Below are positions 1-64,000 of a stretch of DNA of 64,000 nucleotides, piece after piece. The stretch comes from Mahella sp. Lineage in GTDB: Bacteria; Bacillota; Clostridia; Mahellales; Mahellaceae. How positions within the stretch are numbered: position 1 is the first letter of the stretch; every line of letters begins with the position of its first letter. Position numbers and translations under genes: made by a program. The notes beneath the pieces were generated by a model that saw only the letters and a list, made by a program, of their open reading frames with translations, was not told the origin of the DNA and ran no database searches. The DNA lies in NCBI RefSeq assembly GCF_020054945.1, contig NZ_JAIHAU010000003.1, forward strand, positions 29,948 through 93,947, written 5' to 3'.

Positions 1-478
1 GTTTTAAGCTGTTGAGCGCTTCTTTTAGCGCCGCTCTGTCCGACGACCAATTGGCCGCTATGCGGGCCTTGCTATCAACGGCTACGATGCTCATATGCTC
101 CTGAGGCAACAAACCGTCTATCAGCTTATTTATCTCGTCCTTGGCCTTGTCGAAGCGGCTGGGTTTGACATCAACGGCCTGCATGCTGGCCGAGACATCC
201 AGTATGATCACATAATCGTAACCCTGAGCCTCCGATGCCAGGTAAGGCCTTGCTATCATAAGCGTTATAACGGCCGCGGCCAAAAGCTGGAGCAACAGCA
301 GCAAATTCCTCTTGAGGCGTTGCCACGGCTGGCTGGCCTGCACATCTTTCAATGCCATCCTCCAGAGAAACGTGCTGGATACCTCTACATCCTCATGTTG
401 CTGCTTGAGCAGGTATAGCAGTATTATAGCCGGTATGGACAGGCCGAATAACAAGCCCCACGGGTTGATAAAGTTCAT
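1..478 (-). CDS. BatA/VWA-domain membrane protein, N-terminal part (runs off the left window edge)
   Basis: Own translation of the minus strand gives MNFINPWGLLFGLSIPAIILLYLLKQQHEDVEVSSTFLW...YDYVIILDVSASMQAVDV; TM helices plus VWA MIDAS-like DVSASM; 4-nt overlap with the upstream DUF58 gene. Confidence 0.85.
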   Translation of the reverse strand, partial: MNFINPWGLLFGLSIPAIILLYLLKQQHEDVEVSSTFLWRMALKDVQASQPWQRLKRNLLLLLQLLAAAVITLMIARPYLASEAQGYDYVIILDVSASMQAVDVKPSRFDKAKDEINKLIDGLLPQEHMSIVAVDSKARIAANWSSDRAALKEALNSLK

Positions 479-1356
479 CGCACAACCCCCGTCGCAAAAA
501 GGCTGTCGAATATCACTCTATCCACCCCCACCGCGCTGCTGACTGGAATATAATGCACGCCGCGCTCATAACAAAACCGGCGGTTATCGGAGAGAAAATC
601 ATCCAGCGCCTTTTTATAGGCCGACAACACGTCTTGTTTTATGGTTATATCGCGGTATTCATAGCCTTCTATATCCAGCAGCCGCACGCTGTCCTGCCAT
701 GGCGGCTCCATCTCCTGCGGTGCCATTATATGGATTATGGTCGTATCCTGCTTTTTATATTGCAGGTATTTTATGCCCTCTTTATAGCCGTCTTCGGAAA
801 AAAGATCGGTCAATATAATAGATATACCGCTCCTGGAACCCAGCCCTTCGTATGACTTTATAGCGCCTGACAGGCCGGTTTTGCCGTTAAAATCGATACC
901 GTCTATAAATTTGAGCGCGCGCCAAAAGGATTGCTTGCCCGAAAGGATCGGCATACTGATTTGCACCCTCTGATTTAACGCCGCCACCGCCGTTCTATCG
1001 AAATTAGACAAGGCTATATATACGAGCGCCGCGGCTATCTGCTTTGCGAAAAATCCCTTGTTGGGCTCTCCCCAGTCCATGGATTTGCTACAGTCGAGAA
1101 AGACGGTAACGACAGTCTCCCTCTCCTCGGTAAAAAGCTTGAGGAAAAGCCTCTCGAAACGCGCATAAGCGTTCCAGTCGATGTGCCGGAAATCATCACC
1201 GGGCACATATTCCTTGAAATCGGAGAATTCCACCGAGCTGCCTTTGGCATGCGATTTGCGGTTGCCTCCGGCATCGCCTTTGACCATCATGCGCGTCGAT
1301 AGCGACAAACGTTCCAGCTTGTTCAAAAAATCCTGCTCCAAAAGCGTCTGAGCCAC
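475..1356 (-). CDS. DUF58 domain-containing protein
   Basis: ORF 293 aa; GxxxSxxxGSSVEFSDFKEYVPGDDFRHIDWNAYAR signature of DUF58. Confidence 0.9.
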   Translation of the reverse strand: MAQTLLEQDFLNKLERLSLSTRMMVKGDAGGNRKSHAKGSSVEFSDFKEYVPGDDFRHIDWNAYARFERLFLKLFTEERETVVTVFLDCSKSMDWGEPNKGFFAKQIAAALVYIALSNFDRTAVAALNQRVQISMPILSGKQSFWRALKFIDGIDFNGKTGLSGAIKSYEGLGSRSGISIILTDLFSEDGYKEGIKYLQYKKQDTTIIHIMAPQEMEPPWQDSVRLLDIEGYEYRDITIKQDVLSAYKKALDDFLSDNRRFCYERGVHYIPVSSAVGVDRVIFDSLFATGVVR

Positions 1357-1367
1357 TTCATCATCCC

Positions 1368-2372
1368 CTATTCGGCCAAAGCATCTATTATTTCATCTAT
1401 AATGCCATCAGACGTGCGGCCTTCGGCCAACCCTTCGAAATTCAGAAATATCCTGTGGCGCAGCGCAGGATATGCGGCATATTTTATATCATCGAATGAT
1501 ACGTTATAACGCCCCTCCATAAGCGCACGGACTTTGGCAGCCGATATTATGGCCTGCGCTCCGCGAGGGCTGGAGCCATAGCGCACATAGCGCCTCGCAA
1601 CATCCGGCGCTCCATCTATTTCAGGGTGAGTGGCCAGCACCAGCCTCAAAGCATAATCCTGTACACCCCTTGCTATAGGCACATGTCTGGCTATCTCCCT
1701 CAACTGCAGTATGGCGTCGCCGTCGACTGCTTTATGCGCCACGACATCGTCGCCGGCAGTGGTCAGTTCTATGATGGCGTGCAATTCTTCAAGGGATGGA
1801 AAGTCCACCAACAATTTAAAGAAGAAACGATCCAATTGCGCTTCGGGCAAGGGATAAGTACCCTCCTGCTCCAATGGATTCTGCGTAGCCAATACAAAAT
1901 AAGGCTCGGGCAGACCGCGGGTTTGCCCCGCCACCGTCACGCTGTGCTCCTGCATAGCCTCGAGCAGCGCGCTTTGCGTCTTGGGCGTCGCGCGGTTTAT
2001 CTCGTCGGCCAGCACTATATTGGCAAATATGGGGCCGGGCTGAAAGCTGAACCTGTTGTTGCCCTGCTCGTCCTTCATGATGATATTGGTGCCGGTTATA
2101 TCGGCCGGCATAAGGTCGGGCGTAAATTGTATGCGGTTAAAGCTCAGATCCAGCACGTGTCCCAACGTTTTGACCAATCTGGTTTTGCCCAGGCCAGGTA
2201 CGCCTTCAAGCAAGACGTTACCGCCGGCTATAACAGCCATGAGCACCTGGCGTATTATCTCACGTTGGCCTATGATTTCTTTGGCTATCTCGCCTTCTAT
2301 GGATTTCACTTTATCGGCGAAAGATTCGATCATCTCAGCATTTATCTCATCCATCATATACTCCTTTCTCAT
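1368..2372 (-). CDS. MoxR-family AAA ATPase
   Basis: ORF 334 aa; LLEGVPGLGKTRLVKT Walker A, LADEINRATPKTQSALLEAMQE Walker B typical of MoxR. Confidence 0.93.
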   Translation of the reverse strand: MRKEYMMDEINAEMIESFADKVKSIEGEIAKEIIGQREIIRQVLMAVIAGGNVLLEGVPGLGKTRLVKTLGHVLDLSFNRIQFTPDLMPADITGTNIIMKDEQGNNRFSFQPGPIFANIVLADEINRATPKTQSALLEAMQEHSVTVAGQTRGLPEPYFVLATQNPLEQEGTYPLPEAQLDRFFFKLLVDFPSLEELHAIIELTTAGDDVVAHKAVDGDAILQLREIARHVPIARGVQDYALRLVLATHPEIDGAPDVARRYVRYGSSPRGAQAIISAAKVRALMEGRYNVSFDDIKYAAYPALRHRIFLNFEGLAEGRTSDGIIDEIIDALAE

Positions 2373-4027
2373 TCTACCAGCGAGCTAAAATATTGCCTGA
2401 CGGTCTCGCGCATATTCGGCGGTATAGCGCTGCGCTCCATGCTCTCCATCGCCTGGCTCTGATAATCGCCGAACACCTCATTATATGGTATAAAGCCATC
2501 GAAGCTGCCTAGGCCGTTGCCCACATCAGTTTGCTGGCTGTCGCCGCTATCCGACGGCTTATCGGTTATATGGCTTGTTTCTCCGCCATCACCCAATCGT
2601 GTCGGGTCATATATGCGCTCATATTCGGCATAGGAATCGGGATCGCCTTCCGGCTTGTTCGTGCTGCCACTTGAGCCGCTGCTATTGCTATTCCCCGCAT
2701 CCTGGTTTGTATGGCCGCTGCCGATACCGCTGCCAGATCCATTGCTATCGCCGGAACCGCTGCCATCGCTCGGACTGTTGCCGCTGCCAGAACCGCTGCC
2801 GCTGCCCGAATTCCTATCGGATCCGTCCTGTCCTTCCGAGCCGCTGTTTTGAGAACCTGTGCCGCCCGACGAGGCCACCTGCATACCCCCTTGACCCGCT
2901 GCCTGGGCTATCTGCCCCTTCATCTGTTGGAGCGCATACTGCATATCGGCCGGCTCGCCCGATACGCCTTGCGCCATCTGCATGAGCTGCTCCTGCAATC
3001 CGTCCAGCGCGGCCGAAGACAGGCTCGTGCCGGCGGCCATATCTGACGCCATAGCATCGGCGGCAGCCTGCAGCCCTTCTTTCAACTGCGGGTCGCTCGC
3101 GGCAGCGGCAGCATCGGCCAGCGCCTTTTGCAACTCGGCCGCGGTTTCTTTGTCCAATCCCTGCCGCAGCATGTCCTTAAGCCTCTCCATTTCCGATTCG
3201 ATGGCTTCGGCGTCCTGACCTTCCACGGCATTGGCCAGCGCTTTGGTGATATCGCTCTTATCCAGACTCCGGGCGATGGAAGCCATTTGAGTCAATCTCG
3301 TCTGCTCCAGCATTTTCTCCAGCGCCTCTTCGGTCTTGGATATGTCCTTCATAGCCTCTTTGTAATCGGATTGATCTTTGAGATCCCGTTTTAATTCCTC
3401 CAACAGCTTGGTTATATCCTGTTTCTGCTCATCGCTTATCTCGGCCTCACGCGTCAATTCATCCTCCGCTTTGTCTATATCGGCCAAGCCTTTATCGATA
3501 GCCTCCTGCACCCTCAATCTCTCGCGTATGACATCATCTTGCGGATTGGGTATAAACGAAAGGACGATTAAAATCGCAGCCATAGCAGCACTGGCATATA
3601 ACCAGCGTTTCGGTATAACCCATACAGGTATCGATCCGTAGTCGAACGACTTCAAGCGCTTGAGCGTGTCCCGTCGCTGAAGCACGGCAAAAGCATCATT
3701 CCTGCCGCTCATCTCGTAAGATGTGATGACGCGCTGCTGTAAGCCGCGGTCATCGATCTCATAAGCCACTTTGGTCAAAGATGGCCTGAATACCATGCCC
3801 AGTACCATAAACAGTGCTAAAACGGCCGCGGCACCGAGCAATATATACAAATCCAATCCCATTATAGGGTAAAAAAACGATGCGATAATCCATGCGATGG
3901 CATATATGAGCGCTGCTAATGTGCCCAGAAAAACATAATTTATGAAATGCCTGAGCAATATCCTTTTGCGCACCGGCAGCATAGCCCTGTAAATAGCGCC
4001 GTTAATAGCCGTTTTCATATCGGCCAC
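2369..4027 (-). CDS. Membrane-anchored coiled-coil protein with Ser/Gly/Asn/Asp low-complexity linker (DUF4175-like, unverified)
   Basis: ORF 552 aa; two N-terminal TM helices, long Glu/Lys/Ala-rich helical region, then GSGSGSGNSPSDGSGSGDSNGSGSG linker and a conserved-looking C-terminal tail. Confidence 0.65.
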   Translation of the reverse strand: MADMKTAINGAIYRAMLPVRKRILLRHFINYVFLGTLAALIYAIAWIIASFFYPIMGLDLYILLGAAAVLALFMVLGMVFRPSLTKVAYEIDDRGLQQRVITSYEMSGRNDAFAVLQRRDTLKRLKSFDYGSIPVWVIPKRWLYASAAMAAILIVLSFIPNPQDDVIRERLRVQEAIDKGLADIDKAEDELTREAEISDEQKQDITKLLEELKRDLKDQSDYKEAMKDISKTEEALEKMLEQTRLTQMASIARSLDKSDITKALANAVEGQDAEAIESEMERLKDMLRQGLDKETAAELQKALADAAAAASDPQLKEGLQAAADAMASDMAAGTSLSSAALDGLQEQLMQMAQGVSGEPADMQYALQQMKGQIAQAAGQGGMQVASSGGTGSQNSGSEGQDGSDRNSGSGSGSGSGNSPSDGSGSGDSNGSGSGIGSGHTNQDAGNSNSSGSSGSTNKPEGDPDSYAEYERIYDPTRLGDGGETSHITDKPSDSGDSQQTDVGNGLGSFDGFIPYNEVFGDYQSQAMESMERSAIPPNMRETVRQYFSSLVE

Positions 4028-4028
4028 C

Positions 4029-4979
4029 TCAATTCACACCCGTACCAGCACTATGGCGTTTTGATGAATGTATAGTCCGCACCGGTTTTATAACCCATGC
4101 GCTTATAAGCAGCAAAACAACCGATATGACCGATATAATAACCAAATTGGTACCCCATATACCCAGTTTTTGAGCCATCCACGACAGGCTGCCTGTCATC
4201 GCAACATTGGCATTATACATAGCAGACGATATTCCTAATATGGGCAGCCCCATACCTCCGGTATTCCCCGACTGTTGCCCCAGCAGGTCGGATAAACCGA
4301 CAGCCGGGTTTAAGTAAAATGGAAACGGTATGTACACACTGCTGAAATTTGGATTTCTGCCTAAAAACTCCGACATCATATACGTACCGAGCAATAAAGT
4401 GATTATACCAAGGGCAAATATAACGATATATGCCACCACTGTAGCCGTCGATGTCTTTTTAAATAGTACCGAACAAAATATGCCTATACTGCCAACTGCG
4501 AAAGCCGTTATAAGATAAAATGCAAAGAGTGTGACGATATCCATCGGCGCTATGCCCCCGAATAAGAATACCAGGCTGAAAAGCGGTATCGATGCTATGG
4601 TTAGAAGCAGCACAAAGCTCATAGACGACAACATCTTACCTAAAACTATGGAAAGGGAGGACAACGGTGTGCACAGCAACAGATCCAGCGTCTGTTTCTC
4701 GCGTTCGCCGCTTATAGCGCCCGCCGTCTGTGCCGGTATAAGTATTATTATAAGCATAAATTGTATAAACGCTAAAATCATGTATAACTGTAACCCGAGG
4801 TTGCTACTGATATTCACACCTCCATAGCGCGACATGGTCCGCACACTGGCCGTTAAAAACAGATAGGCTATGGCCAGCATAATAGCCAGATAACCCACCA
4901 CCATAAGCACCGTACGCCAGCTTCTCATGCGTATTTTCAATTCGCTGGCCAGCACCGGATTGCTAAACCATCTCTTCAT
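4029..4979 (-). CDS. ABC-2 type transporter permease
   Basis: ORF 316 aa; multiple TM helices; SGEREKQTLDLLLCTPLSSLSIVLGKMLSS motif typical of ABC-2 permeases. Confidence 0.88.
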   Translation of the reverse strand: MKRWFSNPVLASELKIRMRSWRTVLMVVGYLAIMLAIAYLFLTASVRTMSRYGGVNISSNLGLQLYMILAFIQFMLIIILIPAQTAGAISGEREKQTLDLLLCTPLSSLSIVLGKMLSSMSFVLLLTIASIPLFSLVFLFGGIAPMDIVTLFAFYLITAFAVGSIGIFCSVLFKKTSTATVVAYIVIFALGIITLLLGTYMMSEFLGRNPNFSSVYIPFPFYLNPAVGLSDLLGQQSGNTGGMGLPILGISSAMYNANVAMTGSLSWMAQKLGIWGTNLVIISVISVVLLLISAWVIKPVRTIHSSKRHSAGTGVN

Positions 4980-5892
4980 CCTGCGTCACCTCCATAAATA
5001 CCTTCTCCAGGTTGCCGTCAGTTTTGCTAAATGATATTACAGGCACATCATTGACCACAAGTGTTTTTAAAAGCGGCCAAAGGTCTTCGTCCTTGCCTTT
5101 ATATCCAATCTCCAGCACATCATCTTCCTGAAATATATTACTGACCATCGGCTGTTCTTTGAGTATATTTATAGCCCTGTCCATATCGTCCAGCAACTTT
5201 ATTCTGACCGTTAGCCTGCCCGATATTGTTTCCATTATATTCCTTACATCGCCGCTCACCACCAGCCTGCCATGCTCTATAATGCCTATGCTATCGCACA
5301 TCTCGGACAACTCAGACAGTATATGGGAGCTTACCAATACGGTCTTGCCCATATTCTTGAGCTCCTTGAGTATATTCTTAAGTTCCACACGCGCTCGCGG
5401 ATCCATGCCCGACGCCGGCTCATCGAGTATCAGCAATTCAGGATCGTGCATAAGGCTGCGCGCAAGGCAAAGACGCTGTTTCATGCCGCGCGACAACGAA
5501 TCCACGTAAGTATCTCGCTTATTAGCTAACCCCACAAGGTCGAGCAACCCCTCTGCGGTTTTTTGCCTTTCTTTATAAGGAATGCCATATGAAGCGCCAT
5601 AAAAGTCCAAATACTCGATAGCTTTCAGATTATCGTATACTCCAAAGAAATCCGGCATGTAACCCACCTTGCGGCGTACTTTTATAGGTTCCTCCACCAC
5701 ATCGAATCCCGCAACCCTAACACTGCCCGACGTAGGTGCCAGCAAGGTGGCAGCTATCCTCATGGTAGTGGTCTTACCCGCCCCATTCGGGCCTACAAAT
5801 CCAAATACATGTCCGCGCTCCACGGTCATATTAAGATGATCGACGGCTACAAATTTACCGTAACGCTTGACAAGATCCTCGACGACAAGCAT
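4963..5892 (-). CDS. ABC transporter ATP-binding protein
   Basis: ORF 309 aa; GPNGAGKTTT Walker A, LSRGMKQRLCLARSLMHDPELLILDEPASGMD signature/Walker B. Confidence 0.95.
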   Translation of the reverse strand: MLVVEDLVKRYGKFVAVDHLNMTVERGHVFGFVGPNGAGKTTTMRIAATLLAPTSGSVRVAGFDVVEEPIKVRRKVGYMPDFFGVYDNLKAIEYLDFYGASYGIPYKERQKTAEGLLDLVGLANKRDTYVDSLSRGMKQRLCLARSLMHDPELLILDEPASGMDPRARVELKNILKELKNMGKTVLVSSHILSELSEMCDSIGIIEHGRLVVSGDVRNIMETISGRLTVRIKLLDDMDRAINILKEQPMVSNIFQEDDVLEIGYKGKDEDLWPLLKTLVVNDVPVISFSKTDGNLEKVFMEVTQDEEMV

Positions 5893-8474
5893 CAGCGTTT
5901 CCTCCCTTCCATGGCTATGGCAGGCACCTGTATTTCCATACCAACAGCATTTACAGCTATCTCTATAACTCCATCGTCGTTTATAAAACGATCAACCGCA
6001 TCGCCTTCTATATCTATAGAGCCCGATGATGTTGAACTGATGGATAAGCCTTTGCCAGATTCCACGTAGTCTTTTTTATCGTTATCGTATACAAACAGTT
6101 TAATAGCCGAACCCTGTGCCTTGTTTATTATCGGTACGTCTATATGGACTTTATCTATATCGGCATCCGCGAAGCCTCCCATATCAAACCCAAATATCGC
6201 CATTCCACGTTCTATGAATACAGTCATATTAATACCTTCACCATTTATCGCAAGGCTGCCAGATTTGCGATAATCGATATATGGATTTATAACCCCGGGT
6301 GGCAGGTTTACTATCCCGTTCCTTTCAAAATTCACATCAAACCCACCCGTTATCACATTCGTATGATAAGCGGTAGCTGGTATTTGACCGTTAACCTTTA
6401 TATCATCGGTTATTTTTTGGTCTATAAATGCAAATACCTTGAGAAATCCATCGTCGGGTGAAACGCTCGCACTCACAGAAGTTTGAGATGAAACTGACAT
6501 GCCCGGGCCTATCGCTACTGTATATGGTGCACTAAGTCCTGGCATAGCGATATTCTCCATGATGCTCCTCCTGGCCATCATTTCTCTTTGTCTGTCCGTA
6601 AGGTCTGTGGGGTTTCCATTGCCATTCGGATTCGGATATAATTCGTCCAGTATGCTGTAAATTATATTTTGGTTGTATGAAATATAAACCGGTATCTGAA
6701 TAGATACATCCTTTGTTTCACCTGACGCCATATTGCCCATTATCTGATAGGCATAGGGCGTATAGATGGCCATATCCTCTACCGGATAAGGCAGGGTATT
6801 TGTTATAGTCCCCGATATCTTACCATCTCGGTAATAAAGATCGGTCTTAAATCCGCCAAATTGAGGTATTACCTCTTTCATGGAAAATGTCTTCATAATC
6901 CATACGCTGGCGTTATACATCTCAATATAAGCCGGATCACCCTGCACGGATTTAGCCTGCACTATGCGCGCCGTCTCACTGGTTTGCGAATTGGAAAGCC
7001 GCGCATATGGATCATTATATGGATCAAAGTTATCGTTACCGTTTATTGCTAATAACACATCCTTCCCGGTGCTTATGGTGTAATCGCCTTTGCGCGGCAT
7101 GAATACGCCGATATAGTTATCGACATTGGCTGCATTCCCATCGTCTTTTATGTTTATAACCGATATGGTGTTGGTTATGACGTCGTCGCCTTTAACCGTA
7201 TACCCGGCGGCATATATACCGCCGGAAAATGCCAATACCAGCAAAGGTATGGTAAACCACATCCATTCACGCTTATCAAAACGCTTTAACACGAAATAAT
7301 TTATAGGCCCGACTACGGCAAGATATATCAACAACAGTATTATCAATCCGTTTATAGACGGAATATCCATAGCCTTTATATTCTGAAGCGCTTGAAGAAT
7401 GCTCCAGTACTCATTTTGTTTGATCGATGTCCGCAGATCCGGGCTGCGCATATACATTGCCCTTTGCACATCGAGTTGCTTTGCAAGAATATTATCCCAT
7501 AATGCTTGGTTGCCCGCCCAACCGGTTATGGGCTCAAGGCCTAAATCGAAAGCCGATATGAAGATATAACCGTCCCCTTTGCGATGCTTTGCAATAATGC
7601 AATTATCCCCCTCATTAACCACTTCATCGGCTTTGTCCGCCTCTATTTCCATCAATTGAAACGGCGCATCGCTGTGGTTTTTCACGCCCGAGACAGTGTC
7701 CAGAACCGGTATTTCAGCTACGCTCACTATTTTACCTGACCTTAACGGGATAACTTTATCGGTCAATCCGCTCATTACCTTTTGACCGTTCGGGCCGGTG
7801 CCTACTATCAACAGCCCGCCGCTATCTATCCACACGTTCAATGCATCGATCTGCTTTTGCGATAACGCGCCGGTATCAAAATTGTTTATGATAAGCGCAG
7901 TGAAATTGTCGAGTACTTCTTTGCGATCAGGAAAGCTTTCGGCGTTTAAGTGAATGGTTTCATGATATGTAAACAACCCATCGTTGCCCGGTTTCTGCCA
8001 CCAGTAATTTAAGGCATCTTTATCATCGGTTAATACGCCCATAAGATACTGATTATAGTTCATGGGATAAAGGTTCTTTACCTCTATCTGCTTTATAGCT
8101 TTATCTTGCTGCATAAGACGAACCTGCATATTGCGCTGAACGGTGGAAAATTGCATATAGAGCGTGATACGCTTTTTTGAGCCTTGCGGTATTACGGCTT
8201 TGGTGGAAAACACCACAGCCGTACCGTCCTGCTGAATGGCCTCTGCCTCAAGCCAGCCGTCGATATCCGGCCCTTTATTCTCTATATCCACCACCACCGG
8301 CGTCCATTGCTGCATATTGAAATGGCTATCGAAGCCAACTTCAACTTCCATGGTCACATCATCGTTATCGGCAAATACCATAAGCGGTAATGCCAAGAGC
8401 GCTGAAATGATCATTGCAATAGCTATCAGGAAAGTAAAACAGCCCCTTTTGCTCATAAAATATCCTCCCAGCAA
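5892..8474 (-). CDS. Large membrane-anchored extracellular protein of unknown function associated with the MoxR/ABC cluster
   Basis: ORF 860 aa; N-terminal signal/TM, internal TM segments (IPSINGLIILLLIYLAVVGPINYFVLKRF), DUF4350/glutamine-amidotransferase-like segment (ALIINNFDTGALSQKQIDALNVWIDSGGLLIVGTG). Confidence 0.7.
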   Translation of the reverse strand: MLGGYFMSKRGCFTFLIAIAMIISALLALPLMVFADNDDVTMEVEVGFDSHFNMQQWTPVVVDIENKGPDIDGWLEAEAIQQDGTAVVFSTKAVIPQGSKKRITLYMQFSTVQRNMQVRLMQQDKAIKQIEVKNLYPMNYNQYLMGVLTDDKDALNYWWQKPGNDGLFTYHETIHLNAESFPDRKEVLDNFTALIINNFDTGALSQKQIDALNVWIDSGGLLIVGTGPNGQKVMSGLTDKVIPLRSGKIVSVAEIPVLDTVSGVKNHSDAPFQLMEIEADKADEVVNEGDNCIIAKHRKGDGYIFISAFDLGLEPITGWAGNQALWDNILAKQLDVQRAMYMRSPDLRTSIKQNEYWSILQALQNIKAMDIPSINGLIILLLIYLAVVGPINYFVLKRFDKREWMWFTIPLLVLAFSGGIYAAGYTVKGDDVITNTISVINIKDDGNAANVDNYIGVFMPRKGDYTISTGKDVLLAINGNDNFDPYNDPYARLSNSQTSETARIVQAKSVQGDPAYIEMYNASVWIMKTFSMKEVIPQFGGFKTDLYYRDGKISGTITNTLPYPVEDMAIYTPYAYQIMGNMASGETKDVSIQIPVYISYNQNIIYSILDELYPNPNGNGNPTDLTDRQREMMARRSIMENIAMPGLSAPYTVAIGPGMSVSSQTSVSASVSPDDGFLKVFAFIDQKITDDIKVNGQIPATAYHTNVITGGFDVNFERNGIVNLPPGVINPYIDYRKSGSLAINGEGINMTVFIERGMAIFGFDMGGFADADIDKVHIDVPIINKAQGSAIKLFVYDNDKKDYVESGKGLSISSTSSGSIDIEGDAVDRFINDDGVIEIAVNAVGMEIQVPAIAMEGRKR

Positions 8475-8623
8475 TTTTTATTCAATTATTAAGACGTATC
8501 ATAGATGAAAAAGGTTTTTCTTCCAGTATAAAACCGAAATATGCCTCTGCCAGTCATTATATCATGCTGTATATCAGAATTGGTTACAAAAGTTTTACAT
8601 TTGTGTTAAGCAATTTAAAGCAT

Positions 8624-8666
8624 AAAAGGACAAGCATACGCCTTTAAGCATATACCTTGCCCTTTT
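8624..8666 (-). terminator. Long stem-loop downstream of the YkuK-like gene, putative terminator
   Basis: AAAAGGACAAGCATACGC-loop-GCATATACCTTGCCCTTTT, about 18 bp with one bulge and G:U pairs; no long U tract. Confidence 0.55.
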
Positions 8667-8689
8667 AAGTCCACTTATATCAAGCAGCG

Positions 8690-9178
8690 TTACATGGCTT
8701 TTGTATAACGATCGGCCACGCTGCTGGCTCCTACCGAATCGGGTTTTATTTGAGCGCACATCCCGCACCCGGTTATCATGCTGACCACCTCTTTTATGAT
8801 TTCGCGCGTTTTACCGTTTTTACCCACGTCCAAATGTATCTCCACATTCAGGCTGCCTAAACCACGAGCATCGAGCATCTCCATTATAAGATTGGCCACC
8901 TCGAGGCTGTAATTGGCCTCCATAAATATGCGCTGCTTGAATGAAGGTACGCGAGCTTGATAAAATCTTCTGTAAAAGTAGCGCCCGCCCTTACCCTCTC
9001 GGTATATTATTATAGCGGTAACAAAGCACACGTCTGCATGGACCTGTGAATCGGTTCCTATCATCAACCTATAGTCGCTTTCCTCGTCGGATATCACATA
9101 TTCCATGATATCATCGCACAAAGCATCTAAATCCATCCTGCCCTTGGTCGGGCTTATGAAATTCACCTGTCGCATCAT
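8690..9178 (-). CDS. Ribonuclease H-like YkuK family protein (DUF458)
   Basis: ORF 162 aa; FISPTKGRMDLDAL...YRLMIGTDSQVHADVCFVTAIIIYREGKGGRYFYRR resembles YkuK. Confidence 0.85.
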   Translation of the reverse strand: MMRQVNFISPTKGRMDLDALCDDIMEYVISDEESDYRLMIGTDSQVHADVCFVTAIIIYREGKGGRYFYRRFYQARVPSFKQRIFMEANYSLEVANLIMEMLDARGLGSLNVEIHLDVGKNGKTREIIKEVVSMITGCGMCAQIKPDSVGASSVADRYTKAM

Positions 9179-9240
9179 CTTCTTCTATTTTAGAATTTCT
9201 TTATTATTTTATCACTTATTCTCATAAAAATCATTAAGAA

Positions 9241-9577
9241 AATGTTAAATCTGCGATTTACAATTTGGTTAGGCTCGGTAACTGATTAGTCTCCGGCTCA
9301 TATGTTTCGGATGCACACTAGAAGTCAGTCATCTGATATCAGAGGTCAGAACCTGTGCTAATAAGATACACACCGGAATTAGCCAAGCAATTTCTTGGCC
9401 GGTTCTGTCATTTCGCTTCCAATAAGGTATACTAACGACTTCGGTCTTTCTTATCCGACATCCGACTTCTGATCTCCGACCTCCAATGAGCATCCTTTCA
9501 CAAAATCGCCTTGAGACTAATCGTTACCTTCGCCTACCTACTTATTGCATTCTAAATTGCAAATTGCAATGTTAAAT
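9241..9577. repeat. Imperfect palindromic intergenic element flanked by 10-bp direct repeats (MITE-like)
   Basis: AATGTTAAAT at 9241-9250 and 9568-9577; inverted GGTAACTGATTAGTCTC (9277-9293) versus GAGACTAATCGTTACC (9513-9528); further inverted similarity inside and outside these arms. Confidence 0.55.
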
Positions 9578-9582
9578 ATACA

Positions 9583-10410
9583 TTATCTCTGTATGGTAAA
9601 CTCATAGGGATTTTTACTATCTATATGAGGAAGCGCTTGATCTTCGACTTTTACATCGACACCGAGCGGAAATCCCAGTCTTACGGTCAGCTTATTGGCC
9701 GCATCCGCCGTATGAGTTTGTCCGGCTTCCAATGTACCTTCCCATATCCTTTTACCATCAGCCGTTATTCTGATCCAGCATCGACCAGTAGCCGATATGG
9801 TAACGCTGAATTGCTCTTTATCGGTAACTATGGTATAAACGGCGCTGTCGGGCTTTTGCTCCAACAACGTCAACTGCGCTTGTGGAGGTTGTTCGGGTTC
9901 AGGCTCGGGCTGCGGTTCCGGTTGAGGCGCAGGTTCGGATTCGGGTTGAGACTCAGACGTTTGATCTTCCACCGGTAGCTGCGATGCATCAGGGCTCTGA
10001 CCGGTATCTGGCTGCCATACAAATACAAAATAAAAAATTACGGTAATGGCAACTATTCCAATCAAAGCAACTAGCCACCAACCAGTACCACCAGAATCAG
10101 ATGTATTTTCCAACAATGTGGTATCAGTCTTACTGTCCAAATGCCGTTCTTCGTAGTCAGTACTATTATCAGCACGTTCCCTCGATAACCGATCGAACTG
10201 CCTTATAAGATAATCTCCATCCACCCCTACTGCCTCGGCGTAGCTCCTTATATAGCCTTTAGCATATACTGCACCTGGCAACAGATCCCATTGGCCTTCT
10301 TCTATGGCCTTCAAGTATCTAGGCATTATTTTGGTGACCTCGTGCACGTCCTGTATGGTCATATTTTTATTTATTCGAGCCTGTTTTAAGATTTCTCCGA
10401 TTTCATCCAT
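9583..10410 (-). CDS. RodZ-like helix-turn-helix membrane protein (DUF4115)
   Basis: ORF 275 aa; N-terminal HTH (GEILKQARINKNMTIQDVHEVTKIMPRYLKAIEEGQWDLLPGAVYAKGYIRSYAEAVGVD), TM, Pro/Glu linker, C-terminal beta domain. Confidence 0.88.
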   Translation of the reverse strand: MDEIGEILKQARINKNMTIQDVHEVTKIMPRYLKAIEEGQWDLLPGAVYAKGYIRSYAEAVGVDGDYLIRQFDRLSRERADNSTDYEERHLDSKTDTTLLENTSDSGGTGWWLVALIGIVAITVIFYFVFVWQPDTGQSPDASQLPVEDQTSESQPESEPAPQPEPQPEPEPEQPPQAQLTLLEQKPDSAVYTIVTDKEQFSVTISATGRCWIRITADGKRIWEGTLEAGQTHTADAANKLTVRLGFPLGVDVKVEDQALPHIDSKNPYEFTIQR

Positions 10411-10576
10411 TATTTATTCCAGGTCGAAACTCAATCGCATGCGATCGGAAACGCCTTCCCTCCTTCCAAGCTTATATTTAGATTTTAATACATTTCTACA
10501 ATATTTTCAAATATATTTAAACGACAATTTTTATTTGCATAATTATTCATTATGATGTATAATTATACGAAAATAG

Positions 10577-11794
10577 ATGTGGGGTGAAGTAACTGTGGAT
10601 TTAAGCGAAATAATTGCTGCGGATAAACGTTATTATATGAATACATTTGGCGAGAGGGTACCGGTAGCTTTTGACCACGGAAAAGGTTGTATATTATACG
10701 ATAAAAACGGCAAAGCATACATCGATTTTGTGGCCGGTATAGCCGTTAATGCCTTGGGATATTCACATCCTGCCTTGCTTGCCGCCATAACCGAACAGGC
10801 AAATAAACTTATACATTGTTCCAATCTTTATTATATAGAGAATCAGGCAAAGCTGGCTCAGATACTTGCCGAAAATACATGTGGCGACAGAATATTTTTT
10901 GGTAATAGCGGCGCCGAAGCCAACGAAGGGGCTATAAAGCTGGCTCGAAAGTATTTCTACAATAAAGGGCAGCAGCGCTATGAAATAATAACGGCCAAAG
11001 CGTCGTTCCATGGCCGCACACTGGCTACACTGGCAGCCACCGGACAGGATAAATATCATAAGCCGTTTAAACCGATGCCCGTTGGGTTTATAAATATACC
11101 GTTTAATGACTTGGAGGCCGTTGAATCGGCTATATCGCCTGCGACAGCCGCCATCATGGTAGAACCCATACAAGGCGAGGGTGGCGTATTTGTGGCCGAT
11201 AACAGCTATATGAAAGGCCTGCGCAAGCTATGCGACGAGCATGGTTTATTGCTTATATTCGATGAGATTCAGACCGGTCTTGGCCGCACCGGCAAATTCT
11301 TTGCTTATAAACATTACGGCATAGAACCTGATATATTTACATCTGCCAAAGCGCTGGGCGGTGGTATACCGCTGGGTGCTGTAATGGCTAAAAAGCACGT
11401 GGCGGCGGCTTTTGAACCCGGCGATCACGGTTCCACTTTTGGCGGAGGGCCTTTAGCATGTGCGGCCGGCATGGCGGTAGTGCAAACCATACTGGATGAA
11501 CAGCTGAGCGACTATGCTGCTCAAACAGGCCAATACTTCTTCGATTGTTTGAAACAATTACAAGCCGAATACGATTTCATAACCGATGTGCGCGGCAAAG
11601 GCCTTATGCTGGGCATGGAGCTTGACCAAAGCATAAACGGCAAGGATATCGTTAAAGCCGCATTTTGCAACGGTTTCCTTATAAATTGCGCCGCCCATAA
11701 CACGCTGCGCTTTATACCACCGCTGATAATTACAAAAAATGAAATTGACATGTTGATAGAAATGTTAGATAATATTTTGAAGGCATATTTATAA
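10577..11794 (+). CDS. argD: Acetylornithine aminotransferase
   Basis: ORF 405 aa; class III PLP aminotransferase motifs (IFDEIQTGLGRTGKFFAYKHYGIEPDIFTSAKALGGGIPLGAV); ArgD-like N-terminus. True start may be a few codons downstream. Confidence 0.92.
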   Translation: MWGEVTVDLSEIIAADKRYYMNTFGERVPVAFDHGKGCILYDKNGKAYIDFVAGIAVNALGYSHPALLAAITEQANKLIHCSNLYYIENQAKLAQILAENTCGDRIFFGNSGAEANEGAIKLARKYFYNKGQQRYEIITAKASFHGRTLATLAATGQDKYHKPFKPMPVGFINIPFNDLEAVESAISPATAAIMVEPIQGEGGVFVADNSYMKGLRKLCDEHGLLLIFDEIQTGLGRTGKFFAYKHYGIEPDIFTSAKALGGGIPLGAVMAKKHVAAAFEPGDHGSTFGGGPLACAAGMAVVQTILDEQLSDYAAQTGQYFFDCLKQLQAEYDFITDVRGKGLMLGMELDQSINGKDIVKAAFCNGFLINCAAHNTLRFIPPLIITKNEIDMLIEMLDNILKAYL

Positions 11795-11843
11795 GGGCTA
11801 CGACAGCCCTTTATTTTTGAGCCCAGGAAGGAGCGATATCGCA

Positions 11844-12911
11844 TTGGAGAATAAAAAAGCCATATTGGTTTTAGAAGACGGCAGTTATTTTGAAGGCGAG
11901 TCTTTCGGCAGAACCGGCCAAGCCCATGGCGAAGTGGTATTCAATACATGCATGACCGGTTACGAAGAGGTGTTGACCGACCCCTCATATAAAGGACAAA
12001 TGGTGGTTATGACCTATCCGCTTATAGGCAACTACGGTATGAATGAAGAAGATGTTGAATCATATAAACCCCATGTAGAGGGTTTTATAATAAAAGAACT
12101 ATGCGATTACCCCAGCAACTGGCGCTGCACAATGCATCCGATCCAGTACTTCGAACGCTGGGGCATAATGGGAATCCATCGCGTCGATACTCGCCAGATA
12201 ACGCAACATATACGCAATTTCGGCAGCATGTACGGTATTATATCAACTGAAAGTTTCGATATCCAAGCATTAGCTGAAACAGCCAGAAATCTCGGCACCG
12301 TAAAACGCGATCTGGTGGATATGGTATCAATAAAGGAAACCAGGCATATAGAAGGCCCGGGGCATCGCATAGTTGTGATGGATATGGGCATGAAAGAGAA
12401 TATAGCACGTTCGCTCGTCAAGCGCGGATGCGATGTATATGTGGTGCCATGCCATACCTCGGCCAAAGAGATATTGGATCTAAACCCCGAAGGCATAGTG
12501 ATATCCAATGGCCCTGGCGACCCTCAAGATATACCCTACGCCATAGAAACCATACGAAACCTTATTGGCAAAAAACCTATTATGGGCATATGCCTCGGGC
12601 ATCAGTTGCTGGGACTGGCATTGGGCGGCCAAACCTATAAATTAAAGTTTGGGCATCACGGCGGCAATCATCCTGTCAAGGATTTCAACAAAGGCCGCGT
12701 ATTCATCACATCGCAGAATCACAATTATGCCTTGCGCGATGATTTCTGTAAGCAAGCTACCATAACCCATATAAATCTAAACGATAATACCGTTGAGGGT
12801 TTTGTGCACAATGAATACCCGATAATAAGCGTGCAGTACCATCCCGAGGCCAGCCCCGGTCCGCACGATTCAGCTTATATGTTCGATGAGTTTATAGATA
12901 TGATGGCCTGA
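11844..12911 (+). CDS. carA: Carbamoyl-phosphate synthase small subunit
   Basis: ORF track 11817-12911; TTG start at 11844 behind AAGGAG gives MENKKAILVLEDGSYFEGESFG; GICLGHQLLGLALGG glutaminase motif. Confidence 0.94.
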   Translation: MENKKAILVLEDGSYFEGESFGRTGQAHGEVVFNTCMTGYEEVLTDPSYKGQMVVMTYPLIGNYGMNEEDVESYKPHVEGFIIKELCDYPSNWRCTMHPIQYFERWGIMGIHRVDTRQITQHIRNFGSMYGIISTESFDIQALAETARNLGTVKRDLVDMVSIKETRHIEGPGHRIVVMDMGMKENIARSLVKRGCDVYVVPCHTSAKEILDLNPEGIVISNGPGDPQDIPYAIETIRNLIGKKPIMGICLGHQLLGLALGGQTYKLKFGHHGGNHPVKDFNKGRVFITSQNHNYALRDDFCKQATITHINLNDNTVEGFVHNEYPIISVQYHPEASPGPHDSAYMFDEFIDMMA

Positions 12912-12991
12912 TCTTGTACGCTCGCCGCTCGTTCTATGCCAATAGTCTGTATGCTCCACAAACGCGGCGAGCGACAGGTTAAAACATTTAT

Positions 12992-14128
12992 CTATTGTTC
13001 GGGTCTGGAAGCCAGCTTCACTTCTACCTTTTGTTTATTTCCATTGCTTACAGTCTCTATCTCCACAGTATCACCTATGTCCCTGCTATATATAGCCCTG
13101 CGCAAGGCCAACATGGTATTGACCTGCTTGCCGTCTATTGAAAGTATTATATCGCCTTGCTTTATACCGGCTTTATCTGCCGGGCTGTTTCTATCAACAT
13201 CTATGACATACACGCCTTGTTCAAGCTTAGGGCCGTTTTGTATAAAGTTTGCTATTTCCCTATCATATGCAAATATACCTATATATGGTGCTGTAAATGT
13301 ACCGGTGGCTATAACTCTTTCCACTATAGGTTTGGCTATATTTATCGGTATGGCAAAGCCCATACCCTCTGCGGTAGCCACTTTAACCGTGTTTATACCC
13401 ACTACCTGAGCTTTGGCGTTAATTAAAGGCCCTCCGCTGTTGCCGGGATTTATAGACGCATCGGTTTGTATAAGATCCTCCATAAAATTTGTGGCGCCAT
13501 CAGCCTCCACCTGTAGCGTGCGGTTCAAGGCGCTTATTATGCCCGATGTAACGGTATGCTGGAATTGCAGGCCTAAAGGCGTACCTATGGCTATAGCCGG
13601 CTCCCCCACTTTCAGCGTATCCGAATCACCAAATGCCGCCTTTGTATATCCGCTGCCTTCTATCTTCACTACCGCGAGATCCAATACCGGATCGCTCCAC
13701 AATGCCCTGCCTTCCATTGTACGCCCATCACTTAATACAACATTGATGCTTTCTGTCTCGCCTCCTACCACATGATCATTAGTCAATATATAACCATCAC
13801 TATCGACGATAACACCCGAGCCGACACCTTGTACCATCTGTTGCGCTCTACCGAACATATCGGTCTCCGTCACCCTTGTAGTGGATATGCCCACCACTGC
13901 CGGCGCCACCTTTTGCACTATAGGGTTTACCCCACCCAAAGCATCATCATCTGCCGATGCTTCTTCCGGCGCTGGCGACTGCCGGAGCTGTACCGGCGGC
14001 TTATTATATCCCATCAATAGGGTAAATACCACGAAGCTGAGCGCTATCGATACCAACGCTGTAACAAATATGGTCATCTTTTTGCTTTTTAGCATGACAA
14101 AGCCCTGCCTTTTATCATATTTTATCAT
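12992..14128 (-). CDS. HtrA/DegP-type trypsin-like serine protease with PDZ domain
   Basis: ORF 378 aa; N-terminal TM; LTNDHVV, DPVLDLAVVKI and INPGNSGGPL triad motifs; C-terminal PDZ. Confidence 0.95.
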   Translation of the reverse strand: MIKYDKRQGFVMLKSKKMTIFVTALVSIALSFVVFTLLMGYNKPPVQLRQSPAPEEASADDDALGGVNPIVQKVAPAVVGISTTRVTETDMFGRAQQMVQGVGSGVIVDSDGYILTNDHVVGGETESINVVLSDGRTMEGRALWSDPVLDLAVVKIEGSGYTKAAFGDSDTLKVGEPAIAIGTPLGLQFQHTVTSGIISALNRTLQVEADGATNFMEDLIQTDASINPGNSGGPLINAKAQVVGINTVKVATAEGMGFAIPINIAKPIVERVIATGTFTAPYIGIFAYDREIANFIQNGPKLEQGVYVIDVDRNSPADKAGIKQGDIILSIDGKQVNTMLALRRAIYSRDIGDTVEIETVSNGNKQKVEVKLASRPEQ

Positions 14129-14198
14129 GTATAGTTTGCTCTATAATACGGCTTCAATTCTCATCACGGTAAAAAAATCTTTAGCCGTTTTTTACAGC

Positions 14199-14227
14199 TT
14201 GACATGACATAACAGCTGGGATAGAAT
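14199..14227 (+). promoter_or_regulatory. Putative sigma-A promoter for pyrG
   Basis: TTGACA (14199-14204), 17-nt spacer, TAGAAT (14222-14227), upstream of the GGAGG RBS of pyrG. Confidence 0.75.
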
Positions 14228-14232
14228 AATAA

Positions 14233-17167
<2,935 letters not shown>

Positions 17168-17169
17168 TT

Positions 17170-18081
17170 CTATTGTTCGTCATCCGGCGGCAGATCAAAC
17201 GGCTGCGGCGGATTCTGTTCATTATCTTCTATGGGCTGCAAATTGGCATCTGCAGGACGGAAATTATGATATACTATGAATAGATATGCCGTTATAATGG
17301 CACTCAAATAAGAAATTATAAGAACCCCCAGTACACTCATATAATTGATCACAGAAATATCGCCAATAGAATTGCCAGTAATGGCAGCATAGATGTAATT
17401 AGCACCCCAACTTATACCAATTATCATTGCTGCTATCAGAAGCATAACAACGATCAGGCTCCAGAAATGATGCGAGACCGCTTTTGCACCACGCCTCAGC
17501 CCTTCGAATACGCCCACATCGTCTATTACCATAGCCGGCTGCCATAACGCAAGAAATATAATCCCTATGAATACACCTATAAATATTACTACTATAGCTA
17601 CTGTTCCACCTATACCCATATTCGCCGCTTGTTCTACTGCTGTCGGATCATTTACTAAATTAGCAAACGCTGAACCGGCAAGCAAAGCCACCAATATAAT
17701 ACTTATTACTACTGTTACTGCTATGACCATAGCTACAATGAGCAATGATTGTCCGACGAAGCGCCAGAAATACCGCCTTATACCTTGCATAAAGCTCGAA
17801 AATCCAGCCTGCCCGTTTAATAAGGCCTGTTTCATCATACCGGCCTGCCCTGCTTGTATTAATAAGATTATTATGGCCATAACAAATCCGTATAAAGCCA
17901 TTGACCCAATTATATCACCCATCATTTCGATGGCCGCATCTGGATCAATTACCATGTTAAACCCGCTCATGTTCTGTACTTGCATATCGCTTATAAAAAG
18001 CGATATAAACCATATGGCTAATGTCGGTATTATCAATATGAGATTTCTTGAAATTAACCCAAAGGCCCTTTTTAAATACAT
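17170..18081 (-). CDS. Multi-pass membrane protein of unknown function
   Basis: ORF 303 aa, strongly hydrophobic with about six TM segments. Confidence 0.75.
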   Translation of the reverse strand: MYLKRAFGLISRNLILIIPTLAIWFISLFISDMQVQNMSGFNMVIDPDAAIEMMGDIIGSMALYGFVMAIIILLIQAGQAGMMKQALLNGQAGFSSFMQGIRRYFWRFVGQSLLIVAMVIAVTVVISIILVALLAGSAFANLVNDPTAVEQAANMGIGGTVAIVVIFIGVFIGIIFLALWQPAMVIDDVGVFEGLRRGAKAVSHHFWSLIVVMLLIAAMIIGISWGANYIYAAITGNSIGDISVINYMSVLGVLIISYLSAIITAYLFIVYHNFRPADANLQPIEDNEQNPPQPFDLPPDDEQ

Positions 18082-18172
18082 TTACAATCCCCTTTCTGTC
18101 GTTTTGGATCAGGCAGCAATTACAGTTGCTGCGTATATCAATTATATATGGTAAAAGCCTGTTTGACAATAA

Positions 18173-19519
18173 TCAGCAAAGGCGTTCAGGTGCTTCTATG
18201 TTCAATATATATAATCCATTGGCTAATACTATGCGTGCAGCCTCCAGTAACCCCAACCGTGCATACATAAGGTCGTTATTACTTATGCGCACGCGACATT
18301 CGTCATAAAATTTATGGAATAAATCGGCTACATCTGCGAGATAATCAACTAAAATAGCCGGTTGTCTATATTGAGCCGCTACTGTTATTTCGTGAGGCAG
18401 CTCGGCCAAACGACGCATCAACGCCTGCTCGGCCGGATGGTGCAGCATAGAAAAATCTATTTCCTCAGGCGGAATCAATGCCACTCTGTTCGAATCCATA
18501 TGCCGCAATATACTGCAAATACGCGCATATGCATATTGTACCTCAAAAAGGCCATCTTCTTTATCCCTTGAGCTGCTGAGCATAAAACGCAGCGCATCCC
18601 TGCCGGCACCTTCCATTGAGGGACTATAATCAGGCGCTGCTATATATCCCAGATGCTCGGGCTCGCATCCCAGGCAAATCATGGCCTCGCGCACCGTTTC
18701 AAATGTATCGGCCGATGCCCTATCACCTATTTCTATCACCATGTCATACCCTTCTTTAAATATCTTTCTTCGATAATAGGCCATGCGCATAGTAATATCT
18801 GTAAACACTCCTTCTTTTAGAATCAATGCGTTATGCCTATCTGCCACAAATCGCATGTCATCGCCTTCATGCCTTACATAACCCATAATATCCATCTCTT
18901 CTACAGTTTCTCGCAGATCAGAATCGTACAATTGCCGTTCATAAAACCATGACGGCAGTACTACGCCATACAGCCTCAGGTTAACTATCTCATCATTAAC
19001 CTCTTGCATATTTTTATCACTATTCACATAACGCTCTCTTAACACATCATACCCTGCCGCCTCTAATATATTGGCCAAACAATCCCCCCATACGATGGTA
19101 TATATATCCATATCATGAAAGGATATCAAGACCTTGCGATTATCCCCTATATCCACCCGTCCGTATTCATCTCTTTCCTTTAATATCAACGTCAGCACAT
19201 CGTAGAACCATTTCGGTTTTAGAAATATATTTATAAAACCGGGACCTGCTATTTCCATGCGATCTATATATGTACCGGATAAATTGATATGTTCCAGCAG
19301 CGTTCGGGCTATATAGTCAGAAGGCTTACCTGTTATCCGTACCATTTCTACAGGCATGTTCGTATAAAAATCTCCATGTCTTGTATCGCGGGTCTTGTTC
19401 AGCTTTACATCATATACGCCCTGGTATGCTATACTTCCATCGAGCTGAGCGGCGGTTAAAGCACTGTTCAGCACCCCTGCTATCTGCTCGGTTATATACC
19501 GTATAGGGTCCGCCATCAT
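18173..19519 (-). CDS. Arginyl-tRNA synthetase-like protein lacking catalytic motifs (DALR anticodon-binding domain retained)
   Basis: ORF 449 aa. N-terminal RDTRHGDFYTNMPVEM...MEIAGPGFINIFL and C-terminal VQYAYARICSILRH...HPAEQALMRRLAELP...DLFHKFYDECRV...ARLGLLEAARIVLANGLYILNIEAPERL match ArgRS. HIGH, GADHHG and KMSK segments absent. ATG at 19519 overlaps the murI stop by 1 nt (TGATG). Confidence 0.85.
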   Translation of the reverse strand: MMADPIRYITEQIAGVLNSALTAAQLDGSIAYQGVYDVKLNKTRDTRHGDFYTNMPVEMVRITGKPSDYIARTLLEHINLSGTYIDRMEIAGPGFINIFLKPKWFYDVLTLILKERDEYGRVDIGDNRKVLISFHDMDIYTIVWGDCLANILEAAGYDVLRERYVNSDKNMQEVNDEIVNLRLYGVVLPSWFYERQLYDSDLRETVEEMDIMGYVRHEGDDMRFVADRHNALILKEGVFTDITMRMAYYRRKIFKEGYDMVIEIGDRASADTFETVREAMICLGCEPEHLGYIAAPDYSPSMEGAGRDALRFMLSSSRDKEDGLFEVQYAYARICSILRHMDSNRVALIPPEEIDFSMLHHPAEQALMRRLAELPHEITVAAQYRQPAILVDYLADVADLFHKFYDECRVRISNNDLMYARLGLLEAARIVLANGLYILNIEAPERLC

Positions 19520-20325
19520 CAATACCTCTCTATATCTACCTTAGTGGCAGATGATATATGGCATTTAAGGAAATTACTGCCTATTTTCTTGAATCTCTCG
19601 CCGTCATCGCTGGCAAAATAACGATACTGCGGAGGATTGGCTCCATCATTCAAGATATCTATCCGGGCCAAAACGCGTCTCAATATTAAGGCTGTTTCCT
19701 CAGCCGGATTTATCAAATTCACACCTGCCCCAACAACCCTTCTTATAGTATCTGCCATCAAAGGGTAATGCGTGCAACCCATAAGCAACGTATCAATGCT
19801 CTTATCTTTAAAAAAAGACAGATATTCCAGCGCGGCCATATATGCTATCTCGCTATCCTGCAATCCTTCTTCGACCAGCGGCACAAATAAAGGGCATGGC
19901 TTCGCAAACGTTTCTATGCTATCATCCAATGACTTTATAGCCTTCTCATAAGCACCGCTATTTATGGTACCCTCGGTACCTATGATACCCACACGCTTAT
20001 TTTTGGTGGCGCGAACCGCCGTTGTAGCACCGCCCTCTATCACGCCGAGTATCGGCACATCAAATTGTTGCTGCGCGACCTCCAAACTAATAGCGCTGGC
20101 AGTATTGCAGGCCAGCACCACCGCTTTTATACCCTGGCTCATAAGAAAACGCACCGACTGTAATGTAAACTTTATAACCGTATCGCGCGAGCGCGTGCCG
20201 TAAGGCACGCGCGCCGTATCACCGAAATATATTATATCCTCCGCAGGCAATTGTTTCATGATTTCTTTTACCACAGTCAATCCGCCTACGCCCGAATCAA
20301 AAACACCTATAGGTCTGTTGTCCAA
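19519..20325 (-). CDS. murI: Glutamate racemase
   Basis: ORF 268 aa; RPIGVFDSGVGGLTVVKEI, VLACNTASA, LMGCTHYPL. Confidence 0.96.
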   Translation of the reverse strand: MDNRPIGVFDSGVGGLTVVKEIMKQLPAEDIIYFGDTARVPYGTRSRDTVIKFTLQSVRFLMSQGIKAVVLACNTASAISLEVAQQQFDVPILGVIEGGATTAVRATKNKRVGIIGTEGTINSGAYEKAIKSLDDSIETFAKPCPLFVPLVEEGLQDSEIAYMAALEYLSFFKDKSIDTLLMGCTHYPLMADTIRRVVGAGVNLINPAEETALILRRVLARIDILNDGANPPQYRYFASDDGERFKKIGSNFLKCHISSATKVDIERY

Positions 20326-20355
20326 TTCAATGTTTCCTTTCCATCAAATGATAAT

Positions 20356-21438
20356 TTAAAAACCCGAACGCCGCAGCTCATAACGCTCCAAGGCAAGCTC
20401 TATAAGGCGATCTATCAGCTTGTCATATGGCAGGCCGCTAGCATTCCATAACTTCGGATACATGCTTATCTTAGTAAATCCTGGTATTGTATTTACCTCG
20501 TTAAGATATACCGTATTATCGCTCTTTTTGACCAGGAAATCTACGCGGGCCATACCGGCGCAATCCAAGGCCTTGTAAGCATCGACTGCCAGCCCGCGCA
20601 CCGTTTCCATGACATCTATAGGTAAACCGGCAGGTATAATAAGCCCGGACTTGCCTTCATCGAAGTACTTGGCATTATAATCGTAAAATTCATTGCATGG
20701 CACGATTTGGCCTATTGTCGACGCCTCAGGATAATCATTTCCGAGTACCGCGCATTCTATCTCATAACCGTCTATAAATTCTTCCACAAGTATCTTGCGA
20801 TCGTATTTACCTGCCAATTCCATGGCCTGTATAAGCTCATCTCTATCGTGCGCTTTGGTAATGCCAACGCTGGAGCCCATATTCGCAGGTTTAACAAAGC
20901 ACGGATAGGCCAGCTTTGTTTCAACCTCTGACACAAATACCTCGGGACTAGTCTTAAAATGCTCGTAAACAGTGCTGACATATTCAGCCGTCTTTAATCC
21001 ATGGCGCAAAAATACATCTTTAGACAGCACTTTATCCATAGCCAACGACGAGGCCAACACACCGCAACCCACATATGGAATACCGGCCAACTCCAGCAAT
21101 CCCTGTACAGTGCCATCCTCCCCATGCGGTCCGTGCAATATCGGAAATATAATATCTGCAGGTATAAAAGCACAATTACGCTCTATATCTATGAACCCTT
21201 TATATGACGGATCCGGAGCAAGCACGACAGGCCGCGCTGATGCTTGCCATCTGTTTGTTTCTATATCTTCTAAAGCGCCTTCATACAACATCCAGCGCCC
21301 TTCTTTCGTTATACCCACCATAATAGATTCATATTTATCTTTATTCATATTGCGCAGTACGGATACTGCCGACATGAGCGACACCTCATGTTCTCCCGAC
21401 TGCCCGCCGAATAATACCGCTATTTTCTTTTTATCCAC
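20356..21438 (-). CDS. ddl: D-alanine--D-alanine ligase
   Basis: ORF 360 aa; KKIAVLFGGQSGEHEVSLMSA, LHGPHGEDGTVQGLLELAGIPYVG, EVNTIPGFTKISMYPKLW. Confidence 0.96.
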   Translation of the reverse strand: MDKKKIAVLFGGQSGEHEVSLMSAVSVLRNMNKDKYESIMVGITKEGRWMLYEGALEDIETNRWQASARPVVLAPDPSYKGFIDIERNCAFIPADIIFPILHGPHGEDGTVQGLLELAGIPYVGCGVLASSLAMDKVLSKDVFLRHGLKTAEYVSTVYEHFKTSPEVFVSEVETKLAYPCFVKPANMGSSVGITKAHDRDELIQAMELAGKYDRKILVEEFIDGYEIECAVLGNDYPEASTIGQIVPCNEFYDYNAKYFDEGKSGLIIPAGLPIDVMETVRGLAVDAYKALDCAGMARVDFLVKKSDNTVYLNEVNTIPGFTKISMYPKLWNASGLPYDKLIDRLIELALERYELRRSGF

Positions 21439-21550
21439 ATCGCTTCCCCTTTCCGCAACTTATATAACATTATTATTGTACCACATTATAATGATATTTT
21501 CTTCATCATGCTTAATATTACAACTAGAGTTTAACAGTCCAAGAAAGTAA

Positions 21551-21585
21551 AAATCTCCTGTAACCGTTGCTGTTACAAGAGATTT
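21551..21585 (-). terminator. Intrinsic terminator downstream of tgt
   Basis: Minus strand AAATCTCTTGTAAC-loop-GTTACAGGAGATTTTTAC; inverted repeat followed by a U run. Confidence 0.75.
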
Positions 21586-21611
21586 CAGACAATAAAAAGG
21601 TTTCTGTTAAT

Positions 21612-23313
<1,702 letters not shown>

Positions 23314-23340
23314 ATGCTCGTTTCCCCTCCCTATCGTTTG

Positions 23341-25032
23341 CTAATTTTTATTTTTATCGTGCAAGCTTGATGCACTCAACACTCCCATAGAAGCAGGTGT
23401 CGCTGAGATAGCGGCATTTTTCTTATCATCGCGGCATAAAACTTGTCCCAGCACATCTTCTATACGCGCAACTTTTATCAGTTTTATATTTTTGTCGTCA
23501 AAACCAGCCTGCCAATTATCCTCCGGTATCACAACCTTGCGCACTCCGGCAGCTCTGGCAGCTTCCAGTTTGGCTGCAATGCCGCCCACAGGCTTCACCT
23601 CACCATAAATAGATATCTCACCTGTCATAGCCGCTGTGTTGTCCACAGGTACATCCATTATAGCGGAATATACCGCCGTAGCTATAGCAGCACCGGCTGA
23701 CGGCCCGTCTACCGGCACCCCGCCAGGAAAGTTTATATGGATGTCATAATCCCTTGTCTGAATATGCATACATTTATTTAACGCAGTCAGTACATTGGTT
23801 ATAGACGACTTGGCCATACTGGTACGTCTTACCTTGTGCATATCGGAACCAATCTCTTCTTCTTCAACGATACCGGTAATAGTAAGTATGCCTTTGCCTT
23901 TTAAGGTCGGTATTGCCGAGGCTTCTACCTCTATCAGCATCCCCAGATGCGGCCCGTATACAGCCATCCCGTTTGCGCATCCCACTCTAGGCTTATCGTA
24001 GATCCTGCGCTCAGGTCTGGGATTGTAATGGCCGCTTTCAATAACCCATTCTATATCATTTACTGTTATGTCTTTCTTACCGTCGATAAATGCTATACCG
24101 GCAGCGAGCTGTATTATATTGACCGCTTCTCTGCCGTTGGTAGCATATTTGCCTATCAATTGCGAAGCCTCTTCATCGATTGCAAAGCCTGCTTTATCAG
24201 CAGCATTTCTGGCAATACGTATTATTTCATCGGGCAATAAAGCTCTGAAAAATATCTCCAGGCAACGCGAACGAATAGCTGCAGGTATCTCATCGGGCGA
24301 TCTTGTCGTCGCTCCCACTAATCGAAAATCAGCCGGCAGCCCGTTCTGAAATATATCATGTATATGCCGTGGTATATTAGAATCCTCGGAGCTATAGTAA
24401 GCGCTTTCAAAAAATACCTTTCTATCCTCTAAAACCTTGAGCAATTTGTTCATCTGAATTGGGTGCAATTCGCCGATCTCATCCAGAAACAATATGCCGC
24501 CATGAGCTTTGGTAACAGCTCCCGGTTTAGGCTGTGGTATGCCGGCTATACCCAAAGGCCCTGCTCCTTGATAAATAGGATCATGCACCGAGCCTATCAA
24601 AGGATCGGCTATACTGCGCTCGTCAAAGCGCATAGACGTGGCATCCATTTCCACAAATTTCGCATCTTTTTTAAAAGGCGAGTATGAATTTTTCTTGGCT
24701 TCTTCCAGAACCAGGCGAGCTGCCGCGGTTTTACCCACACCCGGCGGCCCGTATATCAAAACATGTTGAGGGTTGGGACCGCACAGAGCGGCCTTTAACG
24801 CTTTTATACCCTCTTCCTGCCCAATTATATCGTCGAATGATGCGGGCCTGGTTTTTTCCGACAACGGTTGGGTCAAGGACCTCTCTCTCATTCTATGCAG
24901 CTTTTCCAGCTCTTGTTTGGATTCTTTAGCAATGGCCGATCGATTATTTTGTTGGCTTTTCAGCAAGTTGAAGAAATATAAGCCTATAACCACCGCAAAG
25001 AAGAATTCTATCAGCAATATCAACGTGGTCAT
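23341..25032 (-). CDS. lonB: ATP-dependent protease LonB
   Basis: ORF 563 aa; N-terminal TM, GPPGVGKTAAARL, C-terminal Lon proteolytic domain GGVPVDGPSAGAAIATAV. Confidence 0.93.
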   Translation of the reverse strand: MTTLILLIEFFFAVVIGLYFFNLLKSQQNNRSAIAKESKQELEKLHRMRERSLTQPLSEKTRPASFDDIIGQEEGIKALKAALCGPNPQHVLIYGPPGVGKTAAARLVLEEAKKNSYSPFKKDAKFVEMDATSMRFDERSIADPLIGSVHDPIYQGAGPLGIAGIPQPKPGAVTKAHGGILFLDEIGELHPIQMNKLLKVLEDRKVFFESAYYSSEDSNIPRHIHDIFQNGLPADFRLVGATTRSPDEIPAAIRSRCLEIFFRALLPDEIIRIARNAADKAGFAIDEEASQLIGKYATNGREAVNIIQLAAGIAFIDGKKDITVNDIEWVIESGHYNPRPERRIYDKPRVGCANGMAVYGPHLGMLIEVEASAIPTLKGKGILTITGIVEEEEIGSDMHKVRRTSMAKSSITNVLTALNKCMHIQTRDYDIHINFPGGVPVDGPSAGAAIATAVYSAIMDVPVDNTAAMTGEISIYGEVKPVGGIAAKLEAARAAGVRKVVIPEDNWQAGFDDKNIKLIKVARIEDVLGQVLCRDDKKNAAISATPASMGVLSASSLHDKNKN

Positions 25033-25116
25033 AGTTTAGCAACCTCCTCCTATAGATGCATTAGATTTCATAAAGTAGTATGTGTATGAGGTTGCATTTT
25101 ATCCTTGAATATTAAA

Positions 25117-25139
25117 GGGCGTTCTATAAAAGAACGCCC
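25117..25139 (-). terminator. Intrinsic terminator downstream of clpX
   Basis: Minus strand GGGCGTTCT-TTTAT-AGAACGCCC followed by TTTAATA. Confidence 0.75.
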
Positions 25140-25156
25140 AGAAAATTCTGCGATTA

Positions 25157-26443
25157 TTACGAAGCTGTTTCTTTTTTCTCTCGCCCTTTTTTCACAGGAC
25201 GCTTCGACTTCTGTATTTCCGATATTATTATCATCGGCTCAGTATGATTAACTATGGTATCCTCTGTTATAACGCACTTCTCTATGTCCTCTCTGGATGG
25301 GATATCATACATTATATTGAGCATGATATCCTCCAATATAGCCCTTAAACCGCGGGCACCAGTATTTCTTTCCAGCGCTTTATCCGCTACGGCGGCTATT
25401 GCCGCTTCTTCGAACTCAAGCGTCACACCATCCATTTCAAACAACTTCTGATATTGCTTTATAAGGGCGTTCTTCGGCTCTGTCAAAATGGTCATGAGGG
25501 CTTTTTTATCAAGGGCATGGAGTGTTACAATAATAGGCAATCGACCTACCATTTCCGGTATTAATCCAAATTTAAGCAGATCCTGAGGCATTATATGCTT
25601 CAATAACTCCCCTACATCCTGCTCTTTCTTGGTTTTAATCTCGGCCCCAAAGCCCATGGCCTTCTCGCCCAGTCGGTTCTGTATTATTTTATCTATCCCA
25701 TCAAAAGCTCCGCCGCATATAAATAGTATATTGGTCGTGTCTATCTGTATAAATTCCTGATGAGGATGCTTTCTGCCACCCTGCGGGGGCACATTGGCTA
25801 CAGTACCTTCTAATATTTTAAGCAATGCCTGCTGTACGCCCTCACCTGACACATCCCTTGTGATCGACGGATTCTCTGATTTCCTTGCTATCTTATCGAT
25901 CTCATCTATATAGACTATACCTCTCTCGGCCTTTTCCACATCATAATCGGCTGCCTGGATAAGCTTTAAGAGTATATTCTCTACATCTTCGCCTACATAT
26001 CCGGCTTCGGTAAGCGATGTTGCATCCGCCATCGCAAACGGCACATTCAATATGCGCGCCAACGTCTGGGCCAGAAGCGTTTTCCCTGATCCGGTAGGCC
26101 CCAACATTATTATATTGCTCTTTTGAAGCTCTACGCCATCCGACTTTACATCGCTGTTTATACGCTTGTAGTGGTTATACACCGCTACTGACAAGGTCTT
26201 CTTAGCATCCTCTTGTCCTACCACGTATTGATCGAGTATCGTCTTTATTTCTGCTGGTTTCGGCAGGTCCTTTATCTCGATTTCGGACGTATCGTCGAAT
26301 TCCTCTTCAATGATTTCCTGGCACAGTTCTATGCATTCATCGCATATATAAACACCAGGGCCAGCCACCAAACGCCTTACCTGATCTTGCGTTTTGCCGC
26401 AAAATGAGCACTTTACCTGCTTTTTATCATCATATCTTGCCAT
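25157..26443 (-). CDS. clpX: ATP-dependent Clp protease ATP-binding subunit ClpX
   Basis: ORF 428 aa; [30 protein letters not shown] zinc finger, [15 protein letters not shown]. Confidence 0.97.
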
Positions 26444-26469
26444 TGTATCACCTCTCCTACTGGCAAACG

Positions 26470-26924
26470 TTATTTCCTAGATATAATAACCTCATCTACT
26501 ATACCATATTCTTTTGCCTCTTGGGCTGACATAAAGAAATCTCTCCCATTGGTTGATGGATCAATATCTCGCTATTGGGTAAAGCATATCTTTTACCCTT
26601 AGCGCCGGCAGCCAGCAAAAACGCGCCCATCGAAGCTGCCATACCTATGCATATTGTAGAAACGTCCGGCTTTATATACTGCATAGTATCGTATATAGCG
26701 AAACCCGCCGTCACCGAACCGCCAGGACTGTTTATATACAGATGAATATCCTTATCAGGATCCTCTGACTCTAAAAATAGCATTTGAGCTACCACCAGGC
26801 TGGCTGTGGCATCATCCACTTCGCCATCTAAAAAGACTATCCTTTCCTTTAATAACCGCGAATATATATCGTATGACCGCTCGCCGCGGCTGCTTTGCTC
26901 TACAACTATAGGTACCAGATTCAT
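26470..26924 (-). pseudogene. clpP: ClpP protease with internal out-of-frame deletion
   Basis: ORF 26499-26924 matches ClpP through [11 protein letters not shown] then runs out of frame; the true C-terminus [24 protein letters not shown] is readable in another frame ending at 26470. About 43 codons including the catalytic Asp region are missing. Confidence 0.85.
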
Positions 26925-26959
26925 AAAATTACCTCCGTCATTATACTTTGCTTTTCAGA

Positions 26960-28282
26960 TTAGGCTTCGCCTTCTGAAGTATCCGGCTGACCATCTTCCT
27001 CAACATCCTCTACAATGGCATTCTCTATTAAAAAGGAGACGATCTTATTCATACGCAGCGTTTCTTCTATAAACGCCGGATTTATTTGTTGTCTATATTG
27101 TTCCACATCCGCATTCATTTGCTCCGCGCGTTTCTTTATTTCTTCATCTACTTCTTCAGAAGAAACCTCTATATTCTCTACTTGGCCTATCTTTTCCAGC
27201 ACCATTCTGGATTTAAGACGATCATAAGCAACGTCTTTATATTGTTCCCTCAGTGCTTCTTTTGATGTATTGGTAATCTGAAGATAAATATCCAGATCCA
27301 AACCGCTGCTCCGTAAGGTATAATCCACTTCCTGCAGCACATCATCGAGCTCCCTCTCCACCATCACATCCGGTATATCAACGCTGGCATTTTTAGTAAC
27401 CTTCTCTATTATAGCGTTCTCAAGGGCCGACTGCGTTTGTTGGGCAGCTTCAGTTTCCAAGCGTTCCCTTATGCTTTGTCTTAATTCCTCCAGCGTATCG
27501 AATTCGCTGACATCTTTGGCGAATTCATCATCCAGTTCCGGCAGCTCCTTGTACTTTATTTCCTTCATGGTAACCGAAAACGTTACTTCTTTGCCCGCCA
27601 AATCAGTATTTCCATAATCTTCCGGAAATACTATGTTGAACTCCTTATGCTCACCCACATGCATGCCGATGAGCTGCTCCTCAAATCCGGGTATAAAACG
27701 CCCCTGCCCAATCTCTATATCTTGATCCTCAGCTTTGCCGCCTTCAAATTCTTGACCGTCAAGATAACCGGTATAATCTACCGTTACAGTGTCGCCTTCT
27801 TGCGATGCCCTATCTTCCACGGCTATCAAACGCGCATTCCTCTGGCGCAAGTTTTCCAGCTCTTTTTCTACATCCTCATCTGTAACATTATATACTGGCC
27901 TTTCGACCTGTATTCCTTTATATTCTCCCAACGTCACTTCCGGCTTTACAGTAACGTCAGCACTCAATACGAGATCCTTCCCTTTGCCTATCTGCACTAT
28001 ATCTATTTGAGGCAGATCCACAGGAGTAAGGTTATTCTCTTCGATAGCCTTGCTGTATGCGTCCGGAAAGACATCATCTATAGCATCTTCATAAAATACC
28101 GATTCCCCATAATATTGCTCCACTATATGTTGAGGTACCTTGCCAACGCGAAATCCAGGTACTCTGAATTTCATGATATTCTTTCTATAAGCCTTCTTCA
28201 TCGCTTCTTCAAAAGTATCGGCGTCAACTTCTATCTTGAGTTTGGCGATGTTATTCTCCACTCGTTCTAATTGAGAACCCAT
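26960..28282 (-). CDS. tig: Trigger factor
   Basis: ORF 440 aa; KFRVPGFRVGKVPQHIVEQYYG, FKBP-like EGDTVTVDYTGYLDGQEFEGG. Confidence 0.96.
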   Translation of the reverse strand: MGSQLERVENNIAKLKIEVDADTFEEAMKKAYRKNIMKFRVPGFRVGKVPQHIVEQYYGESVFYEDAIDDVFPDAYSKAIEENNLTPVDLPQIDIVQIGKGKDLVLSADVTVKPEVTLGEYKGIQVERPVYNVTDEDVEKELENLRQRNARLIAVEDRASQEGDTVTVDYTGYLDGQEFEGGKAEDQDIEIGQGRFIPGFEEQLIGMHVGEHKEFNIVFPEDYGNTDLAGKEVTFSVTMKEIKYKELPELDDEFAKDVSEFDTLEELRQSIRERLETEAAQQTQSALENAIIEKVTKNASVDIPDVMVERELDDVLQEVDYTLRSSGLDLDIYLQITNTSKEALREQYKDVAYDRLKSRMVLEKIGQVENIEVSSEEVDEEIKKRAEQMNADVEQYRQQINPAFIEETLRMNKIVSFLIENAIVEDVEEDGQPDTSEGEA

Positions 28283-28380
28283 ACGTTCCTCCTTATATTA
28301 AAAAATAGCAAAATATCCGTTTTTCTTATTATGCCACTAAAACACTAAAATTTCAAGGCTTATTTTGCTTTTTATATAAA

Positions 28381-28408
28381 AAGACCGCCACTCTTAAGCA
28401 GCGATCTT
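28381..28408 (-). terminator. Intrinsic terminator of the tRNA operon
   Basis: Minus strand AAGATCGC-tgCTTAAGAGtg-GCGGTCTT followed by TTTATA. Confidence 0.7.
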
Positions 28409-28410
28409 CA

Positions 28411-28486
28411 TGGTGGGCCATCAGGGACTCGAACCCTGGACACCCTGATTAAGAGTCAGGTGCTCTGCCAGCTGAGCTAATAGCCC
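28411..28486 (-). tRNA. tRNA-Lys (CTT)
   Basis: GGGCTATTAGCTCAGCTGGCAGAGCACCTGACTCTTAATCAGGGTGTCCAGGGTTCGAGTCCCTGATGGCCCACCA; cloverleaf with encoded CCA. Confidence 0.95.
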
Positions 28487-28493
28487 ATTGTAA

Positions 28494-28568
28494 TGGAGCG
28501 GAAGACGGGATTCGAACCCGCGACATTTGCCTTGGCAAGGCAACGCTCTACCACTGAGCCACTCCCGC
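28494..28568 (-). tRNA. tRNA-Gly (GCC)
   Basis: GCGGGAGTGGCTCAGTGGTAGAGCGTTGCCTTGCCAAGGC...GGGTTCGAATCCCGTCTTCCGCTCCA. Confidence 0.95.
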
Positions 28569-28589
28569 ATACTTTATTATCATCGCACA

Positions 28590-28674
28590 TGGTGCGGGCG
28601 AAGAGACTCGAACTCCCATACCTCGCGGTACCAGATCCTAAGTCTGGCGCGTCTGCCAATTCCGCCACGCCCGC
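28590..28674 (-). tRNA. tRNA-Leu (TAG)
   Basis: GCGGGCGTGGCGGAATTGGCAGACGCGCCAGACTTAGGATCTGGTACCGCGAGGTATGGGAGTTCGAGTCTCTTCGCCCGCACCA; class II variable arm. Confidence 0.95.
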
Positions 28675-28680
28675 GCATAT

Positions 28681-28756
28681 TGGTGACTCATCGGGGATTC
28701 GAACCCCGGACACCTTGATTAAAAGTCAAGTGCTCTGCCACCTGAGCTAATGAGTC
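28681..28756 (-). tRNA. tRNA-Lys (TTT), copy 1
   Basis: GACTCATTAGCTCAGGTGGCAGAGCACTTGACTTTTAATCAAGGTGTCCGGGGTTCGAATCCCCGATGAGTCACCA. Confidence 0.95.
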
Positions 28757-28761
28757 AAATT

Positions 28762-28836
28762 TGGCTGGGATGGCAGGATTCGAACCTACGAATGCAGGAG
28801 TCAAAGTCCTGTGCCTTACCGCTTGGCTACATCCCA
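28762..28836 (-). tRNA. tRNA-Gln (TTG)
   Basis: TGGGATGTAGCCAAGCGGTAAGGCACAGGACTTTGACTCCTGCATTCGTAGGTTCGAATCCTGCCATCCCAGCCA. Confidence 0.95.
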
Positions 28837-28888
28837 ACGTTAACGTCGCCTTGATCTATCAAATAGCTCAATGTGGCCGACGTTTATT

Positions 28889-28917
28889 ATTATAGCAAAC
28901 ATATATAAAGTATGCAA
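28889..28917 (-). promoter_or_regulatory. Putative internal sigma-A promoter in the tRNA cluster
   Basis: Minus strand TTGCAT-N17-TATAAT, upstream of tRNA-Gln. Confidence 0.7.
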
Positions 28918-28942
28918 CATTTATGATAAAAATTTCCCAAAA

Positions 28943-29018
28943 TGGTGACCCATCGGGGACTCGAACCCCGGACACCTTGATTAAAAGTCAAGTGCTCTGC
29001 CACCTGAGCTAATGGGTC
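28943..29018 (-). tRNA. tRNA-Lys (TTT), copy 2
   Basis: GACCCATTAGCTCAGGTGGCAGAGCACTTGACTTTTAATCAAGGTGTCCGGGGTTCGAGTCCCCGATGGGTCACCA; differs from copy 1 mainly by compensated acceptor-stem changes. Confidence 0.95.
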
Positions 29019-29031
29019 GCAAAAATAAAAA

Positions 29032-29108
29032 TGGGGTGAATGGTGGGACTTGAACCCACGACCTCCAGGGCCACAACCTGGCGCTCTAACCAGCTGAACT
29101 ACATCCAC
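29032..29108 (-). tRNA. tRNA-His (GTG)
   Basis: GTGGATGTAGTTCAGCTGGTTAGAGCGCCAGGTTGTGGCCCTGGAGGTCGTGGGTTCAAGTCCCACCATTCACCCCA; encoded G-1 at 29109. Confidence 0.95.
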
Positions 29109-29115
29109 CACATTA

Positions 29116-29192
29116 TGGTGCGCCTGGAGGGATTCGAACCCCCGACCCACGGATTAGAAATCCGTTGCTCTATCCTGCTGAGCTACAAGCGC
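29116..29192 (-). tRNA. tRNA-Arg (TCT)
   Basis: GCGCTTGTAGCTCAGCAGGATAGAGCAACGGATTTCTAATCCGTGGGTCGGGGGTTCGAATCCCTCCAGGCGCACCA. Confidence 0.95.
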
Positions 29193-29201
29193 TAGTTATA
29201 A

Positions 29202-29275
29202 TGGAGCGGGTGATGGGAATCGAACCCACGCGGCCAGCTTGGAAGGCTGGAACTCTACCATTGAGCTACACCCGC
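29202..29275 (-). tRNA. tRNA-Gly (TCC)
   Basis: GCGGGTGTAGCTCAATGGTAGAGTTCCAGCCTTCCAAGCTGGCCGCGTGGGTTCGATTCCCATCACCCGCTCCA. Confidence 0.95.
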
Positions 29276-29294
29276 ACATCGGTGACAGTATATA

Positions 29295-29323
29295 AGTTTA
29301 GCATATGACCGACCATTTGTCAA
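29295..29323 (-). promoter_or_regulatory. Putative sigma-A promoter of the tRNA operon
   Basis: Minus strand TTGACA-N17-TAAACT, just upstream of tRNA-Gly(TCC). Confidence 0.75.
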
Positions 29324-29355
29324 TAGCAAAAATCACCGTCACCGAGCGGCCACCT

Positions 29356-29682
29356 TCAATGCAGATATGTCCTTATGAATTCCGGAACCGCTCCCCATAA
29401 TACGAATATACCTATAGCTACAAATAAGCCGCCGGCAATAAGCTGCAAAACGGCCTGAGGCACATATTTTGCCACAACATCTCCAAGCAGCGCTCCTATA
29501 AGCGTCACCACCACCAGTGCCGCAGAGGCACCGAGAAATATAGGCAGAGGCTGCTTATGCTGTGTCACCAGCGTAAATACAGCTAATTGTGTTTTGTCAC
29601 CCATTTCGGCCAAAAACAACATGCCAAAGGCTATAAGAAACAACTTCCAATCCATATGTATCATCCTTTCAAGTTTATACAA
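29356..29682 (-). CDS. UPF0016/GDT1-family membrane protein (putative Mn2+ exporter, half-size)
   Basis: ORF 108 aa; single EMGDKTQ motif and three or four TM helices. Likely start at the internal MDWKLFLIAFGMLFLAEMGDKTQL. Confidence 0.88.
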   Translation of the reverse strand: MYKLERMIHMDWKLFLIAFGMLFLAEMGDKTQLAVFTLVTQHKQPLPIFLGASAALVVVTLIGALLGDVVAKYVPQAVLQLIAGGLFVAIGIFVLWGAVPEFIRTYLH

Positions 29683-29684
29683 GC

Positions 29685-29812
29685 AAAAAGACTTTTAGCA
29701 GAATTATTCATCCTGCTAAAAGTCTCATTCTCGGCACACCGAACGATGGAACCAGGCGTAAGCCAGTATGTTGATTCCACCGGCCCTGTTAAGGGCAACT
29801 ACTCCCTCTTAA
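29685..29812 (-). promoter_or_regulatory. yybP-ykoY (Mn2+) type riboswitch with intrinsic terminator
   Basis: Minus strand AAGAGGGAGTAGTTGCCC...GGAATCAACATACTGGCTTACGCCTGG...CGGTGTGCCGAGAATGAGACTTTTAGC followed by hairpin AGACTTTTAGCA-loop-TGCTAAAAGTCT-TTTTT (29685-29725); precedes a GDT1-family gene. Confidence 0.82.
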
Positions 29813-29899
29813 CAAATTTATTTTACATTATCATTGATATAATTGCAATAACAAATTGAAAACCCACGATAATGGGAAAGTGTAACTTATAACTGCCCT

Positions 29900-30733
29900 T
29901 TATAGCCTTACGCCGACATTCTTAGCCACCATGCGAATATAATCGGCAGCTTGCACGCATTCGTCGTCGGACGATAAATGTTCTATGATAAGCGGCATAT
30001 CGCTGTCCAACGCATCGAGATGCTGCAAAAGAACAGAATAATTCAGATATCCTGATCCAGCACGCACCTCGTCCAGATGTACCGTAAGCTTGCCCGAAAG
30101 CAATGTATCCTTGGCATGGCAACTTTTTATATATGGTCCCAATTTATCTATAAAATCGCATATAAATGCGGCATTATTATAATAGCGAGCCGGACTGTTT
30201 ATAAGGTTCACAGGGTCAAAATGCACAGCAAATCGAGGTCGATCTATAGCACGCAACAGTTCTAGATAACTTTCAGCCGAATCCGGATATATCCATGGCA
30301 TGGGCTCCAGCGTATAAAAAGTATGCGATGGTTTTACGGCATCTATTATCTCTCTGACTGTATCCACTATCATGTCGAACGTTTCTTGCGTCAAATTATC
30401 GGAATGTGGGCCATCCCATTGCTCGCCACGTGAGCCAGCAATATTTACACAGCAACGCGCTCCGACCCTATCGGCTAAATCCAGTTGCCGCTGGCATAAA
30501 GCTATAGCATCACGACGTTCCGTCTCATCTCGGCTTAACGGATTGCTCCATGCCCCTACTTCGGCTATAACTATATCGGCGTGAGCCGCAGCTCCTATAT
30601 AAGCCTCCAACTCCTGTCCTCCGGCATCGGCAGCAAGAGGCCAAATAGCAGCTCTATACCCGCGACGTTTTAGCGCTTGTATCCAAGTTTCAGGGTCACA
30701 ATAATCATCAAATACAGGACCACCTAAACGCAT
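29900..30733 (-). CDS. Sugar phosphate isomerase/epimerase (AP endonuclease 2-like TIM barrel)
   Basis: ORF 277 aa; FYTLEPMPWIYPDSAESYLELLRAIDRPRFAVHFDPVNLINSP...IKSCHAKD. Confidence 0.88.
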   Translation of the reverse strand: MRLGGPVFDDYCDPETWIQALKRRGYRAAIWPLAADAGGQELEAYIGAAAHADIVIAEVGAWSNPLSRDETERRDAIALCQRQLDLADRVGARCCVNIAGSRGEQWDGPHSDNLTQETFDMIVDTVREIIDAVKPSHTFYTLEPMPWIYPDSAESYLELLRAIDRPRFAVHFDPVNLINSPARYYNNAAFICDFIDKLGPYIKSCHAKDTLLSGKLTVHLDEVRAGSGYLNYSVLLQHLDALDSDMPLIIEHLSSDDECVQAADYIRMVAKNVGVRL

Positions 30734-30778
30734 AATAAATTCCTCCTTGATTTTTATTCGCCATGCTCAGTTAGCCTT

Positions 30779-31864
30779 TTACAGATCTGATACAAGCGGT
30801 TCAGGGCGCTGACATCCGCTTATGGGATAATAATGAGCCCCATTTTCCGAAGCATCGTGGATACCCTGCATGATATCCAATACATGAAATGCCATCTCGC
30901 CGTTAGCCCTATGCGCTCTGCCCTTTAATATGGCATAAGCCATATCAGCCACCCCGATGCCGCGGCTGTTATCGGAAAAGCCATAAATAAGCGGTATTTC
31001 TTTCCACCCATCCGTATCCTTTCTTTTTAGCAGTATAGGGCCTCCAAATGTATTAGGATCAGGCGCTATAAGCGTGCCCTCACTACCGTATATCTCCATT
31101 CTTGGCGTTTGCGATGCCCACACATCAAAGCTTGTCACAATAGTAGCTATTGCTCCGCAATCAAAATCCAGTATGCCTGTTACATGGGTCGGCACTTCAA
31201 CATTTATTTTTTTACCGTATTTGGGTTGACTGGTGATAACCCTTTCATCGAAAGTTATCCGAGCTGAGCCGGTTACCCTGCGCACAGGGCCCAACATAGC
31301 TATAAGGGCGGTAAGGTAATAAGGACCCATATCGAACATAGGCCCTCCCCCGACCTGATAATAAAACTCTGGATCAGGATGCCAGCTTTCATGCCCATGA
31401 CAGAGCATAAAAGCGGTTGCAGCCACCGGTTTGCCTATCCAGCCATCATCGATGAGCTTGATACAGGTCTGTATACCGCCTCCAAGGAAGGTATCGGGCG
31501 CATTGCCCACAAGCAATCCCTTGTTTTTGGCCATATCAATAATCCTTTTACCATCCTCGCGTGAGATAGCCAGTGGCTTCTCGCTGTAAACATGCTTTCC
31601 GGCCTCCAAAGCCTTGATTGCTACTTCAGCATGAGAACCGGGGTTGGTAAGATTAAGGATAATTTGTATATCAGGATCGGCCAGTAGTTCTTCAACTGTA
31701 CAGTATTTAGGGATACCAAATTTTTGAGCTTTCGTACAGGAACGCTCAGGTATCATATCTGCACAAGCTGCTACCTCGGTAACATCAAATACAGTGGCTA
31801 AATTCTTTATGTAAATATCAGAAATATTTCCGCAGCCAATAACGCCTACTTTAACCTTGTCCAT
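30779..31864 (-). CDS. Gfo/Idh/MocA-family oxidoreductase
   Basis: ORF 361 aa; [17 protein letters not shown] Rossmann motif, [20 protein letters not shown]. Confidence 0.94.
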
Positions 31865-31878
31865 CAGTTTAACCCTTT

Positions 31879-32553
31879 CTATCTTAAGACCTCTCTGCCT
31901 TCAGCCGCCCATAAGAAACCTCGCCTCATTATTTCACGGGGCTCTCTCATTTCAAATATATCGGCGTGATGGCCTAAAGAACAATAAAATACCCTGCCAG
32001 CTCCCCAGCGTTTGGTCCATACCACCGGAGCGTCGACCTGACCGTTGGCCGCATGGTAACCGTCTACTACCGGAAAGCGAGTGGTTGCAAGCACTTCGAC
32101 GGCCGGATCTACATGCAGATAATATTGTTCGGACTTTACTATAAAGTCGTCTATTCCTTCAACTATAATGCTGGAGCCTCTTTTAATATTAACGGTATAT
32201 TCCACGCCGTCATTTCCGGGATGTGCTACCCAGCTGCCGCCCGTCATAAATTGCCACTCAACGCATTCCCTGAATGCATCGCACATGCCACCATGGCAGC
32301 CGGCAAGACCAACCCCATTTCCTACAGCTTCTATTACCGGCTTGACCTGTTCTTGTGTAATACTCCCCATAGTCCATATAGGTATTATTAAAGACAAATC
32401 CATCAATTTTTCCTTGTCCAGGAATGAGTCCAATGTATCAGAAACTTCCACCTCAAAATTCTCGCCTACCAGTATCTCTCGAAACACATCGGCGACCTGA
32501 GTCGGTTGATGTCCTTCCCACCCACCTTGTACAATCAATGCTTTTTTAGCCAT
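31879..32553 (-). CDS. ThuA domain-containing protein
   Basis: ORF track to 32580; likely start [76 protein letters not shown]. Confidence 0.92.
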
Positions 32554-32710
32554 GGTAAAACCTCCAAAATATAAATTCACGCGTATAGATTACTATATGC
32601 ATATTACAAATACAATCGTTATAAGCTATAAACAATTTGGCAATTATTTATCACTGCGGTACTCTATTTTGCAATTGGCCGACAAACGCCGTCTCAAACC
32701 GCTTCGGTCC

Positions 32711-34243
32711 TTATCCCCAAAACTGCCTGTCGAGATTTCTATATTGTACGGCTTCGGCTATATGCGTTTCGGTTATATTCTCCGAACCGTCCAGATCGGC
32801 TATAGTTCTGGCCACCTTCAATATGCGATTATATGCCCTGGCGCTCAGGCTTAATCTCTCAAAGGCTTGATTCATAAGCTTTCTTTCTTTGATGCCGAGA
32901 TGACAATAGCGACTGATATGTGCTCCGGACAATTGCGAGTTGAAGTATATGCCGCTGCCTTTATAACGTTCCAGTTGTCTAGCTCTGGCTGCTTCCACCC
33001 TCTTTTTTATATCAGCCGAACCTTCTATTGACGTGGAATCATCGAGATCGTCATAACTGACCGGCTGCAACTCCACATGCAGGTCTATGCGATCAAGAAG
33101 TGGACCGGACACTTTGCCCAGATAATTCTTTATTTGAAGCGGTGTACACGTGCATTTAGATATATCCGGATAAAACCCGCAAGGGCATGGATTCATAGAG
33201 GCAATCAATAAAAATTTAGCCGGATAGCTTATGGTAGCACTTATGCGCGATACTGTGACCCTCTCATCTTCCAACGGCTGGCGTAGAGCCTCCAGCGCAT
33301 CCCTACGGAATTCCGGCAGTTCGTCCAGAAATAGCACACCGTAGTGGGCAAGTGATACCTCTCCTGGCTTTGGAATCCTACCGCCCCCGATAAGGGCCGC
33401 ATTTGATACCGTATGGTGCGGGGATCGGAACGGCCTATTTGTGACCAGCCCGCTTTTGGCATCTATAAGGCCGGCTATACTGTGCAGTTTGGTAATTTCC
33501 ATAGCTTCGTCGAATGTAAGGTCAGGCAATATGGTGGGCAAACGTCTGGCAAGCATGGTTTTACCCGCGCCAGGCGGGCCTATAAGCAGGACATTATGGC
33601 TGCCGGCCGCCGCGATTTCCAACGCACGTTTGGCTTTGTGCTGACCTTTTACATCGGCAAAGTCAACATCATAATTTATACGCTGGCGCATGAAAATATC
33701 CTCCACATCGCAGCGAAAGGGCGTTATAGGCATCTCGCCGTTCAAGAAAGCTACGACATCGGCAAGGGAGGATATACCGTAAATATCGATGCCGTCTACC
33801 ACAGCAGCCTCCTGGACATTTTCGTATGGCACTACTGCCGATGCAAAACCCAATTGCCTAGAAGCTATTATCATCGGCAATATACCCTTTATAGGTTTTA
33901 AGGCCCCCTCTAACGACATCTCGCCAAGAAACACCGTATTCTCCAAAAGTTCCGGCACTATAGTGCCTGTGGCAGCCAGTATGCCGATAGCTATCGGCAG
34001 ATCGTATGAGACACCCTCTTTGCGCGTATCAGCCGGTGCCATGTTTATGGTTATGCGTTTTAACGGGAACTCCATGCCGCTGTTTTTTATAGCTGTGCGC
34101 ACCCTCTCTTTGGATTCTTTGACAGCCGTATCCGGTAGGCCGACTATATCGAATACGGGTAACCCGTTGGATACATCGGTTTCAATGTCTACGGCATAAC
34201 CGTCTATTCCCATCAATGCACAGCTCTTCACTTTAGAAAACAA
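32711..34243 (-). CDS. YifB/ComM-family Mg chelatase-like AAA ATPase
   Basis: ORF 510 aa; GIDGYAVDIETDVSNGLPVFDIVGLPDTAVKESKERVRTAI; GPPGAGKTMLARRLPTILP; MNPCPCGFYPD. Confidence 0.96.
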   Translation of the reverse strand: MFSKVKSCALMGIDGYAVDIETDVSNGLPVFDIVGLPDTAVKESKERVRTAIKNSGMEFPLKRITINMAPADTRKEGVSYDLPIAIGILAATGTIVPELLENTVFLGEMSLEGALKPIKGILPMIIASRQLGFASAVVPYENVQEAAVVDGIDIYGISSLADVVAFLNGEMPITPFRCDVEDIFMRQRINYDVDFADVKGQHKAKRALEIAAAGSHNVLLIGPPGAGKTMLARRLPTILPDLTFDEAMEITKLHSIAGLIDAKSGLVTNRPFRSPHHTVSNAALIGGGRIPKPGEVSLAHYGVLFLDELPEFRRDALEALRQPLEDERVTVSRISATISYPAKFLLIASMNPCPCGFYPDISKCTCTPLQIKNYLGKVSGPLLDRIDLHVELQPVSYDDLDDSTSIEGSADIKKRVEAARARQLERYKGSGIYFNSQLSGAHISRYCHLGIKERKLMNQAFERLSLSARAYNRILKVARTIADLDGSENITETHIAEAVQYRNLDRQFWG

Positions 34244-34268
34244 TTCCTCTGCCTCCTGCTCTTACGAT

Positions 34269-34652
34269 CTAATAATACCTGTTGTCTTCCACTCCAAAGG
34301 CATTTTTTATGTGATTTATGTTTTGCGTGTTGTTATTAGGCAAATAGACTTCGATGATGTCGAACCTGCAATTAAGATCGGCATATTGGGGATGGCTTGC
34401 CCTATAAAAAGCCGATATCCTATAATAGCGTTGCTGCTTTCTATAGTCCACTGCCTGATAAGGATAACCGTAACGCAACGATGTGCGCGTTTTGACCTCG
34501 ACAAACACCAATTCGTCGCCGTCAAAGGCCACTATATCCATTTCTCCTATAGGGCAACGGTAATTGCGTTCCGATATCTTATAGCCATGTTCCAGCAGAT
34601 ATGCAGCGGCCATGTTCTCGCCCGTATTGCCGAGACTGCGCCCGCTGCTCAC
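34269..34652 (-). CDS. UPF0102 (YraN) family protein
   Basis: ORF 127 aa; LGNTGENMAAAYLLEHGYKISERNYRCPIGEMDIVAFDGDELVFVEVKTRTS. Confidence 0.94.
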   Translation of the reverse strand: MSSGRSLGNTGENMAAAYLLEHGYKISERNYRCPIGEMDIVAFDGDELVFVEVKTRTSLRYGYPYQAVDYRKQQRYYRISAFYRASHPQYADLNCRFDIIEVYLPNNNTQNINHIKNAFGVEDNRYY

Positions 34653-35224
34653 ATCTGCACCTCTGATATGAACTTTTTTGTAAAAGTTATTCTATGTATA
34701 GGGCATATGCCGTATTTCTTTATAGCTTCTATGTGTTTTTGAGTGCCATAGCCTTTATTATGTACAAAATCATATTGGGGATATTTGTCATGGTATTGAA
34801 CCATAAGCCGATCCCTCGTTACTTTGGCTACCACAGATGCGGCCGATATACAGGCTATAAGGTCATCGCCACCTATTACGGCTTGCTGAGGTATCGTTAT
34901 ATCCAGCGTATCCCTACCGTCCACCATAACCCTATCAGGTTGTATGTTCAGCGACAACACCGCTTGTTTCATGACTTCTAAAGCTGCCATACGTATGTTT
35001 ATTTCATCTATGCGCTCATGATCGACTGATGCTATCGCTACCGCCAATGCCTTATCCAATATAATATCGTGCAGATATTGGCGTTGTTTTGGCGTGAGTT
35101 TTTTTGAATCCCTCAGCCCCTCTATGTACAATCCGGCAGGCAATATAACCGCCGCAGCCATAACCGGCCCTGCCAGCGGCCCTCTTCCTACCTCATCCAC
35201 TCCTGCTATATAAAGCTTTTGCAT
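34649..35224 (-). CDS. rnhB: Ribonuclease HII
   Basis: ORF 191 aa; AGVDEVGRGPLAGPVMAAAVILP, DSKKLTPKQR. Confidence 0.97.
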   Translation of the reverse strand: MQKLYIAGVDEVGRGPLAGPVMAAAVILPAGLYIEGLRDSKKLTPKQRQYLHDIILDKALAVAIASVDHERIDEINIRMAALEVMKQAVLSLNIQPDRVMVDGRDTLDITIPQQAVIGGDDLIACISAASVVAKVTRDRLMVQYHDKYPQYDFVHNKGYGTQKHIEAIKKYGICPIHRITFTKKFISEVQM

Positions 35225-35228
35225 GATG

Positions 35229-36062
35229 CTAACCCTCCACAGGCGGCATTTCCAACGTTATATGCCCTATGGCTCCTTTGCGAAAGTCATCTATCAAGGC
35301 GGCGGCACCGCGGTGGGTATCGGCTTCTCCACCGCTCTTCAGCCAGCCCTTGTTCATGCATATGGCACTTAATAACTCATAAGAATTCAGTGGCTTATCA
35401 GTTATTGAGACGCCATATCTTTCAACAAGTCTATCAACATATCTCGACTGCAATATATCCAAAAGACCGACGGCTATCTCCTCTATATCGACGGCGGCAT
35501 CATCTATTGCTCCTATACAAGCCAAATGCAACTTTACAATTTCATCTTTAAGATTAGGTTTTAATATACCGGGCGTGTCCATTATCTGAAATTCATCTAC
35601 CCTGAACCATCCTACCTGCCGCGTTATACCCGGACGCGCACCTACCTGCGCCCGTCGGCTCTTAGCCAATGCATTTAATATAGTAGATTTCCCCACATTG
35701 GGAATACCCATTATCATTGCATTTTTTAGCTTTCTATCTTTATGCCGGCTTTCCACGTCCCTCATTATATCTTTGAGATTGCTTATATCTGCACCTGATT
35801 TAGCATTTATAGCCACAGCTCTTATATCTTTGCTTTTTAAGTATTTAAGCCATGTGTCCAGCGCTCGTTTATCGGCGAGATCGGCTTTATTAAGCACTAC
35901 TATTCTGGCTTTGTGCCCTATCATTTGATCCAGCACCGCATCGCGGCTGCTGACAGGTGCCCGGCTATCCACAACCTCTATCACTATATCAACCAACCTT
36001 ATAAATTTCTTCATATCCTCCAGTGCTCTGGCCATATGCCCCGGATACCATGACTTATTCAC
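35229..36062 (-). CDS. rbgA: Ribosome biogenesis GTPase RbgA/YlqF
   Basis: ORF 277 aa; circularly permuted GTPase: WYPGHMARALEDMKKFIRLVDIVIEVVDSRAPVSSRD, VLNKADLAD, GIPNVGKSTILN. Confidence 0.95.
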   Translation of the reverse strand: MNKSWYPGHMARALEDMKKFIRLVDIVIEVVDSRAPVSSRDAVLDQMIGHKARIVVLNKADLADKRALDTWLKYLKSKDIRAVAINAKSGADISNLKDIMRDVESRHKDRKLKNAMIMGIPNVGKSTILNALAKSRRAQVGARPGITRQVGWFRVDEFQIMDTPGILKPNLKDEIVKLHLACIGAIDDAAVDIEEIAVGLLDILQSRYVDRLVERYGVSITDKPLNSYELLSAICMNKGWLKSGGEADTHRGAAALIDDFRKGAIGHITLEMPPVEG

Positions 36063-36065
36063 GCT

Positions 36066-36650
36066 TTATTCCCCCTCAGAAGCACTGGCTGCACCGTCGG
36101 CAAATCGGTATGTGGTATCGATTGTCCCTATACGGCTTACAGGCCAGATACGCAGCACCGCTTTGCCCACTATGTTGTCTACTGGTACAAATCCAACCTG
36201 CGGGTCCCTGCTATCCTTGCTGCCATTCCTGTTATCGCCCAACACGAATATAGTACCTTCTGGTACTATGCTGTCCTCAAAGCCAACCCGCGGCTGGGCG
36301 GCTATATAATCTTCCAACAAGCGTTGGCCGTTAACGTATACATCGCCATTTTTAACCTCTATCTCATCGCCGCCTAATGCAATTATGCGCTTTACGAAAT
36401 TCTCCTTCATATCTCCCGGGTACTTAAATATAACGATATCGCCGCGCTGAGGCTCATTAAACCTATAGCTTATCTTATCAACTATAAGCATATCGCCGTC
36501 ATGCAGCGTCGGAAGCATAGAATCGCCGTCCACCGTTATCGGTTCGAATACAAAATAACGTATTAAAAATGCAGCCACAAATGCTATAACTATGGCCTCT
36601 ATCCATTCAATAGCCTCATTGCTGCCCTTGCTCTTGCGCTCGTTATCCAT
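36066..36650 (-). CDS. lepB: Signal peptidase I
   Basis: ORF 194 aa; VDGDSMLPTLHDGDMLIVDK catalytic Ser, GDIVIFKYP..ENFVKRIIALGGD catalytic Lys, GDNRNGSKDSRDPQVGFVP. Confidence 0.95.
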   Translation of the reverse strand: MDNERKSKGSNEAIEWIEAIVIAFVAAFLIRYFVFEPITVDGDSMLPTLHDGDMLIVDKISYRFNEPQRGDIVIFKYPGDMKENFVKRIIALGGDEIEVKNGDVYVNGQRLLEDYIAAQPRVGFEDSIVPEGTIFVLGDNRNGSKDSRDPQVGFVPVDNIVGKAVLRIWPVSRIGTIDTTYRFADGAASASEGE

Positions 36651-36668
36651 ATTTGTTCTTCCCCTTAT

Positions 36669-36706
36669 AACAGGTAAAGGACTGTCTGGACAGTCCTTTA
36701 CCTGTT
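36669..36706 (-). other. Perfect 18-bp stem-loop overlapping the rplS stop codon
   Basis: AACAGGTAAAGGACTGTC-TG-GACAGTCCTTTACCTGTT; the rplS stop (36698-36700) lies in one arm; no U tract follows. Confidence 0.8.
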
Positions 36707-37048
36707 GATCCCTTCTTCTTTGATCTTAGCAGCCTTTCCGGTCAAACCGCGCAGATAATAAAGCTTGGCTCTTCTTACTTTGCCGTGCCTTAATACTTCT
36801 ATATGGTCTATTTTGGGAGAATGTAAAGGAAACGTCCTTTCCACGCCTACGCCATAAGATACACGGCGCACCGTAAAGCTTTCCCTTATGCCGCCATGCT
36901 GTCTTTTAATGACCACGCCCTCAAAGGCCTGCAATCTTTCGCGGTTTCCTTCAACAACTTTGACAAAAACCTTTACCGTATCTCCTACCTTAAATTCCGG
37001 TATATCGGTTCTCATTTGTTCCGCCTCTAATGTCCTTAATATATCCAT
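36698..37048 (-). CDS. rplS: 50S ribosomal protein L19
   Basis: ORF 116 aa; [60 protein letters not shown]. Confidence 0.97.
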
Positions 37049-37760
37049 TTTGTGTCCTCCTTTCGTCCTTATCGTTTAATAAATCCGGCCTGCGACAAGC
37101 CGTACGTTTTAATGCCATCTTATTGCGCCACTCCTTTACTGCAGCATGATCACCCGATAAAAGAACATCGGGAACAATCATGCCCTTGTAATTGTATGGA
37201 CGCGTATACTGCGGATATTCCAGCAATCCCGAAGTAAAACTCTCATCCATATAAGATTCATCTTTATGGAGAACGCCGGGTACTAAGCGGCTGACAGCAT
37301 CTACTATTACCATCGCTGGCAACTCACCGCCTGTCAAAATGTAATCCCCTATAGATATCTCCTCATCTATTAACGCATCCGTTATCCTCTGATCTATGCC
37401 TTCATAGTGTCCGCATAATATCACTAAATGCTCATACTCAGATAATCGAGAAGCCATATCTTGGTCAAAGCGCCTCCCCTGCGGCGACATATATATTTTA
37501 TGCAATTTATCATCAGGATAACGCTGTTTTATATAATCAAAAGCATCGAATACGGGTTGCGGCGCCAGTATCATACCTGCCCCTCCGCCATAAGGATAAT
37601 CATCTACTTTACCATGTTTATCCAGTGAAAAATCCCTTATATCATATAAATTCACCGTCAGTATACCGCTTGCTATAGCCCTACCGAGTACGCTGTGAGT
37701 AAATGCCGGCATCAACATTTGAGGGAATAGCGTTAATATATCTATGATCATCTTTCTCAA
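36990..37760 (-). CDS. trmD: tRNA (guanine-N1)-methyltransferase
   Basis: ORF 256 aa; [68 protein letters not shown]. Confidence 0.96.
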
Positions 37761-38263
37761 TCCAATAAACCTTCCATCGGCTCTATAACTATACGTTCTC
37801 CTTCGATATCTATGATTTTAATGACATCCTTAATGGCGGGTATAAGTACCTGCTTCTGACCATCGACCACATCATACACATCGTTGCTGCCTGTAGGTAA
37901 AACCTCTTTGACTTCACCCAGATACAAACCATCTACTGTATATACTTTGCAGCCTATTATATCGCCTACATAATATGAACCTTCGGGCAATGGTGCCGCA
38001 TGCTGCCTATCTACCCACAGATGCTCATTTACCAGCTCCCGGGCAGTATTCATATCATCTATACCGTCAAGCTTTATATAAACGGCATTATTACCATATC
38101 TTACATGTTCCACGCGATATGGAAACATGTCATCCTTATCTTTTATATAAGCGCATTTCAAATCATCGAAACGCCTTATATCGTCGGTAAGCGGTTGTAT
38201 CTTCATTTCACCGCCCACGCCGTGCGGTTTAAGTATTCGGCCGATTATAAGATACTTTTGCAT
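37757..38263 (-). CDS. rimM: Ribosome maturation factor RimM
   Basis: ORF 168 aa; IGRILKPHGVGGEMKIQPLTDD, GEVKEVLPTGSNDVYDV. Confidence 0.95.
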   Translation of the reverse strand: MQKYLIIGRILKPHGVGGEMKIQPLTDDIRRFDDLKCAYIKDKDDMFPYRVEHVRYGNNAVYIKLDGIDDMNTARELVNEHLWVDRQHAAPLPEGSYYVGDIIGCKVYTVDGLYLGEVKEVLPTGSNDVYDVVDGQKQVLIPAIKDVIKIIDIEGERIVIEPMEGLLD

Positions 38264-38267
38264 ATCG

Positions 38268-38495
38268 TTAAACTATATTCACCGTCACGCGCTTTTTTTG
38301 TCTGCCGGCTGCTGATCTGACCACCGTCCTTATGGCTTTGGCTATATGTCCTTGCTTACCGATAATTCTTCCCATATCATCAGGAGCAACCCTTAATTCA
38401 ATGATTACGGAATCCTCATCCTCTTCCTCTGTGACCATAACCTGATCCGGATGGTTTACCAGTGCCTGAGCTATAAATCTAACCAATTCACCCAT
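38268..38495 (-). CDS. khpA: KH-domain RNA-binding protein KhpA/YlqC
   Basis: ORF 75 aa; VRFIAQALVNHPDQV...VAPDDMGRIIGKQGHIAKAIRTVVRSA. Confidence 0.94.
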   Translation of the reverse strand: MGELVRFIAQALVNHPDQVMVTEEEDEDSVIIELRVAPDDMGRIIGKQGHIAKAIRTVVRSAAGRQKKRVTVNIV

Positions 38496-38515
38496 AGTTT
38501 ATCCCTCCTATTTCT

Positions 38516-38770
38516 TTATGAAATAGTGCCGCTCTGTTTCAACAGAGCCCTGACGGTGTCCGACGGTTTAGCTCCCTTTTTGATCCATTCCAAGGCCTTC
38601 TCATTATCAATCTGAACCACTGCCGGCTGGACCATCGGATTATAATAACCTATCTCTTCTATAAATCTGCCATCTCTGGGCGATCTGGAATCCGCTACAA
38701 CTATTCTGTAAAAAGGGGCTTTTTTGGCACCCATGCGTTTTAGCCTCATACGTACAGCCACAAACTTCAC
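38516..38770 (-). CDS. rpsP: 30S ribosomal protein S16
   Basis: ORF 84 aa; [41 protein letters not shown]. Confidence 0.97.
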
Positions 38771-38785
38771 CTCCTTTCAAGTGCT

Positions 38786-40117
38786 TTAAAACGGCAGCTT
38801 CAGCATGCCTCGACGACCGGATTTTTCCATGCTGGTAAATTGCCTCATCAAACGTTTGGTTTCTTCAAATTGCTTTAATAAACGGTTAACCTCTTGTATG
38901 GTGGTACCGCTTCCCTTTGCTATACGCCTTCTCCGGCTGCCGTTTATAATAGCCGGCTCAAGACGTTCCTGCTTAGTCATGGAATTTATTATAGCTTCTA
39001 TACGACCTAATTCCTTGTCATCAACCTGTACATTACCCATCTTTTTAGAATTAATGCCGGGTAACATATCCATTATCTGACTCAATGGCCCCATCTTTTT
39101 TATCTCATGAAGTTGGTCGAGGAAATCTTCCAGTGTAAACTGCTGGTTACGCAGCTTATTTTCCAGCTCCATGGCTTTTTTTTCGTCTACGGCGGCCTGG
39201 GCTTTTTCTATGAGAGTGAGCACATCTCCCATACCGAGTATACGCGATGCAATCCTGTCCGGATGAAACGGTTCCAAATCATCGAGTTTTTCACCCATAC
39301 CGACAAATTTTATCGGCTTACCGGTTACCGCTTTAACCGACAACGCCGCACCGCCTCTTGTGTCCCCATCGAGCTTGGTTAATACCACACCGTCTATAAC
39401 CAACCGTTCATTGAAATTTTTTGCTACATTCACAGCATCCTGCCCTGTCATGGCATCCACCACAAGCAGTATCTCATCGGGATGTACAGATGCTTTGATG
39501 TTTTCCAGTTCCAGCATCATTTCATCATCTATATGCAACCTGCCGGCTGTATCCAATATCACGACATCGTTGGAATGCTTTTTGGCGTATTCCAATCCCT
39601 GCCGGCTTATAGCCACAGGATCTGCTGCCTCTAATGAAAATACCGGTATATTAACCTTTTGGCCTACTATCTGTAATTGTTTAACAGCAGCAGGTCGGTA
39701 TATATCACAGGCAACCAATAACGGATTTTTACCCTGCTTTGCCAAGTATCCGGCCAACTTGGCCGATGTGGTTGTTTTCCCCGAGCCTTGGAGACCCACC
39801 ATCATTATGACCGTTGGCGGTGCGGAAGCCCATTTTATTTTGCTTTGGCTGCTGCCCATCAGCTCTATCAATTGCTCATTTACTATCTTTATAACCTGCT
39901 GACCAGGCGTTAAGCTCTCCAGCACGCCCTGTCCTATTGCTTTTTCTGTTACCTTGTTTACAAATTCTTTGACGACAGCGTAGTTGACGTCCGCTTCAAG
40001 CAACGCCATACGCACATCGCGCATAGCCTCTTTTACGTCGTTTTCAGACAATTTACCCTTGCCGGTAAGCTTTTTAAAAGCTGACTGAAGCTTCTCGGTC
40101 AATCCTTCAAAGGCCGT
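38786..40117 (-). CDS. ffh: Signal recognition particle protein Ffh
   Basis: ORF track 38786-40102 starts at an internal TTG. Frame upstream reads ACG-GCC-TTT-GAA-GGA-TTG-ACC (xAFEGLTEKLQSAFKKL), so the expected start is at 40117 with ACG instead of ATG, 8 nt after AAGGGG. Confidence 0.9.
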   Translation of the reverse strand, partial: TAFEGLTEKLQSAFKKLTGKGKLSENDVKEAMRDVRMALLEADVNYAVVKEFVNKVTEKAIGQGVLESLTPGQQVIKIVNEQLIELMGSSQSKIKWASAPPTVIMMVGLQGSGKTTTSAKLAGYLAKQGKNPLLVACDIYRPAAVKQLQIVGQKVNIPVFSLEAADPVAISRQGLEYAKKHSNDVVILDTAGRLHIDDEMMLELENIKASVHPDEILLVVDAMTGQDAVNVAKNFNERLVIDGVVLTKLDGDTRGGAALSVKAVTGKPIKFVGMGEKLDDLEPFHPDRIASRILGMGDVLTLIEKAQAAVDEKKAMELENKLRNQQFTLEDFLDQLHEIKKMGPLSQIMDMLPGINSKKMGNVQVDDKELGRIEAIINSMTKQERLEPAIINGSRRRRIAKGSGTTIQEVNRLLKQFEETKRLMRQFTSMEKSGRRGMLKLPF

Positions 40118-40121
40118 ATGC

Positions 40122-40303
40122 TCATCCCCTTTCGTCAGACAAAGTTTTTATCAGCGCGCGCATATCATCCAAACGGCGCTGTCGGCTATTTCAGCAAACG
40201 AAAGGTCATAATTATAGTGCAAATCCAGCATATTACGTTCCTTATCGGTCAATAAGGATCCGTACAGATCCAACAACAATCCTACTTCGGCTATCCTATC
40301 CAA
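40122..40303 (-). pseudogene. ylxM: YlxM (SRP-associated, sigma70 region 4-like HTH) with internal out-of-frame deletion
   Basis: TTG at 40303: LDRIAEVGLLLDLYGSLLTDKERNMLDLHYNYDLSFAEIAD then SAVWMICAR*; C-terminal-like RQRRLDDMRALIKTLSDERG* in another frame ending at 40122; located directly upstream of ffh as usual for ylxM. Confidence 0.75.
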
Positions 40304-40372
40304 AGCATTCCACCTTGCCGTAAAGTATTTTTGCTTGTCACCAACTATTATAGTATAATCCGCACGGTTTTG

Positions 40373-41287
40373 TCAATCAATATCTAGCAGCGCAGATACA
40401 AAATTTTGAGGTTCAAAGTCCTGCAGATCGTCTATGCCTTCCCCGACACCGATATATTTTACTGGAACCGAGAGTTCGTCAGCTATGGCTATGACCACGC
40501 CGCCTTTAGCGGTACCATCCAATTTGGTAAGCGCTATACCGTTTATATCCACAGCTTCTTTGAATACGCGCGCCTGAGATATAGCGTTCTGACCGGTCGT
40601 GGCATCCAGTACCAGCAGTACTTCTTTATAGGCCTCGGGATATTCCCTTTCTATCACGCGGTTTATCTTTTTTAATTCCTCCATAAGGTTTTTCTTATTA
40701 TGGAGGCGACCGGCAGTATCACATATTATGATATCGGCTTTCTTGGCTTTAGCTGATTGTATGGCGTCGAATACCACAGCCGCAGGATCGGAGCCCTCCT
40801 CATGTTTCACTATATCCACGCCGGCACGCTCACTCCATATCTCCAACTGTTCGGTGGCCGCAGCCCTGAACGTATCGGCAGCCGCCAACAGAACCCTCTT
40901 GCTGTCCTGTTTAAATTTATAGGCCAGTTTACCTATAGTAGTGGTCTTGCCCACGCCGTTCACGCCCACTACCAATATGATCCGAGGATATAAATCCATG
41001 TCCTTCGATGCCGCATTTTTGCTCAACACCCGTTCCAATTCATCCTTCAACAGTGTCCTTACCTGCTCTGGAGCTTTTAATTTCTGCTGCCTGACCTGCT
41101 TTTTTATATCATTTATTATCGATTCAGCAGCCTTAGCCCCTACATCGGCCAATATAAGCAGCTCTTCCAATTGATCATAGAATTCCTCATCTATGATTCT
41201 GGATGAGTTTATCAAGCCGTTTACTCTGCTGCTGAAATTATCCCTCGTTTTAGCCAAGCCGCTTTTTAGCTTATCAAATATACCCAT
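40373..41287 (-). CDS. ftsY: Signal recognition particle receptor FtsY
   Basis: ORF 304 aa; VVGVNGVGKTTTIGKLAYKF, AADTFRAAATEQLEIW, TKLDGTAKGG. Confidence 0.97.
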   Translation of the reverse strand: MGIFDKLKSGLAKTRDNFSSRVNGLINSSRIIDEEFYDQLEELLILADVGAKAAESIINDIKKQVRQQKLKAPEQVRTLLKDELERVLSKNAASKDMDLYPRIILVVGVNGVGKTTTIGKLAYKFKQDSKRVLLAAADTFRAAATEQLEIWSERAGVDIVKHEEGSDPAAVVFDAIQSAKAKKADIIICDTAGRLHNKKNLMEELKKINRVIEREYPEAYKEVLLVLDATTGQNAISQARVFKEAVDINGIALTKLDGTAKGGVVIAIADELSVPVKYIGVGEGIDDLQDFEPQNFVSALLDID

Positions 41288-41313
41288 TCACTAAAACCTC
41301 CGCTTTTTTTGAT

Positions 41314-44300
41314 TTAGCCAGTTTTTTCATCCAACTGAACGGATATCAGTTTGGAAACGCCACGCTCCACCATAGATACGCCGTATAACGCACCGGCTAC
41401 CTCCATAGTAGGCCGGCGGTGCGTTATGATTATAAATTGGATGTTTTGGCTGTAATCCTGAATAAAATTCGCAAATCTCTGAGCGTTTACCTCATCCAAA
41501 GCCGCCTCTATTTCGTCCAAAACGCAAAAAGGCGACGGACGTATCTCCAACAATGCAAACAATATGGCTATAGCTGTCAAGGTACGCTCGCCACCTGACA
41601 GCAGCATTATATTCTGAAGTTTTTTACCCGGCGGCTGCGCTATTATATCTATACCAGCCTCCAGCACATCCCCTTCTTCCAATACAAGGGATGCGCTGCC
41701 TCCGCCGAACAACCGTCGAAATATGCGCTGAAAGTTATTATTTATAACAGAGAATTGTGCGGCAAACTGCCTGCGCATATCAGCCTCCAAATCAGCTATA
41801 AGGTCTTGCAATGTTTGAATTGCTTTAGACAAATCGTCATGCTGTTGCTTTAAAAATTCTACTCGCTGGTACATCCGATCGTATTCTTCTATAGCCCCGG
41901 GGTTTACAGGTCCAATAGAAGCTATTTCTTCCTTTATTGCAGTTCTTTCTTTGGATGCCTGAGCCCATTCAAAATCATCGGCTCTATACTTCAACGCATT
42001 GGCATATGAAAGCTGATACGATTCCCATATTTCCTCCTGTAAAGATTGTAACTGCTCTTCTAAATGCTGCTTTTGGACATCGCATCTATACAGCTTGTTG
42101 CTCAAATCAGCTATAAGCTCATTCAAATCGTGCAGATCCTGCTCTTTGTCTGCTATTTCCTTATAAAAAGCCTCTTGTTCCCTTTCAAGACGTTTAATAT
42201 CCTGCTGCAGTTTATCATCCAGCGAACGATGTTTTTCCAACTCCATGCACTGTTTATCCAAATCCTCTTGAACAGTTATTTTCTCTTCAGCATTGGATTC
42301 TATCTGTTCCAGTTTGTTCTCGATATCGGATTTGGCCTTTTCGATATTCGCTCCAGCCTCGTCCAGCCGGTGCCGCAATGAAGCGCATTCGCTCTCAAGC
42401 TTGGCCGCATCTACCTGTATCTGAGTGAGATGATGCATGATATCTTCCCTTTGCTGAGTTAAATCTTGAATGCGTTTATCATTTTCCTGCGCGTCCTGAG
42501 CAAAGGAATGACGCTGTTGCTCCACTTCTTCAATCTCGGCCTTGCTTTGCTCGATTTCCTGCTCAAGCGATGTTTGGTTTTCAGATAGCTTCAAGCGTTC
42601 TTGTTCCATAGCCTCCCTTTTATGGCTTAAAGCATCTTGCTGCTGTTCGAGATTTTTTATAGTTTCTTCCATGCGTGCATATTCTATGTGCAGCTGAGAT
42701 AATTTACCCTCTATATCGCTGCGCTGTTTGCGCTGTTCGTTAAGCACATCGCCGAGTGCATCCATTTGCTTGCTCATCGCGGCATAGCTGTGTCTAGATT
42801 CCTCAATAGCTTGCTCCAACCGCTGTATCTGCCCCGCCCTGCTCAATATATCGCTCTCGCGGCGCTTCAAACTGCCGCCGGATATGTAACCCCCGTTGCC
42901 GACCACGTCGCCTTCCAACGTCACTATCTGAAACGTATACTTGAAAGCGCGAGCTATATCTATAGCATGTGCCAGATTATCGCATATAAGCACACGCCCC
43001 AGCAAATAGCCTACAACATCGGCAAATTCAGAATTAAACCGAGCTATATCACAAGCCACGCCTATGCATCCCTCATACTTCAAGGCAGCCCTCTCGCGTT
43101 CGCTCAGCCTTCTGGGCTTTATAGCGCTTATAGGCAGAAAGGTGGCTCTCCCGCCTTGGCGAGCCTTTAAAAAATCTATGGCATACCGCGCATCGTCGTC
43201 GTTGCGCGTAACAAGATGTTGAATGCTGCCGCCCAGAGCAGCTTCAAAGGCGGTCTCATATTCGGTATCTACTTGTATCAAGCGCCCCACCGGCCCGTAA
43301 ATGCCCTTGTTCATCCTGGCATCCCGCAGTCGCTGATCCATTATGAGCTTAACGCTGCGATTAAATCCTTCCATATTGTTCTCCATATCTTGGAGCAACT
43401 TCAACCGCGATGCATCCGAATGAATAGACCTGTCAATATCCGTACGGCGCTCGGCTATCTCCTTTATTTTAGTCTCGATATCCGATATGTCGGCTGTTCT
43501 GGATTTTAATAACAGTTCCTGTTGCTCCAGATTCCGCCTTACATCGTCCATATCCTTCTTTATTCTGAGTTTGGCCGACACTAAATGGTTTTCATCGGCA
43601 TATAAGCTTTCCAGCTCATCATCCAACCTAAGCATATGCTTTGTTACCGACTGCAATTCAGATGCCAGGACGCCGAGCTTGCTTTTAAGCTGGGACTGCC
43701 GATCGATGATATCCATTATTTGATCTTCACCACTTTTAACAAAGGCCTTATATCGGCTAAGAGCAGCGTCTACCTCTGCCAATTGCCCTTTGTATTCGTC
43801 CAACTCCTTTAAAACATCGGCCCTTTTATCCTCAAGGCTCTTAAGCTCGGCCTTTATTCCTTCCATAAGCTCAGTATAATGCTGCCGCTGATCCTGCTTA
43901 TCGCTGATCTCCTTCTGCAGTCGGCTTAAATCATTGTCCAGATATTCTATTCGCTGTCGAGCGCTGTTTATGAGGCCATTCAAGCGTTCCGATTGTTCTC
44001 TGTTGTTCAAGATATCGGCATGCAGCGCTTCTATTTTGTCTTTATATGCCCCCAATAACGCTTTCTGTTGGGCTAATACCGTTTCATCAGCCTGTTTGCT
44101 CAGTTCGTTTTGGCGCAGCGTTTCTTTAATATCGGCACTTTCCTGTTCTACCCTTGTTATTTGCTCTTTTAGCCGATGATAGTTGTATAAGAACAAATTT
44201 ATATCTATATATTTTAGCTTGTCCAATAGCTGTATATAATGCCGAGCCTTCCGGCTTTCCTGCTCTAAAGGGCCTAATTGCAACTCAAGTTCAGATAAAA

Positions 44301-44889
44301 TATCCTCTACACGCTGTAAATTTTGTATGGTTTGCTCCAGTTTTTTTTCGGCATCCATTTTACGGGATTTATATCTAACTATACCTGCCGCTTCTTCAAA
44401 TATGCCTCTGCGCTCTTGGGGTCGATCGCTCAACAGTTGGTCTATGCGCCCTTGGCCTATAATGGAATAACCCTCTTTGCCCACTCCCGTATCCATAAAT
44501 AACTGCTGTATATCTTTCAGACGGCAAAGTGTCTTATTCAGATAATATTCTGATTCGCCGGATTTAAATATACGCCGTGTAACTTTTATCTCCGAATAAT
44601 CCATATCCAATGCCCGATCGCTATTATCCAAAATCAGCGATACTTCGGCCATGCCCACAGGTTTCCTGCTGTCGGCCCCTGAGAATATGATATCCTCCAT
44701 CCTGCTACCTCGCAAAACCTTGGGGCTCTGCTCACCCAATACCCATCTTATAGCATCGGCTATATTACTCTTACCGCTGCCATTGGGCCCTACTATAGCT
44801 GTTATACCCGGAAGGAGATCTATATCTATCTTATCGGCAAAAGACTTAAAACCGTAAATCTCTATTCTCTTAAGATACATGACATTCAT
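41314..44889 (-). CDS. smc: Chromosome segregation protein SMC
   Basis: ORF track to 44904; MNVMYLKRIEIYGFKSFADK, GPNGSGKSNIADAIRWVLGEQ, LSGGERTLTAIAILFA; long coiled coils and hinge. Confidence 0.97.
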   Translation of the reverse strand: MNVMYLKRIEIYGFKSFADKIDIDLLPGITAIVGPNGSGKSNIADAIRWVLGEQSPKVLRGSRMEDIIFSGADSRKPVGMAEVSLILDNSDRALDMDYSEIKVTRRIFKSGESEYYLNKTLCRLKDIQQLFMDTGVGKEGYSIIGQGRIDQLLSDRPQERRGIFEEAAGIVRYKSRKMDAEKKLEQTIQNLQRVEDILSELELQLGPLEQESRKARHYIQLLDKLKYIDINLFLYNYHRLKEQITRVEQESADIKETLRQNELSKQADETVLAQQKALLGAYKDKIEALHADILNNREQSERLNGLINSARQRIEYLDNDLSRLQKEISDKQDQRQHYTELMEGIKAELKSLEDKRADVLKELDEYKGQLAEVDAALSRYKAFVKSGEDQIMDIIDRQSQLKSKLGVLASELQSVTKHMLRLDDELESLYADENHLVSAKLRIKKDMDDVRRNLEQQELLLKSRTADISDIETKIKEIAERRTDIDRSIHSDASRLKLLQDMENNMEGFNRSVKLIMDQRLRDARMNKGIYGPVGRLIQVDTEYETAFEAALGGSIQHLVTRNDDDARYAIDFLKARQGGRATFLPISAIKPRRLSERERAALKYEGCIGVACDIARFNSEFADVVGYLLGRVLICDNLAHAIDIARAFKYTFQIVTLEGDVVGNGGYISGGSLKRRESDILSRAGQIQRLEQAIEESRHSYAAMSKQMDALGDVLNEQRKQRSDIEGKLSQLHIEYARMEETIKNLEQQQDALSHKREAMEQERLKLSENQTSLEQEIEQSKAEIEEVEQQRHSFAQDAQENDKRIQDLTQQREDIMHHLTQIQVDAAKLESECASLRHRLDEAGANIEKAKSDIENKLEQIESNAEEKITVQEDLDKQCMELEKHRSLDDKLQQDIKRLEREQEAFYKEIADKEQDLHDLNELIADLSNKLYRCDVQKQHLEEQLQSLQEEIWESYQLSYANALKYRADDFEWAQASKERTAIKEEIASIGPVNPGAIEEYDRMYQRVEFLKQQHDDLSKAIQTLQDLIADLEADMRRQFAAQFSVINNNFQRIFRRLFGGGSASLVLEEGDVLEAGIDIIAQPPGKKLQNIMLLSGGERTLTAIAILFALLEIRPSPFCVLDEIEAALDEVNAQRFANFIQDYSQNIQFIIITHRRPTMEVAGALYGVSMVERGVSKLISVQLDEKTG

Positions 44890-45968
44890 ATCCTCCCTTC
44901 GCATCGCCGACGGCAGTAATCTTTTATATTCATATTATACAGCCCGCGTGAAGCAATTTCTAATTGTATATTACCGGCCTCTACATCTAACGATGGGATT
45001 ACGTCCACTTTCTTTAAGCCCATGTCCATAAGTCCTTGCACATTGGAACGTTTTTGACCTAATACGATGGAAAGCTCGGATGGATGGGTTCGAATTATGA
45101 TGGCATTGCTTCCCCCGTATCCGGCATCTTTTAACGAATGCTTTATAGCATCCAGATAAAGGCGGCTTTTTACCAGCTCGCCGAAAGCCGGATGAAACGG
45201 TCCGGCCACAACATCTTTGCCCAATTGGATACCATCGCTTGGCTGAAGCCCTATGCGTATCACAGGTATATCGTCGGCTATACAAACGCACAGCATATAA
45301 GCGCTGACAGCTACGGCTTCATACAGCGATAGCGGCTTATACCTGCCTTTCAGGTAAAGCCGCTCTAAAGGTGTATCTTTTATAACCAACGTCGGATATA
45401 TTCTTATAAAATCAGCGCCTATATCTATAGCTTTACGCACGCTGCGCATATCTTTGTCCGCATCGTCTGACGGCAATCCCACCATAAGCTGTATACCCAG
45501 CTTAATATCGTATTGCTTAATCAAATGTGCCGCGTCCTCTACGTCTTTAGACGAATGTCCGCGACCGCTGGCATGAAGTACCGCGTCGTCCATAGATTGT
45601 GCGCCCAGCTCGACGACGGTAACACCGTTGTGCGACAGCATATCCAATATGGCCAAATTTATATAGTCCGGACGCGTGGACAGCCTTATATCAGTGATAT
45701 TTGCATATTGCCTATATGAGGCTGCAAGCTTTAACAAGCTCTCCTGAATATCTTCGGGCATAGCGGTAAATGTGCCGCCATAAAAGGCCACTTCTATATC
45801 AGTGCCTGATGGAGCGGCCAAAACGGCTTCTTTCAATGTCTTATCGGCCTGACTTAATATATCCCGGTGCATACCGGTAATGGCATATTGATTGCAATAT
45901 ATGCATTGAAACGGGCAACCCTGCTGAGGTATAAAAACGGGTATTATATACCTCTTGCGTTTCTTCAC
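44886..45968 (-). CDS. Radical SAM protein, Elp3-like, without GNAT domain
   Basis: ORF 360 aa; CPFQCIYCNQ cluster; VAFYGGTFTAMP; GVTVVELGAQSMDDAVL; IGIQLMVGLP-type motifs. Confidence 0.88.
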   Translation of the reverse strand: MKKRKRYIIPVFIPQQGCPFQCIYCNQYAITGMHRDILSQADKTLKEAVLAAPSGTDIEVAFYGGTFTAMPEDIQESLLKLAASYRQYANITDIRLSTRPDYINLAILDMLSHNGVTVVELGAQSMDDAVLHASGRGHSSKDVEDAAHLIKQYDIKLGIQLMVGLPSDDADKDMRSVRKAIDIGADFIRIYPTLVIKDTPLERLYLKGRYKPLSLYEAVAVSAYMLCVCIADDIPVIRIGLQPSDGIQLGKDVVAGPFHPAFGELVKSRLYLDAIKHSLKDAGYGGSNAIIIRTHPSELSIVLGQKRSNVQGLMDMGLKKVDVIPSLDVEAGNIQLEIASRGLYNMNIKDYCRRRCEGRI

Positions 45969-45982
45969 TTTGTACTCATCCT

Positions 45983-46669
45983 CTATGTACCGAATAATAC
46001 ACTCAAAGCTTGCTGCGCAGCTTTTTGCTCGGCATCCTTTTTACTCTTGCCGCTACCTTGCCCAACCGGTTTACCGTCCACTTTTACCTCCGCAAAAAAC
46101 ATCTTATCGTGGTCCGGCCCTTCTTCCCTTATTATCTCATATTTTATGTCAGTGTAACCGTCGAACTGCAGCCGCTCCTGCAGTTCGCTCTTATAATCGT
46201 TAAAATTCGATATAGAGGCCGTTTCTTCTATTATAGGCGCAAGCAGGGATAGGACAAATGTTTTGGCGGCATCAAATCCACCGTCCAGATATACCGCCCC
46301 TATTATAGCTTCTACGGTATCGGCCAATGTTGACGGGCGCATATCGCCGTGACTCAGCTTCTCGCCACGGCTCAATAAAAGATATGAGCCAAGATTCATT
46401 GCCGCAGCCACTTTATAAAGGGGTTTCTCCGAAACGATGTTGGAACGCAGCTTGGATAAGTTGCCTTCTGAGAGCTCAGGATATGTGTTAAACAGGTAAT
46501 CGGTAATGATAAGGTTTAATACCGAGTCGCCCAACAACTCCAAACGCTCATTATAATAATCCAGGCTATGCTCGTATGCATATGAGCTATGGGTTAAGGC
46601 CTCGTCCAGCTTATCGATATTATTAAACCTGTAATCTAAAAGATCCATGAGCTCTTTTAAGCGCTCCAA
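45983..46669 (-). CDS. rnc: Ribonuclease III
   Basis: ORF 228 aa; NERLELLGDSVLNLIITDYLF, C-terminal dsRBD DYKSELQERLQ...GQGSGKSKKDAEQKAAQQAL. Confidence 0.97.
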   Translation of the reverse strand: MERLKELMDLLDYRFNNIDKLDEALTHSSYAYEHSLDYYNERLELLGDSVLNLIITDYLFNTYPELSEGNLSKLRSNIVSEKPLYKVAAAMNLGSYLLLSRGEKLSHGDMRPSTLADTVEAIIGAVYLDGGFDAAKTFVLSLLAPIIEETASISNFNDYKSELQERLQFDGYTDIKYEIIREEGPDHDKMFFAEVKVDGKPVGQGSGKSKKDAEQKAAQQALSVLFGT

Positions 46670-46721
46670 ACGGTTTTTATCTATTATGTCCGCCCCCTTT
46701 TCCGCATAATATCCATATTGC

Positions 46722-47978
46722 CTAATCAGTTATATATTTCCTGAATAATAGCACTGCATTTTGTCCGCCGAAACCGAACGAATTGGACATGGCATATTCT
46801 ATATCGGCCGCACGCCCTTTATTAGGCACATAATCCAAATCACATTCGGGATCGGGATCTTCATAGTTTATGGTAGGCGGAATAAAACCTTCTTGTATGG
46901 CCATGGCGCTGGCAATAGCCTCGATAGCGCCCGTAGCTCCCAAAAGATGCCCTGTCATAGATTTCGTGGAGCTTATGGCAAGCTCATATGCATGCTGCCC
47001 GAAAACGCTTTTGACAGCCATGGTTTCGAATTTATCGTTATATGGCGTAGAAGTGCCATGAGCATTTATATAATCCACTTGTTCGGGCCTTACGCCGGCA
47101 TCCTCTAGCGCGTTGCTCATAGCCGTAGCGGCACCTTCGCCTCCCGGAGCCGGAGTTGTGATATGGTATGCGTCACACGTAACCCCATAACCCACTATCT
47201 CAGCGTATATATGAGCACCGCGCTTAATGGCGTGGTCTAAGCTCTCCAGTATAAGCACTCCTGCACCCTCGCCCATGACAAAGCCGTCGCGTTTGGCATC
47301 GAAGGGGCTGCTGGCGGCCTTTGGATTATCATTGCGCGTGGATAGAGCCTTCATAGCACAAAATCCGCCTAAAGCCAAAGGCGTAACCGCGGCCTCTGCT
47401 CCGCCGGTGAACATAATGTCGGCATAACCATCCTTGATAACTCTAAAAGCCTCACCTATGGCATTGGTCGCCGAAGCACAAGCTGTGACTATTGTAGTAT
47501 TATATCCTTTAGCACCGTATGCTATGGCTATTTGGCCTGCAGCTATGTTGGTTATGATCATCGGAACAAAGAACGGGCTTATGCGGCCAGGCCCTTTGTT
47601 TGTAAGCAGCGTATGCTGTTCTTCAAAAGTAGCTATACCTCCTATACCCACGCCCATGATAACGCCCAGCCTGTTTTTATCAATACCGTCCATATCTATG
47701 CCGGCATCATTCACAGCCATAGCGGCCGATGCCATGGCAAACTGTGTAAATCTGTCCATACGTTTGGCTTCTTTACGATCTATATAGTCCTCAGGTTTAA
47801 AATCCAGCACTTCGCCCGCTATCTGCGTGGTAAATGCCGAAGCGTCAAAACGCTGTATTTTATCTATGCCAGACACGCCGTTCTTTATATTCTCCCAAAA
47901 TATATCTTTACCTATGCCCAAAGGCGTGACGGCTCCTATACCTGTTATCACTACTCGGTTATTCATTTCTACCTCCAT
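46722..47978 (-). CDS. fabF: Beta-ketoacyl-ACP synthase II
   Basis: ORF 418 aa; [38 protein letters not shown]. Probable start at internal MNNRVVITG. Confidence 0.96.
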
Positions 47979-48046
47979 TTTTGGCTAGAAAATTAAAAAG
48001 TTAAAATATATATAAAAAGCGCTAGCTTGAATACGTATTTTTTAAA

Positions 48047-48074
48047 GTCCCGCAGTAAGTAACTGCTGCGGGAC
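48047..48074 (-). terminator. Stem-loop between acpP and fabF (possible attenuator or processing hairpin)
   Basis: Minus strand GTCCCGCAGCAGTTACTTACTGCGGGACTTTAAAAAA. Confidence 0.55.
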
Positions 48075-48086
48075 CTATCCAGCAAA

Positions 48087-48320
48087 TTACGCCTGATGGC
48101 TCTTTATGTATTCCACCACGTCGTTTACTGTAGTCAATTTCTCAGCTTCTTCATCCGGAATCTCCATATCAAATTCCTCTTCTAATGCCATTATTAATTC
48201 CACTATATCCAATGAATCAGCCCCTAAATCATCTATAAAAGACGACTCCAGTTTGACCTCATCGGGCTCCACGCCCAACTGGTCTACTATAACATCTCTT
48301 ATTTTCTCAAATAACATCAT
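48087..48320 (-). CDS. acpP: Acyl carrier protein
   Basis: ORF 77 aa; [33 protein letters not shown]. Confidence 0.97.
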
Positions 48321-48369
48321 CTTTCACCTCCCTTCAAACTTTAAAACAAAGCTTCTCCATAAGATAATA

Positions 48370-49122
48370 TTACATAACTAAGCCCCCGTCAATATTAATT
48401 ACTTGACCGGTTATATATTTTGCTCCTTCGCCAGCTAAAAACGCTATCAATTCAGCTACTTCTTCGGGTTCGCCGAACCTGTGCAACGGTATGTTGTTTA
48501 ACACCTGTTCTTTTATGCCGTCAGACAGTGTATCGGTCATGTCGGTTTTTATAAAGCCAGGCGCCACTGCATTTACGGTTATACCCCTGCCGGAGAATTC
48601 TTTGGCCACTGCTTTAGTGAAACCTATTATACCTGCTTTGGCGGCAGCATAATTGGCCTGCCCCGCATTACCCGTCAGCCCGACTACCGAAGCGATGTTT
48701 ATTATAGTCCCGCTGCGTTTTTTCATCATGATACGGCAAACAGCCTGCGTACAGTTAAATACGCTGCCTAGATTAATGTCTATGACTTTCTGCCAATCAT
48801 CCTGCGACATTCTCATCAACAGATTATCCCTCGTTATACCGGCATTATTCACCAGTATATCGATGGTGCCATAGTGCTCCAATGTCTTATTTACGACATC
48901 GGCTGCATACTCCCGCACGCTGGTATCGCCCTGAATGGCTATGGCATGGCCTCCATTACTGTTTATTATGTCAACTACTTCCGATGCGGCATTGGCATTT
49001 TTTAAGTAATTCACAGCCACCTTAGCACCTTCAGCGCCTAATTTTATAGCTGTCGCCCTTCCTATACCTCGCGAAGCACCCGTTACCAATGCCACTTTAC
49101 CACTAAGCATATTAGCTGTCAT
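48370..49122 (-). CDS. fabG: 3-oxoacyl-ACP reductase
   Basis: ORF 250 aa; GKVALVTGASRGIGRATA, YAAAKAGIIGFTKAVAKE. Confidence 0.96.
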   Translation of the reverse strand: MTANMLSGKVALVTGASRGIGRATAIKLGAEGAKVAVNYLKNANAASEVVDIINSNGGHAIAIQGDTSVREYAADVVNKTLEHYGTIDILVNNAGITRDNLLMRMSQDDWQKVIDINLGSVFNCTQAVCRIMMKKRSGTIINIASVVGLTGNAGQANYAAAKAGIIGFTKAVAKEFSGRGITVNAVAPGFIKTDMTDTLSDGIKEQVLNNIPLHRFGEPEEVAELIAFLAGEGAKYITGQVINIDGGLVM

Positions 49123-50054
49123 CCCTTCAATTGCTCGAGTGCCGATTCGAGAGATTGCACATTATCTACATTCATTACCTTTACATCCCTGCTTATCTTT
49201 TTCACAAAACCGCTGAGAGCCTTGCCCGGCCCTACCTCTATAAATGTGTCGGCCCCCATCTCCATCATGGCTCTTACGCTTTCTTCCCAACGCACCGGAC
49301 TGCTTACCTGCTCTATGAGCAATCGGCGTATATCTTCGGGCTCGGATACCTCTTCAGCCGTTACATTGGCTATAACAGGTATGGCAGGTTTTTTTATATT
49401 TACACCCTTCAGTACCTCGGCGAGCCTCTCACCGGCCGGTTTCAACAAGCTGCAATGGAACGGTGCACTAACCTCTAACATAACAGCCCTTTTAGCGCCT
49501 TTTTCTTTGGCCATCTCGGAGGCCTTCTGAACAGCCGCAGTCTGGCCCGATATGACGATCTGACCCGGACAATTGTAATTAGCCGGCTCTACCACACCAT
49601 ATTCCGACGCTTCTTTGCAAACCTGCTCTACGGTTTCTTTGTCGAGCCCTATAATGGCAGCCATTGCGCCCTGGCCTATGGGTACGGCCTCTTGCATAAA
49701 TCTGCCACGCTGTCTTAAAAGCTTAACGGCATCGGCAAAATCCATGGCATCGGCCGCAGTCAATGCCCCATACTCGCCCAAGCTTAGCCCGGCCGCCATA
49801 TCCGGCACTATACCGTTTAGCTCCAATGCTTTGGCACATGCCATGCTAACAGTGAATATGGCCGGTTGTGTGATCTCGGTCTGTTTGAGCATTTCATCCG
49901 GCCCTTCGAAGCACAGTTCGGCCATATCATAGCCGAGCGCTTGTGAAGCAGCCTTAAAAAGCTCGTCAGCTTCGGCATACCGCTGGGCTAATTGTTGCCC
50001 CATGCCGGCATATTGAGCGCCTTGGCCTGGGAATATAAAAGCAATCTTTCCCAT
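49119..50054 (-). CDS. fabD: Malonyl-CoA:ACP transacylase
   Basis: ORF 311 aa; FPGQGAQYAGMGQQL, AAGLSLGEYGALTAA. Confidence 0.96.
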   Translation of the reverse strand: MGKIAFIFPGQGAQYAGMGQQLAQRYAEADELFKAASQALGYDMAELCFEGPDEMLKQTEITQPAIFTVSMACAKALELNGIVPDMAAGLSLGEYGALTAADAMDFADAVKLLRQRGRFMQEAVPIGQGAMAAIIGLDKETVEQVCKEASEYGVVEPANYNCPGQIVISGQTAAVQKASEMAKEKGAKRAVMLEVSAPFHCSLLKPAGERLAEVLKGVNIKKPAIPVIANVTAEEVSEPEDIRRLLIEQVSSPVRWEESVRAMMEMGADTFIEVGPGKALSGFVKKISRDVKVMNVDNVQSLESALEQLKG

Positions 50055-50081
50055 AAACAGATATCTTCCTCCTTTATTCCA

Positions 50082-51029
50082 TTATTTATTTAACAGACCC
50101 TGCATACGGGTTATAATATCAGCCGCTTGAGATATTACATCCTGTATTATAGCCGCTGCGGGTTTTATGTCATTTATCAAACCGGCTATCTGGCCGGCCA
50201 TAACCGAACCGTATTCGGCATCGCCATCCACCACCGCGGCTTTGAGCCTGCCGGTGCCCAACGCTTCGAGTTCTTCTAACGAAGCATGCTCTTGCTCAAG
50301 TTTATTGTATTGAGCCGTCAGTTTGTTCTTCAATACCCTCACAGGATGTCCTGTAAGCTCACCTGTAACGACAGCATCCCTATCACTTGCATTAACTATA
50401 GCTTCTTTGTAACGTTCATGGGCAGTGCATTCGGTTGAACATACAAAGCGAGTGCCCATCTGCACCCCTTGAGCGCCTAATGCCAGCGCCGCCGCCATAC
50501 CTCTTCCATCAGCTATGCCACCGGCTCCTATAACAGGTATATTCACCGCATCCACCACCTGGGGTATTAAAACCATGGTGGTAAGCTCACCTATATGACC
50601 GCCTGATTCATGCCCTTCAGCCACCAATGCATCAGCTCCGACCCTTTCCATGCGTCTGGCCAAAGCTACCGAAGGTATTACAGGTATCACCTTGCACCCT
50701 ATATTTTTTAAATCCGATATATATTTGGCCGGATTGCCTGCTCCTGTTGTAACCACCGGAACTTTCTCCTCGCATATAACTTTTACGACGTCATCGGCAT
50801 AAGGGGACATGAGCATGACATTAACGCCAAAAGGCTTATCGGTCAATGTCTTGGCCTTGCGTATCTGTTGCCTGACGAATTCGCCGGGAGCATTTCCGGC
50901 GCCTATGATACCCAATCCGCCGCCGTTGGAAACAGCCGCGGCTAATTCGGCTGTGGCTACCCACGCCATTCCTCCTTGAATAATAGGGTATTGAATATTT
51001 AATAAATCGCATATGGCCGTATGAAACAT
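50082..51029 (-). CDS. fabK: Enoyl-ACP reductase II
   Basis: ORF 315 aa; YPIIQGGMAWVATAELAAAVSNGGGLGIIGAG; AEGHESGGHIGELTTMVLIPQVVD. Confidence 0.93.
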   Translation of the reverse strand: MFHTAICDLLNIQYPIIQGGMAWVATAELAAAVSNGGGLGIIGAGNAPGEFVRQQIRKAKTLTDKPFGVNVMLMSPYADDVVKVICEEKVPVVTTGAGNPAKYISDLKNIGCKVIPVIPSVALARRMERVGADALVAEGHESGGHIGELTTMVLIPQVVDAVNIPVIGAGGIADGRGMAAALALGAQGVQMGTRFVCSTECTAHERYKEAIVNASDRDAVVTGELTGHPVRVLKNKLTAQYNKLEQEHASLEELEALGTGRLKAAVVDGDAEYGSVMAGQIAGLINDIKPAAAIIQDVISQAADIITRMQGLLNK

Positions 51030-51047
51030 TTTATCACCATCCTGTCG

Positions 51048-52043
51048 CTATTTCGACCATTTCAGTACGCAGGAGGCCCATGTCAGGCCGCCTCCAAATC
51101 CTACCAAAACAATATTGTCGCCTTTTCTTAATTTGCCATCGCGCGCCGCCTCATCCAAAGTAACCGGTATGGTAACCGCCGACATATTGCCGTACTTATG
51201 TATTGTAAGACATACCCTTTCGGGCGATATGCCCAGTCTCTTCCTTGCCGATTCGATTATACGTATATTGGCCTGATGCGGCACAAACCAGTCTATATCA
51301 TCCGGCTTTAACCCCGCCCTATCTATGGCTTCTATAGATGCGGTATCCATTATCTTAACGGCAAATTTAAATATTTCTCCGCCGTCCATATACATATAAT
51401 GCAACCGTTTGTCCACGGTTTCATGCGAGGCCGGCATACGCGACCCTCCTGCCTTTATGTGCAGATATTTGCCACCTGAACCGTCCGAGCCGAGATATGT
51501 GGACAATATGCCATAGCCTTTTTCCACCGGTCCTATTACTGCAGCGCCAGCACCATCGCCGAACAGCACGCATGTGTTTCTGTCTTGCCAATCGGTAATT
51601 CTGGATAATATATCCGCAGCTATTACCAGCACATATTTATAGGTTCCTGTTTCTATAAATTGTTTTGCTATGCTCAAACCATATATAAAACCGGAACACG
51701 CAGCTTCCAAATCAAAAGCGGCAGCTTTTTTAGCTCCTATATTGTCCTGCACTATGCATGCTGTCGCAGGAAATATCATATCGGGGGTTATGGTAGCTAC
51801 TATTATCATATCTATATCGCCAGCCGAAACCCCTGCATCATCCAACGCCTTCAATGCTGCTCTCGTGGCCATATCGGATGTCGCGTCGTCAGGATCGGCT
51901 ATGCGGCGCTCGCTTATGCCTGTCCTGGTACGAATCCATTCATCGGATGTATCTACCATTTTTTCTAAATCAAAATTGGTCAATATTTTCTCGGGCATAT
52001 AGCTGCCCAATCCTAATATACCGGCTGAAATCTTATTACTCAT
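51048..52043 (-). CDS. fabH: Beta-ketoacyl-ACP synthase III
   Basis: ORF 331 aa; GLGSYMPEKILTN, DLEAACSGFIYGL, GFGGGLTWAS. Confidence 0.96.
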   Translation of the reverse strand: MSNKISAGILGLGSYMPEKILTNFDLEKMVDTSDEWIRTRTGISERRIADPDDATSDMATRAALKALDDAGVSAGDIDMIIVATITPDMIFPATACIVQDNIGAKKAAAFDLEAACSGFIYGLSIAKQFIETGTYKYVLVIAADILSRITDWQDRNTCVLFGDGAGAAVIGPVEKGYGILSTYLGSDGSGGKYLHIKAGGSRMPASHETVDKRLHYMYMDGGEIFKFAVKIMDTASIEAIDRAGLKPDDIDWFVPHQANIRIIESARKRLGISPERVCLTIHKYGNMSAVTIPVTLDEAARDGKLRKGDNIVLVGFGGGLTWASCVLKWSK

Positions 52044-53059
52044 TACTCATTGCTCCTATCCTCTATCATAACTATTTCATTCCTGATTTGCGCTAAAACG
52101 CCCTTGGAAACGAATATATCAGCCTGCTTAATAGCGTTTTTTATTGCGGATGCATCAGAACTGCCATGTGATTTTATAACCAAACCATCTATTCCTAGCA
52201 ACAATGCTCCTCCATATTCCGCATAATCCCACTCTTTCATAAGTTCTTTTAACGTGGGCATCAATAAAAGTGCACCTAATTTAGCGCGCCAGCTTTTCAG
52301 CACATTTTGTTTAAGTATATTAAAAAGCGCCGATGCTATGCCCTCTAGGAGCTTCAATATAACGTTGCCCACAAAACCGTCGCATACTATGACATCAGCT
52401 TTACCAAGGGGAATATCCCTTGCCTCTATATTGCCTATAAAATTAAGATGAGTGGATTTTATAAGTCCAAAAGCTTCCTGTATCACATCGTTACCTTTAT
52501 TTTCCTCTTCGCCTACGTTTACCAAACCGACGCGAGGCGATACAACGTTTAAGACCTTCTCCATGTACACCGAACCCATTACTGCAAATTGCATGAGATT
52601 TTCGGGCTTGCATTCTATATTAGCACCTGCATCGACCAGCAGGCTCCCGCCTTTTGCCGTAGGAATAACCGGAGCCAATGCCGGCCTGTCTATCCCCTCT
52701 ATGCGGCCTACTTTCAATAATGCACCTGCCATCAAAGCACCCGTATTGCCGGCCGATATAAAAGCATCGACCTTTCTGTCTTTGAGCATCTGAAGCCCTA
52801 TCATCATGGAAGAATCTTTTTTCTTTTTTATGGCGTTAACGGGTTTTTCGTCATTGCCGATAACCTGCAACGCGTTCTCTATGCTCAAGCGCGATTTATC
52901 ATAAGCATATCCTTGCAGCAAATCTTCTATAGCTTGTTGTTGACCCACCAGCACTATATCTATATCGTGGGTTTTATAAGCATCCAAGGCCTCTATGCAT
53001 CCCTTTACTATCTCATGTGGTGCATGATCGCCTCCCATAGCATCTACGGCTATACGCAT
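52043..53059 (-). CDS. plsX: Phosphate acyltransferase PlsX
   Basis: ORF 338 aa; RIAVDAMGGDHAPHEIVKG, AFISAGNTGALMAGALLKVGRIEGIDRPALAPV. Confidence 0.97.
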   Translation of the reverse strand: MRIAVDAMGGDHAPHEIVKGCIEALDAYKTHDIDIVLVGQQQAIEDLLQGYAYDKSRLSIENALQVIGNDEKPVNAIKKKKDSSMMIGLQMLKDRKVDAFISAGNTGALMAGALLKVGRIEGIDRPALAPVIPTAKGGSLLVDAGANIECKPENLMQFAVMGSVYMEKVLNVVSPRVGLVNVGEEENKGNDVIQEAFGLIKSTHLNFIGNIEARDIPLGKADVIVCDGFVGNVILKLLEGIASALFNILKQNVLKSWRAKLGALLLMPTLKELMKEWDYAEYGGALLLGIDGLVIKSHGSSDASAIKNAIKQADIFVSKGVLAQIRNEIVMIEDRSNE

Positions 53060-53072
53060 GATGAGTCCTCCC

Positions 53073-53636
53073 TCAATCGTTTTGTAACGATACTAATATG
53101 AACTTTCCTCTGAAGGCTTCATTGTCTCTCACCTTCGTTTTTACCCATACAAAGTATTTATTAGCCCTTACCCTTACCACCTCCGCTTTAGCCACCAATT
53201 TTTCCCCTGCATGAACGGGGAATTTGTATTTAATATTAGCCACACCGGTCAACGCTACAGGAGCGTCTATCACGGCAATAGCCAACGATTCGGCTTGAGC
53301 AAATATAAAATGCCCTCTAACCACCTTGGTCTTTTCAAAAGCCATCTGGCTATCGGTTTGAAGCACTGATATACCGCTTTTACCTAGCTCCAAATCTATC
53401 AATTCTCCTACTATCTCTTTACCGCTTATCGATTTTACTTTACCATAGCTTTCAGCGGCCAGCTCACGTATGCGTTGTCTAAGCTCCGGTATGCCTATCT
53501 CCATCCTATCTAAACGTATAGTTTGTATACTGACGCAAAAAACACGACTTAACTCCTCGTCGGTAAGGAACGGGTCCTGCTTTAATTTCATCAGCAACGC
53601 TGCCTGTCTTTCCTGTTTTGGAATCCCTCGGCTCAC
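53073..53636 (-). CDS. fapR: Transcription factor FapR
   Basis: ORF 187 aa; N-terminal [53 protein letters not shown] and thioesterase-like hot-dog domain. Confidence 0.95.
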
Positions 53637-53676
53637 CCTACCACCTCCGCTTTGGCCTATTTGGTTTATATGCTGC

Positions 53677-53697
53677 TTCTAATACCTGATACCAGAA
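53677..53697 (-). promoter_or_regulatory. Putative FapR operator
   Basis: Imperfect palindrome TTCTGGTATCAGGTATTAGAA directly downstream of the fapR promoter -10 box. Confidence 0.65.
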
Positions 53698-53698
53698 T

Positions 53699-53727
53699 AG
53701 TATAGCATAATGCTTAACGCATGGCAA
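53699..53727 (-). promoter_or_regulatory. Putative sigma-A promoter of the fapR-plsX-fab operon
   Basis: Minus strand TTGCCA-N17-TATACT. Confidence 0.7.
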
Positions 53728-53730
53728 GTG

Positions 53731-54447
53731 TCAACCGGATATTACATCCCCTACACAACCTATATTGAGACCGCGGCTTTTAAGTTCCCGTATCATTATA
53801 GGTAATGCAACTAACGTATCTCTGGTGGGATGCATCGATATTATATCTCCATTTCCGGCTTTATTCAGCACACGTTCCACTATGGCTTGATAGCCATCGC
53901 TTTGTAAATCCATGGTATCTATGCTATATATTATAGTTCTATAACCCAAACTCTCGGCCAATCGAAGCACTTGTCGAACATAATCGCCGTAAGGTGGAGA
54001 AAATAACGTTGTTTTCAAACCGGTTATATCTGCTATAGTGCTTTCAGTATCCAGAATTTCCTTTTTATTTTGCTCCAATGAAAGCTGCGTCGGCATATCA
54101 TGATTAAAACCATGATTGCCTATCTCATGGCCTTCAGACACCATCTGCATTAATAGATCCGGATGCTGCTTGGCCCAGCGACCGGTTACGAAAAATGTAA
54201 CTTTTATATCGTTGTCTTTAAGTATTTTCAACATAGGCGGTATGTATTCGGCACCGTCCGCCACACTGCATGCAAAAGCAATCAGTGGCTCCGATACATC
54301 GCCTTTGTAGATCGGCGTATTTGCATAAGCGTTGAATACAGCCTCCGGTTTGCGGTTTACCACCATCGTCAGCAAAGCTACCAATAATACAATTATTATT
54401 ATATTTATCCAAAAGCTGTCTTTTATACGAAGATTGCAGACCTTCAT
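53731..54447 (-). CDS. Polysaccharide deacetylase family protein
   Basis: ORF 238 aa; single TM, VTFFVTGRWAKQHPDLLMQMVSEGHEIGNHGFNHDMPTQ, FSPPYGDY. Confidence 0.93.
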   Translation of the reverse strand: MKVCNLRIKDSFWINIIIIVLLVALLTMVVNRKPEAVFNAYANTPIYKGDVSEPLIAFACSVADGAEYIPPMLKILKDNDIKVTFFVTGRWAKQHPDLLMQMVSEGHEIGNHGFNHDMPTQLSLEQNKKEILDTESTIADITGLKTTLFSPPYGDYVRQVLRLAESLGYRTIIYSIDTMDLQSDGYQAIVERVLNKAGNGDIISMHPTRDTLVALPIMIRELKSRGLNIGCVGDVISG

Positions 54448-54515
54448 TTCTAATCACCCTGTCTCATTTATATGATGGTATTACCATATTCAGCAGCCAG
54501 AGTGATTATAACAAA

Positions 54516-54543
54516 AAACATAAACCTTAAAGGTTTATGTTTT
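54516..54543 (-). terminator. Intrinsic terminator of pnp
   Basis: Minus strand AAACATAAACCTTTAAGGTTTATGTTTTTTG. Confidence 0.8.
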
Positions 54544-56651
54544 CATGAATTCCCATCCCGTCTTTCTTTTGGATTATCTTTAGTTTCCTCACCAAGCACT
54601 GCTTTATGGGACAGGTTTATCCGTCCTTGTTTGTCTATATCGGTAACTTTGACCAATATTTCATCGCCGACCTTGACCACATCCTCAACCTTAGCAACGT
54701 GTTCCTTTGACAGCTTGGATATATGAACCAATCCTTCTTTCCCGGGCAATATCTCTACAAAAGCACCAAAAGGCATTATTCTGGTCACTTTGCCAAGGTA
54801 TACGTCGCCGGCTTCCACATCTTTAACGATGCCCTCTATTATACGCATGGCTTTTTTACCGGATTCGCTGTCTGGCGCGGCGATATATATCGTGCCGTTT
54901 TCCTCTATATCTATTTTTGTACCCGTATCGGCTATAATTTTATTTATGACTTTACCGCCGCTGCCTATAACCGAGCGTATTTTATCGGGATCTATAGTCA
55001 TGGTCATGATTTTGGGTGCATATGGCGATACCTCTTTGCGCGGCTCGGATATAACCTCCAGCATCTTGTTCATTATGAACATGCGCCCTTCATATGCTTG
55101 TTTCAAGGCAGCCTCCAATATGGATCTATCTATACCTTTTACCTTTATATCCATCTGTATGGCGGTCACACCATCGGCTGTACCTGCCACCTTAAAATCC
55201 ATATCTCCAAAAAAATCCTCCAGGCCTTGTATATCGGTCAGTATAGCTACTTTATCGGATTGCTCATCCTTCATCAGGCCCATAGCCACGCCGGCCACCG
55301 GGGCTTTTATAGGGACGCCGGCATCCATAAGAGCCAGTGTGCTACCGCATACGCTAGCTTGAGATGTGGAACCGTTAGAGCTCATCACCTCCGAAACCAG
55401 CCTTATAGTATACGGGAATTCCTCTTGAGATGGTATCATGGGCTCCAATGCCCTTTCGGCCAGCGCACCGTGACCTATCTCTCTACGTCCCGGTCCGCGC
55501 ATCATTTTAGCCTCACCTGTGCTATAAGGCGGCATGTTATAATGATGTATATAGCGCTTGCTCTCTTCCAGGCTCAGATCATCGAGCATCTGTTCGTCTC
55601 CGGGCGCACCCAATGTGGCTATGGTCAATACCTGGGTTTGCCCTCTGGTAAACAAACCGGAGCCATGGACCCTGGGTATAAGACCGACTTCGCACGATAT
55701 AGGCCTTATTTCGTCTAATTTTCGTCCGTCAGGCCGCGCCCCTTCAGTAAGGACCATCTTGCGAACACATTCTTTTGTTATATTATAGACCGCTTCATCG
55801 ATCTCGGCTTCACGCTCCGGAAATACCTCGGCAAAATGCTCGAATATAATTTCTTTAACTTTATCCATCTGATCCTCGCGTCCTTGCTTATTATTGGAAC
55901 GCACAGCCTCAGATATCATATCAAAAGCGTATTCTCGTACTGCCGTTTCTATTTCGGGATCCACATGATGCAATTCAGGCACATTCTTCGGAATACCCAC
56001 TTCAGACACGATCTGCTCCTGAAATGCCACCAACTGTTTTATATGCTCGTGCCCGAACATAATGGCTTCCAATATTTTATCTTCCGGCACTTCATTAGCG
56101 CCGGCTTCGACCATCATTATGGCATCCTTTGTCCCCGCTACGGTCAAATGAAGCCTGCTTTTCTCGCGCTGAGCAGCGTCAGGATTAATGACCAGTTCGC
56201 CATCGACCAGTCCTACTAATACTGCCCCTATAGGACCTTCGAAGGGTATATCGGATATACTCAAAGCAGCCGAAGCACCAACCATAGCCACCACATCCGG
56301 CAACACATCCGGTTCCACAGACAACGGCATGGCAACCACCTGCACGTCATTTCTATAACCCTTTGGGAATAACGGCCGTATAGGTCTATCTATCAGCCTT
56401 GATGTCAATATGGCTTTCTCTGTGGGTTTACCCTCTCTCTTTATATAGCCGCCTGGTATCTTACCGACAGCATATAACTTTTCTTCAAAGTCTACACTTA
56501 ACGGAAAAAAGTCTATGCCTTCCCGCGGTTCTTTAGAAGCCGTAACCGCCACAAATACGGTGGTATCGCCGTATCTGACCAATACAGCTCCGTTGGCCTG
56601 TTCAGCCAGTTTGCCGGTTTCTATTATCAACTTTCTTCCGGCAAGTTCCAT
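54543..56651 (-). CDS. pnp: Polyribonucleotide nucleotidyltransferase
   Basis: ORF 702 aa; two RNase PH domains, KH ([16 protein letters not shown]) and S1 ([31 protein letters not shown]). Confidence 0.97.
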
Positions 56652-56744
56652 TTCAAATTGTCTATACAGAAAATTTTCCTCCTTCCATATCGAGCCGTCC
56701 TTTGACCGTCTTTAATGAATAGAGCGGGAAAGCCCCGCCCATAA

Positions 56745-57008
56745 TTATTTTCTGAGTCCCAAACGGTCTACTATGGAACGATAACGCTCAATATCTTTAT
56801 CTCTGAGATAGTTTAAAAACCTACGCCTCTGACCGACCATTTTGAGCAATCCTCTCCTGGAATGGTTGTCATGCTTATTAATCCGCAAATGCTCGGTCAA
56901 ATGATTGATTCGCTCTGTCAGAATAGCTATTTGCACCTCTGGTGAACCGGTATCATTCTCGTGCAAGCCATAGGCCTTTATTATCTCCTGTTTCTTGGCC
57001 TTCTCCAT
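56745..57008 (-). CDS. rpsO: 30S ribosomal protein S15
   Basis: ORF 87 aa; [53 protein letters not shown]. Confidence 0.97.
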
Positions 57009-57127
57009 GTATACACCTCCTCTTTTTTTGGCACTTATGCCGTAATATAATCTCCATTGAACAGAGGATAACGTCGAGGAATCGATATCCCCAGCTCATG
57101 GTTAACAATAGTATATATCATTTTTCA

Positions 57128-58114
57128 TCAATTAACAATATATTTTTTTGGGTCTGAAGGTGTTCTGTCAAAATTTCTAAGGACTTGTCTTGCCATATCG
57201 ATATCCTCGCGTATTTGACGGGCAAGCCGTTCCGGATTGGAAAACAGCATTTCATCGCGCAAGCGGCTTATAAATCGTATTTCCAGTTCCTGACCATACA
57301 GTTGTCCGTCGTAATCCAATATATGAGTTTCTATACTTATGTGCGTGTCATTGAATGTAGGCCTTGTCCCTATATTGGTAACAGCCTTCCATGTGCCATC
57401 CATACCGCTTATAACCGCTTCAGTGGCATAAACGCCGCTACGAGGCACCACCACCCCGGGATCGGGTGTCAAATTGGCAGTGGGAAATCCAAGCTTATGG
57501 CCCATCTTATGACCTGCATGAACCTCCCCGAGCAACGCAAACGGCCTGCCTAAATAACGCGCCGCCTCTTCCACACATCCGTCATTCACCAAACGGCGTA
57601 TAAGACTGCTGCTAACCGTTACGCCGTTCACCTTTACCGGCGGCACTATTACGACGTCTATGCCGCGCTTTTGTCCTTCGTCCTTCAATAATTGCGCATC
57701 GCCCTGGCCTTTATAGCCGAAGGTAAAATCAAAACCCACTATCACCGATTTTACATGATACAGGCCAAATAAAATGTTATTTACAAATTTATCGGCCGGT
57801 ATATCGGCAAAAGCTTTATTGAACTCATTTAATATTATATAATCTATGCCATATTGGCGTAATACGCTCAATTTCTGCTTATTATTCATCAGCAAGGCAG
57901 GTGCTTTATCCGGACATAATACATTTAGCGGATGCTTGTCGAATGTATATATCGCCGATGCGCATTTATATGATAATGCCTTGTCTTTCAATATCTTAAT
58001 AAGCTGCTGATGCCCCAAATGTATACCATCGAACGTACCTATAGCCATAGCTAATGGCTCTTCGATGGTATCGCTGCCTGATGCTATCATATCCATCTCT
58101 ATCCTCTTACACAA
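57128..58114 (-). CDS. ribF: Bifunctional riboflavin kinase/FAD synthetase
   Basis: ORF 328 aa; AIGTFDGIHLGHQQLI, VGFDFTFGYKGQGD, GHKMGHKLGFPTANL. Confidence 0.96.
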   Translation of the reverse strand: MCKRIEMDMIASGSDTIEEPLAMAIGTFDGIHLGHQQLIKILKDKALSYKCASAIYTFDKHPLNVLCPDKAPALLMNNKQKLSVLRQYGIDYIILNEFNKAFADIPADKFVNNILFGLYHVKSVIVGFDFTFGYKGQGDAQLLKDEGQKRGIDVVIVPPVKVNGVTVSSSLIRRLVNDGCVEEAARYLGRPFALLGEVHAGHKMGHKLGFPTANLTPDPGVVVPRSGVYATEAVISGMDGTWKAVTNIGTRPTFNDTHISIETHILDYDGQLYGQELEIRFISRLRDEMLFSNPERLARQIREDIDMARQVLRNFDRTPSDPKKYIVN

Positions 58115-59009
58115 AAACTCTGATAGGTTTCACGCATTTGCCGGTATCTTGTTGACTCAATCGGCCCAATGCTAAAAATTCATCGTTATAATATATCTTT
58201 ACTATATCTCCTATGGACAAATCCTGTGGCACATGTTCTACGTGCAATTTATAAAGGCTGCTGCCGTTCAATGTGCGCTCATATCCTTCACGGTTGACAT
58301 ATATAGAATCAAACACAACAAGCGCTTTATCTATAGGTATTATTATATCTTCTAACGCGCCTTGCCGGTACATCTGTTCTACCATATCAAGATCAACAGA
58401 GTCTTTTATATGGAAATTAGCTACCTGCGTGCGCAAAAGATAAGACATATGCGCTCCACAACCCAGTTTTTGGCCGATATCATGGCATAAAGTGCGTATA
58501 TAGGTGCCTTTCGAGCACCTCACCTTGAAAAGCACTCGATCGGGAAATTGTATATCTAAAATCGATATATCATATATCTCTATATCCCTCGGAGTACGCA
58601 CAACGCTTTGCCCTCTCCTTGCTAATTTATATAAAGGCACACCATCATGCTTTATCGCAGAATACATTGGCGGCACCTGCTGTTGTTTGCCCTTGAAAGA
58701 ATATACGGCATCGTATATATCGTCTACATCAACATTTACAGGCCGTTGTTCCGTAACCTGCCCTGAAGCATCCTGGGTATCGGTAACTACGCCAAGCGTC
58801 ATTTCAGCTATATATACCTTCTCGCCATCGACTATGTATTGCGCAACCCTTGTGGCTTTGCCCAGGCATATAGGCAATACGCCTGAAGCATCGGGATCCA
58901 AAGTACCGGCATGGCCAACCTTAAGCGGTTTTAATCTGCGCCTCAATGTTATTACTACGTCGTTAGAGGTCATGCCGGCAGGCTTGTACATATTTATGAT
59001 ACCGTCCAT
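58107..59009 (-). CDS. truB: tRNA pseudouridine(55) synthase
   Basis: ORF 300 aa; INMYKPAGMTSNDVV, KVGHAGTLDPDASGVLPICLGKATRV. Confidence 0.97.
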   Translation of the reverse strand: MDGIINMYKPAGMTSNDVVITLRRRLKPLKVGHAGTLDPDASGVLPICLGKATRVAQYIVDGEKVYIAEMTLGVVTDTQDASGQVTEQRPVNVDVDDIYDAVYSFKGKQQQVPPMYSAIKHDGVPLYKLARRGQSVVRTPRDIEIYDISILDIQFPDRVLFKVRCSKGTYIRTLCHDIGQKLGCGAHMSYLLRTQVANFHIKDSVDLDMVEQMYRQGALEDIIIPIDKALVVFDSIYVNREGYERTLNGSSLYKLHVEHVPQDLSIGDIVKIYYNDEFLALGRLSQQDTGKCVKPIRVFV

Positions 59010-59012
59010 GGT

Positions 59013-59984
59013 TTAAACCTCCGCAACCTTGACAATCGGCTCAAGCTCTTTTAACACCATTTCAACAGCTTCATCCATAGATGCCGATATAGTACAACCC
59101 GACGCCTTCTTATGCCCTCCCCCGTTAAATTTTGCCGCTACGGCATTAACATCGACATGATTTTTAGAGCGAAGGCTTACTTTTATGCGGCCGTTATCCA
59201 TTTCCTTAAAAAGCAGTCCTACTTCTGCGGTATCTATATCTCTCGCATAATTCACCAAACCATCGCAATCGGCATCGTCGGCTCCGACATCACGCAACAT
59301 GGCCATGTCAACTTTAATAAAAGCTATACTGCCACCTTCACAAACCTGTATAGTGTCCAGAGCTTTAGCTAATAAACGCGTCCTCTGTAAAGAGCGTTTA
59401 TTAAACAGTTCATCGTTAAGCCAGTTAGTATCCACGCCGCAGTTTATAAGGTCGCCGGCTATTTCATGTGTCGCCGATGTTGTGTTATCATAAGAAAATC
59501 GTCCTGTATCGGTAACAATGCCTGTATAAAGGCATGTGGCTACTTGTTTATCTATGTCCGCACCTGTAAGCCTTATAAGTTGATATATGAGTTCTGCGGT
59601 TGCGGCCGCCGTAGTATCCACCATATTATAACGGGCATAAGATGTATTGCTTATATGATGGTCTATGTTGACCGTATAGGTGGCTTTTGAAAATATATTA
59701 TTACAATCGCCCAAGCGTTCCCTATCACTGCAATCTATAGCCAGCACCGTCGTGATATCGGCGTCCGATTCATTCGAACGCCTTATAACATCAGCGCCCG
59801 GCAAAAAGGCGTAAGATTTAGGTACAGGATCCGAACAAAGGCACACCACTTGTTTACCTTTCTGCCGCAATGTTAACGCCAGGGCCAGCGATGAACCCAG
59901 CGTATCCCCGTCCGGCATTATATGCGATATTAAAGCTATCTTATCGCTGTTTTTCAATAACCTTACTATGTCGGAAGCTACCAT
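59013..59984 (-). CDS. nrnA: DHH/DHHA1 phosphoesterase, NrnA-like
   Basis: ORF 323 aa; SHIMPDGDTLGSSLAL, NIDHHISNTSYA, FNGGGHKKASGCTI. Confidence 0.93.
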   Translation of the reverse strand: MVASDIVRLLKNSDKIALISHIMPDGDTLGSSLALALTLRQKGKQVVCLCSDPVPKSYAFLPGADVIRRSNESDADITTVLAIDCSDRERLGDCNNIFSKATYTVNIDHHISNTSYARYNMVDTTAAATAELIYQLIRLTGADIDKQVATCLYTGIVTDTGRFSYDNTTSATHEIAGDLINCGVDTNWLNDELFNKRSLQRTRLLAKALDTIQVCEGGSIAFIKVDMAMLRDVGADDADCDGLVNYARDIDTAEVGLLFKEMDNGRIKVSLRSKNHVDVNAVAAKFNGGGHKKASGCTISASMDEAVEMVLKELEPIVKVAEV

Positions 59985-59986
59985 AT

Positions 59987-60364
59987 TTATTGCTCCTCAT
60001 GCCCTGGCTTATTGGTATTTATATCATGTAACAGCTTGGATATATGCACACCGTATTCAATAGAAGTATCGCGAACGAATATTATCTGCGGTGTATACCT
60101 AAGCCTTATGCGCGAGCCAACTTCTTTGCGTACAAAACCAGTCGCACTATTTAAGCCGTCAAAAGCGTTTTTTACTACATCTTCATCGCCCAATACGCTC
60201 ACATAAACCTTGGCATATTTGAGATCACTGGTTACCTCAACCTTTGTGATGCTTGTCATCATCGGGACGCGAGGATCTTTTAATTCGTTTCTTATAATAT
60301 CGCTGATCTCGCGTTTGAGTTCTTCCGATATGCGAGCCAGCCTCGAAAACTCCATGTAAATCAA
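59987..60364 (-). CDS. rbfA: 30S ribosome-binding factor A
   Basis: ORF 125 aa; [49 protein letters not shown]. Confidence 0.96.
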
Positions 60365-62739
60365 CCTCCTTGTTTTTCTGGTTCAATCTCTTGTTGAGCA
60401 TATGCTTCTATTATATCTCTTTCTTTTATATCGTTGAACCGTTCTATTGTAATGCCGCATTCATAGCCGGCAGCAACCTCTCTGGCATCATCCTTAAACC
60501 GTTTGAGAGAAGATATTTTACCCTCATACACTACTATACCATCCCGAATTATACGGGCATCGGCATTACGGGTAATCTTTCCGTCGGTTACATAGCATCC
60601 TGCTACGGTGCCTACATTGCTTATCTTGAACGTTTCTCTAACCTCGGCGTGCCCCAGCACCACTTCCTCATAGCGTTTTGCCAACATGCCCTTCATAGCT
60701 GCCTTAATATCATCTATGGCATCGTATATTATTCTGTACAATCTTATATCTATATTATCCCTGGCAGCAGCCGTTTTAGCGCCGGGCTCCGGTCTGACGT
60801 TAAAACCTATTATAATGGCATTAGACGCGGAAGCCAATAATACATCGCTTTCGGTTATAGCCCCTACGCCGCCATGGATAACGTTGACGCGCACTTCATC
60901 ATTGCTCAGACGCTCTAAAGCCTGTCTAACAGCTTCTACAGACCCTTGCACATCGGCTTTGACTATTATGTTAAGGTCTTTTATCGCGCCTTCTTTTATC
61001 TGATTGAATAGATCATCGAGTGTTAAACGCTGATTGTGCTTCACTTGTTCTTCTTTTATAGCATTCTTGCGTTCATCCACTATTCTTTTGGCCAACGCTT
61101 CTTCTACCACATAAAATTTGTCGCCGGCACTCGGAACATCCGAGAAACCCAATACCTGCACAGGCATAGCCGGACCGGCTTGATTTACCCGCTGACCCTT
61201 ATCATTTATCAAAGCCTTAACCTTGCCATAAGTAAGACCTGATAGTATAACATCGCCCACATGCAATGTGCCGTCTTGAATCAGTGCCGTAGCCAGCGGG
61301 CCCATGCCTTTGTCCAACTGCGCCTCTATTATGGTCCCATATGCCGACCGGTCTGGATTAGCCTTAAGTTCCTGCATGTCGGCTACCAGTAATATCATTT
61401 CCAACAATGTATCTATGCCTGTTTTTGCTTTGGCCGAGACAGGAACGCATATGGTATCGCCACCCCAGTCCTCAGGTATAAGGTCATATTCGGTTAATTG
61501 CTGTTTTATACGATCGGGATTGGCTCCCGGCTTATCTATCTTGTTTATAGCTACTATAATCGGCACGCCTGCCGCCTTGGCATGATTTATTGCTTCTACA
61601 GTTTGAGGCATGACACCGTCGTCAGCCGCTACCACCAATATAGCTATATCGGTTACCTGCGCCCCTCTGGCTCTCATAGCTGTAAACGCCTCGTGGCCAG
61701 GCGTATCCAAAAATGTAATCCATCTATTGTTTATTTGCACCTGATAAGCACCTATATGCTGGGTTATGCCCCCGGCTTCCTGCTCGGTAACGCGTGTAGA
61801 GCGTATAGCATCCAAGAGAGAGGTTTTGCCGTGATCAACATGGCCCATAACGGTTACTATAGGAGGCCTTGGCACGAGCTTGGTCAGATCGGACACATCG
61901 GTCTTTTCAAGCTCCAGCAACAGTTCTTCGTTATTCTTTTCATCTTTGCGCTCCAATACTACACCGTATTCCGAAGCCACGAGAGATGCCGTATCAAAAT
62001 CTATTTCATCGTTTATAGTAACCATTATGCCTAGCTTCATAAGCGACTTTATTATTCCGGCAGCCGGCTTACCAATTTTCTCCGATAAATCTTTTACAGT
62101 TATAGAAGCACCTACTACTATAGGTTTATCGTTTTTAGGTATATCAATACCTTTCATCGCATTATTTTTAGCGCCTTTTTTAGCAGGCTTTCTGGTTTTC
62201 TTTATTATAGGTTCATCGATGACCTCCTCAACATGTTCGATACCCTGATAACTCTTGATTATCTTGCGGCTATCTATTATATTATCGTCATCCGTTTTAA
62301 CCCGTTCTTTTACTTTTTCTCCGGCATTATGGGATGGTGCAGGTTTTGGTTTCTGCGCGGTTTTGCGTCGCGCAGCCTTTTCTTTTTCCTCCAGTACTTC
62401 TGACTCGGGAGTTTCTTTACGCAACTTTTCAAGCGATTTATCCAGGTTGTTATCGCGTCTGGCAGGCTGAACCTGTTGCTGCCGCTTATTGCGTTCCATT
62501 GTACCCTGCTGTACCGGTCGGGTTTCGCTCCTGTTGGGGCGCTCGGATCTAGCAGCTTGTCCCGAAGCTCTGGCCGCTTCCGGGGGTTTTTGTTCCTCGC
62601 GCTGTATATCCTGCTGTTTTTGGGCTAATACAGCCTCATATGCTTTTATTTCGCTCTCCAGCGAATTCGCCATCTTCATCAAGACCCCTACATTATGCTT
62701 CAATCGTCTTTCATCTTGGTATACGCTACTTTTTGCCAT
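60361..62739 (-). CDS. infB: Translation initiation factor IF-2
   Basis: ORF track to 62745; [23 protein letters not shown]; low-complexity N-terminal region; start likely [10 protein letters not shown]. Confidence 0.97.
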
Positions 62740-63010
62740 CGGCAACTACCTCCGTATTAGAATATCTTTCCAAATCTTCGTAAACGCTATCCTCTATTTT
62801 AACTTTCAATGCTCTATCTAAAGCCCTGTTCCTGTGAGCCTTCGATATGCATTGGATATCGGCGCAGATATAGGCGCCTCGTCCTGCCGCTTTGCCGGTC
62901 GGATCTATGCAAACGCCGCCTTCGTTATTTCTTACCACTCTTATAAGCTCCTTTTTAGGCTTGGTTTGCCTGCATACCACACAAGTCCTCTCCGGGATTT
63001 TTCTCATCAT
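62726..63010 (-). CDS. ylxR: YlxR family RNA-binding protein (RnpM)
   Basis: ORF 94 aa; [38 protein letters not shown]. Confidence 0.95.
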
Positions 63011-64000
63011 TTTGTTTCATTCACCTCTTGTTGTTCAGGCGTTTTTATATCTATCTTCCACCCAGTCAGTTTAGCAGCCAATCTTGCATTCTGTCCTTCT
63101 TTGCCGATTGCTAAAGATAACTGATTCTTAGGCACTATAACCCGCGCTGATTTCTCTTTTTCATTTAATATTACTTCTAGTACCTTAGCCGGGCTCAATG
63201 CATTGGCTATAAATCGCTCAGGCATAAGACTCCATTCAACTATATCTATGCGTTCGCCTCTCAATTCGTTCATTATAGTCTGGATTCTAGCTCCTTTCGG
63301 TCCTATACATGAACCTATAGGATCTATTTTGTCATATTTGGAATAAACCGCTATCTTTGATCTATGCCCCGCTTCCCTTGCTATGGCGCGTATATCCACT
63401 ATACCATCATGGATCTCGGGTATCTCCAATTCAAACAAGCGCTTTATTAAGCCAGGATGACTGCGAGATACCACTACATTGGGAGATTTACCCCCTTTTT
63501 TGGTTTCCAGTATATATACTTTCAAACGGTCGTTTACCTTATATATCTCATTCGGCACCGTCTCATTCATGGGCATAATACCTTCTATTTTACCTAAATC
63601 CAAATATACGTTTTTTCTATCGAGGCGCGCCACTGTAGCCGTCAAAATCTCGCCTTCTTTTTCGGAATACTCATCCAATATTATGTCTTTTTCCACCTCA
63701 TGTATTTTTTGCAATACTATATCTCTGGCGGCTTTCGCTGCTATGCGCCTGAAATCCTTAGGCGTAACCTCAATATTTATTACATCACCCAATTGTACAT
63801 CAGGCCTTATATCTCTGGCCTCATACAAATCTATCTCAACAGCAGAATTTTTTACATCTTCCACTACTTTTTTAGACGCATAGACCTTTATATCACCGCT
63901 ATTGGCATTTATATCGACGCTTACATTATTAGCCGTACCGTAATCCTTCTTATAAGCCGATAAAAGCGCCGACTGTATAGCCTGCAATAACACATCCTTA
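63007..64000 (-). CDS. nusA: Transcription termination/antitermination protein NusA (N-terminus beyond the right edge)
   Basis: ORF 63007-63993 begins inside the expected ...LLQAIQSALLSAYKKDYG; S1 and two KH domains (DPIGSCIGPKGARIQTIMNELRGERIDIVEW). Confidence 0.95.
   Translation of the reverse strand, partial: KDVLLQAIQSALLSAYKKDYGTANNVSVDINANSGDIKVYASKKVVEDVKNSAVEIDLYEARDIRPDVQLGDVINIEVTPKDFRRIAAKAARDIVLQKIHEVEKDIILDEYSEKEGEILTATVARLDRKNVYLDLGKIEGIMPMNETVPNEIYKVNDRLKVYILETKKGGKSPNVVVSRSHPGLIKRLFELEIPEIHDGIVDIRAIAREAGHRSKIAVYSKYDKIDPIGSCIGPKGARIQTIMNELRGERIDIVEWSLMPERFIANALSPAKVLEVILNEKEKSARVIVPKNQLSLAIGKEGQNARLAAKLTGWKIDIKTPEQQEVNETK

Follow-up and report, generated by a model that had tools for sequence, protein, structure and literature searches.

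What becomes of an arginyl-tRNA synthetase (ArgRS) gene that keeps its reading frame and loses its catalytic motifs? The question is raised by the 64,000-nucleotide stretch of a Mahella sp. genome analysed here (the window). Mahella is a genus of heat-loving anaerobic bacteria, and in the window an ArgRS-like gene comes after ddl and murI in the same orientation, among cell-wall genes. We propose that the old ArgRS is probably now a new non-enzymatic protein with a tRNA-handling or regulatory function.

The reading frame is real and uninterrupted, as the sequence-only reading had described it, with 448 codons open on the minus strand from an ATG at 19519 to 18173. The length of 449 residues given there does not apply to these coordinates, which hold 448 residues; an in-frame TTG at 19522, one codon before the ATG, yields the 449-residue version. 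The ATG shares bases with the murI stop codon (TGA at 19521-19519, forming TGATG), an overlap confirmed on the minus strand, and AGAGAGG lies a few bases 5' of the ATG. The murI gene for glutamate racemase covers 19519-20325, and ddl (20356-21438), also on the minus strand, is the first gene of the run. Scans, which are weak evidence, indicate a terminator-like site before ddl (21586-21550) and a strong promoter-like match after the stop codon of the ArgRS-like gene. The arrangement fits a three-gene unit of ddl, murI and the ArgRS-like gene. The downstream gene (17170-18081) is membrane protein-like, with a weak likeness to DUF7847 (24.8 bits, below the cut-off) and a dN/dS of about 0.33. An Rfam search of the surrounding 24 kb found nothing besides a tRNA cluster at 28.4-29.3 kb, an array of nine tRNA genes on the minus strand (28411-29275) including tRNA-Arg(UCU), and defence-system families gave no match.

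The window protein is a member of the ArgRS evolutionary family, based on two Pfam domains, a full-length alignment and its nesting in the ArgRS tree. Both the N-terminal, D-loop-binding domain (Arg_tRNA_synt_N, Pfam ID PF03485, 2.2e-14), at residues 17-101 (19220-19474, minus strand), and the DALR anticodon-binding domain (DALR_1, Pfam ID PF05746, 4.8e-31), at residues 328-448 (18179-18541, minus strand), score above the cut-off. The profile-profile alignment of the three known Mahella proteins with canonical ArgRS spans 449 columns (E 2e-69, probability 100%), which bears out the end-to-end alignment claimed earlier. The catalytic family (Pfam ID PF00750) stays below its cut-off, with 12.1 versus 23.3 bits and a sub-threshold trace of 25 residues, and the ArgRS equivalog TIGR00456 is not reached (181 bits versus a cut-off of 262).

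The motif losses were read from an alignment with 16 full-length canonical relatives. The canonical HIGH segment is replaced by KVLISFHDMDIYTIVWGD, which is 9 residues shorter and unrecognisable, leaving the scar SFHDMDIYTIVWGD (19082-19123, minus strand, as are all following features of the gene); the motif is deleted or replaced in all three Mahella species. The acceptor-side insertion lacks about 65 residues after YVNSDKNM (deletion point at 19001-19012). Where canonical proteins have (I)WGADHHGH, the Mahella protein reads EIGDRASADT (18704-18733), with GDRASAD in place of WGADHHG, and this replacement is invariant across the three species. The KMSK-type loop, a stretch of about 20 residues with (K/R)MSKR, is absent, its flank being PDYSPSMEGAGRDALRF (18584-18634), and another 13 residues are lost before the DALR domain. 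The sequence-only reading had described the HIGH, acceptor-side, WGADHHG and KMSK losses as in frame, and each is seen in the alignment and recurs in the two other species. The parts lost are those with which ArgRS touches ATP, arginine and the acceptor end. Judged from its sequence, the protein is not an active ArgRS by HIGH, KMSK, PF00750 or TIGR00456.

The genus comparison covers the window genome (an assembly of 75 contigs), the closed genome of Mahella australiensis, reported as 3,135,972 bp for strain 50-1 BON (PMC3156404), and an independent MAG (JASGMM010000002). The ArgRS-like gene is intact, in the same position and with the same losses in both other genomes. The window protein is 81-82% identical to either ortholog, and the orthologs share 94% identity with each other. 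Taking as class-invariant those residues that are invariant or nearly so among the 16 canonical relatives, the DALR domain keeps 33 of 38, the N-domain 11 of 18 and the catalytic core 28 of 115, with 37 of these core residues deleted outright. The dN/dS is 0.10-0.11 for the DALR domain, 0.16-0.17 for the core remnant and 0.27-0.28 around the lost KMSK loop, where the flank is the least constrained segment (about 0.28).

ArgRS contacts tRNA-Arg through its N-domain at A20 of the D loop and through its DALR domain at the anticodon arm. Within the N-domain, the block EIAGPGFINIFL (19220-19255), aligned to the E. coli ArgRS chain of 5b63, is identical to a stretch of that chain, and residues of this block may contact A20, as reported for Thermus thermophilus ArgRS. 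All four tRNA-Arg genes examined carry GGATAGAGC, i.e., A20. E. coli ArgRS uses this nucleotide as its main arginine determinant and contacts it directly in 5b63 (PMC9976931). Against tRNA reading stand the seven of 18 N-domain invariants that are altered and the precedent of HisZ as a protein-protein regulator. Our confidence in tRNA reading is moderate, since the terminal Met, which all 16 canonical relatives share, has given way to Leu-Cys, the core remnant has become more acidic (net charge -18 versus -7 in one canonical relative), and no candidate partner gene is adjacent to the ArgRS-like gene. An AlphaFold2 model from the shallow alignment of three sequences reached a mean pLDDT of 44 and a pTM of 0.37, too low to be informative.

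The best explanation, to which we assign about an even chance, is that a displaced resident ArgRS now acts as a non-catalytic adaptor or regulator, with presumed binding to tRNA-Arg and a putative partner. The protein would be the remnant of a class-typical argS from a ddl-murI-argS locus, and aminoacylation would now be supplied by a complete ArgRS that belongs to a distant subtype and has its gene elsewhere. The old protein has shed its HIGH and KMSK loops together with the acceptor-stem insertion and the arginine pocket, but retains the two domains with which ArgRS reads tRNA-Arg, the N-domain and the DALR domain. We infer that it may still hold tRNA-Arg at the elbow and on the anticodon side without covering the acceptor end, and that, by analogy with known synthetase relatives, the bound protein could serve as an adaptor or regulator.

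A different reuse, possible but rather unlikely in our judgement, would make the protein a protein-protein or small-molecule-sensing regulatory subunit, serving, e.g., an arginine-related enzyme or the active ArgRS itself, with no need for tRNA. The model for such a role is HisZ, a paralog of an aminoacyl-tRNA synthetase (aaRS) that does not adenylate and instead regulates HisG (PMC9437257). Despite its lost ligands, the core remnant is conserved, at a dN/dS of about 0.17, suggesting some new contact, and the changed C-terminal Met and several changed N-domain invariants also favour this role. However, constraint is strongest in the anticodon-binding DALR domain, whose invariants are mostly retained, and a tRNA-free role explains none of that. 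The sequence-only reading had noted the nearness of argD and carA, but these genes are separated from the ArgRS-like gene by at least 5 kb and by other genes, and they lie on the opposite strand, so that we judge the link incidental. Arginine regulation is, furthermore, already served by ArgR, which is present in the Mahella genome.

The displacement assumed for the adaptor or regulator can be followed in the genomes. A second, full-length argS had been suggested as a check, and the single PF00750 match in the window's genome is such a gene, located on another contig and encoding all three ArgRS domains and the HIGH motif. ArgRS falls into two distant subtypes within the class. Relatives with the first subtype have a complete argS downstream of ddl and/or murI in 19 of the 20 stretches examined, the exception (L054) having neither gene found near argS. 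In the maximum-likelihood tree, the Mahella trio lies inside this murI-linked subtype beside two members (95/92); its stem measures 2.15 changes per column and its tips 0.03-0.11. The active Mahella argS lies inside the second subtype (type-B). The synteny of the relatives and the position of the trio on a long stem indicate displacement of the resident argS, followed by its domestication at the same site. Together with the short tips, they indicate that the resident enzyme was functionally replaced, massively changed and afterwards held constant. They thereby support the earlier proposal that argS originally lay beside murI and acquired a new role once another ArgRS had taken its place. The second-subtype Mahella ArgRS may have been acquired by transfer or through an old duplication. 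In many first-subtype relatives, a DUF1934 (YwiB) gene directly precedes argS. None was found in the three Mahella genomes, and it therefore seems to have been lost together with the enzymatic argS. A T-box-like match below threshold (44.7 bits, gathering score 93) was seen at the 3' end of the active type-B argS (L108, G000:C4:38540-38677, minus strand).

The presence of two ArgRS-derived proteins that share one set of tRNA-Arg in the same genome also brings to mind a helper of the displacing enzyme. Such a chaperone-like protein would bind tRNA-Arg or the type-B ArgRS and, in a thermophile, make tRNA-Arg better charged, stored or stabilised. The other genomes with a type-B ArgRS that were surveyed lack such a partner, however, and the gene is not linked to the active argS, which makes this role improbable.

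Large losses and a replacement argS are also what would be expected of a decaying pseudogene caught while its frame was still open. The dN/dS of the gene is 0.16, 0.15 and 0.16 for the three pairs (Nei-Gojobori), far from 1; it is 0.15-0.16 at a dS of 0.6 and again 0.16 at a dS of 0.17. For scale, the same pairs give 0.115, 0.10 and 0.08 for murI and 0.34, 0.34 and 0.32 for the downstream membrane-protein gene. Neutral copies simulated to the divergence of the more distant pair gained 15 stop codons on average and never fewer than 7 in 500 runs, whereas no stop codon or frameshift was observed in any of the three species. With the frame intact in all three and no relaxed selection, we reject decay as very improbable. 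A normal argS distorted by assembly or annotation, conceivable for a genome in 75 contigs, is rejected as next to impossible, since the closed M. australiensis genome and the independent MAG show the same gene structure. The same losses in both orthologs, the low dN/dS and the constraint in every segment thus rule out both error and decay. The earlier description of a non-catalytic, domesticated ArgRS paralog is supported by the motif loss, the purifying selection, the second argS, the synteny and the tree.

The collapsed form is so far restricted to Mahella in the genomes searched. Among the matches listed from 391 genomes of the class and 399 of the phylum, the ArgRS frames are ordinary, mostly 550-620 residues long, and no other collapsed ArgRS was confirmed. 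Of the few short frames, two from the class list were inspected, the others being those in G156, G461, G456 and G514, and both were rejected: one (L109, G357:C135) is a canonical argS whose catalytic and DALR parts are split by a single frameshift, probably introduced during assembly, and the other (G067) is cut by a contig end. A scan of about 85,000 species genomes with degenerate patterns returned solely the MAG of the same genus, the two patterns finding close relatives only. In the literature searched, nothing relevant to a bacterial paralog of ArgRS or to NrtL turned up. On an IMG/VR contig (L102:1611-3320), a complete canonical argS lies beside a terminase-like gene and might be a phage-borne synthetase or the host flank of a prophage.

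Compared with the canonical murI-linked ArgRS (class Ia aaRS; argS, TIGR00456), the Mahella protein has end-to-end homology, the N-domain, the DALR domain and the position after ddl and murI in common, but lacks HIGH, KMSK, WGADHHG and the acceptor-side insertion. NrtL (NF045898, ArgS-related anticodon-binding protein) is another ArgS-derived anticodon-binding family, already curated in NCBIfam, and resembles the Mahella protein in having N-domain and DALR-like parts and a shortened middle. The NF045898 model of 327 positions matches the Mahella protein at both ends, but its 116 bits are far below the cut-off of 340, and no special kinship is shown because the model also matches ordinary ArgRS. 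HisZ is likewise a bacterial aaRS paralog with no adenylation activity and has a regulatory role (PMC9437257), but it is derived from HisRS and has a known partner, HisG. Relatives of aaRS in new jobs are already known, but the text of a review of duplicated synthetases makes no mention of ArgRS (PMC9437257).

The closest functional parallel may be human DALRD3, which lacks a catalytic motif; its complex with METTL2 recognises particular tRNA-Arg species, whose m3C modification depends on DALRD3 (PMC7237682). Like DALRD3, the Mahella protein is ArgRS-related and carries a DALR domain without recognizable synthetase catalytic motifs. Unlike it, DALRD3 has no recognizable ArgRS domain in its N-terminal half, is vertebrate-specific and has METTL2 as its partner. 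The two likely arose independently, judging from the nesting of the Mahella trio inside clostridial ArgRS. By this analogy, we tentatively suggest, with slightly less than even confidence, that the Mahella protein is a bacterial counterpart of DALRD3, in which a resident ArgRS, displaced by one of another subtype, lost its active site at its original locus and turned into an adaptor or sensor specific for tRNA-Arg. If so, the ancestral locus, the close catalytic relatives and the replacement enzyme would all be visible for one genus. A single clade displays all the steps, from the ancestral gene and its neighbours through the replacement enzyme and the loss of the active site to renewed constraint, making testable both the route from a synthetase to a non-enzyme and the need of tRNA-Arg for an extra reader in the Mahella lineage.
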